A stretch of DNA of 35,824 bases, from IMG/VR virus record IMGVR_UViG_3300006637_000009, positions 1-35,824 of that record. One strand, 5' to 3'. The position numbers were made by a program, and so were the translations under genes. The stretch's first letter is position 1. Each line of letters starts with the position of its first letter. Positions 1 to 35,824 of this stretch are shown one piece after another. The stretch comes from a virus. The notes beneath the pieces are model-generated. The model searched no databases, was not told where the DNA came from, and saw nothing but the letters and a program-made list of their open reading frames with translations.

Positions 1-2
1 TA

Positions 3-1004
3 GACAAGCCCACAGGCATAGCTGGTGAGGCAATGCTACGGGCTGAGACACCACAGGAACAGTTTAACCTGATTGGTGCAGGGCGTAGGAACCTGATTAT
101 CAATGGTGATTGCAACATATCACAGCGAGGTGATTTTACTACAGCCTCATCATCAACTGATGAAGAGTATTACTTGGATCGCTTCCAGCAAAATCATAAT
201 ATTACTGCTAATAAGCAGCATATCACATCCAATCAGCCTAGTGCTTTGAGCAACACCAAATCATGGAGATTGACGGCAACTGCAACAACGAATGGATTTA
301 TGGGGACACGGCAAACGATTGAAGATTACAAATTGTTTAATGGTCGTGAGTTTACCGCATCTGTTTGGGTCAAAACAAACCATCCTTCTGTTAGATTTTA
401 TCTTTATGATGGATCAAATACGGATCAAGGCAAGAAAACTGCTATTGCAGACGGTGAATGGCATTACTTGCAGGAGACTTTTACGCTTGATGCAACTGCT
501 GGCACTCAGTTTAGTATAGAGATAATAATCCTAAGCGAAGCTGGGGGTAATGTTTCAATTACCTCTGGTGACTATGTTGAGTTCACAGGATTACAGGTTG
601 AACTAGGCAAAGTCGCCACCCCCTTCGAGCATCGGTCTTACGGGGAAGAACTGGCGGCTTGTCAGAGGTATTATTATCGGATCGATGTGGGTCAAGTTGG
701 AGATCGTTTTAGTCTTGCTGAATGTTCAAGTACAACGCAAGCAGACGGGGTTATATCTTTCCCTGTGACGATGCGGTCTTTAACAGGGCCAACAGGTCTT
801 GACCAATCAGGGACGGCATCTGATTATTCAGTCTACACGGCTGGAGGTTCAAACACTTGCACCGCAGTTCCCACATTTATTAGGGCTTCAAATAACACAG
901 CACTATTTAAATTTTCAGTATCCTCTGGTTTGACTGCTGGCAATGCAGCTCAATTACTAGCTAATACAACGGATGCGTACTTGGCTTGGAGTGATGAGCT
1001 ATGA
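3..1004 (+). CDS. Tail fibre / receptor-binding protein, C-terminal part (5' end outside window)
   Basis: The reading frame is open from the first codon at position 3, so the gene starts upstream of the window; the ATG at 33 is probably internal. The visible part has a stretch reading NLIINGDCNISQRGD followed by a glycine- and aromatic-rich beta region (about residues 50-200 of the visible part). This is the carbohydrate-binding-like jelly-roll arrangement often seen at the C-terminal part of marine podovirus and siphovirus tail fibres. It would sit at the tail tip and bind the host surface. The gene overlaps the next one by ATGA (1001-1004), pointing to translational coupling. Family-level assignment is from pattern recognition; the receptor cannot be read from sequence. 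Confidence 0.7.
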   Translation, partial: DKPTGIAGEAMLRAETPQEQFNLIGAGRRNLIINGDCNISQRGDFTTASSSTDEEYYLDRFQQNHNITANKQHITSNQPSALSNTKSWRLTATATTNGFMGTRQTIEDYKLFNGREFTASVWVKTNHPSVRFYLYDGSNTDQGKKTAIADGEWHYLQETFTLDATAGTQFSIEIIILSEAGGNVSITSGDYVEFTGLQVELGKVATPFEHRSYGEELAACQRYYYRIDVGQVGDRFSLAECSSTTQADGVISFPVTMRSLTGPTGLDQSGTASDYSVYTAGGSNTCTAVPTFIRASNNTALFKFSVSSGLTAGNAAQLLANTTDAYLAWSDEL

Positions 1005-1540
1005 CAACATATCAACTATTAGACGCAAATGATAAAATCTTTGCTGAAGTTTCAGATGATGGAAAGATTTACCGAACATTTACAGTAGGTGGTAACTCAG
1101 CGTATCAGGCAATGCGTGAAGATGTAATTGCTAACGCAGGTGCAGCACTGGATGTAGACGTTCCTGATTGGCTTCAAGCGGATGCAGATCAGACACTTTT
1201 TGATCGTCAGCTTGCAGCCTACCGTACAGCCACAGCCCGACTAGCACAGTATGTGGTTGCAGATGGTCGTGCAGAAGTGCGTGAGATGCAGCCCACAGGT
1301 GAACAGGTCTTCAACGAAGAAACTGGTGAGATGGAAGATGTGATGCACGAGGTTATCACAGTCACAGCCATTGAACCTGTTGAGGCTACAGTCACACGCT
1401 TGGTCTACTCTGATGACATGGACGCAGAGCCTGTAGAGGAAACCGTTGAGAACCCGTTGATTACTACTGATGTGGCTGAACGTACAGCGGCACAGGCGGT
1501 AGTCGATGCAACACCACAGGCAGTTGAAGACGCAGCCTAA
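1001..1540 (+). CDS. Hypothetical acidic protein following the tail fibre gene
   Basis: A 179-residue acidic protein, rich in Ala, Val, Glu and Asp, with a regular N-terminal beta-like part (MTTYQLLDANDKIFAEV) and a long Glu/Thr/Val-rich C-terminal half. I do not recognise a catalytic motif, signal peptide or membrane segment. It starts inside the stop codon of the tail fibre gene (ATGA), so it is probably co-translated with it. That position is typical of tail-fibre assembly chaperones or small fibre-associated proteins, which is an inference from context only. It ends three bases before the terminase start. Confidence 0.6.
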   Translation: MTTYQLLDANDKIFAEVSDDGKIYRTFTVGGNSAYQAMREDVIANAGAALDVDVPDWLQADADQTLFDRQLAAYRTATARLAQYVVADGRAEVREMQPTGEQVFNEETGEMEDVMHEVITVTAIEPVEATVTRLVYSDDMDAEPVEETVENPLITTDVAERTAAQAVVDATPQAVEDAA

Positions 1541-1543
1541 TAC

Positions 1544-3082
1544 ATGGCAACCCTAGAGCAAATACGTACAGCAGCAGAGACAGATCTTGTCACCTTCATT
1601 AAGCTCGTTGCACCTGAGCAAGTCCTAGGGCAATGCCATGAGGAGGTAGCTAACTGGTGGACAAGACCTGATTCCAAGTCTCATCAGCTACTCTTGTTCC
1701 CTCGTGACCATGGTAAGTCAAGATTAATTGCTTATCGTGTAGCTTGGGAGTTGACAAAGAACCCAACTTTACGTATACTGTATATATCTGCCACTGCTAA
1801 CCTAGCGGAAAAGCAGTTAGGGTTTATCAAGGGCATTCTTACCTCTGAGATATACTCTCGTTATTGGCCTGACCATGTACATCCTGATGACGGTAAGCGT
1901 ACCAGGTGGACTAACTCAGAAATTATGTTAGACCACCCAGACAGGAAGAAAGAGAATGTCCGTGATCCGTCTATCTTTACTGGTGGTCTCACTACTTCTC
2001 TTACAGGGATGCACTGCGATATTGCTGTCCTCGATGACGTAGTTGTTTATGAGAATGCCTACACAGGTGAAGGTAGAAACAAAGTAAAGAGCCAGTATTC
2101 TCTGTTGTCATCTATCGAAGGGGCGGATGCTAAGGAGTGGGTCGTAGGCACCAGATACCACCCAGCAGACTTGTATAATGATCTCCTCCAGATGGTAGAG
2201 GATCAGTATGACGACGAAGGACAGAAGATAGGTGAGGACAACATCTACGAGATCTTCGAACGTCCTGTGGAGGACAGAGGGGATGGCACAGGCCAGATGC
2301 TTTGGCCCCGCAGTCAACGTAAGGATGGTAAGTGGTTTGGTTTTGACATACGTGTCCTAGCTAAGAAACGAGGGCAATACCTAGACCGTGGACAATTTAG
2401 AGCACAGTACTACAATGACCCAAGTGATCCTGACAACGTACCTGTAGGCTCCGATAAGTTCCAGTACTATGACCGTAAACACTTGGTCTTAGATAACGGT
2501 AAGTGGTTCTATAAAGATAATCGCCTGAACGTATTTGCTGCTGTTGACTTTGCATTTAGTTTGTCAAAGAAGGCTGACTATACAGCCATTGTCATCGTAG
2601 GGATAGACGCAGAGAATAACGTATACGTATTAGACATTGATCGTTTCCGTACTGACCGTATATCGGATTACTTCGAGCACATCCTTCAGCTATCTAACAA
2701 GTGGTCCTTCCGTAAACTAAGGGCTGAGACTACAGTAGCGCAGGTAGCTATCGTTAAGCAACTAAAAGAACTAATCAAGCAACATGGCCTATCCATAAGT
2801 ATTGATGAGTTCAGACCTAACAAGACCCAAGGTAATAAGCAGGAACGTATTGCTGCTGTCCTTGAGCCACGATATGACAACCTTAGTATCTGGCACTACA
2901 GAGGCGGTAACACGCAGATCCTAGAAGAAGAGTTGTCATCACGTAACCCTGCTCATGATGACGTTATTGATGCTCTTGCTTCTGTAATAGATATGGCTGT
3001 TAAACCTGCACGTAGTGTCCGTAGGCAAAAGGATAATGTAGTGCAGTTTAACCAACGCTTCGGAGGGGTCTCCTTTGGCTAA
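1544..3082 (+). CDS. terL: Terminase large subunit (packaging ATPase/nuclease)
   Basis: 512 residues, the usual size for a T7-type large terminase. The ATPase domain has a Walker A-like PRDHGKS (residues 53-59) and a Walker B ending in VLDD (164-165). The C-terminal RNase H-like nuclease domain shows Asp335 in AAVDFAF, Glu395 in LRAETT and the HDDVIDA motif (Asp472/Asp476), the expected metal-binding set. The protein pumps DNA into the prohead through the portal and cuts the concatemer. No small terminase gene is recognisable in the window. The last eight bases overlap an HNH endonuclease gene that separates terL from the portal gene. Confidence 0.93.
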   Translation: MATLEQIRTAAETDLVTFIKLVAPEQVLGQCHEEVANWWTRPDSKSHQLLLFPRDHGKSRLIAYRVAWELTKNPTLRILYISATANLAEKQLGFIKGILTSEIYSRYWPDHVHPDDGKRTRWTNSEIMLDHPDRKKENVRDPSIFTGGLTTSLTGMHCDIAVLDDVVVYENAYTGEGRNKVKSQYSLLSSIEGADAKEWVVGTRYHPADLYNDLLQMVEDQYDDEGQKIGEDNIYEIFERPVEDRGDGTGQMLWPRSQRKDGKWFGFDIRVLAKKRGQYLDRGQFRAQYYNDPSDPDNVPVGSDKFQYYDRKHLVLDNGKWFYKDNRLNVFAAVDFAFSLSKKADYTAIVIVGIDAENNVYVLDIDRFRTDRISDYFEHILQLSNKWSFRKLRAETTVAQVAIVKQLKELIKQHGLSISIDEFRPNKTQGNKQERIAAVLEPRYDNLSIWHYRGGNTQILEEELSSRNPAHDDVIDALASVIDMAVKPARSVRRQKDNVVQFNQRFGGVSFG

Positions 3083-3545
3083 AGGTTTGTTAGATAAACC
3101 CGTCAATCGTGTTTGTTTTTACTGTAGTACTATTTTTATACAAACGTCTACTAAAGGTTCTAATTTTTGCAATTATGTTTGCAAACACAACTACAAGATG
3201 GCTGAGGATTTGGGTTACAAAATTAAGAGACTTCTGAATGGATCTAAAAGTAGATCTAAAATCAAGTCACTTCCATTTAACTTAACACTGCAATATCTTA
3301 TTAATCTATACGAAGAACAAGAAGGTTTGTGTGCCATAACTAATGTCCCCTTTTGTTTTAAAACACATGGTACAAAGAACGTAGCAAACAAGAACACAAT
3401 TTCTCTTGACAGAGTTGAACCAGAATTAGGCTACACAAAGGGAAATGTACGTTTTGTTACATTTCAGGTAAACTGCGCTAAGGGTTTCTACACAGACGAA
3501 GATTTCTTCGAGATGTGCTCAAACGCAATAAGGAATAGACTGTAA
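3075..3545 (+). CDS. HNH homing-type endonuclease between terL and portal
   Basis: 156-residue basic protein. The N-terminus has a zinc-ribbon-like pair of cysteine motifs (Cys14-x2-Cys17 and Cys32-x3-Cys36). The C-terminal half carries the HNH core seen in phage homing endonucleases: SLDRVEP, GYTKGNVRFV, then VNCAKG. The start is TTG at 3075, supported by a strong GGAGGGG ribosome binding site about six bases upstream; there is no better ATG. It overlaps terL by eight bases and the portal start by one base (TAATG). Free-standing HNH genes often sit between phage structural genes as selfish DNA. Its A+T content looks higher than that of terL and portal, in line with later arrival. Confidence 0.82.
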   Translation: MAKGLLDKPVNRVCFYCSTIFIQTSTKGSNFCNYVCKHNYKMAEDLGYKIKRLLNGSKSRSKIKSLPFNLTLQYLINLYEEQEGLCAITNVPFCFKTHGTKNVANKNTISLDRVEPELGYTKGNVRFVTFQVNCAKGFYTDEDFFEMCSNAIRNRL

Positions 3546-5293
3546 TGGCTGGAACAACGATTGACCTAGATGAAATGATTGATCCACACGCACTAGCCGT
3601 GGAAATCTCATCCCGTTGGGACAAATGGAATTTAAATAGACAGAATAAGATTGACGAGTGGAAAGAACTTCGTAATTATATTTATGCTACTGACACACGT
3701 ACCACCAGCAACAGCAAACTACCTTGGACTAACAGCACGACAACACCTAAGCTGACCCAGATTGCTGACAACCTTCATGCTAATTATTTCTCTGCTTTGT
3801 TTCCTCAGAAGCGTTGGTTCCGTTTTGAAGCTAACGATGAAGAGTCAAACTTAAAGATGAAGCGTGATGTCATCCAGGCATACATGCAAAGTAAGATCCG
3901 TCAGTCTGACTTCGAGAATACCGTAAGTAAACTAATTAATGACTACATCCAGTATGGTAACTGTTTTGCTACTGTAGATTTTGTCAAAGACTATACGGAG
4001 TATGAGGACACAGGGGAACGCACAGTAAACTACGTCGGCCCTAAGCTAGTCCGTATTAGTCCCTTCGATGTCTGCTTTAATCCTACGGCTCCTTCCTTTA
4101 GCGAAAGCCCTAAGATTGTAAGGTCTATTGTCACCCTCGGAGAGGTAGCACGTAAGGTAGAAGCATCAGCAGATAATGCTTATATGGTTGACATCTTGGA
4201 TAAGATGGTAGGTAACCGTGCAGATGCTTCAGGTCAGGATGTGGATGTAGCTAAGTCTCAGGGTTATGTTGCGGATGGTTTCTCTACCCTTAAGGAATAC
4301 TATGAGTCTAACTACGTAGAGCTTCTGACCTTCTACGGTGACATCCATGATGGAAGCACAGGTAAGTTCCATAAGAATCGTGTTATTACTGTTGTTGATC
4401 GTGCTTACGTTCTTGTCAATAAACAGAACCCTAGTTGGTTAGGTAAGGCTCCTGTCTTCCACGCTGGCTGGCGTGAGCGCCCTGACAACCTCTATGCCAT
4501 GGGGCCACTAGATAACCTCGTGGGTATGCAGTATCGCATTGACCACTTGGAGAACCTAAAGGCTGACGTATTCGATCAGATCGCCTACCCCATCATGAAG
4601 ATCCGTGGGGACGTAGAGGACTTCGACTTTGAGCCTGGCTCCCGTATCTACTTAGGTGAAGAGGGTGACGTAGGTTACCTAGCACCAGACGCTACAGCCC
4701 TTAACGCTGACTTCCAGATACAGAACCTAGAGAACAAAATGGAGATGCTTGCAGGTGCCCCTCGTGAAGCCATGGGTATCCGTAGTGCAGGTGAAAAGAC
4801 AGCCTTCGAGGTTAACCAGCTTATGACAGCTGCTGGTCGTATCTTCCAACATAAGACAGCTCACTTCGAACGTGTCTTCCTTGAGCCTATCCTTAACTCT
4901 ATGCTTGAGGCCTCACGCCGTAACATGGACTATGCTGACACCATACGTATCCTTGACGATGACACGGGTATTTCCTTCTTTGAGCAGATCACTAAGGAAG
5001 ACATCAAGGCTAACGGTAAGATTGTTCCTATGGGTGCTCGTCACTTTGCTGAACGTGCTAATCGTTTGCAGAGCCTGACACAACTCTACCAGCTTAAGTT
5101 GTCAGATCCTACCATGGCTGCCCACTTGTCAGGTAAAGAGTTTGCTCGTCTGTTGGCTGACGAACTGGGTGAACCAGCACTCTTCAGTGAAAACGTCACA
5201 GTAACAGAACAAATGGAAACTCAGAAGATTGCTACTGAGGCACAGGTTCAGTACGAAGAAGAACAACAGATTGCTATAGAGCAAGGACTCTAA
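3545..5293 (+). CDS. Portal protein (head-tail connector)
   Basis: 582 residues, similar in size to the T7 gp8 family. It would form the dodecameric ring at the capsid vertex through which terminase packages DNA and onto which the tail assembles. The N-terminal part (RWDKWNLNRQNKIDEWKELR) and the central conserved stretch (around NLYAMGPLDNLVGMQYRIDH) are typical of T7-like connector proteins; the C-terminus is Glu/Gln-rich. The gene is followed immediately by a small gene, scaffold and capsid, the standard order. An AAGGA site lies about ten bases before the ATG. Confidence 0.9.
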   Translation: MAGTTIDLDEMIDPHALAVEISSRWDKWNLNRQNKIDEWKELRNYIYATDTRTTSNSKLPWTNSTTTPKLTQIADNLHANYFSALFPQKRWFRFEANDEESNLKMKRDVIQAYMQSKIRQSDFENTVSKLINDYIQYGNCFATVDFVKDYTEYEDTGERTVNYVGPKLVRISPFDVCFNPTAPSFSESPKIVRSIVTLGEVARKVEASADNAYMVDILDKMVGNRADASGQDVDVAKSQGYVADGFSTLKEYYESNYVELLTFYGDIHDGSTGKFHKNRVITVVDRAYVLVNKQNPSWLGKAPVFHAGWRERPDNLYAMGPLDNLVGMQYRIDHLENLKADVFDQIAYPIMKIRGDVEDFDFEPGSRIYLGEEGDVGYLAPDATALNADFQIQNLENKMEMLAGAPREAMGIRSAGEKTAFEVNQLMTAAGRIFQHKTAHFERVFLEPILNSMLEASRRNMDYADTIRILDDDTGISFFEQITKEDIKANGKIVPMGARHFAERANRLQSLTQLYQLKLSDPTMAAHLSGKEFARLLADELGEPALFSENVTVTEQMETQKIATEAQVQYEEEQQIAIEQGL

Positions 5294-5536
5294 ATGAAAT
5301 CCGTTTGGTACAAAGAATGCAAGACGAAAGAAGACAAGGTAAAAGCTAAACAAGCTATTTTGTCAAACAGGGAAAGCCTGGACCGTCTCAAAGAAATCCT
5401 AGGGCCAATGCTCAAGGAGACCCCACCATCAACAGACTATGACAGCCCTTCATGGGCCTATAAGCAAGCTGATCGTATCGGGTATAACAGGGCACTCAAC
5501 CAAGTGCTCGACTTAATCAACTTAGATAAGGAATAA
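5294..5536 (+). CDS. Small hypothetical protein between portal and scaffold
   Basis: 80 residues, charged, probably helical, with no membrane segment or recognisable motif. The start follows the portal stop directly (TAAATG) and has an AAGGA site about eight bases upstream, so expression is well supported. A short gene at this place is common in marine T7-like phages; its location between portal and scaffold suggests a role in head assembly or none that is essential. I do not assign a function. Confidence 0.65.
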   Translation: MKSVWYKECKTKEDKVKAKQAILSNRESLDRLKEILGPMLKETPPSTDYDSPSWAYKQADRIGYNRALNQVLDLINLDKE

Positions 5537-5539
5537 CCA

Positions 5540-6316
5540 ATGTCCATTTTTACTGAGACAGGTTCTAACCAAGACCAACCTCAGACTGAACAAGCCCCTA
5601 CAACTGAAGCAACCACAGAATCATTTGTAGAACGACTTGTGAAAGCCAAAGGCGAGAACTGGAAAGATCCTGAGACACTAGCTAAAGGTAAGTTAGAAGC
5701 TGACAACTATATCTCACAGTTAGAAGAACAGAATCGGCAACTTCGTGAAGACCTAGGTAAGAACGATTATGCTTCCCAGATTATCGACGCAATCAAGAAC
5801 AAGGCCGCAGACACCAGCACTGCGAAAGATCTTGAGGCTGACCCTAATACTGCTGGCGTTGAAGAGGAAGGCACACCACCTTCTCTTAACGAGGATGATC
5901 TGAAGAGCCTTGTGGAGAAAACCCTTCTGGAACGAGAAACCAAGAAGTCAGTAGAACTTAACTTAAAGAATGTCGAAGACACACTTAAGGGACAGTACGG
6001 TGACAAACTTGGTCAGGCATTGCAAGCTAAAGCCTCAGAGCTAGGTTTGTCAATGGATCGTATGGAGCAACTAGCATCTGAATCACCTTCTGCTTTCTTG
6101 GCTCTCTTTGGAGACAACAAGCAAGACAGTGCATTTAGTTCTATGCTCAACAGTTCGGTCAATACAGAAGGGGTAAATATGCAATCCTCGAAGGAACGTA
6201 ACTGGTCTTACTATCAGAACCTTCGTAGGTCAAACCCCAATCAATACTATACACCCTCAGTGCAACAACAACTTATGAAAGATAAGATGCGCTTGGGTGA
6301 TAGGTTCGGTAATTAA
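5540..6316 (+). CDS. Capsid assembly scaffolding protein
   Basis: 258 residues, very acidic and rich in Glu, Gln, Lys and Ser, with a low-complexity N-terminus and long predicted helices, ending in a basic segment (LMKDKMRLGDRFGN). This composition, the length and the position directly before the major capsid gene are the features of T7-type scaffolding proteins, which guide capsid polymerisation and leave the mature head; the basic C-terminal tail would be the part that contacts the coat protein. An AAGGA site sits eight bases before the ATG. Confidence 0.82.
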   Translation: MSIFTETGSNQDQPQTEQAPTTEATTESFVERLVKAKGENWKDPETLAKGKLEADNYISQLEEQNRQLREDLGKNDYASQIIDAIKNKAADTSTAKDLEADPNTAGVEEEGTPPSLNEDDLKSLVEKTLLERETKKSVELNLKNVEDTLKGQYGDKLGQALQAKASELGLSMDRMEQLASESPSAFLALFGDNKQDSAFSSMLNSSVNTEGVNMQSSKERNWSYYQNLRRSNPNQYYTPSVQQQLMKDKMRLGDRFGN

Positions 6317-6327
6317 GGAGACTAGCA

Positions 6328-7323
6328 ATGGCTGGTATGAATACAGTAGGTACAGGCGCAACAGCTGCAAGCAACGTCGGTACTAACCTTGTCCGCAGTG
6401 AACTGTGGTCCTCAGAACTAAAAGAACTTCTCCGTGATGAGATGATGGCACAACGGTACGTCCGTATGCTTGAAGGTTTCCCTGATGGAGACACTTTCAA
6501 TATCCCACAGATCGGTGCAATCGTAACTAATGATTACACAGACGACACACAAGTTACCTACGATCCACTGGATACAGCAAACTTCACATTCACCGTTGAC
6601 AAGTATTTGTCATCTGCGTCTTACATCACCAAGAAAGCTGCACAGGATTCGTTCTACAGTGCACAGCTTGAAGCACGTTTTGTTCCAGAACAAGCCCGTG
6701 CTATTCTTGAGCACTTCGAAACTACTACTTTCGCTGCTCCTGAAGTTGGTGTGTCTGCAAACTCAGCAGAAGCACAAAACGGTATTGCTCATCGTATCTC
6801 TGGTGGTAATGGTGGTCGGATCGAACTGGCTGACTTCGCATATGCACGTTACGCATTGAAGAAAGCATCTGTTCCTGATCGTGGCCTGGTTGCTATCGTT
6901 GATCCATCTGTTGAGTTCCAACTGAACACATTGTCTAACATCGTTGGTGTTGCTAACAACCCAATGTTTGAAGGTATTGTTCGTGATGGTATCGCAACAG
7001 GTATGCGCTTTGTAGCTAACGTATACGGCTTTGACGTATATACATCTAACTTCCTCAAGTCTACAGTCTCTGACTCTGCCTTGCTGGAACGTGATGGTTC
7101 TACAGCTAACGCATTCAACGTGAACAACGGTGTTGCTAACTACTTCATGTCCACTGAAGGTGATGCTAACCCATTCGTGGGTGCATGGCGTCAACAGCCT
7201 GAGGTAGACTACGAGTACAACAAAGACTTCCAACGCCATGAGTATGTAACAACTGCTCGTTACGGTGTTAAGAAGTACCGTTCAGAAGGTATCGTTACTG
7301 TTGTAACTAACCCTGACGTATAA
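6328..7323 (+). CDS. Major capsid protein
   Basis: 331 residues, matching the size of T7 gp10A-type coat proteins with an HK97-like fold. The protein begins with a Gly/Thr/Ala-rich flexible arm and continues with the ordered core (SELWSSELKELLRDEM, PQIGAIVTNDY, then the Tyr/Val/Asn-rich C-terminal part). An AAGGAG site lies close before the ATG, the strongest of the head genes. The gene is followed by a rho-independent terminator and then a consensus promoter, so the head module ends here. Codon use is very regular (many GTT/GCT/AAC), as expected for a very highly expressed gene. Confidence 0.9.
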   Translation: MAGMNTVGTGATAASNVGTNLVRSELWSSELKELLRDEMMAQRYVRMLEGFPDGDTFNIPQIGAIVTNDYTDDTQVTYDPLDTANFTFTVDKYLSSASYITKKAAQDSFYSAQLEARFVPEQARAILEHFETTTFAAPEVGVSANSAEAQNGIAHRISGGNGGRIELADFAYARYALKKASVPDRGLVAIVDPSVEFQLNTLSNIVGVANNPMFEGIVRDGIATGMRFVANVYGFDVYTSNFLKSTVSDSALLERDGSTANAFNVNNGVANYFMSTEGDANPFVGAWRQQPEVDYEYNKDFQRHEYVTTARYGVKKYRSEGIVTVVTNPDV

Positions 7324-7331
7324 AAACTAAC

Positions 7332-7353
7332 GGGGTGTCCCTTCGGGGGCACC
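7332..7353 (+). terminator. Rho-independent terminator after the capsid gene
   Basis: A ten-pair stem with a TTCG tetraloop (GGGGTGTCCC-TTCG-GGGGCACCTC, two wobble pairs), eight bases after the capsid stop codon. The downstream T-tract is short and interrupted (ACTTTCTGT), so termination may be partial, which would let tail genes be read from both the head transcript and the promoter just downstream. It also would protect the capsid mRNA 3' end. Confidence 0.85.
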
Positions 7354-7365
7354 TCACTTTCTGTA

Positions 7366-7394
7366 TTGACAAAAGTTATTAGTTAGTATATAAT
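7366..7394 (+). promoter_or_regulatory. Perfect sigma-70 consensus promoter
   Basis: TTGACA at 7366-7371 and TATAAT at 7389-7394 with an exact 17-base spacer, following the capsid terminator. Both boxes and the spacing are the bacterial housekeeping consensus. Transcription would start around 7401, giving a leader of about 43 bases before the ATG at 7444. It would be recognised by unmodified host RNA polymerase and drive the tail, internal virion and lysis genes. Confidence 0.9.
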
Positions 7395-7443
7395 AAATTA
7401 AACCTTGGCAGGGGCGATAGTATATATCCCTATAGGAGCTACG

Positions 7444-8010
7444 ATGGCTAACGTAAATCACTCAACACTCACAGATCCATACTTACATGAACCTAAGAAT
7501 ATTTCTTCGGCTATATCTGGTGCAGTTTATGTAGCTGACGGTACAGGCTCTGGTGACTGGTATCAAAACAGTCGTTTCATCGGAGCTTACATTGCCTTTG
7601 ATGCAACAACACCATCATACACACATTCAGTAACAACATCTGACACACCCTTAAATCCTACTTTTGTAATTGCTGAGTCTAATGGGTTTACAGGAGTGAC
7701 CTCACCTAATGCTCGTCTAAAGTATACAGGTTTAGAGGATATAGAAGCTCAGATTGTGTTTACAATTTCTTCTAAACAAACTGGTGGCAGTAATCACGAT
7801 GTACAGTTCGCTCTCTTTAAAAATGGAACAGAGTTGTCAGGTTCTCGTACTATACGTACAATTAGTTCAGGTTCTTGGGGTTCTATTTCTGTTTTCGGGT
7901 ACACTTCCTTTTCGCAAAATGATTACCTAGAGGTAAAAATCAAAGGTGATTCTTCATTTACCTTAGACGTAGCTTCTGCCTTTATGTCAGTTATGGGGTC
8001 GGCAGCGTAA
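7444..8010 (+). CDS. Virion structural protein, probable capsid decoration or adhesin
   Basis: 188 residues from the ATG at 7444, chosen because AGGAG lies five bases upstream and because the alternative TTG at 7405 falls at the predicted transcription start. The N-terminus (HSTLTDPYLHEPKN) resembles a conserved opening seen in structural proteins of other marine phages; the remainder is Ser/Thr/Gly-rich beta structure resembling a jelly-roll (C1q/TNF-like) domain ending in SAFMSVMG. It is the first gene after the consensus promoter, implying high expression, which suits a protein present in many copies on the head or at the collar. Function is inferred from location and fold impression. Confidence 0.6.
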   Translation: MANVNHSTLTDPYLHEPKNISSAISGAVYVADGTGSGDWYQNSRFIGAYIAFDATTPSYTHSVTTSDTPLNPTFVIAESNGFTGVTSPNARLKYTGLEDIEAQIVFTISSKQTGGSNHDVQFALFKNGTELSGSRTIRTISSGSWGSISVFGYTSFSQNDYLEVKIKGDSSFTLDVASAFMSVMGSAA

Positions 8011-8735
8011 TGAAAACAACACTCTTACAAATTGTACAGTCTATTTTGTCAGACATGGACTCAGAGGATGTTAATAGTCTTACTGATACAGTAGAAGCAC
8101 AACAAATTGCGTCAGTAGTAGAAGATACATACTACAACATTATAGCTGCCAGGGAGATCCCTGAGCATAGTCGTTTGTTGTCCCTCGTAGCTTTAGCTGA
8201 TACCAACAAGCCTACTCACTTTAAGTACCCAACAGACACAAAGAAGATCACACGGATTGAGTACAACGTAGGTACAGTAGCAAACAAAGAATTTAAGCAG
8301 ATCTACTTCGTTGATCCTTTAGTATTCCTTGACCGTATGGATGAAGCAAATACTTTAGTAGAAACTTTTGAAGGAAGTGTAGACATCTTTGTAGCTTCTG
8401 ATCGTGACCCTGCTTACTATACTTCCTTTGATGATGAGTACTTGATCTTTGACTCCTTTAACTCAGCAGAAGAAACATCTCTTCAAGCATCAAAGACACG
8501 GGCATGGGGTTCTGTTTATCCTACGTTCAGCCAGACAGATGCCTTCGAGCCGGACCTTGACAACACACTTATGCCTCTCCTTTTAGCTGAAGCTAAGTCA
8601 GCTTGTTTCTCTTTGTTCAAGGGTGGATCAGACCCTAAGGTAGAACAGGCTGCTCGTCGTTTGAAGTCGTATGTACAGAATGACCAGTACAAGAGCAAAC
8701 GAGCTAACAAAAGAAATAGTTATGGGCGTCATTAA
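8010..8735 (+). CDS. Tail tubular protein A (head-tail adaptor, T7 gp11-like)
   Basis: 241 residues, close to the T7 gp11 family length. The N-terminal part (ILSDMDSEDVNSLTDTVEAQQIA) and the central aromatic beta region are typical of this adaptor, which forms the ring between portal and nozzle in short-tailed phages. The start overlaps the previous stop by one base (TAATG). It is followed by a small gene and tail tubular protein B, keeping the T7 order apart from that insertion. Confidence 0.82.
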   Translation: MKTTLLQIVQSILSDMDSEDVNSLTDTVEAQQIASVVEDTYYNIIAAREIPEHSRLLSLVALADTNKPTHFKYPTDTKKITRIEYNVGTVANKEFKQIYFVDPLVFLDRMDEANTLVETFEGSVDIFVASDRDPAYYTSFDDEYLIFDSFNSAEETSLQASKTRAWGSVYPTFSQTDAFEPDLDNTLMPLLLAEAKSACFSLFKGGSDPKVEQAARRLKSYVQNDQYKSKRANKRNSYGRH

Positions 8736-9043
8736 TGATTGAGTATCAAGACAACAGAGAAAAGCAACTATGTGTCTGCACTACCGAAAAGCTAAAGAAT
8801 AAAGTTTTCATAGAGAAAGAGCCAGGCGGAAACATTTTCTTCAAGTTTAGGTTTGAGGTGGGTGTATTACCTAAAGAATTGTCTGGACGTTACACAAGTA
8901 TGAAGAAGGCCAAAGAAGCCTTAGAGAAATACCTACGTAACAAAAGTAAGTCAAAGTCAATTAAACGTGACGAGTACGCAGAAGACTTCATGAAACGTAA
9001 GAAAGTCAGAGATGCCTCAGAGTCTAAATCAAAAAGCAGTTAA
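8735..9043 (+). CDS. Small basic Lys/Ser-rich protein between the two tail tube genes
   Basis: 102 residues; the first 60 form a compact region with two cysteines and KFRFEVGVLP, then a Lys-rich tail with KSKSKS and SKSKSS. The start overlaps the previous stop (TAATG). The last 32 bases overlap the start of tail tubular protein B in another frame. I recognise no family. Its position inside the tail module suggests a minor structural or assembly role; the basic tail could contact DNA or acidic virion proteins. Confidence 0.55.
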   Translation: MIEYQDNREKQLCVCTTEKLKNKVFIEKEPGGNIFFKFRFEVGVLPKELSGRYTSMKKAKEALEKYLRNKSKSKSIKRDEYAEDFMKRKKVRDASESKSKSS

Positions 9044-11507
9044 TAACTTTGTCAAGGGTCTTATCACTGAGGCAGCGGAACTTACGTTCCCTGAAGGTGC
9101 ATCTGTTGACGAACTTAACTGTGACCTTCGCCGTGATGGGACTAGACGGAGACGCTTAGGTGTTGCACTAGAGGAAGAGTATACACTATCCTCTTTCACT
9201 TTGTCAGACTCAGAGATTACCAGTACTGGTGATTGGGTGAACGTAGGAGGTAATGCAGACCTTGAGTTTCTTGTGTTACAAAAAGGAGCTACTCTTTACT
9301 TCTATAACAAGTCTGACGTACCGTACTCAGCACAACTTGAGACTAATTCAGTTAACTTAAATACCTACGTTTTCTCAGGTTCTGCTGGAGCTGACGTATC
9401 TAAATGTCAATTCACAAGTCTCAAGGGCAATCTAATTGTTTCTTCTCCTGGTATTAACACTATAGCTGTTAGCTATAGCTCAGGCACCTTTACAGCCACT
9501 CAGATAGATTTTAAAGTCCGTGACTTCCAGTGGCAGGGTGACACCAGTACTTACTACGAAGATGAAGCTAGTCCCTCCCAGGACCGTAAGTATGACGCAC
9601 AGAATGCTGGCTGGAACACAGGCAATGGAGCACCAACAGACTTAACAAAACGTCTAACACATCCTTGGTACTCTGGTAAAGACACTGACGGGGATTACCT
9701 TGAGGCTGAGTTTGATAGGATATACGCTGGTACTACATTAACTGGTAACGGTCACTATGTCTTAGACTTCTTCGAGAAGAACAGAGGGTCTGCGTCAGGT
9801 CTAACAGGCTTGACCAATATGACAGAGGAGGAGGGCAGTCGCTTTCGTTGTGTCGAGTCCTTTGCTGGTCGTGTGTTCTACGCTGGCCTGGATAGTGCTA
9901 AGAATGCAGGGACAATTCTATTCTCTAAACTTGTGGAGAATGTGGATGACTTAGGTATTTGTCATCAACAGAATGACCCTACAGCTGAGTACCTTTCTGA
10001 TCTATATGATACAGACGGAGGGGAAGTTAAGATCCCCGATGCTGTCAAGATACAAAAACTCTACGCATACCAATCATCTTTGTTTGTCTTCGCTGAGAAT
10101 GGCGTCTGGCAGATCGCAGGTGTTGACGGTGTTTTCAAAGCCTCGTCTTATTCCATTAACCGTGTTTCTCGTATTGGTATCCTTAACGCTGAGTCTTTCG
10201 TAGCTGCTGAGGGTAATCCTTTTTGGTGGTCTCGCTTCGGTATCCACACACTAGGGACTGACCCAGTGTCAGGCCAGGGTCAAGAACAGAACCTCACAAT
10301 TCCTACTATACAGAGCTTTTGGGACAAGATTAGTTCTGATGCTAAACTTAAGGTTACAGCAGCTTATGATAGTATTAACAAGCGTATCTACTGGGCTTAC
10401 CCTGATGATGATGAGACTGTAGAATCTAAGTTAAATAACTTCCTTATACTCGACATTCCCCTTCAGGCATTCTACCCTTGGAAAGTGTCAGATCAATCAA
10501 TACTAACAGATTCAATAGTAGGTTTTTCATTCTACTCTGGTTATGGAGCCAAGGAGCTAGAGCTGGACGTTACGGCTAATTCAGGTGCTGATGATGTTAT
10601 GGTTCTTGCGCCTGCCCTACCCATTAATGGGACTACATTAGATTTTACAGTTAATGCTGGCTCAGACCTAGGTACTCTTACCGTCAACTTAATATCTAAT
10701 ACTCTGTCAATAGGTGATACCGTAACCTTCTCAGGTATACCAACTTTAGAAGATGACCCTTATGTTGTAGCAAGTGGAATATATTTCTCCTTACTAAACC
10801 TAAACGAAGGTACTTACACAGTAACAGCAGTAACTTCGACTTCTTTTACTATTGGAGTAACTTATAACTCATCGTCAATAGCAACTTTTTCAGTTAACCA
10901 GGAGTGGACTACATACACCCCTACCCCAGACCCAAAGTACATAGATCTCACTGGACCCCTTGTTGATGATGTTATCTCTACGCAGATCTCTGCGTTTAAC
11001 ACAGGTGACCCAGCTATTGTTCTTATCTGTCGTGATGGGGCTACCAATAAGTTAACCATGGGTTCCTTCTCAAGTATTAGCTTCTTGGATTGGGGAGACA
11101 CAAACTACTCATCCTTTGCTGAAACAGGGTATGACTTTGCTGGTGATTTGATTACCAAGAAGAACGCACCTTACATTGCTGTCTACTCACGAGTGACAGA
11201 AACAGGGTTCACAGGTAATGAGATTAGTGGGTACGAAGCTGTACGTCCATCCTCCCTTCTGGTGTCAACAGCTTGGGACTTTGCTGAAGACTTCAGTACA
11301 GCACAACAAGCTAACAGGAAGAAGTACCCTGTTACCCCTGACCCTAACAACCTTGATTTATACGATTACCCAGAAACTGTCATTACCACCAGACTCAAGA
11401 TTAGAGGCCATGGGCGTTCCATGCGTATCCGATACGAGAGTGAACAAGGTAAGGACTTCTTGCTCCTAGGTTGGGGCATCATAGCAGCTAGGAACCCACG
11501 CTACTAA
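9012..11507 (+). CDS. Tail tubular protein B (tail nozzle, T7 gp12-like)
   Basis: 831 residues, similar to T7 gp12. The N-terminal signature VNNFVKGLITEAAELTFPEG followed by DELNCDLRRDG and RRRRLG is highly characteristic of this family. The protein forms the nozzle at the tail end and carries fibre attachment sites. The middle (roughly residues 510-640) is a Thr/Ser/Val-rich beta insertion that reads like an added Ig-like or lectin-like domain. The start lies inside the preceding small gene; the gene ends with a one-base overlap on the GNAT-like gene. Confidence 0.88.
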   Translation: MPQSLNQKAVNNFVKGLITEAAELTFPEGASVDELNCDLRRDGTRRRRLGVALEEEYTLSSFTLSDSEITSTGDWVNVGGNADLEFLVLQKGATLYFYNKSDVPYSAQLETNSVNLNTYVFSGSAGADVSKCQFTSLKGNLIVSSPGINTIAVSYSSGTFTATQIDFKVRDFQWQGDTSTYYEDEASPSQDRKYDAQNAGWNTGNGAPTDLTKRLTHPWYSGKDTDGDYLEAEFDRIYAGTTLTGNGHYVLDFFEKNRGSASGLTGLTNMTEEEGSRFRCVESFAGRVFYAGLDSAKNAGTILFSKLVENVDDLGICHQQNDPTAEYLSDLYDTDGGEVKIPDAVKIQKLYAYQSSLFVFAENGVWQIAGVDGVFKASSYSINRVSRIGILNAESFVAAEGNPFWWSRFGIHTLGTDPVSGQGQEQNLTIPTIQSFWDKISSDAKLKVTAAYDSINKRIYWAYPDDDETVESKLNNFLILDIPLQAFYPWKVSDQSILTDSIVGFSFYSGYGAKELELDVTANSGADDVMVLAPALPINGTTLDFTVNAGSDLGTLTVNLISNTLSIGDTVTFSGIPTLEDDPYVVASGIYFSLLNLNEGTYTVTAVTSTSFTIGVTYNSSSIATFSVNQEWTTYTPTPDPKYIDLTGPLVDDVISTQISAFNTGDPAIVLICRDGATNKLTMGSFSSISFLDWGDTNYSSFAETGYDFAGDLITKKNAPYIAVYSRVTETGFTGNEISGYEAVRPSSLLVSTAWDFAEDFSTAQQANRKKYPVTPDPNNLDLYDYPETVITTRLKIRGHGRSMRIRYESEQGKDFLLLGWGIIAARNPRY

Positions 11508-11968
11508 TGTCTAATTATACAATTCGTGACGCAACCCAAGATGACGTTTTGGATACAGTCTTATCTGTAAAACAATTCTGCAAAGAGATACCACATCCAG
11601 CCTGGAGTAAAGTCAACACAAACAAAGTAAGTGAGCTTGTCACAAACCTTATACACAGTGAAAATGGTTTTGTTAAAATTGTGGTTCATAACGAAGAGGT
11701 TGTCGGTGCTCTTATAGCTATTGTATCTGATATGCCAATTAACGACATGGTTTTCGCCCAAGAGCTTATGTTTTGGATTGACCCTGAGCATAGAATAGGA
11801 AGAACGGCATTAAAACTTGTAGACGATTATACAATTTGGTCAGAGAGCAAGGGTTGTAATTTCATAAGACTCTCTGAGCTTGACAATATTTTAAACTCTA
11901 AAGCTGGATTATTGTTTAAGCGTAAAGGGTTTAAACCCACAGAAACAGCATATGTGAAGGAAGTATAG
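11507..11968 (+). CDS. GNAT acetyltransferase-like protein, T7 gp13-type position
   Basis: 153 residues with the GNAT layout: N-terminal IRDATQDDV helix start, a beta hairpin with VVGALIAIV, then an acceptor-CoA-like strand/helix (FWIDPEHRIGRTALKLVDDY) and a C-terminal LLFKRKGFKPTETAYVK typical of the final GNAT strands. The canonical Q/R-x-x-G-x-G/A loop is represented only by RIGRTA, so CoA binding may be weak or lost. T7 gp13-family proteins occupy the same place between tail tube B and internal core proteins and have been related to GNAT folds. It may act in virion assembly and not as an enzyme. Confidence 0.68.
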   Translation: MSNYTIRDATQDDVLDTVLSVKQFCKEIPHPAWSKVNTNKVSELVTNLIHSENGFVKIVVHNEEVVGALIAIVSDMPINDMVFAQELMFWIDPEHRIGRTALKLVDDYTIWSESKGCNFIRLSELDNILNSKAGLLFKRKGFKPTETAYVKEV

Positions 11969-11969
11969 T

Positions 11970-12449
11970 ATGGCGGTTTTTACAACATTAGCAGTAACAG
12001 GTGTTTTATCTGCTGGTGCAGCAATAGCTGCTGGGGCTGCTGTTTACGGCACAGCTGCGTCCCTCAATGCCTCAAAAAGAGCCGCTGGTGCTGCAAGATC
12101 TGCTGCCCAGACACAGATACAACAACAACGTCAACAAGCTCAACGTCAGAGGCGTTCAGCAATACGAGCAACACTAGCTAGACGAGCACAAATGCAAGCC
12201 CAAGCTCAAGCTATGGGTGTGTCAGATAGTTCAGCATTAGCTGGTGGTCAGTCTGGTATTAGTTCTCAACTAGGATCTAACCTAGGCTTCGGAAGCATGA
12301 TGTCTGGTTTAAGTCAACAATACACATCTCTTACAGGCCAAGCTGCACAAGCAGGTGCCCAAGCTCAGATGTTCGGTACTATCGCTGACTTAGGTTTCCG
12401 AGCATTTGGTGCTACTAAAGGATTTGGTGATGGTGGTCCACAAAAATGA
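11970..12449 (+). CDS. Internal virion protein B (T7 gp14-like)
   Basis: 159 residues. A hydrophobic, Ala/Gly-rich N-terminal segment (about residues 5-30) is followed by a Gln/Arg/Ala-rich helical region and a Gly/Ser-rich end. This is the profile of T7 gp14-like internal core proteins, which are ejected into the host outer membrane at infection and form a channel for DNA. The gene follows the gp13-like gene by one base and overlaps the next large internal protein by ATGA. Confidence 0.75.
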   Translation: MAVFTTLAVTGVLSAGAAIAAGAAVYGTAASLNASKRAAGAARSAAQTQIQQQRQQAQRQRRSAIRATLARRAQMQAQAQAMGVSDSSALAGGQSGISSQLGSNLGFGSMMSGLSQQYTSLTGQAAQAGAQAQMFGTIADLGFRAFGATKGFGDGGPQK

Positions 12450-15400
12450 CAACTCTGCTGACCTTAGAAGATGAGATCTTCAATCAACTTGCCTTACAGC
12501 AGGACTTAGACTTGGCTGAAGAGCCTTCTGTCTACAATCCTCTTAGTGATGTAGAACGTAAGAAATCCCAAGGCATTGCTTTGGCAACAGACCTTCCAGT
12601 AGACCAAGTAGAAGCTGAACGTGCCGTAGGGGACAACACAGCAGAGACAGCAGCAAGAACACAAGGACTTAACTTTGACTATGCCTTGACAATTAACAAG
12701 GCTATTGAGGATGGCTTAGAGCCAGAAGAAGTAGCAGAGATTATTGAACAGCGTACAGCCAAGGGTGAGGATATGACCTTGGGTGAGTACATGCTTATGC
12801 AGAACCTGATGCTTGGTGATAATGGTGTCAATGCCTACGCTGCTCGTACAATGACAAATATGGAGACTTGGAATGACCTGATGCAACAGGCGTTCGAAGA
12901 CAATGACCAGTCAGGTTTCTCTAAAGTTGTCACATTCCTTGATGTTAATATCTTAAGAGAGCTTACTATTGGTGCCTTTGAGAATGTAACCTTCCGTTCT
13001 AATCGTGAGGGTACAGAAATCAGAGAAGCCTTCAATACACTTAAACCTGACGAGTTTAAGGAGTGGGCTAAAGAATACATCAAGGAGAGAGCATCAGAAG
13101 GTATCTTCACAGAGGATAGCATCTGGAATCTATTTAAAGCAGCTAACGATGCCACATACCTAGGGGATGACCCTATGGCTGGCTTGAATGCTGCCTTTGG
13201 TGCAGCTGACATTGCTACTTTAGGTGCCACTAAGTTAGCTAAGGCTGGTCTTAGTAGTACAGGTAAGCTCCTTAGTTTGTCAAAGGCTCGTCGTCCTATT
13301 GATGCTGTTGCTGTTATCGACGGAGAAGTACCAGCGGCTGTTGCGGCAACTAAACTTGTGGATGACGCAGGTGTACAGACAGACGAGATCATGGCAGGGC
13401 GTATGCTTCCTGAGGACTTAGACCCTGCCTCTGGACCTATGGCTCGTCCCTCTGGTGTTGAGGTACGTAACGGTACAAGAAAGAATATCATCACTGAGAA
13501 ACTTGAGCAGATCAATCGCCAGGGTTCCTTTGGGGAGTACATTCCTCGTGCAGTTATCGAAGCACGAGCTACAGATATTGCTGCTCGTATTGCAGATAGT
13601 CTAAACGATGTTGTTGTCAGTACTCGTTCTGTTATTGACGAAGGATCTGATGACTTCAAGGTTATCGTTCGTATGGGTAAGGAAGGCTCGGGTGCTCCAT
13701 TTAGACGTAAGGTAGATGCAGAAGACATTGCAGCCCAAGACCCTAGCCTTAGGGTTGTCAAAAGAGAAGAAGGCCGTGGCTGGTTCGTTGAGACAGAACA
13801 AAGAATAAATGTCCTAGGTTTACCTGGGCAGGCCGAGGCTTTAGCCAAAGGCACCTTTGTTGGTGATGCCATTAATAAAGTATTTGGTGCTGCTACTTTA
13901 CGCCTAGGTGATAAGCTAGGTGCTAAGTTTATGCAGGCTGAAGCTGGTCAAGCACTTATAAGTGAGTTGTTTAAACCATACCAGAAGACTATTCGTGCTG
14001 TAAGAGGTAAAGAGCTAGAGAACTTAAGTGACTTCTTTGAGCAGCTCCGTGACGGTGACCTATCGCATATGCGTCAGGCTCCAACACGAGAGTCTTTCCA
14101 ATCTATGTACAAGACTATGTACAAGACGACACCTTCTAATAAAGTCTTGGATGCTTACGAAGCTGTCCAGGATATTAATGACGCCACATGGCAGATCAAA
14201 TCCTCTGAGAGATTAAAGAGGATAGTTGCTGAGGGTGGTATCTACGCTGACTTCACGGATACTTTCGGAGATGTGGTGTACCGTGTGGATGGTCAGAAAA
14301 TTCGCATTCCTGATGACGAACTTATCCTAGACCTAAAGACAGGCCGTAGCTTGCGTAAGGAAGAGCTTGGGCCTGACCAAGTATCCTTTAAAGTACCAGA
14401 GACACACCTAGACCACCTCTATGTCACTAATGTAAAGTCCACTCGTGTACTCGAACGAGTAGATGTTATGCCTTATAATGTTGGTGGTCCTCGTACTAAC
14501 GCTGAGTTCCGTTGGTTTGTAGGCTTAACTAAAGAACAGACTTTGGTGTCAGGTAACAAGATCTCAGGTGGCTTCAAGACTATGCTTGGCTCCTTTGGTA
14601 AAGACCAGGCTATCCTCGCAAGGACTGAGTTAAACAACATCTCAACCAAAGTAAGAGAACTACTGAGTGCCAATGGTGTCAAGGACATTAAAGAGCTTGT
14701 ACTTACTAAAGCTGAGTATGACGAACTTGGTGACGTTATCAGAAACAACAACACTTGGAGAAAACATACGACTGACCTAGAGGACTTACAGAAGCTCTCC
14801 CAACAGTACAAGGTTAACTTCTCTGAGGACTTTGTGTTCAAGGCTCGTGACGAGAAGGTGTCAGTAGAAGAGGCAGGAGAGAATGTAGCTAACGTAGGTT
14901 CAACCTTTGGAGAGGTTGTTGGTTCTCGCCTAAACATGAAACGTGGGGACAATGTTCTCATGGAGTTTGGCGGTAAGAAAGCTGCTAACGCCAACCCTAT
15001 CTCAGCCATTGCTGACCAGTTTGGATCTGAAACATTCGGATATGCTAACCGTGCAGCCTCCCAGAATGCCTTGGTAGGTTGGGTCAAACTAGCTGAGAAG
15101 GCTGGTGGTGTTGTTGAGTTCCCTGCTGGTGTTCCTACTAACGACTACCTCAATCGTTTCCTTGGTGCCAAGGTAACTAACACAGGTAAGTTCAATGATA
15201 TTGCTGCCCAGCTACGTGAGCAACAAGACGTAATTAAACGTAGGCTTAACCAGTCAACATGGCTAAGTGACAAATGGGACACCTTCACAGCTTCGGCTAC
15301 CGAGGCAGTCTTTGGTATCACAGGTAAGAAAGTAGACTTCACTAAGACTGATCCTGGCAGTCAGTTACTTCGTGTAGGTTTCTACTCTAAGTTTGGTTTC

Positions 15401-16867
15401 TTTAACCCTGACCAGTTTGTATTGCAAGGGTTACATGCCTTGACTATCGTAGGGATCTCCCCTGTGCAGGGCACTAAAGGTATAGGCCTGACTGTGCCTA
15501 TGCTTGCCATCGCTAATATTACAAACCCAACTACACGTAAGTTAGCAATAGAACGACTAGCAAAGGGAACAGGCCTAGAGTTAGACGAGATCAATACTCT
15601 TGTCCGTTACATTGACGAGAGTGGTCGTAACATTGTAGACAACCAAGTTATAGAACTTCAGGCTCCACAAAAGTTTGGTGCGGCTAGTAACCTAACAGGT
15701 AAGGCAGTAGAAGGTGTCAACTACTTCTTAGACAAGTCTACTATCTTCTTTAAGGAAGGTGAACGTGCCTCTCGTATGACAGGTATTATCACGGCTTTCC
15801 TAGAGCATCGTGCTAAACGTCCTGGCATTGACCCTCTGTCACCAGAAGGTAAGACTTGGATCACTAACCGTGAGCAAGACCTTACATTCCGTATGACAAC
15901 ACAATCAAGAAACTTTGCTCAGAGTGGACCTATGCGTGTCCCTACTCAATGGCTTTCCTTTACCATCCGTGCTATGGAAAATATTGCTGTTGGTCGTAAC
16001 TTTACAGCAGGTGAACGTGTACGTATGGCTTTAGTCATGGGTCCGATGTTTGGTCTTACAGGTCTAGGTGCAGGTAAGATGACGGGCTACATTACAGAGA
16101 GCCTAGGTTATGACCCAGAAGATACTGAGTCTGTCAAGATGTTTAATCGTATCAAGTATGGTTTAGTTGATGCTGTCTTGTCTAATCTTCTAGGAACAGA
16201 AACAGCCTACGCCCAGCGTGTAGCTCCTCTTGGTCAGGTTCAGGACACATATCGTAAGCTCTTCGAGGATGATCTCTTCACTACTCTCTTTGGTCCTTCA
16301 GGTGAGATTGGTGGTGACATGCTTACGGTTGGCCTGTCGGGTGTCAAAGCTATGGTAGGGGGTAACCCAGGCATGGCTCGTGATGACCTGACGCAACTCC
16401 TACGTAACCTTTCCACCTTCGACAAAGGTTTTAAGATCCGTGAGCTTGTAGAGACAGGCAACTACCGCAGTAAGACACACAAACTTGCTGTAAGTGGTTT
16501 AGATCCTAACGCTGCCTTTGGTGTCTTCTTCGGTGCTACACCAGCACCAGTACAGAACTACTATGACATACGTGAGATGATCTATAGAGAGAACCAAGAG
16601 TATAAAGAGTTTGCTAACTACCAAAAACAGAAAGCTACCCTAGCTCTTTCACTCTTGACACAAGGTGACAAAGATGATATGCTAAGGGGAACTAAACTTT
16701 GGGAAGAGATTAATGATGAGGTATGGTCCTCACGTTTCTCTAACCAACTTAAAAACTCCCTACAACGTAGTCTTGTAAATGTTGCTGTCGTACCCGACAT
16801 CATGCGTAATGCTATGAGGCTTGGTCTTCAATATGACGCAGAGCTGTTTAGAACACAAACACAATAA
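12446..16867 (+). CDS. Very large internal virion / DNA ejection protein (T7 gp15/gp16-like position)
   Basis: 1473 residues, the largest gene in the window, starting inside the stop of the gp14-like gene (ATGA). It is mostly long helices, acidic at the N-terminus and basic at the C-terminus, and its place matches the T7 gp15-gp16 pair. No lytic transglycosylase catalytic pattern is obvious to me. Such proteins form the inner core, enter the cell ahead of the DNA and span the periplasm. The C-terminal 400 residues include hydrophobic stretches (for example MALVMGPMFGLTGLGAGKM) that could insert in membrane. Assignment is by size, composition and synteny. Confidence 0.72.
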   Translation: MTTLLTLEDEIFNQLALQQDLDLAEEPSVYNPLSDVERKKSQGIALATDLPVDQVEAERAVGDNTAETAARTQGLNFDYALTINKAIEDGLEPEEVAEIIEQRTAKGEDMTLGEYMLMQNLMLGDNGVNAYAARTMTNMETWNDLMQQAFEDNDQSGFSKVVTFLDVNILRELTIGAFENVTFRSNREGTEIREAFNTLKPDEFKEWAKEYIKERASEGIFTEDSIWNLFKAANDATYLGDDPMAGLNAAFGAADIATLGATKLAKAGLSSTGKLLSLSKARRPIDAVAVIDGEVPAAVAATKLVDDAGVQTDEIMAGRMLPEDLDPASGPMARPSGVEVRNGTRKNIITEKLEQINRQGSFGEYIPRAVIEARATDIAARIADSLNDVVVSTRSVIDEGSDDFKVIVRMGKEGSGAPFRRKVDAEDIAAQDPSLRVVKREEGRGWFVETEQRINVLGLPGQAEALAKGTFVGDAINKVFGAATLRLGDKLGAKFMQAEAGQALISELFKPYQKTIRAVRGKELENLSDFFEQLRDGDLSHMRQAPTRESFQSMYKTMYKTTPSNKVLDAYEAVQDINDATWQIKSSERLKRIVAEGGIYADFTDTFGDVVYRVDGQKIRIPDDELILDLKTGRSLRKEELGPDQVSFKVPETHLDHLYVTNVKSTRVLERVDVMPYNVGGPRTNAEFRWFVGLTKEQTLVSGNKISGGFKTMLGSFGKDQAILARTELNNISTKVRELLSANGVKDIKELVLTKAEYDELGDVIRNNNTWRKHTTDLEDLQKLSQQYKVNFSEDFVFKARDEKVSVEEAGENVANVGSTFGEVVGSRLNMKRGDNVLMEFGGKKAANANPISAIADQFGSETFGYANRAASQNALVGWVKLAEKAGGVVEFPAGVPTNDYLNRFLGAKVTNTGKFNDIAAQLREQQDVIKRRLNQSTWLSDKWDTFTASATEAVFGITGKKVDFTKTDPGSQLLRVGFYSKFGFFNPDQFVLQGLHALTIVGISPVQGTKGIGLTVPMLAIANITNPTTRKLAIERLAKGTGLELDEINTLVRYIDESGRNIVDNQVIELQAPQKFGAASNLTGKAVEGVNYFLDKSTIFFKEGERASRMTGIITAFLEHRAKRPGIDPLSPEGKTWITNREQDLTFRMTTQSRNFAQSGPMRVPTQWLSFTIRAMENIAVGRNFTAGERVRMALVMGPMFGLTGLGAGKMTGYITESLGYDPEDTESVKMFNRIKYGLVDAVLSNLLGTETAYAQRVAPLGQVQDTYRKLFEDDLFTTLFGPSGEIGGDMLTVGLSGVKAMVGGNPGMARDDLTQLLRNLSTFDKGFKIRELVETGNYRSKTHKLAVSGLDPNAAFGVFFGATPAPVQNYYDIREMIYRENQEYKEFANYQKQKATLALSLLTQGDKDDMLRGTKLWEEINDEVWSSRFSNQLKNSLQRSLVNVAVVPDIMRNAMRLGLQYDAELFRTQTQ

Positions 16868-16876
16868 GGATAAACC

Positions 16877-18838
16877 ATGGCTGGATTTGCTGTAGATATT
16901 GGTGATGCAGGTGCTGCATTTGAACAGGGTGTCACAATGCCCAGCGCAACTAGCACAGGTGCCGCTGCTGACGGATTAGCCATGCTAGGTAGGGGGATCT
17001 TTGGTGCCCTAGACGACTACGCAAGAGCTAACCAACCAGTCAAACAAACAGAAAGCTCTATCAAAAGAGAAGCTGTTGGTCGTTTGTCACAGTCCTTGTA
17101 CAATCTTAAAGGAAAAACACCACTACAGAAACGAACAGCTGTCTCTTCTCTTGTTGCATCTTACACTAACGAAGGATTCGACGTAGACGATAACGTAGCA
17201 GAAATGATTAAGACAGCTACAGGTGTTGATGTTTCTTATCTAAACTATGACCCAGCACAAGAAGCTATTAACAGCTCAGTAGACAAGCTAAGGGAAAACC
17301 CAGGCTATGTCTTCAATGCCCGTAAGATCCTGGATGCCTCAGGTAGACCCTATACAGAAGACGATGTTTTAAGTTTAGCTATCTCTGACGTTCAGAAGGT
17401 TGAAGCGGCAGCACTTCAGATTGCTAACTCAAAGGTTATGAATACAAAGCAATTCCAAGAAGAGTATATACCTAATGCTCGTACCATGATGGGTGGTATT
17501 GTTAACTCCACTATGTCAGGTCTTGCTATTGAGATGGAAGGTGGAGATATTTCTCCTGAGGTGTTCGTTAATCTAAAGACTCAGTTTCAAATTCTAAAGT
17601 CTAACCTTCAATCTTCTCGTCCTTCTGGTATCTCCGACGAAGACTACAAACCTATTCAAACTTTGATAAATTCCACTGAAGAGCTTGTCACTACGTTAGG
17701 GTCTTATGACCAAGAAGTATTAAATAAGACAAAGGCCGAGCATTTAGAGGTTATTACTGAAGCTATCATTGGTATGCCAGACATGAACCCTCTAATCAAG
17801 GCTGCTCTCTTGCAACCTAACCCTGACTTCTCCGCCTTTCTAGCTAACAACGCCCCTAAGGTTCTTGAGACCCTAAACAACATTCAGGTAAAGGACAGCC
17901 AGTATACCCCTCTAAACCAACCTCTGCCTGAGGTTCCTTCTGATGATAGCCCAGAGTTTACTGCACCTGATCTCCATACGGAAGATGAAGTATCTAAGGC
18001 TACAGACAGAACCAATAAAGAAAGATCAGATGCTGTTTCTTTTGCTTCTGATTTAAGTATTAATCTTGAGACACCAGAATCTGTAAATAAACCTGAGTCT
18101 CGTGACAACTTCCTTTCTGGTGTTGCTCAGGCGTCTGTCAACATAGCAACATCACCTACTTTATTTAGTCAGCAGACTATTTCTGGTATTCTTAACGACG
18201 ACACATTTAAGAAGCTCGATAATATCTCTCGTCTTGACCCTGAGAAGGCAGCCGTAGCTAAGGCTCAACTTAAGGATGCCCTGTTATCTCAGTTCAATGT
18301 GGCCTCTACTACTGCCTCAGGTTCTCTACAAGGTAGCTTCTGGAAGGTAACAGGTTTGGGCGAGGTGACTTTCGATACGGAGGCTCGTGCAGAGGGTGGT
18401 GTGTTCCGTATGGATCGTTCGGTAGTTCCTTTGGTAACCACAGCTGCGTCTAAGTACTATAACGGTAGTGTGTCAGCTATGATTGTTGATCGTGGTCGTA
18501 AATTACCAACAATGGAAAGAAACCAGGTGCAGAGCGCAGGGTTTAACTTTAACTCTGAACGAGTAGCTTACAACAAGGTTCTCAAGCAGTCCGAGATCCT
18601 TAAGTTCTACCCTAAGATGCTTAAGAAGTTGGGTATGGACACAGCAGCTATTGAAGCTGCCTTAATTAAACCAGTGTCAGTACCAGAAGCAGATGCTCAA
18701 ATGGGTACAGAGGCTAAACCATATCCTATTCTCTGGTCAGACAACACGGATACAGATGAAAAGATGTTTGCAAACCTTGATGACGGTGACTATTTTATTG
18801 GTCCTGACGGCAACACCTACGTCAAGGGACAGCAGTAA
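16877..18838 (+). CDS. Internal virion protein, hypothetical, second large core protein
   Basis: 653 residues, with an AAGGA site seven bases before the ATG. It opens with a Gly/Ala-rich segment and continues as largely helical, Ser/Asn/Asp-rich sequence without cysteine, transmembrane segment or enzyme motif that I can identify. It lies between the giant core protein and the M15 peptidase, in the block where ejected virion proteins are encoded, so a role in the inner core or DNA ejection apparatus is likely but unproven. Confidence 0.62.
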   Translation: MAGFAVDIGDAGAAFEQGVTMPSATSTGAAADGLAMLGRGIFGALDDYARANQPVKQTESSIKREAVGRLSQSLYNLKGKTPLQKRTAVSSLVASYTNEGFDVDDNVAEMIKTATGVDVSYLNYDPAQEAINSSVDKLRENPGYVFNARKILDASGRPYTEDDVLSLAISDVQKVEAAALQIANSKVMNTKQFQEEYIPNARTMMGGIVNSTMSGLAIEMEGGDISPEVFVNLKTQFQILKSNLQSSRPSGISDEDYKPIQTLINSTEELVTTLGSYDQEVLNKTKAEHLEVITEAIIGMPDMNPLIKAALLQPNPDFSAFLANNAPKVLETLNNIQVKDSQYTPLNQPLPEVPSDDSPEFTAPDLHTEDEVSKATDRTNKERSDAVSFASDLSINLETPESVNKPESRDNFLSGVAQASVNIATSPTLFSQQTISGILNDDTFKKLDNISRLDPEKAAVAKAQLKDALLSQFNVASTTASGSLQGSFWKVTGLGEVTFDTEARAEGGVFRMDRSVVPLVTTAASKYYNGSVSAMIVDRGRKLPTMERNQVQSAGFNFNSERVAYNKVLKQSEILKFYPKMLKKLGMDTAAIEAALIKPVSVPEADAQMGTEAKPYPILWSDNTDTDEKMFANLDDGDYFIGPDGNTYVKGQQ

Positions 18839-18839
18839 A

Positions 18840-19670
18840 ATGGCAGGCATTAACTTAGAGGGTAGAGCAACTCTTGTTGCAGAGAAAGAACGTGCTCAAG
18901 TTGTGTCAACTCTAAAGGACATGCTAGAGCTATCTCGTCAGTCAGCAGAAGAAAATGCTAAAGCCAGAGAAGCGGCAGGTATTACTGAGTCTCTTGCGGA
19001 GCCTTTCGTTAGAGACACAGGCGATATGGTACGCCCCGAGATGCGTCCTGTTGATATGGTACCGTCTGAGCTTTCGGATATTATTGCTGATGAGTCTACG
19101 GCACCACTAAGTGAGGTAGATCCTGCTGCTGATATAGCCTCTGACTTACAGGTTATAAAACAACTAGACAAAGATGTTGCAGCACCCGAGACTTCCCTTA
19201 GGCCACAAATGAGGCCAGAAGGGTTGGACGATAAAGGTTTTAAGATTGTAACTAATACTTCTATGAAACCTACGTTTACTTTAACTAATGCTTCCTTACT
19301 TACAAAACCAGAAGCTCCTGAAAGAATGGATAACCTTCTTCGAGGGGCCTTCCAGACATTACAACAAAACTTTGGGGCGGAGCTAATAATAAACGATGCT
19401 CTTCCAAAGAAGGGTTCAACTAGAGAGAAAAACACACCTAACTCAAGACACTTCCACGGAGATGCTCTCGATATTTCTGTAGCGGGTATGCCTGACTCTG
19501 AGAAATTAAAACTTGTGGCTGTTGCAAAGAAGGCGGGGTTTAAAGGCTTTGGCTTTGGTAACAATATACTCCACATAGACATGGGTGGAAATAGAGGCTG
19601 GTCGTATGGTAATGACTTGTTTGCTGGCAAGCCTGTAAGTGATTTGATAGCTCAAATAAAGGCTCCCTAA
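18840..19670 (+). CDS. Peptidase M15-type murein hydrolase with long N-terminal extension
   Basis: 276 residues from the ATG at 18840, one base after the preceding stop; an upstream in-frame start would overlap the previous gene by about 146 bases and is less likely. The C-terminal domain (about 160-276) has the zinc site of M15 family peptidases: SRHFHGDALD with His204 and Asp211, and His245 in LHIDMG. These enzymes cut peptide cross-links of peptidoglycan. The N-terminal 150 residues are acidic with RPEMRP (65-70) and RPQMRP (121-126) and have no signal peptide. It sits directly before a holin-like gene, so it may be the endolysin, or a virion-borne lysin given its core-protein neighbours. 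Confidence 0.8.
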   Translation: MAGINLEGRATLVAEKERAQVVSTLKDMLELSRQSAEENAKAREAAGITESLAEPFVRDTGDMVRPEMRPVDMVPSELSDIIADESTAPLSEVDPAADIASDLQVIKQLDKDVAAPETSLRPQMRPEGLDDKGFKIVTNTSMKPTFTLTNASLLTKPEAPERMDNLLRGAFQTLQQNFGAELIINDALPKKGSTREKNTPNSRHFHGDALDISVAGMPDSEKLKLVAVAKKAGFKGFGFGNNILHIDMGGNRGWSYGNDLFAGKPVSDLIAQIKAP

Positions 19671-20092
19671 TGTTTGGTCTCCCCTTAGAACTCATCACCA
19701 TGCTATTCTCCACCGTGCTAGGTGGTGTCATGTCCATATGGGGCCAAAGCAACAAGAACAAAGCAGAACAACAGGCTATGCTCATAGGAGCAACCAACAC
19801 GGCCAGAGAGTATGGATCAAAAGACAAACACTTCGCATGGACACGAAGGATCATAGCACTCTCAGCTGTCATTTCAATCATCGTACTACCTAAGCTCGTA
19901 GCTGTGTGGTATCCAGAAGTACCCGTGTTTGTAGGGTACACAGAAGTACAAGGGGGTTTCTGGAACTTCCTGTTTGGACCTGACAAGCAGATTGTATGGC
20001 AGTCTGCCCAAGGGTTCGTCATCACACCGCTGGACACACACATTGTGTCAGCTATCGTTGGACTATATTTCGGTGCGGGATTTTCAAAATGA
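19670..20092 (+). CDS. Holin-like membrane protein (three transmembrane segments)
   Basis: 140 residues with three hydrophobic segments, about 5-24, 58-80 and 115-136, separated by a basic cytoplasmic-type stretch (KNKAEQQAM, KDKHFAWTRR) and a short Trp-rich loop. The pattern matches three-helix holins of phages and gene transfer agents of alphaproteobacteria. It overlaps the peptidase gene by one base (TAATG) and the next gene by ATGA, giving a compact lysis cassette. It would permeabilise the inner membrane to time lysis. Confidence 0.72.
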   Translation: MFGLPLELITMLFSTVLGGVMSIWGQSNKNKAEQQAMLIGATNTAREYGSKDKHFAWTRRIIALSAVISIIVLPKLVAVWYPEVPVFVGYTEVQGGFWNFLFGPDKQIVWQSAQGFVITPLDTHIVSAIVGLYFGAGFSK

Positions 20093-20364
20093 ACCAAGAT
20101 CAAGAGTGGCATTTATCTAAGTCAGTACCACTGACATTTGTTGTGGCTATATTTATACAAACGGTTTCTTTAGTATGGTATGTGTCATCGTTAGACAATA
20201 CCATCAAAAATAATGAGAAGGAATTGCTTAGGCAAGACGTAAGGCTTTCAGCCCTGGAGAATGTAGTCCAGTCTCAGGCTTTGACCTTAGCTCGTATTGA
20301 CGAGAATATTAAGTCCATTAGGGTTATGATGGAGAAGACTTCATCTAACCGTGACCCTAGGTAG
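20089..20364 (+). CDS. Single-span membrane protein with coiled coil; possible i-spanin
   Basis: 91 residues from the ATG at 20089 (ATGA overlap with the holin-like gene). A single hydrophobic segment at about 13-30 is followed by a heptad-like helix (LDNTIKNNEKELLRQDVRL and ALENVVQSQALTLARIDEN). That topology, and the position right after the holin, fits an inner-membrane spanin, which links to an outer-membrane partner to fuse the membranes at lysis. No lipoprotein partner with a clear lipobox is present nearby, so the spanin call is tentative; it could also be an antiholin or holin accessory protein. Confidence 0.5.
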   Translation: MNQDQEWHLSKSVPLTFVVAIFIQTVSLVWYVSSLDNTIKNNEKELLRQDVRLSALENVVQSQALTLARIDENIKSIRVMMEKTSSNRDPR

Positions 20365-20369
20365 ACCTA

Positions 20370-20846
20370 ATGATTGATCCGTTTACAGCCTTTGCAGCAG
20401 CACAGACAGCCGTATCTGCCATTAAGAAAGGCATACAGTTAGGTAAAGATATTGCTGGTATCTCTAACGACTTAGCTAAATTTGCTGGAGCTATTTCAGA
20501 CTTGGAGTTTGCACATAAGTCAGCTGAGAATCAACCTTGGTATGCCGTGTTGTTTGGTGGTACTGGCCCCAGTGCAATAGACATCTTCGCCAAAAAGAAA
20601 CAAGCGGAGGCTCTTCGTGCAGATATTAAGCAATATATCCAGTTTGCCTATGGTCAGTCTGCTTGGGAGGAACTTCTACGCATCGAATCTCAAGTGCGCA
20701 AGGATCGTCAGAAAACTCTATATCGCAAGGCGGAGATTAAGCAGGCGATTATCGAGTGGACTTTGGGCATTCTGGTGGTGGTATCAGGCGTTGGTATCCT
20801 CGGCGTGGGCATTTATTTCCTCGGCAAGAAACAAGGGAAGTGGTGA
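20370..20846 (+). CDS. Hypothetical membrane-anchored protein of the lysis region
   Basis: 158 residues beginning MIDPFTAFAAAQTAVSAIKK, an opening shared by proteins I associate with marine myo- and podoviruses. It has an amphipathic N-terminal half, a central FGGTGPSAIDIF segment, a basic helix and one C-terminal transmembrane segment at about 130-152 ending in a Lys-rich tail. Function is unknown; position next to the holin and spanin candidates suggests envelope location late in infection. Confidence 0.6.
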   Translation: MIDPFTAFAAAQTAVSAIKKGIQLGKDIAGISNDLAKFAGAISDLEFAHKSAENQPWYAVLFGGTGPSAIDIFAKKKQAEALRADIKQYIQFAYGQSAWEELLRIESQVRKDRQKTLYRKAEIKQAIIEWTLGILVVVSGVGILGVGIYFLGKKQGKW

Positions 20847-21109
20847 TGGCTAAGAAAGATCCAAGACTAGAACGTGCTGGCGTATCAGGTTTCAATAAAC
20901 CTAAGGCTACACCTGGTCATGCAACCAAGTCTCATGTTGTTGTTGCCAAAGAGGGTGACAAGATTAAAACAATTAGGTTCGGTCAACAGGGTGTCAAGGG
21001 TAGCCCCGATGGTTCCAAAAGGAACAAAGCATTCAAAGCCCGTCATGCTAAGAACATTGCCAAGGGTAAGATGTCAGCTGCCTATTGGGCTGACAAGGTA
21101 AAGTGGTAA
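20846..21109 (+). CDS. Small basic conserved phage protein
   Basis: 87 residues from the ATG at 20846 (TGATG overlap with the previous stop). It begins MAKKDPRLERAGVSGFNKPK and contains the pattern IRFGQQG, then FKARHAKNIAKGKMSAAYWA. This short Lys/Arg-rich family is familiar from many marine phages but has no known role. No zinc motif or membrane segment. It is probably a nucleic-acid or virion-associated protein, by charge only. Confidence 0.65.
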   Translation: MAKKDPRLERAGVSGFNKPKATPGHATKSHVVVAKEGDKIKTIRFGQQGVKGSPDGSKRNKAFKARHAKNIAKGKMSAAYWADKVKW

Positions 21110-21297
21110 TGTGGTTAGCTGTCCTAATGGTTTGCTCAACCCCTGAAGTTTCATCCTGTATTGTTGTTGGCAATACGGAAAACCTGTGGCCTACTGAGGA
21201 GCAGTGTAGGGCGGATGTCTTAACCGTAGGAACTAAGTTCATGATGGATGGGTACTTCGTAAGACCCAACTGCTTTAAGATAGGGGAGAGTGCCTAA
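21109..21297 (+). CDS. Short cysteine-containing hypothetical protein, possibly exported
   Basis: 62 residues starting at the ATG that overlaps the previous stop (TAATG). The first 15 residues are hydrophobic (MWLAVLMVCSTPEVSSC) and could act as a poor signal sequence or membrane anchor; four cysteines (9, 17, 34, 56) could form two disulfides in the periplasm. There is no positively charged n-region and no clear lipobox. It lies between small basic genes of the late region. An outer-membrane spanin role is conceivable but not supported by a lipobox. Confidence 0.5.
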   Translation: MWLAVLMVCSTPEVSSCIVVGNTENLWPTEEQCRADVLTVGTKFMMDGYFVRPNCFKIGESA

Positions 21298-21449
21298 TGG
21301 CTAAAGGATTATACGCAAACATCCATGCTAAACGTAAACGAATAGCAGCAGGATCGGGTGAGAAGATGCGTAAGGTAGGGAGTAAAGGCGCACCTACAGA
21401 TAAGAACTTTAAACAAGCGGCAAAGACAGCAAAGAAAAGGAAGAAGTAA
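21297..21449 (+). CDS. Small Lys-rich protein (MAKGLYANIHAKRKR type)
   Basis: 50 residues, opening MAKGLYANIHAKRKRIAAGS and ending in KTAKKRKK. The start overlaps the preceding stop by one base (TAATG). About a third of residues are Lys or Arg. Proteins of this kind are widespread in marine phages of several morphologies and usually sit among late genes; no function is established to my knowledge. The charge would suit binding of DNA or RNA or neutralisation of packaged DNA. Confidence 0.65.
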   Translation: MAKGLYANIHAKRKRIAAGSGEKMRKVGSKGAPTDKNFKQAAKTAKKRKK

Positions 21450-21450
21450 T

Positions 21451-21555
21451 ATGCCATACAAAAACGGTAAGAAGATTTCATACGGAACTGGTGCAACTAA
21501 GAAGAAACCAGTTAAGAAAAAGAAATCAATGACGATGATGACAAAAAAGAAATAA
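21451..21555 (+). CDS. Very small Lys-rich protein (MPYKNGKK type)
   Basis: 34 residues, opening MPYKNGKKISYGTG and ending in a Lys/Met-rich tail. It begins one base after the preceding stop and ends just before the bidirectional terminator, so it is the last gene of the late operon. The start motif MPYKNGK is one I associate with other short phage genes, which supports it being real despite its length. Function unknown. Confidence 0.55.
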   Translation: MPYKNGKKISYGTGATKKKPVKKKKSMTMMTKKK

Positions 21556-21560
21556 AGTTT

Positions 21561-21590
21561 AAAGCCCCAAGGAGAAATCCAAGGGGCTTT
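21561..21590. terminator. Bidirectional rho-independent terminator between convergent operons
   Basis: Inverted repeat AAAGCCCC ... GGGGCTTT with an inner GGA-GAAA-TCC (GAAA tetraloop) stem, followed by a T-rich run on the plus side (TTTACTTTT) and by TTTAAACTTTATTTC on the minus side. It lies between the end of the plus-strand late genes (21555) and the end of the minus-strand operon (21600), so it can stop both convergent transcripts and prevent antisense read-through. Confidence 0.9.
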
Positions 21591-21599
21591 ACTTTTAGG

Positions 21600-22310
21600 T
21601 TAGAGTTTTTCTTTCATGAAGACCTTGACCCACTGAGCACATATGTCACTCCTGACAATATCCTCCACACCAAACTCAATGATAGGCACAGGTAGCATAT
21701 GTTTCTTAGCTAAGTGGATGACCTTTGAGAGACCATCGGCTTCCTTAAGGTCAGACTGTTGGACATCCCCATTAAGTACAATCGTTGACTCTTCACCAAC
21801 ACGAGTAAGCAACATCTTAAGTTCGTGAGTGGTGATGTTCTGTGTCTCATCAACGATTATGAAGGCATTATCGAAGCTACGCCCACGCATAAGTGCAAGA
21901 GGTGCCATCTCAATGTTGCCATTCTTGATCCCTGTCTCAACGGTTCCTTTACCAAGATGCTTCTCCAATACGTCTAGCACAGGCAAGGCCCATGGCATAG
22001 TCTTCTCCTGAAGGTCACCCTTAAGGAACCCTAGTTCTTTTCCTACGGCTACATGGGGACGGGTAATGACGATCTTGTCAATAGCCTTGGTAGCATATAG
22101 GTCGGCTGCGTAGGTGGCAGTAACGTAAGTCTTACCAGTACCAGCAGGCCCAAGAACAAAGACCTGATTGTTACTTGACAACGCATCAATGAAGTCCTTT
22201 TGCTTAGGTGTGCGAGGGACTAGGCCTGATGTCTTCTTTGTTGTTGCTCCCTTATAGTTTGTCTTACGGCGGGTACGTGTAGGCTTTTGTAGTGGTTCAA
22301 TGTTATTCAT
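21600..22310 (-). CDS. phoH: PhoH-like P-loop ATPase
   Basis: 236 residues. Walker A GPAGTGKT at 54-61 and Walker B IIVDETQN around 151-158 (Asp154, Glu155) match the PhoH family, whose bacterial members are linked to phosphate starvation and have been tied to RNA handling (some fused to nucleases). The basic N-terminal 30 residues precede the ATPase core. It is common in marine phages, SIO1 among them, but its role in infection is unsettled. It starts inside the stop of the nuclease-like gene (ATGA) and is the last gene of the minus operon. Confidence 0.9.
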   Translation of the reverse strand: MNNIEPLQKPTRTRRKTNYKGATTKKTSGLVPRTPKQKDFIDALSSNNQVFVLGPAGTGKTYVTATYAADLYATKAIDKIVITRPHVAVGKELGFLKGDLQEKTMPWALPVLDVLEKHLGKGTVETGIKNGNIEMAPLALMRGRSFDNAFIIVDETQNITTHELKMLLTRVGEESTIVLNGDVQQSDLKEADGLSKVIHLAKKHMLPVPIIEFGVEDIVRSDICAQWVKVFMKEKL

Positions 22311-22753
22311 AAGCTAACCAACTCAGCTTCTACATAAGGAATGTGAAAGAACTTTTCACCATGTGTGATATACCTACCCTTAGCCCCCTTAAGGCTTTCC
22401 TTGGTGAGCTGTGTGTCTTTAATACGCCATGCTTGCTTGAAGTCAGGACGAAAGATATAGAAGTTAAGGACACCATTTTCTTCTGTGTGCTTATCTAACA
22501 GACGTTGCTTACGTTCAGGGATACGGATCTCTGTCCAATGCGTAGGCCAGTCAGCTTTCCACGCTGTCTTTACTTCAGCCTCATTGAAATAGGTGTATCC
22601 ATTCTTCTGTGATACAACGTCAACATTAAAGTTCTCTTCGTTGTTAACTATCGTGTGACCCTTAGCCTCCAAGTAGGAGACCAAGGCATCACGGGCAGGA
22701 CTATCATACGCTTCGTATAGTGCTCGACTAAAACTCTTCCGTACTGCTGTCAT
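22307..22753 (-). CDS. PD-(D/E)XK-type nuclease-like protein
   Basis: 148 residues. A NVDVV strand with Asp45 is followed by YFNEAEVKTAW with Glu60-x-Lys62, the D...ExK arrangement of the restriction-endonuclease fold; the N-terminal helix has Glu14. A role in degrading host DNA or processing phage DNA is inferred. AAGGA lies about eight bases before the ATG. It overlaps the glutaredoxin gene by 26 bases and is the penultimate gene of the operon, next to phoH. Family identity beyond the fold is uncertain. Confidence 0.6.
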   Translation of the reverse strand: MTAVRKSFSRALYEAYDSPARDALVSYLEAKGHTIVNNEENFNVDVVSQKNGYTYFNEAEVKTAWKADWPTHWTEIRIPERKQRLLDKHTEENGVLNFYIFRPDFKQAWRIKDTQLTKESLKGAKGRYITHGEKFFHIPYVEAELVSL

Positions 22754-22976
22754 TGAGTAGTTCCTTTAGTTCGGTGTAGCCACCAATGTGCTCACCTGTA
22801 GGGTTAAAGATCTGGGGTACAGTCGTCATACCAGCATCTTTGATTAATGTCAATAGCCATTTACTGCTAGGGGAGTCGAGGGTGTAGGAGGTGTATGTCA
22901 ACCCCCTACCCCGCAACATAGCCTTAGCATCATCACAGAAGTTGCACTGTGTTCTACCTAAGACTACCCAACTCAT
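22728..22976 (-). CDS. Glutaredoxin-like protein
   Basis: 82 residues with the redox motif CNFC (residues 17-20 region, after VVLGRTQ), the TVPQIF segment with the cis-proline and a GGYTEL segment that binds glutathione: the full glutaredoxin core. It would reduce disulfides using glutathione. It starts in the stop codon of the ribonucleotide reductase gene (ATGA), so its likely job is to re-reduce the reductase's C-terminal cysteine pair after each turnover. Confidence 0.85.
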   Translation of the reverse strand: MSWVVLGRTQCNFCDDAKAMLRGRGLTYTSYTLDSPSSKWLLTLIKDAGMTTVPQIFNPTGEHIGGYTELKELLNDSSTEEF

Positions 22977-24877
22977 GTCAAGTCCACAATCTCACAAGAG
23001 TCACCTGAGCAAGCCATAGTCTGACTACCTGAAGTGTTGTCCTCTTTCTCGTAGTCAGCAAGAGAAGTCCAGTCGATAGCCTCGGGCATAAGTGACAACA
23101 GTTGTTCGTACTCAGACTTACCACAGTCTTGGTAGGGTGCCTGTTGGTACGTATGGTCAGAGTGAGGTAAGAAAGAAACACCACTCATCTCATCAAAGTG
23201 TTTGTACACGAAGGCACCTACGTCCACCCACTCAGCATCCTTAACGGAGATCGTAACGGATGGCTTATGTTCGCACCAGTGGCGTTGGTAGGTCAACCAG
23301 GTCTCCAGTTGTTCTATTGCTGTTGTGTCATTACGTGTGACAGCATTATCAGGAGACTTCATAGGGAAGCTAAACACTGTAGTCTGGTCTGGCTTCATGA
23401 CACATGGCTCACTAGGAATACCTTGGTCAATCATGAATTGTGTCAAGGGGTCTTTGTTGTCTCCTCGAACGGTTCTGATGTAGTAGTTATTGTGTCGGGC
23501 GTGTATCCCAGAGGCTGAGTCAACGAGTTGGCTGACTGTTCCCGATGGCTTAACACAGCTAATAGCAGCAGCAACAGGAATGCCAAGAAGGCCAGCCCAC
23601 TCAGCGTTAGTTTCGATTGCAATTTCACGTAACTTCTCCAATGTTTTATCTAAGCCAGCATTCTTACTGGTCATTAACGGATTGTCCATAATGCCTGTAA
23701 GGCTCACCCCTAGCAGACGTTCAGCTTCTGTGTTGGTAGTCCAGATCTTACGAAGGTAAGGCATCTTGGTATAGGTGGACTGGATCGTACCTAGTATTGT
23801 AGCCAACTTAACCTTATGGGCTAGGTTGTCAAAGTTATCTGTAGCTCTAACAACAACCTCTGTTAGATTACAGAATTGGTTAGGACGTAGGATGATCTCA
23901 CTGCAAGGATTGGTCCCGAACTCATAGTTAGGATCACGGCGTCCATTCTTCTCCGCTTGTTTCTTTGAGGCCTGGCGGTTAAAGATACCCCGTTCACCTG
24001 AGCCTGACTCAACCAAGGCTGTCCACTCACGCATAAATGACATAGCATCTGGCTTCTCCGTATATGACACAGAGTTGTTAGCCAAAGCACGTTGGGGATT
24101 GTTCTCCCACCATGAGCCAGACTTAGCATGACGCATACGGTCATCCGAAAGGTTGCTCAGGGAGATCATAGCACTACGTCTTACACCACCAACTACAACT
24201 ACCTCACCGATCTTACACATTAAGTCGTGGCATTCTACAGATGACAGCTTACGTCCCTCTGCTGCACGGAATGTATTGACAGCAAAGTTAAACAAGTCTA
24301 TCAATGGTGCTGGTCCTGACGCACGTCCACCGAATGTCTTAAGACGGGCACCGGCAGGACGCACCTTAGATACATCCCACTTAGGGATCTCACCACTGTA
24401 GAGGAGTGCAATAACTTGACGGAGAGCCTTAGCCCAACCTTCTTTACTGTCCTTAACGACAATGACAGACTCACTCTCGAAGAGCTGAGGCACTTCTGGG
24501 AGCTTGCTGATGAATTGGCGCTCGACGGAGAACCCGACACCAGTGCCACACAAGAGGATAAACATAGCCTCATCGAAGGCCTTAAGGTCATCTACGGGTA
24601 GATACGAACAGTTGTACATACAAGTGTTGTCACGACTAGCAGCTGGCCCTGCTGTCATAAGTGAACGCATGGATGGCATGACACTAAGGTTAAGGATAGC
24701 TTCCTCTAGCTGGTCAATGTAAGTGTTGTCACCAACAACAGGACGTACCACGTTGTCCATGTAACGAGATACAGTCTCACCCCAGTTCTCACGGCGTCCT
24801 TCTTTGTCCAACCAACGTGCATACCGTGAGGTAGCAATAAAGGTCTGGTAGTCTGTCGGTAGTAGGTTGCTGCTCAT
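22973..24877 (-). CDS. nrdJ: Adenosylcobalamin-dependent (class II) ribonucleotide reductase, monomeric type
   Basis: 634 residues. The active-site set is visible: Cys90 in YNCSY and Cys336 in QFCNL (the redox pair), Asn323-Pro-Cys325-Ser-Glu327 (thiyl radical cysteine with Asn and Glu), and a C-terminal CSGDSC (Cys623/Cys628) shuttle pair. The same layout occurs in the Lactobacillus leichmannii enzyme, which is about 100 residues longer. It makes deoxynucleotides without oxygen, using vitamin B12 as radical source. No NrdB-like partner is present. Starts within the stop codon of the DUF1127 gene (ATGA). Dependence on host cobalamin fits Roseobacter-type hosts, many of which make B12. Confidence 0.92.
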   Translation of the reverse strand: MSSNLLPTDYQTFIATSRYARWLDKEGRRENWGETVSRYMDNVVRPVVGDNTYIDQLEEAILNLSVMPSMRSLMTAGPAASRDNTCMYNCSYLPVDDLKAFDEAMFILLCGTGVGFSVERQFISKLPEVPQLFESESVIVVKDSKEGWAKALRQVIALLYSGEIPKWDVSKVRPAGARLKTFGGRASGPAPLIDLFNFAVNTFRAAEGRKLSSVECHDLMCKIGEVVVVGGVRRSAMISLSNLSDDRMRHAKSGSWWENNPQRALANNSVSYTEKPDAMSFMREWTALVESGSGERGIFNRQASKKQAEKNGRRDPNYEFGTNPCSEIILRPNQFCNLTEVVVRATDNFDNLAHKVKLATILGTIQSTYTKMPYLRKIWTTNTEAERLLGVSLTGIMDNPLMTSKNAGLDKTLEKLREIAIETNAEWAGLLGIPVAAAISCVKPSGTVSQLVDSASGIHARHNNYYIRTVRGDNKDPLTQFMIDQGIPSEPCVMKPDQTTVFSFPMKSPDNAVTRNDTTAIEQLETWLTYQRHWCEHKPSVTISVKDAEWVDVGAFVYKHFDEMSGVSFLPHSDHTYQQAPYQDCGKSEYEQLLSLMPEAIDWTSLADYEKEDNTSGSQTMACSGDSCEIVDLT

Positions 24878-25071
24878 TTACCTCGTCCTCGCATTGTTTT
24901 ATCTTCTTCTAGCCAGACCATACGGTCAATGTCTTGCCTACTCATGCCAATGTCTTTTAGTTCTCTATCGGATAATTGGTTTAAGATCTTGACTGCTGCT
25001 CTATGCTCTGACCACATAATACAGTACCGCATGAACCTCACAAATATATTATTTACCCATCTCTGTTTCAT
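24874..25071 (-). CDS. DUF1127-like small protein
   Basis: 65 residues. The segment AVKILNQLSDRELKDIGMSR, followed by QDIDRMVW, closely matches the DUF1127 pattern of small alphaproteobacterial proteins (L..L-S-D-REL-KDIG-xSR-x-DI). In bacteria these have been linked to RNA-binding and to stress, phosphate or central metabolism control. The 25-residue N-terminus is basic and aromatic. It overlaps MazG upstream and NrdJ downstream by ATGA, so it is locked into the nucleotide operon. Being a typical host family, it was probably acquired from the host and could be a regulator. Confidence 0.75.
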   Translation of the reverse strand: MKQRWVNNIFVRFMRYCIMWSEHRAAVKILNQLSDRELKDIGMSRQDIDRMVWLEEDKTMRGRGK

Positions 25072-25424
25072 CTGTTGTCCCCCGAGCCTTTAATGACACC
25101 ACGAGTATACCTGTCATTCAGTTTGTCCATGTTAGCCTCCAGTACCTCAGGTAGGTTACTGTAGAAGTAGTTAGCCAAGGCAGTTGCGTAGAACACAACA
25201 TCACCCAACTCTTTGATGATCTCCTTCTGGTTGATCTTGGTGTTGTCTCTACGATACTTCTTAATCTTCTCAGCTACCTCACCCGCCTCGCCAACCAAAC
25301 CTAAGATGTTCTCGACAAGTCTGTTATCTCCCTCAGTTACGATCTTACCCTCTACCCAGTAAGAGTATTCCATAGGTGTGACATTGACAATGCTAAAAGC
25401 CTCGATGTCTTCTGCTGTAATCAT
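25068..25424 (-). CDS. MazG-like nucleotide pyrophosphohydrolase
   Basis: 118 residues from the ATG at 25424, chosen over the one at 25442 because it has AAGGA seven bases upstream and overlaps the upstream stop by ATGA. The metal-binding motif EAGEVAEKIKK (ExxE) and KELGDVVFYATAL (ExxD) are the MazG hallmark. Family members hydrolyse NTPs or dNTPs to monophosphates; in phages they may recycle nucleotides or change host alarmone levels. Its operon partner is the reductase, which supports a role in nucleotide pools. Confidence 0.85.
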   Translation of the reverse strand: MITAEDIEAFSIVNVTPMEYSYWVEGKIVTEGDNRLVENILGLVGEAGEVAEKIKKYRRDNTKINQKEIIKELGDVVFYATALANYFYSNLPEVLEANMDKLNDRYTRGVIKGSGDNR

Positions 25425-25606
25425 TCTTCTATCCTTTTCCATTCAGCCATTTCTGCGTCTAAGTTGAAGTAGTCGTCTAAGTCTATAAGACCTTCGTCTA
25501 CTAGGTATTCTATGATAAGTCTTTCTGAGATCTCGTTCTGTTCTAACAGCAATTCTAAGCCGTAGTTTTCGACAAGAGCACGAAGTTTACTATCTAAGTC
25601 AAACAT
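25421..25606 (-). CDS. Small acidic hypothetical protein
   Basis: 61 residues from the ATG at 25606; a TTG two codons upstream is an alternative. Sequence opens MFDLDSKLRALVENYGLELL and has the run LIDLDDYFN, an acidic helical pattern I associate with short proteins of other phages. No motif of known function. Its stop overlaps the MazG start (ATGA), so it is probably translated together with it. Confidence 0.55.
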   Translation of the reverse strand: MFDLDSKLRALVENYGLELLLEQNEISERLIIEYLVDEGLIDLDDYFNLDAEMAEWKRIEE

Positions 25607-25618
25607 TGTCAAGCACCA

Positions 25619-25831
25619 TTAGTTTGCCCCTAGATTATATTCTAGGATGATTGGCTCTATGGTTGTACTTAAGTGCTTAATCATTTCATAGGCACTGTCA
25701 AAGTCATCCATAAGTATCTCGTCTTCCTCCATGGTCCCATCCTCGTGTTCAACTAAACAGATGTTATAGTAGCAGTTCTCTTCGTCTAAGAAGTAAGGAC
25801 CACTTGTTACCCTGTGTATCTTTAAGATCAT
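25619..25831 (-). CDS. Small acidic hypothetical protein
   Basis: 70 residues from the ATG at 25831, which has AAAGGA about ten bases upstream and overlaps the endonuclease I stop by ATGA; the longer GTG start at 25852 is less likely. Strongly acidic (many Glu and Asp, for example EDGTMEEDEILMDD) with a few aromatics. It might mimic DNA or bind a basic partner, but this is only from charge. No recognised family. Confidence 0.5.
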   Translation of the reverse strand: MILKIHRVTSGPYFLDEENCYYNICLVEHEDGTMEEDEILMDDFDSAYEMIKHLSTTIEPIILEYNLGAN

Positions 25832-26196
25832 TTCTTCTTTTCCTTTACCCACTCAACAGGTATATACTCTTGTGCATACAAGAACCCATGTTTGTCACAC
25901 CAATCAGCATAAGATGTCTTAGAACCTTTCCTGATCTTGGCCTTAGGATTACTGAAAACAAACCGAATGTCAAGCTCTGGATACTGTTTTTTGACAAGTA
26001 AATGTTTCTTTCTATCTGACGGAAGAAACCTACCCTTTGTCTCAATGTAGATCCCATTAGGTAACTGGAAGTCTGGTGTGTAGTGACGCACCTCTGACAC
26101 AGCGTAAGGTATTCTCGTCTTCTCATACTTGAATTTAACCCTACGAAGAGTTAGCCAAGCAGCTGTCCTTTTCTCTAAGCCTGATCTAAAACGCAT
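25828..26196 (-). CDS. T7-like endonuclease I (Holliday junction resolvase)
   Basis: 122 residues, similar to T7 gp3 but slightly shorter. The catalytic layout of the family is clear: Glu8 in SGLEKR, Asp42 in YTPDFQL, and Glu52-x-Lys54 in YIETKGR, followed by DRKKHLLVKKQYP and KTSYADWCDKHGF. It cuts branched DNA, clearing replication intermediates before packaging, and helps break down host DNA together with the 5'-3' exonuclease whose gene it overlaps by 22 bases. Confidence 0.9.
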   Translation of the reverse strand: MRFRSGLEKRTAAWLTLRRVKFKYEKTRIPYAVSEVRHYTPDFQLPNGIYIETKGRFLPSDRKKHLLVKKQYPELDIRFVFSNPKAKIRKGSKTSYADWCDKHGFLYAQEYIPVEWVKEKKK

Positions 26197-26885
26197 TTAG
26201 GTGGCTCCCATAGTTGTCCTTCGTAACGACGAAGCCATAGTAACCTGGCGTTCTCAATGACACGATCCTCTTCACCACCGTATGCACGTAAGCACTCTTC
26301 GTACATCTCTTCGTCAGTAACAGAATCAGCTAATAACTTTTCTGCCTTCTTGGGGCCAATACCATAGAGACCTATGATGTTATCTGCTTTATCACCCGTA
26401 AGGATCTGCGTGTAGAAGAACTTAGCACCCTCACGTTCTGACATTGTAGTAAAGGTTTTCTTATTAGGGTTGTAATGGTGACAAGGGATCTGCAACATAT
26501 CTTTGTCAATGGATATGATGGTGGCGTTAGGACCATACGCAGTAGCCCAAATTCCTAGTAGATCGTCAGCCTCTTCCCCCTTAGACACAATGGCTGACCA
26601 GTTGTCAATCATGTGTTGACGAATAGCCTGTAGGTGTGCTGGTTTCTCTACACCCTTACGGTTACCTTTGTACTCATGGGATACAGCTATGTCATAACGG
26701 AAGTTACCCTTACCTGTAAGGAAGATCTGATAGTTATTCTCAGACACCTCCCACATTACTTCGTTAAGAGCATCATCCAAAACAGAATCAACCTTAGCCA
26801 GGGCTTCCTCCTCAGACTCATCCTCACAAGAGAAGGCTGCTCTGTAAGCAAAAGGATCACCGTCTACTAGGACTTGCTTGTTCAC
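26175..26885 (-). CDS. 5'-3' exonuclease (FEN/T7 gp6-like)
   Basis: 236 residues starting with GTG at 26885, which overlaps the DUF3310 stop as GTGA. Metal ligands appear in the family order: Asp8/Asp10 (LVDGDPF), Glu104-Glu105 and Asp107-Asp108 (GEEADD), Asp127/Asp129 (SIDKDM), Asp165/Asp168 (TGDKAD), then the helix-hairpin-helix IIGLYGIGPKKAEKLL. It removes RNA primers and digests DNA from 5' ends; in T7 the equivalent enzyme also recycles host DNA for phage synthesis. Confidence 0.88.
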   Translation of the reverse strand: MNKQVLVDGDPFAYRAAFSCEDESEEEALAKVDSVLDDALNEVMWEVSENNYQIFLTGKGNFRYDIAVSHEYKGNRKGVEKPAHLQAIRQHMIDNWSAIVSKGEEADDLLGIWATAYGPNATIISIDKDMLQIPCHHYNPNKKTFTTMSEREGAKFFYTQILTGDKADNIIGLYGIGPKKAEKLLADSVTDEEMYEECLRAYGGEEDRVIENARLLWLRRYEGQLWEPPKCVLDQA

Positions 26886-27193
26886 AACTTATCCTCTCCA
26901 TTAAGTTGATTGATCCGCATCTCTGCGTAACGGATAACTTTTTCTAGGTCAACGATCTCACTAGCATCCTTAGTCTTACCATCGTACAACTTAAACCCAG
27001 CACGACTAGCATACTTGACAATATTCCCACGCCAGAACTCAAAGTCATTTAGCATGATGTATGTGATAGGTTCTATCTCCCAACGGGCATAGTGTTCAGG
27101 CTCATTCACGATGTCTGCTGTGTGTTCTGACATTACCTTCTCCTTAAAGTTCTCTTCTTCCTCTAACAACTTCTTCCACTCACTGTTTATCAT
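26882..27193 (-). CDS. DUF3310 protein (phage nucleotide kinase-like annotation)
   Basis: 103 residues from the ATG at 27193, which has GGAGG eight bases upstream and overlaps the preceding stop (TGATG). The core EPEHYARWEIEPITYI ... FWRGNIVKYASRAG ... DLEKVIRYAEMRI is the DUF3310 pattern found in many phages, often annotated as nucleotide kinase without good proof. A second ATG at 27133 has its own AAGGAG site and would give an 83-residue form holding the whole domain. It probably acts in nucleotide metabolism or regulation with the surrounding genes. Confidence 0.75.
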   Translation of the reverse strand: MINSEWKKLLEEEENFKEKVMSEHTADIVNEPEHYARWEIEPITYIMLNDFEFWRGNIVKYASRAGFKLYDGKTKDASEIVDLEKVIRYAEMRINQLNGEDKL

Positions 27194-27366
27194 CACTCTT
27201 CCTCCAGACAGAAGCCACACCATGTATCCTTACTTGCATTACCACAGCTTACACACTTGCGCCACTTGTTCTTCTCTTCACGCTCCAAGGATGCCTTACG
27301 TTCTTCTGGTGTCATAGGTCTGATGACACTAAAGTCTGCCTCTAAGGGCCAGTCATTGTCTGTCAC
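27193..27366 (-). CDS. Small zinc-ribbon-like protein
   Basis: 57 residues if started at the GTG at 27366, which has AGGAGG six bases upstream; ATG at 27381 and TTG at 27402 lack a site. The C-terminal half carries two CxxC pairs (CVSCG and WCGFC), a likely zinc ribbon; the middle is charged ([19 protein letters not shown]). It overlaps the upstream gene by 14 bases and the DUF3310 start by one. Probably binds nucleic acid or protein through the zinc site; no family name can be given. Confidence 0.55.
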
Positions 27367-27565
27367 GTAGTACCTCCTCATACTTGAAGAACAACTGCTC
27401 AAACTTCCACTGGTATAGCTGCTGCATACCCATCAGGGTGTTCATCATTTCGTCTGGGGTAGGCTCACGCTCACCATCACCTATCTGTCTGAAGATAACC
27501 TGAAGGTCATCGCATACATGCCAGCAGTCCATAATCATAGGCTCTAAGTCGTATAGTTTAGCCAT
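27353..27565 (-). CDS. Small hypothetical protein
   Basis: 70 residues from the ATG at 27565, with GGAG about nine bases upstream (a GTG two codons earlier is possible). Met- and Glu-rich and probably helical ([18 protein letters not shown], then [20 protein letters not shown]). It overlaps both neighbours. I recognise no domain. The compact arrangement with other short early genes suggests a host-takeover or accessory role, by location alone. Confidence 0.5.
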
Positions 27566-27713
27566 CCTCACTCTCCCAGTGTAGGCCAGTTTTAATTAAC
27601 GACACAAAGCCCACGTTAAATATGGCTGCAAATGTCTCTGGGCCACACTCTACCTGCAACGTAGCACTGCCATCCTCATGCTCAGTTATTTCAGTTATCT
27701 TTACTTCACTCAT
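27558..27713 (-). CDS. Short hypothetical protein downstream of thyX
   Basis: A 51-residue gene beginning [20 protein letters not shown] and ending HWESEDG. The ATG lies inside the end of thyX and has GGAGG about seven bases upstream; its stop overlaps the next gene by eight bases. Proteins with the same opening and the VECGPE / FNVGFVSLI layout occur in other phages as small acidic proteins, in my recollection. Function unknown. Confidence 0.6.
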
Positions 27714-28371
27714 CGTCATCCTCCGTTAGTGCATCCCAAGACACAGGGAACAACTCAATCATCTTGTGGTCAATCTGTCGTGCTACCTCTCGTGTCTCCG
27801 CCTGTGTGTCGGGCTTACAACGCAGGTTACACATATCAGCGAAGGCATCTAGGCTACCTGACCAGTACCACTCAGTCATAGTAGACTGTGGCAGCACCAT
27901 CCGTGCTTGCTCTGGGGCTACACCTGCATCTAGTAAGGCATTGTACGCACAGAGTGCCTCATGTGGGCTGTCCGATACTATAGTATCATCTAGTGTTCCA
28001 AGTTTAACCTCACCCTCAGAACCCTGCTTCTTGTCAGCACTGCGCCCACGCCACACGTCAGGTACATAGAACTCAGGCTCATCATCAACGTAACGGCGGC
28101 TGATCTCGTTCCAGCGCAGGAACTTATGCTTAACTAGCTGACGTGCTACAAAGATAGGAGCCTTGACGTGGAAGGATGCGAAGCAATGACCAAACGGGCT
28201 GATGTGCTTGTGCTTGGCGAGGTAACGGATCAGCTTATCATCCTTAGCTTTGAGCTTTGGTGGCCCCCACGGATCGTCTTCCATCTCGGATGTCTTACCG
28301 AATGACACACGGGCTGCGTTAGCTACAGTCAAGTCATTACCCATGTGGTCAATGTACGTTGCTTTAATCAT
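27706..28371 (-). CDS. thyX: Flavin-dependent thymidylate synthase
   Basis: 221 residues with the ThyX motif region KHKFLRWNEISRRY at 81-94. The usual signature is RHRxxSxNExSxRY; here both Arg are Lys and the first Ser is Arg, while the Ser seven residues after the KHK triplet is kept (Ser91). It methylates dUMP to dTMP with FAD, NADPH and methylenetetrahydrofolate. SIO1-type phages carry this gene alongside nrdJ, which gives independent thymidine supply. AAGGA precedes the ATG by seven bases; a terminator of the upstream SSB gene lies just before it, so thyX is reached by read-through or an unseen promoter. Confidence 0.9.
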   Translation of the reverse strand: MIKATYIDHMGNDLTVANAARVSFGKTSEMEDDPWGPPKLKAKDDKLIRYLAKHKHISPFGHCFASFHVKAPIFVARQLVKHKFLRWNEISRRYVDDEPEFYVPDVWRGRSADKKQGSEGEVKLGTLDDTIVSDSPHEALCAYNALLDAGVAPEQARMVLPQSTMTEWYWSGSLDAFADMCNLRCKPDTQAETREVARQIDHKMIELFPVSWDALTEDDDE

Positions 28372-28391
28372 CTGTCCATCCTTAAGTGGTT

Positions 28392-28420
28392 AAAGGTGGG
28401 ACAATTAAGCCCCACCCTTT
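28392..28420 (-). terminator. Hairpin terminator after the SSB-like gene
   Basis: On the minus strand, AAAGGGTGGG and CCCACCTTT form a stem of about nine pairs with one bulged base and a roughly ten-base loop (CTTAATTGT side), placed six bases after the SSB stop. The following T-run is only three bases before AACC, so it may be a weak terminator or a stabilising 3' end for the SSB message. Confidence 0.65.
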
Positions 28421-28426
28421 GTTTAT

Positions 28427-28918
28427 CTACCAGCGGTCTTCAGCCTCAGCTAATTCTTGGTAGGGTACGTGTTCGATAACACCAACCTTCTCTAATCGTA
28501 CCGCTGCTCTTTCACCCTCACCGTAGATAGAGATCTTTACCTTAGCCTTGGTGCCATGACCTAAGTTTCCATCAACGATGTTATCCCACTTCTGGTTGGT
28601 CACGCCATGAGTAACTGTTGGTGCACCACCAAAGTCTTCAATACCTGAAGGGTGTACATTAGGACGCTTAAGTTTAACACCCATGCGGTTATCAGCTATT
28701 GCGATAGGCTTGACCATCTGGTGACCCAGGGAAACCTCAGGGAATCCCATCGCAATTAAACGATTCAATTCTTCACTGTCCTTAGGTACGAACATGGTGC
28801 TGTACTGACCTTGTATACGTTCGTGGTACTCAGAAGTGTCCATGGTATCTTCGAACAAACGAGGATAAAACAATTCACCTTCGAATACACCGAACTTAGT
28901 TTTCTTCTTAGCTGCCAT
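28427..28918 (-). CDS. Single-stranded DNA-binding protein (T7 gp2.5-like, putative)
   Basis: 163 residues. A basic start (MAAKKKTKFGVFEGELF), a central beta-rich part with GHGTKAKVKISIYGEGERAA and VIEHVPYQE, and an acidic C-terminus with a terminal aromatic (ELAEAEDRW) are the usual features of phage SSB proteins: an OB-like barrel plus an acidic tail that contacts polymerase and helicase. AAAGGAG precedes the ATG. It is the only early gene seen with both its own promoter and a following terminator, as expected for a protein needed in large amounts. Sequence similarity to T7 gp2.5 itself is weak. Confidence 0.68.
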   Translation of the reverse strand: MAAKKKTKFGVFEGELFYPRLFEDTMDTSEYHERIQGQYSTMFVPKDSEELNRLIAMGFPEVSLGHQMVKPIAIADNRMGVKLKRPNVHPSGIEDFGGAPTVTHGVTNQKWDNIVDGNLGHGTKAKVKISIYGEGERAAVRLEKVGVIEHVPYQELAEAEDRW

Positions 28919-28957
28919 TGAGGTATCTCCTTTTACTGGCGTTTGGTATTGTTGTTA

Positions 28958-28986
28958 GCTATATAAACTATTGCCTGCATTGTCAA
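28958..28986 (-). promoter_or_regulatory. Sigma-70-like promoter for the SSB-like gene
   Basis: On the minus strand, TTGACA (28986-28981) and TATAGC (28963-28958) with a 17-base spacer; TATATA at 28965-28960 with 15 bases is an alternative -10. It lies in the only sizeable gap of the replication region (28919-29027, 109 bases) and points at the SSB-like gene. Predicted leader is about 35 bases and ends with the AAAGGAG site. Confidence 0.65.
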
Positions 28987-29027
28987 GACAAAAATTATGG
29001 GTGATCCGGCAACAATATAAGGGAGCA

Positions 29028-30053
29028 TTAGTGTGTGTCCTTCCAATTCTTACCGATGTCAGTTGACCCAGCTAGAGGACACATCATACCGAATTTAACT
29101 CCTGTGTCAACAATAGATTGACGTTGTAGTGAACCTAATTGTTCTGCTTCTTCCATGCCACCACGGATCTCTGTCTGCCACTCATCGTGAGGCCAGGTGA
29201 CCAGCTTGAAGTCTAGGTTCTGCTGCTTTGCCTCACGCACCCACTGTAGGGCTGCATGTTTCATGATGACAGACTCACCATTCTGTAGCATACCAGCCAA
29301 GGCTTTGTGCTCGGAGGGAACCTTGACCTTACGCCCATCTAAACCTTTGAAGTAACCACGTCCAGCAACGTAAGGTATAATCTTCTTCTTCAGCTCAGAC
29401 AATCCTTGGATAGATTCCATGAAATTATCTACTGCTTGTGTTGCTTCCTTACGGTTTACCTTTAGGATCTGAGAGATCTTTTCGTTACCTGCTCCTAGCA
29501 GGAAGGCGTAGATGAATGTCTTAGCCATGTCTCTCGTGATGTGTGACATACCCAAGGCCTTGCGGTTTAAGTTGTGGATGTCTGTCTCATTCTCCTTACG
29601 GCCTGACACAATAGCGTGTACATATTCTTCTGACTTCATGAGGTGCGCAAGTACTCGTAGCTGGATACCTTCTGCGTCAGTACCCACCAACAAACAACCA
29701 TCAGGCGTTGTCCATAGGCTGCGGAACCTACCATCGTACCTGTGCTTCACCTCCTCAACGGCAGACTTAGGTGTGCCATGGAACTCCGATGGGATGTTGG
29801 CTTGGTTAGGTGCTCGGTGTGCCATACGTCCTGTCCATGCACCGATGTGTGCAAACCTACCATGAATACGGTGATCGTCCTTAACGTGGCCTAGCCACTC
29901 CACCAGGGAGCTTCTGCGTCCCTCCAAAGTCAACCACTCAGCTAACCTCTTGCCTCCCTCAGGGGCTGAGTCTGGTAGTGTGTTAAGGTTTGCTTCGGAT
30001 AGTGTCCACCCGTACTTAGCAAACTTATCTCCTCTCATAGCATTGTCTTGCAT
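29028..30053 (-). CDS. DNA polymerase family A, C-terminal (polymerase) part of a split gene
   Basis: 341 residues holding the polymerase fold. Motif A is DAEGIQLR (Asp126), motif B RDMAKTFIYAFLLGAG (Arg174, Lys178, Tyr182), motif C HDE (289-291). No exonuclease domain: that half is encoded separately upstream, with an HNH gene between. The ATG at 30053 has AAGGA seven bases upstream, and an in-frame TAG lies two codons before it, so this half is translated on its own. The two products probably assemble into one enzyme resembling T7 gp5. The position equal to Tyr766 of E. coli Pol I is Leu186. Confidence 0.88.
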   Translation of the reverse strand: MQDNAMRGDKFAKYGWTLSEANLNTLPDSAPEGGKRLAEWLTLEGRRSSLVEWLGHVKDDHRIHGRFAHIGAWTGRMAHRAPNQANIPSEFHGTPKSAVEEVKHRYDGRFRSLWTTPDGCLLVGTDAEGIQLRVLAHLMKSEEYVHAIVSGRKENETDIHNLNRKALGMSHITRDMAKTFIYAFLLGAGNEKISQILKVNRKEATQAVDNFMESIQGLSELKKKIIPYVAGRGYFKGLDGRKVKVPSEHKALAGMLQNGESVIMKHAALQWVREAKQQNLDFKLVTWPHDEWQTEIRGGMEEAEQLGSLQRQSIVDTGVKFGMMCPLAGSTDIGKNWKDTH

Positions 30054-30684
30054 ATTCTAATCCTTCTTGTATCGTTATCTTTATTTCAAGGTCTACACTA
30101 GCCTTCTTAGATAGGTTGTCAGTGGCTGGTATCACCTGTAGGTTACCTGACCAGTGAGGACCACCGTCAGACAATGGCCACATGTGATCGACGTGATGCT
30201 GAATGCCTGTCACCTTTGTCATTAGGCTACGTAGCTTGTATGTGTCTACCCTTCTCTTCTTTTCTACCTCACAATCAAGTATGAACTCAGGTGTGTTAGA
30301 TTTTTTTAGTGCAACTCTTTTAACGTTTGCTTCATTGTAATATTCCCTATTAGTTTGATAGTATTCTTTGAAGTATTCCCTGTTAGCTTCCCTGTTAGCT
30401 TCCTTGTTAGCTTTTCGGTAAGCTTTGCGATAATCTGCTATAGCTTCCTTGTTAGCTTTTCGGTAAGCTTTGTTATAATCTGCCATAGCTTCCTTGTTAT
30501 CTTGACAGTAAGCTTTATTACAAACTTTACATTCTGTTTGATGACCATCCCTTTTTGACCTATTTTTACTGAAATAATCAAGAGGCTTAACCTCACCACA
30601 CTTAGAGCAAGACTTACTTTCTTGATGACCAAACAGTTCTAGTTGCATCCCTTTCATACTGTATGTGTCCTTTCGTTTTCTCAT
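30025..30684 (-). CDS. HNH endonuclease inserted in the DNA polymerase gene
   Basis: 219 residues. The N-terminus has two CxxC pairs (Cys26/29, Cys52/55) around EVKPLDYFSKNRSKRDGHQTE, a zinc-finger module often found in phage HNH proteins. A Lys/Glu/Asn/Tyr repeat region (56-105) follows, then the HNH core HHVDHMWPLSDGG (His167), NLQVI, NLSKK (Asn190-Lys193). It overlaps the exonuclease half by 71 bases and the polymerase half by 29. An internal ATG at 30657 preceded by AAAGGA is an alternative start. It is almost as long as the whole gap between polymerase halves, leaving no room for a group I intron core outside the ORF. Confidence 0.85.
   Translation of the reverse strand: MRKRKDTYSMKGMQLELFGHQESKSCSKCGEVKPLDYFSKNRSKRDGHQTECKVCNKAYCQDNKEAMADYNKAYRKANKEAIADYRKAYRKANKEANREANREYFKEYYQTNREYYNEANVKRVALKKSNTPEFILDCEVEKKRRVDTYKLRSLMTKVTGIQHHVDHMWPLSDGGPHWSGNLQVIPATDNLSKKASVDLEIKITIQEGLEYARQCYERR
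30399..30525 (-). repeat. 45-base tandem repeat in the HNH gene
   Basis: Two near-identical 45-base units (30399-30443 and 30444-30488) and a partial, diverged third (30489 to about 30525). They encode a 15-residue unit around NKAYRKANKEAIADY. The unit keeps the reading frame and extends the linker between the zinc finger and the HNH core. Copies differ by a few bases, so the duplication is recent. Confidence 0.85.
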
Positions 30685-31522
30685 ATGGTGTCCACCCTGC
30701 TTCCCAAAGTCTTTCTATACGCATCTTAGGGGAGGCAGGATTAAACTCTATGTAGTCATAGCAGACTAGCTCAGGTGGTTGAGCTGCCCAGTCTACTACT
30801 GTCTTCTCGTACTGCTCGTGTGCCTTGGTTACGTTAGAGAAAAGAGAACCATCAGCCTTACGCCTATACTTTATACGGTTTACCTCTTGTAGTTGGGGAG
30901 GGAAGTCCTCTTGGAAGGCATCGGTTAGCTCTAGCATCCTTAACTCTATCTCATCAAGCAATGTCTCTGCTTGGTTCTGATCGAAGTAGAAGCCATTGTC
31001 TGTCATCTCTTCACATAGCATCTGGATCTCATGTTCACACCTGATGGCCTCATCCCACGTAGGATCATTGATGACAGGCTTAAGTGTATTGTAGAGCAGC
31101 ACCGTCACAGTAACATCCTGATGACAGTAGAAGATCATCTCTTCTGTTAGGGCTGAGAAGTCCTTGAAGTCTAGCTTATGGTCACCTAGTCTACGCCCCC
31201 ATGCCTTGAGGCTATGTCCTTTGCCATCCAAAGTGTAGTCCACTAGGCGTGACACAATCAGGGTGTCAAGTACTTTGTGTAAGTCAACAACAGTTTCACC
31301 AAGCAACCTGTTAATTACTGGGACATCGAAGGCAATGCCGTTGTGAAATACAAATGTTTCAACATCAGCGCAGTACTCTATGAACCTTTGTTTCTCCTCT
31401 TCTATGTGTGACACATTAAGGAATTGTTCTGTTTCCCCTGTGTCTATGTCCTTGGCACAGATAACCCAGATGCGTGTGGCATCAATGTCGTCTGTCTCTA
31501 TGTCCATTGCTACGGTTTTCAT
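30614..31522 (-). CDS. DNA polymerase family A, N-terminal (3'-5' exonuclease) part of a split gene
   Basis: 302 residues with the proofreading exonuclease motifs: AMDIET (Asp7, Glu9), FVFHNGIAFD (Asp66) and YCHQD (Tyr132, Asp136), and the start of the polymerase thumb region ending FNPASPKMRIERLWEAGW-TPYEKTKGH, where T7-like polymerases go straight on into the polymerase domain. Here the frame runs into about 13 non-matching residues and stops, because an HNH gene is inserted. It starts in the stop of the membrane protein gene (ATGA). Activity would need association with the C-terminal product. Confidence 0.87.
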   Translation of the reverse strand: MKTVAMDIETDDIDATRIWVICAKDIDTGETEQFLNVSHIEEEKQRFIEYCADVETFVFHNGIAFDVPVINRLLGETVVDLHKVLDTLIVSRLVDYTLDGKGHSLKAWGRRLGDHKLDFKDFSALTEEMIFYCHQDVTVTVLLYNTLKPVINDPTWDEAIRCEHEIQMLCEEMTDNGFYFDQNQAETLLDEIELRMLELTDAFQEDFPPQLQEVNRIKYRRKADGSLFSNVTKAHEQYEKTVVDWAAQPPELVCYDYIEFNPASPKMRIERLWEAGWTPYEKTKGHIQYERDATRTVWSSRK

Positions 31523-31749
31523 TCTAAGTCTTCGTCCTCTTCTGCTCCAAAGAACTCATCCCACATAAGTACTAGCACTGTGATAGGCCACGTTACACTG
31601 TGGAAGATAGCTTTAGTTTTGTTTAAGTCCTCGTATCTATCGAGGAGGTGAAAGATAGTTTTGACATGGACGTAGTGGAAGTAGACCCCAAGGAAGTAGA
31701 GGGCTGCTGCTACTGTTGTCATGTTTGTCAGGTCATCAAATGAAGGCAT
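31519..31749 (-). CDS. Small two-helix membrane protein between helicase and polymerase genes
   Basis: 76 residues from the ATG at 31749, overlapping the primase-helicase end by 14 bases; a longer start would overlap it by about 167 bases and is rejected. Two hydrophobic segments (about 9-27 and 48-64) are separated by a charged loop (LLDRYEDLNKTK), and the C-terminus is acidic (AEEDEDLE). It overlaps the polymerase start by ATGA. The setting between replisome genes suggests it may tether replication to the membrane or alter the host envelope; neither is shown. Confidence 0.55.
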   Translation of the reverse strand: MPSFDDLTNMTTVAAALYFLGVYFHYVHVKTIFHLLDRYEDLNKTKAIFHSVTWPITVLVLMWDEFFGAEEDEDLE

Positions 31750-33358
31750 ACTTTTCTTCCAATGTAAAGGTGTTAGTGTTAAACTTAAGTTGTCCTGCGT
31801 ACCCTGTTGGACCCACTGGTCTGTTCTTTGTGACAAGTAACTTGGTTGTGTTCCTTTCGTCCTCGTCCTCAGCCATCTTGTTGCGTTGTAGATCAACAAC
31901 AACAGATGCTCGTTGTTCTATCATACGGCAGTACTTAACCTGACCGTCATCATTAGTGTGCCCGATGGTCACGATACCTACGTTCAACTCAGCGGCTAAC
32001 TTAGATAGCCTGACAGATAGATCCGCAAGGAATTGCTCTTTGCTCTCGTCACCGCCCATGTTAGCTGCGATGTCTTGGATAGGCTCGAAGAAGATATAGT
32101 TAACATCACAAGCCTGGGATAGATAACGTATGTGCCCGAGCAGGTCAAGGGGATCGTCCTCGTCATTCAAGAAGAACTGGAATAGTCTCTCGTCCTTGGT
32201 TATGTTGCTGATTGACTCTTGTACCTTGGCACTGACACCCTTGTCCTCGATCAAGTCCATGCGGGTCACGTTATCCTTGATGTCGTATGACACCAGACCC
32301 AACAAGGATCGTAGCTTAGTCTCCTCCATGTGCCATGTGGCGATCTTGATGTCAGGGTTCTTAGCCAGAATACGATACTCCAAGTAGCGCATAAACTCTG
32401 TCTTACCTATGCCTGTCTGGGCCTTGAACAGGGTGAAGTGTCCTTGCATCAGGCCTAGGCACATATCATCGAAGTCTTGTATGCCTGTCTCAACATAGGT
32501 GTGGTTCTCTGCCTTGTTGTAGAGGCTAAGGAACTGGTCAGTGGTGTTGATGACATTCTCTGGGGTATACTTACGGGCATTCATCCAGGCGTTATAGTAT
32601 TCATTCTTTGCACCTGCCTCAAGGAACTCATTGGCATCCTTGTACTTGTCATGCTGCACACGGTATACCTTATTGGGGTATAGGTTAGCTATGCGCTGGG
32701 CCACGGCATTGCCTTGGTCATCATGCTCGATAGACAGAATGATCTTGTCAAAGGATGACAGCCAATCGTTTGTGTTTGTCCATAGCTTCTTCGATGGTGT
32801 TGCCGATGGCAGTGACACAAAGGCAGAGGAGAACTTAGGGTTATGACACATCTGATAGGCAGACATGGCGTCTAGCTCACCCTCGCATATGGTCACAATC
32901 TTACCTGACCCTGCGTTCCAGAGGTTCATACCGTATAGCTCGTCTGACTTGAGGTTAACTGCACGGAACTCCTTTGGGAAGTAACGTGTCTTAACACCAC
33001 CAGAAGGGTAGATGTATTCTTGCTTAACCTCTTTGCCATCCTTGTCTAGGTATGTCTTACAGTCATACTTTCGCATGGTCTGGTCTGAGATGCTACGTAT
33101 GGTTCGGTATACGCCTGTGAGTACCTCGGTAGGCACTGCCTTGATCGCTGGCTCCATGTCCCAATCATCCTTCTCTTGTTGCTGCTGTCCCTGAGTAGGA
33201 TACTCTTCCTCTGCCCAGTCTAGCTTTGCTGCCTTGTCCCTTGGGTACTTACGTTCACAGCTGTGACACCTACCTGACATGCTGTCCAGGTTATAGCTAA
33301 AGGCATCTGTGCTACCGCAATCCTCGTAGGGACAAGGCTTATGTGATTTCCAATTCAT
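31736..33358 (-). CDS. Primase-helicase (T7 gp4-like)
   Basis: 540 residues from the ATG at 33358 (ATGA overlap with the previous stop). The N-terminal zinc finger has Cys9, Cys14, Cys31, Cys34; the TOPRIM primase has ICEGELDA (Glu159) and SIEHDDQGN (Asp213/214); the C-terminal RecA-like helicase has Walker A AQTGIGKT (313-320) and IGHTNDDG with DLQRNK later. This is the bifunctional replicative enzyme that unwinds the fork and makes RNA primers, working with the split polymerase encoded downstream. Walker B reads FFEPIQD, with Glu in place of the usual Asp. Confidence 0.9.
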   Translation of the reverse strand: MNWKSHKPCPYEDCGSTDAFSYNLDSMSGRCHSCERKYPRDKAAKLDWAEEEYPTQGQQQQEKDDWDMEPAIKAVPTEVLTGVYRTIRSISDQTMRKYDCKTYLDKDGKEVKQEYIYPSGGVKTRYFPKEFRAVNLKSDELYGMNLWNAGSGKIVTICEGELDAMSAYQMCHNPKFSSAFVSLPSATPSKKLWTNTNDWLSSFDKIILSIEHDDQGNAVAQRIANLYPNKVYRVQHDKYKDANEFLEAGAKNEYYNAWMNARKYTPENVINTTDQFLSLYNKAENHTYVETGIQDFDDMCLGLMQGHFTLFKAQTGIGKTEFMRYLEYRILAKNPDIKIATWHMEETKLRSLLGLVSYDIKDNVTRMDLIEDKGVSAKVQESISNITKDERLFQFFLNDEDDPLDLLGHIRYLSQACDVNYIFFEPIQDIAANMGGDESKEQFLADLSVRLSKLAAELNVGIVTIGHTNDDGQVKYCRMIEQRASVVVDLQRNKMAEDEDERNTTKLLVTKNRPVGPTGYAGQLKFNTNTFTLEEKYAFI

Positions 33359-33612
33359 AATATGTGATCCCAATAGTCTTGTGTGAAGATGTCTATGATG
33401 ACAAGGATCTCCTTAGGTGTCAAGGTAGTTAATGGAACGGGCTTGCCATCCTTGTTGTATAGCTCAGTGACAGAGAACTCTGGCTCGTGCTGCACCTCGA
33501 AGGTATAGCCTGTGTCACCCCATTTATCCCAGAACCCCATACCATCATCCCATAGCTCTCCATAGACGGTATACTCTCCGTCATGACGCCTGATATTTGT
33601 TTCATAATCCAT
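33355..33612 (-). CDS. Small hypothetical acidic protein
   Basis: 85 residues from the ATG at 33612, chosen for GAGGGA seven bases upstream rather than the ATG at 33633. Rich in Asp, Glu, Tyr and Trp (GELWDDGMGFWDKWGDTGYT) with a predicted beta N-terminal part and a helix near the end. It overlaps the primase-helicase start by ATGA, so it is coupled to it. Not recognised. Confidence 0.55.
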   Translation of the reverse strand: MDYETNIRRHDGEYTVYGELWDDGMGFWDKWGDTGYTFEVQHEPEFSVTELYNKDGKPVPLTTLTPKEILVIIDIFTQDYWDHIL

Positions 33613-33650
33613 GTCGATTCCCTCTTGACACATCTGAAAATGTTGATACC

Positions 33651-33839
33651 CTAGGGCTTGTCCCTGACAAGGGTTCTATAGGTATATTCCTTAGGCATCA
33701 CCACCAACAGGCAGTCTTCTATTTCTTCTTCATACCTATGGACACGTTCTTGCTCCGTTAGCCAGTCAGCATCATCAATAACATCTATTTGTCTTATCTG
33801 GTATGATCTTATTGGTGTTATGTCCCTACGCTTTGTCAT
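33651..33839 (-). CDS. Small hypothetical protein
   Basis: 62 residues opening MTKRRDITPIRSYQIRQIDV; the rest is acidic with a Leu/Val stretch (IEDCLLVVMP). The ATG overlaps the stop of the 48-residue gene upstream by ATGA and lies within one copy of a 16-base direct repeat. A short perfect stem (CTTGTC-AGG-GACAAG) covers its last codons. Not recognised. Confidence 0.5.
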   Translation of the reverse strand: MTKRRDITPIRSYQIRQIDVIDDADWLTEQERVHRYEEEIEDCLLVVMPKEYTYRTLVRDKP

Positions 33840-33848
33840 TGTGTCACC
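33833..33848 (-). repeat. 16-base direct repeat at a start/stop overlap, copy 1
   Basis: On the minus strand GGTGACACAATGACAA, identical to 34287-34272, spacing 439 bases. It contains the end of the 48-residue gene (VTQ stop), the ATGA overlap and the first codons (MT) of the 62-residue gene. Confidence 0.9.
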
Positions 33849-33982
33849 CCCACTATCTCCGTTTTGACACCATCCATACGACTATAAATCTCGGCATGTT
33901 TCTCCGCCTCGTCCAGTCTCTTGCATGTATGATAGCAGATCTCTTGGTTTGTTCTCTTGCTGGTCAGTACAATACGGATCAT
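33836..33982 (-). CDS. Short hypothetical protein downstream of an HNH gene
   Basis: 48 residues (MIRIVLTSKRTNQEICYHTC ... VTQ). The ATG lies in the stop of the HNH gene (ATGA) and has GAGGAG about nine bases upstream; its own stop overlaps the next gene in the same way. Cys16 and Cys20 are the only notable residues; the rest is a charged helix (KRLDEAEKHAEIY). It fills the gap between the HNH gene and the 62-residue gene completely, which supports it being real. Confidence 0.6.
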   Translation of the reverse strand: MIRIVLTSKRTNQEICYHTCKRLDEAEKHAEIYSRMDGVKTEIVGVTQ

Positions 33983-34278
33983 GAGCCTAACTCCTCTCTG
34001 TGATGTTGGTTTGCATATGTGTGGACAGCGTGACAGTTAGCACAAAGAACCTCACACTTTGACAGCTCCGTCTTGATTGTATCAATGACACCTTTCTTCA
34101 CTAACTCAGAGACATTCTTGAACTTAGTGCTGGGATCTATGTGGTTCATTTGTAGTGCTACAGGATGTTCGGCAAAGCCACACCTATTGCAGCCTTGGTT
34201 CATCTTGTAGTTGTCAACAAATGCCTTGGCCCTTGCTACCCTTACAACCTCTAACTGTCTTGCCCTTGTCCTTGTCAT
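33979..34278 (-). CDS. HNH endonuclease (short, zinc-containing)
   Basis: 99 residues. A basic N-terminus is followed by CNRCG (Cys30, Cys33), LQMNHIDP (His46) and CEVLCANCHAVHTY (Cys79, Cys82, His83), the classical zinc-bound HNH nuclease core. It may be a homing enzyme, or serve DNA nicking as some phage HNH proteins do beside terminases; here it is far from terL. Both ends overlap neighbours by ATGA. The gene and the following 48-residue gene lie exactly between two copies of a 16-base repeat. Confidence 0.85.
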   Translation of the reverse strand: MTRTRARQLEVVRVARAKAFVDNYKMNQGCNRCGFAEHPVALQMNHIDPSTKFKNVSELVKKGVIDTIKTELSKCEVLCANCHAVHTYANQHHREELGS

Positions 34279-34287
34279 TGTGTCACC
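34272..34287 (-). repeat. 16-base direct repeat at a start/stop overlap, copy 2
   Basis: Second copy of GGTGACACAATGACAA (minus strand). It contains the end of the 111-residue gene (VTQ stop), the ATGA overlap and the first codons (MT) of the HNH gene. Confidence 0.9.
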
Positions 34288-34610
34288 TTCCCTGTTAGAT
34301 AGATTAGGAGCTTGTCCACATTGTCAAAATCATTCTGGAGTGTCAGCATTCCCTCTGCGTCATAGCAGTTGAATGACAGCACAGGCCACTCTGGATCCTC
34401 TCGCATGGCGGGGTCTGCATAGTCCACGAATATCTGGCAGGTGTTGCCATGCCGTTCCTCTTTCATGTCATCAAAGTGGAGTGATGGGCATGTGTCATTC
34501 TTCCACGAGCTATGCTCCCAGCCAAGCGGTGACAATGCGTGAAAGAGCTTATTAAGCATGTCATAATTGTCATAATCTGCGTGTGGTACGTCTGCGATTG
34601 CATAGATCAT
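34275..34610 (-). CDS. Hypothetical protein of the early small-gene cluster
   Basis: 111 residues from the ATG at 34610, with GGAGG about seven bases upstream and an ATGA overlap with the preceding stop; an upstream start at 34634 has less support. Rich in Asp, His, Trp and Cys (VPHADYDNYDMLNKLFHALS, then HSSWKNDTCPSLHFDD and CQIFVDYADP), a compact mixed fold by appearance. No family recognised. It lies in the segment probably expressed first after infection. Confidence 0.55.
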   Translation of the reverse strand: MIYAIADVPHADYDNYDMLNKLFHALSPLGWEHSSWKNDTCPSLHFDDMKEERHGNTCQIFVDYADPAMREDPEWPVLSFNCYDAEGMLTLQNDFDNVDKLLIYLTGKVTQ

Positions 34611-34777
34611 TGGCTTACCTCCACTAGTTTGCACACTCTCAATGTCCCATTCCCACCCCCTTCTCTGTGGAAATCCAAAATGAAATAACTCTCTGCGGCA
34701 TCCTCTGTGCCTACTATGTCAACATATGTGGTTTGACCCCCATCGGAAATATTCAGGGTAATAACTTGCACTAGCAT
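34607..34777 (-). CDS. Small hypothetical protein
   Basis: 56 residues from the ATG at 34777, with AGGAG about nine bases upstream. Mostly beta-like (MLVQVITLNISDGGQTTYVD), with GGGNGTLRVCKLVEV at the end. The leader AGGAGAAACTAA is the same as that of the gene starting at 35148. Its stop overlaps the following start by ATGA. Not recognised. Confidence 0.52.
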   Translation of the reverse strand: MLVQVITLNISDGGQTTYVDIVGTEDAAESYFILDFHREGGGNGTLRVCKLVEVSQ

Positions 34778-34793
34778 ATTAGTTTCTCCTAAT

Positions 34794-34934
34794 TTAAAAG
34801 GGACAATCCCCTTTGCCATCCCATACTTGAGGTGGCTCTTGTTTCTCTTGTGGTTGCCTAGGTGTCATGCGTTGAGACACAACACCCAGCAGATCCAATT
34901 CTCTCTCGAGATACTTAGGTAATTCATCCTGCAA
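34794..34934 (-). CDS. Short hypothetical protein ending in DCPF
   Basis: 46 residues if started at the TTG at 34934 (AGGA nine bases upstream, 11-base overlap with the upstream gene). A longer TTG start at 35000 would overlap the upstream gene by 77 bases. Pro/Gln/Glu-rich, ending in PPQVWDGKGDCPF; endings like DCPF recur in short phage proteins. Start and reality are both uncertain. Confidence 0.4.
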   Translation of the reverse strand: MQDELPKYLERELDLLGVVSQRMTPRQPQEKQEPPQVWDGKGDCPF

Positions 34935-35148
34935 AATGCCTGATCCTTTTACCTTTGGTCTTGTTTGTCTTCCGTTCAATATAAACAGAACGCTTACCAA
35001 TATGCAATGACACCATTGACTTGCCTTTGGCTATGCCCCAGCGGCGCTTGAATAACCTCTTGCGAGTTAATCCTTTGACGCCACACACATTGAAGCGGAA
35101 TCCTTGAGTGCCATCCTTGAGGGCTTTGGTTGCTATACAATAGAACAT
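34924..35148 (-). CDS. Small basic hypothetical protein
   Basis: 74 residues from the ATG at 35148, with AAAGGAG nine bases upstream. Strongly basic, with GFRFNVCGVKGLTRKRLFKRRWG and a C-terminal KTNKTKGKRIRH, so nucleic acid binding is plausible. It follows the Gp88-like gene after 14 bases that hold the AGGAGAAACTAA leader. Not recognised. Confidence 0.55.
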   Translation of the reverse strand: MFYCIATKALKDGTQGFRFNVCGVKGLTRKRLFKRRWGIAKGKSMVSLHIGKRSVYIERKTNKTKGKRIRHFAG

Positions 35149-35162
35149 CTTTAGTTTCTCCT

Positions 35163-35786
35163 TTAGTATTTCTTTACCATCTCCACAATGGTGGTTACTT
35201 GGTTGCCTATAGTATAACATAGGCGGCAGTCTTTACATTTTTGACCAGTGCAATTCTGTTTGTCAACATGCTCATGCTCTAAAACATTATTAAATGTTCT
35301 GTCAAAGTGCTTTGGTGGCTTGCTCATAATAGTTGACACCTTAGAGTTAGAGTAGATCAAGATCATGTTGCTAGGTTTTTCCCTTGTCTTGTAGTATTTT
35401 GACACCAAATCATTCCGTTTAGTCCAAAGAGCAAAGGAACAGTGGGGGTTCTTCCTTGCTATTCTGTTTAGGTTTTCTAGGTGAGTTAGGTTAATCAATT
35501 CACCATGAGCATTGAACCTAAACCAAGCCTGATTGATTGACGGAAGGTAATCCATATCATGCACTTTATTAGCCAAGGCTTCACTGTTACGCTGCAATGC
35601 CGGTTGCATATTCTTTCGGTATGACTTTAGCATTGTGTGACTGTAACACTTGGTGCAAATGTTGTCAGCCTTGCCACTTGCGTTTTGCTTAATGCAATAC
35701 TCGTTTGTCATGGTGTTAGTGCTGATAGCCTGGAACCCGTCCAGCTTACCAGTCATTTTAGAAATATGAATTAGAGGGTGAGCCAT
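35163..35786 (-). CDS. Gp88-like cysteine-rich phage protein
   Basis: 207 residues. It carries the pattern of the phage 'gene product 88' family: ADNICTKCYSH followed by a Lys/Arg helix with QRNSEAL, a central FRFNAHGEL and LENLNRIARKNP, LWTKR, and a C-terminal cluster NCTGQKCKDCRLCY. The closely spaced cysteines could bind zinc or an iron-sulfur cluster. The family's role is unknown. AAGGA lies ten bases before the ATG. It is the first gene of the minus operon visible here; the 38 bases upstream to the window end show no complete promoter. Confidence 0.65.
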   Translation of the reverse strand: MAHPLIHISKMTGKLDGFQAISTNTMTNEYCIKQNASGKADNICTKCYSHTMLKSYRKNMQPALQRNSEALANKVHDMDYLPSINQAWFRFNAHGELINLTHLENLNRIARKNPHCSFALWTKRNDLVSKYYKTREKPSNMILIYSNSKVSTIMSKPPKHFDRTFNNVLEHEHVDKQNCTGQKCKDCRLCYTIGNQVTTIVEMVKKY

Positions 35787-35824
35787 TGGCTTAGATCCTT
35801 TCAGGGGTTTGTGTTAGTGACACC

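Follow-up and report, generated by a model that had tools for sequence, protein, structure and literature searches.

The window analysed here, the whole 35,824-nt stretch, is an IMG/VR fragment lacking the late-arm head that is present in its relatives. Homologous capsid, portal and replication genes and the two-arm plan place the window in the Cobavirinae (Zobellviridae), with the late genes on the plus strand and the replication genes on the minus strand. The best protein and DNA matches are CRP-5, ICBM2 and CRP-4, followed by SIO1, ICBM1 and P12053L, and the host fields of these records give marine Rhodobacteraceae. In a capsid-gene tree with a Siovirus root, the window sits among loci including ICBM2, CRP-4 and CRP-5, and its capsid protein is 76.5% identical to the annotated major capsid protein of ICBM2. 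A PHROGs scan of 30 of the 110 mechanically listed open reading frames (ORFs) gave no match to an RNA polymerase family, in agreement with the initial annotation, which had seen no phage RNA polymerase in the window. Cobaviruses and CRP phages have been reported to lack an RNA polymerase (PMC6775973, PMC6918029). A weak match to a sigma factor (phrog_5767, E 1.6e-4, 34 residues) on the ORF at 30025-30684 was dropped, since the endonuclease VII-like matches of this ORF are stronger and explain it better. The DNA polymerase at 29028-31522 (minus strand) comprises two frames with an endonuclease VII-like frame in between; the polymerases of ICBM2 and CRP-5 are also in two frames, but no endonuclease VII-like insert is annotated there.

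Table 1 Features around the end of the capsid gene in the window, and terminase-start promoter sites in relatives
Feature	Position	Strand	Basis
Major capsid protein gene, upstream transcription unit	6328..7323	+	phrog_267 major head protein, E 5.5e-34
Terminator-like hairpin, 10 pairs, UUCG loop	7332..7355	+	sequence, fold, covariation
Interrupted T tract between hairpin and -35 box	7356..7365	+	sequence
-35 box TTGACA	7366..7371	+	sequence; 98% mean pairwise identity over 16 N17 clusters
-10 box TATAAT, T at -7	7389..7394	+	sequence; last-position T in 20/20 promoter-bearing clusters
Conserved start-of-transcript sequence TTAAACCTTGGCAGGG, predicted start near 7401	7398..7413	+	16 clusters
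Predicted 5' leader of ~43 nt, AGGAG at 7434-7438	7401..7443	+	sequence
First gene served, 188 aa, N-terminal MANVNHSTLTDPYLHEPK and TNF/C1q-like jelly roll	7444..8010	+	phrog_38624, unknown function
Tail tubular protein A-like gene, next in operon	8010..8735	+	phrog_7592 tail protein, E 1e-68
Terminase-start promoter site, L095 (G016)	7252-7281		
Terminase-start promoter site, L089 (CRP-5)	33916-33944	-	
Terminase-start promoter site, L088 (ICBM2)	33987-34015	-	

The stem of the hairpin starts 8 bases past the capsid stop codon. It reads GGGGTGTCCC-TTCG-GGGGCACCTC with a C(UUCG)G loop, which confirms the TTCG-capped hairpin proposed initially. The hairpin folds in its context with -19.6 kcal/mol (z -3.9 vs. 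200 shuffles) and is G+C-rich and stable, as is typical of intrinsic terminators. The T tract behind the stem, ACTTTCTGTA, is interrupted and its longest run is 3, so that the hairpin of the window is on paper a mediocre intrinsic terminator. Terminator-like sites as a class show no excess over shuffles in the window. A match to the RNA family RF01489 was sub-threshold (24.1 bits, gathering 45) and was taken as a resemblance between hairpins rather than as a known RNA family at the site.

Hairpin and -35 box are separated by 10 bases, not by the 12 given in the initial annotation. Direct reading of the sequence showed that the sigma-70 boxes at 7366-7394 are exact in both boxes and in spacing, as had been claimed, with 12 of 12 positions matching and a 17-nt spacer, and this is the only 12-of-12 site within the window. 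A dinucleotide model gives a chance expectation of 0.0068 exact N17 sites per window on both strands, and of 1.6e-5 in one 120-nt gap on one strand. Mechanical promoter scans of the window found 23 sites vs. 28.8 expected from shuffles and 24 vs. 27.1 expected. Promoter-like sites in general thus show no excess, and only the exactness and the conservation of the site carry weight. Among the non-coding sites of the window, the post-capsid one alone has no more than one mismatch at a spacing of 16-18 nt; one-mismatch sites in the terminase (1751-1779) and DNA polymerase (29083-29110) genes are coding and were therefore not counted as promoters.

No second copy of the start-of-transcript sequence with up to three mismatches was found in the window. 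The predicted leader has no significant fold (z 0.73), and a structured leader was rejected. The start of the downstream gene is best placed at the ATG at 7444 behind the AGGAG, not at the TTG at 7405 that the mechanical ORF list gives. The structure model of the 188-aa product has a pLDDT of 81.9, with residues 1-14 under 50. Foldseek comparisons of the model gave BxpB/ExsFA exosporium proteins as the best matches (E 3.8e-7, TM-score by query 0.54) and also matched TNF-family ligands; among viral models, the first match is the CRP-5 homologue. By sequence, the protein has no match among solved structures and no Pfam match. TNF/C1q-like jelly rolls occur in many phage fibre and decoration proteins, and the modelled fold suggests that the protein is probably located at the virion surface. 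Its homologues share a conserved N-terminus, whereas their C-terminal parts differ in kind (152-156 or 187-190 aa). Close relatives carry at least two kinds of C-terminal domain, a pattern that resembles the swapping of modules in a virion surface protein. An HNH-endonuclease-like frame, recognized by eye, lies at 3099-3602 of L044 and also behind the promoter of L019; in both loci it stands between the hairpin or promoter and the place expected for the TNF/C1q-like gene. The syntenic counterpart of the next gene in the operon is annotated as tubular protein A in ICBM2.

Conservation of the hairpin and the promoter

The post-capsid sequences of 80 IMG/VR loci, seven named phages and the window were compared. 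The 80 loci are the best 80 of 512 encoding a relative, so that the counts describe close kin. After exclusion of two loci that are too short (L009 and L075), the remaining 86 form 28 clusters at 90% identity. This search for the terminator-promoter unit in relatives found a hairpin (-13 to -20 kcal/mol) in 27 of the 28 clusters, with L007 as the exception, and a promoter with no more than one mismatch in 20, of which 18 are exact. The spacing is 17 in 16 of the promoter-bearing clusters and 16 in the other 4. The promoter is present in both genera, in the Siovirus members SIO1, ICBM1 and P12053L and in the Veravirus members ICBM2 and CRP-5. Pairwise comparisons of the 16 N17 clusters showed an identity of 98% in the boxes vs. 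47% in the spacer, 48% in the 20 nt upstream and 52% in the 25 nt downstream.

The pairing of the stem is conserved through compensating changes. Covariation was counted in 21 of the 27 hairpin clusters and two further loci (L033, L044, L080, L001, L004 and L005 were left out), which fall into two stem families. In stem family I (13 clusters), both partners vary at 6 of the 10 pairs and 126 of 130 cells are paired, a share that falls to 58-63% when the register is slid. Stem family II (10 loci, of which one cluster supplies three) varies on both sides at 3 of 11 pairs and includes an inner mismatch; 88 of 110 cells are paired vs. 47-69% when slid.

Over 16 clusters, the start-of-transcript stretch consists of TTTA (13-15 of 16), an invariant C (16 of 16) and GGCAGGG (10-14 of 16). 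The motif TTTAACCTTGGCAGGG, with one to three mismatches, is found behind the capsid gene in most of the promoter-bearing sequences searched. The idea that this motif acts as a regulatory element across the genomes of Veravirus-like phages was rejected, as only scattered sites with three mismatches occur elsewhere. In Siovirus, the leader is common, letter for letter, to exactly two promoters per genome. A likeness between the early-head and the post-capsid leaders was seen by eye only.

The post-capsid unit is unannotated in the six genome records examined. The word 'promoter' is absent from the main text of PMC6775973 and PMC6918029, and the unit is described in none of the titles and abstracts listed on promoters of cobaviruses, Zobellviridae and SIO1, on capsid terminators of T7 and podoviruses, or on roseophage transcriptomes.

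The promoter is less uniformly distributed than the hairpin, being present in 64 and absent in 22 of the 86 loci. A quick capsid-gene tree of the 86 rows, with a Siovirus root, requires 7 changes of the promoter label. L057 lacks the promoter although it groups with the promoter-bearing kin of L052, and L069 and L070 lack it beside L072 and L076. This scattered absence indicates that the promoter stretch was probably deleted or swapped by recombination. CRP-4 has kept the hairpin without the post-capsid promoter.

Nine Zobellviridae outside the Cobavirinae were chosen for comparison (Vibrio phages 1.015.O, 1.077.O, ICP2 and 172P1; GP100, Pecta, CW02, PA11 and KZY1). Reading of their sequences showed a hairpin and trailing T's at the end of the capsid block, one or two genes further on, in each of the nine; an automated scan of the nine records misplaced the stem end and gave T runs that are too short in ICP2, Pecta and KZY1. 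No promoter site with fewer than four mismatches was found in or beside the terminator gap in these nine records. The terminator without a promoter in all nine thus suggests an old terminator, to which the post-capsid promoter looks to have been added later. In ICP2, a hairpin-like stretch was also seen by eye directly behind the capsid gene.

Near-consensus promoters in relatives and hosts

Promoter sites were scanned in 18 sequences: the window, six named genomes and eleven IMG/VR records, some of them partial. Sites with one mismatch or none recur at four places. In 7 sequences two divergent sites mark the head of the two arms, in 6 the -10 box overlaps the terminase start, in 3 (Siovirus) the site lies before the portal gene, and in 12 it lies behind the capsid gene. 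ICBM1, SIO1 and P12053L carry a second exact promoter at the head of the late arm, with a leader, AGTCTTAACAAGTCTCCCCTGC, identical to the post-capsid one. In L091, the late-head and post-capsid promoters with AGTCTTAACAAGTCTCCCCTGC lie at 39860-39888 and 29349-29377 (both minus strand), and the same arrangement is seen in L092 (SIO1) and L093 (P12053L). In 6 of the 18 sequences, a near-perfect promoter has the likely ATG of the terminase inside its -10 box (Table 1). Either the transcript would start within the gene and serve the portal and capsid genes, or the terminase start is wrong. An exact consensus promoter of ICBM2 (L088 2645-2672, minus strand) points against the early genes, and sites in G019 (8412-8439) and G022 (4589-4616) resemble it. 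In CRP-4, no TTGACA-N17-TATAAT site with at most one mismatch was found anywhere in the genome. Sites of the form TTGACA-N17/18-TAATATATAAGTAT are present in CRP-4 (L090, reversed) at 1073 (plus strand), 32724 and 38768 (both minus strand), one of them with a mismatch, and once in its kin G012 (joined L103 and L104; 29372, minus strand). This may be a clade-specific form of the promoter.

The same consensus was counted in 35 roseobacter genomes, hand-picked from 80 listed loci out of at least that many. In 15 of these genomes (~59 Mb), no exact TTGACA-N17-TATAAT was found, vs. 2 matches of the reversed control, both in one genome. In the 20 further genomes (~81 Mb), scanned with spacings of 16-18, there were 2 exact matches and 2 in the control. 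When one mismatch was allowed, the 15 genomes gave 23 matches vs. 52 in the control. In comparison, the 18 cobavirus sequences (0.591 Mb) hold 22 exact N17 sites vs. none in the control, and 52 sites with at most one mismatch vs. 8. The eleven IMG/VR records among the 18 were fetched with the knowledge of which of 34 records hold exact sites (25 of 34), so that the density of 22 in 0.591 Mb is biased upward; in the six named genomes by themselves, there are 9 exact N17 sites in 0.24 Mb. Thus, relative to a control of the same letters, the hosts show no excess and the phages a large one. The rarity of exact consensus sites in genomes, stated in general terms by the initial annotation, holds for roseobacters, the genomes compared here.

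The last position of the -10 box is of particular interest in these hosts. Over 60% of the -10 elements of R. sphaeroides lack T at -7, for which CarD has been suggested to compensate (Myers et al., PMC8407463). Most sigma-70 promoters of alphaproteobacteria lack this T, and a dependence on CarD has been proposed for them (Myers 2021). The CarD domain PF02559 was found in 14 of the 15 roseobacter genomes, the exception (G040) being a 1.5-Mb record; where it is present, a short frame of 169-207 aa fits CarD itself and a long frame fits Mfd. In a scan of the phages conditioned on near-consensus boxes, 61 sites fell outside the homologues of 35 window genes, and 50 of these have T at -7. With the full 12-base consensus including -7T, the cobavirus promoters should escape CarD and regulation through CarD; their CarD independence is a prediction from the promoter sequence. 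However, with A, C or G at -7 the 15 host genomes also gave only 1 match vs. 9 in the control, so that the host counts show a general rarity of near-consensus sites rather than a specificity for -7T.

These counts tentatively raise the possibility that cobaviruses take over the host RNA polymerase by promoter sequence alone, using neither a phage polymerase nor a sigma or anti-sigma factor. Their promoters would then be of a kind that the hosts hardly possess, and would act together with the post-capsid terminator. We consider this proposal doubtful, and the rarity of non-T sites at -7 in the hosts lowered its odds a little further.

The proposed relay and alternative readings of the unit

The post-capsid unit is real and conserved, and it is best read as a terminator-promoter relay, to which we give a probability of about 0.7; termination, initiation, strength and timing in this reading are deduced from sequence. 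RNA polymerase passing through the portal, scaffold and capsid genes would meet the hairpin and mostly stop. Ten bases on, the perfect sigma-70 promoter would load fresh host RNA polymerase with a start near 7401, and the restarted polymerase would transcribe the gene of the TNF/C1q-like protein and the tail genes. The relay would uncouple the mRNA level of the capsid gene from that of the genes downstream. T7 achieves such a separation through T-phi and readthrough, whereas in the relay the downstream genes would not need to depend on readthrough.

Alternatively, the hairpin may chiefly be a 3'-end stabiliser or processing site of the capsid mRNA, and the promoter may independently boost the protein encoded next. 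The T runs bear on this reading in both directions. All seven promoterless clusters with a hairpin have kept the hairpin with T runs of at most 2 (L007, which lacks both parts, was left out), and the promoterless phages must read their tail genes through the hairpin unless another promoter exists, which speaks for a stabiliser. However, T runs of 3 to 6 follow the hairpin in 19 of the 20 promoter-bearing clusters, and the hairpin with T's at the same block in all nine Zobellviridae outside the subfamily also argues for termination. We regard a stabiliser as unlikely. The contrast in T runs is as expected if the promoter makes full termination tolerable. Since the clusters are related and the tree requires only 7 changes, few independent events lie behind it. 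A weighted tail score gave a weak contrast between promoter-bearing and promoterless clusters (p 0.029) with overlapping scores: the promoter-bearing window and L072 score 1.17 and 0.22, and two promoterless clusters 1.15 and 1.82. The interrupted T tract and the low tail scores of some promoter-bearing clusters indicate that termination may be partial, and the T run may be a part of the promoter cassette, not of the terminator.

A further reading is a coupled unit, in which a polymerase waiting at the promoter acts as a roadblock that aids a weak terminator, so that the two parts work only together. The distance from the hairpin end to the -35 box is 3 to 22 nt in the 20 clusters and 8 to 15 in 15 of them. 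At distances of 3 to 22 nt, a normal polymerase footprint would cover the release site. The T run is moreover lost together with the promoter. However, phage genomes are compact, and this alone could account for the short distances. We rate the coupled unit, which is compatible with the relay, as unlikely.

The initial annotation had proposed that the promoter may be the main late switch, separating head from tail transcription. In the full form of this reading, the promoter alone would turn on the tail and lysis genes late and part head and tail transcription in time. Its position at the boundary of head and tail genes, its perfect boxes and its standing as the sole non-coding site with at most one mismatch in the window fragment favor this proposal. 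However, the head of the late arm is missing from the window, which leaves its promoter set incomplete, and the relatives have further exact or one-mismatch promoters, at the late-arm head with the same leader (ICBM1, SIO1 and P12053L), at the terminase start or before the portal gene, whereas the post-capsid promoter is missing in 22 of 86 loci. The post-capsid promoter is thus one of a set, which counts against a main switch. A consensus host promoter should fire once the DNA enters the cell and is expected to be constitutive. Moreover, the tail genes come only after the first gene served, which encodes the TNF/C1q-like protein and is no tail gene. A main late switch is therefore improbable; what stands of the earlier interpretation is the conserved terminator-promoter unit, the lack of a detected RNA polymerase and the rarity of exact sites. 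A chance match or sequencing artefact, which the lack of excess in the mechanical scans might suggest, is ruled out for practical purposes by the recurrence of the promoter at the same place in two genera despite diverged spacers, with 0.007 sites expected per window.

Comparison with known systems

The unit would give a precise and testable map of how these marine phages apportion the host polymerase, and the contrast with the roseobacter genomes provides a handle on alphaproteobacterial promoters and perhaps on CarD. As a putative intrinsic terminator, the hairpin has a counterpart in the same phages, the bidirectional rho-independent terminator annotated in ICBM1 and ICBM2 (PMC6775973). However, the bidirectional terminator sits at the junction of the arms, whereas the post-capsid unit lies behind the capsid gene. 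The promoter resembles the consensus sigma-70 promoters of phages that use the host RNA polymerase, with TTGACA-N17-TATAAT and a start predicted ~7 nt past the -10 box. It differs from them in that the 12 positions are kept in most promoter-bearing members at an internal late position, in the conserved start-of-transcript sequence, and in the near-absence of the site from the 35 host-like genomes.

The closest parallels in position are found in podoviruses of a related plan. T7 has a single terminator for its phage polymerase, T-phi, immediately after gene 10, and expression of its genes 11 and 12 relies on readthrough (PMC5592923); in LUZ100, what appears to be a strong terminator lies directly behind the capsid gene (PMC10134795). 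The cobavirus hairpin likewise lies right behind the major capsid gene and ahead of the tail genes, the position of the T-phi class. However, transcription in T7 and LUZ100 relies on a phage RNA polymerase, whereas no such single-subunit polymerase was found among the 30 ORFs scanned in the window, a fragment. T7-like phages retain a terminator at this position, the cost of which in T7 is readthrough into the following genes. In the window and many of its relatives a host-type promoter directly follows the hairpin, which suggests another solution for phages with a related plan that carry no RNA polymerase: the capsid transcript would be ended and transcription restarted with a perfect host promoter.
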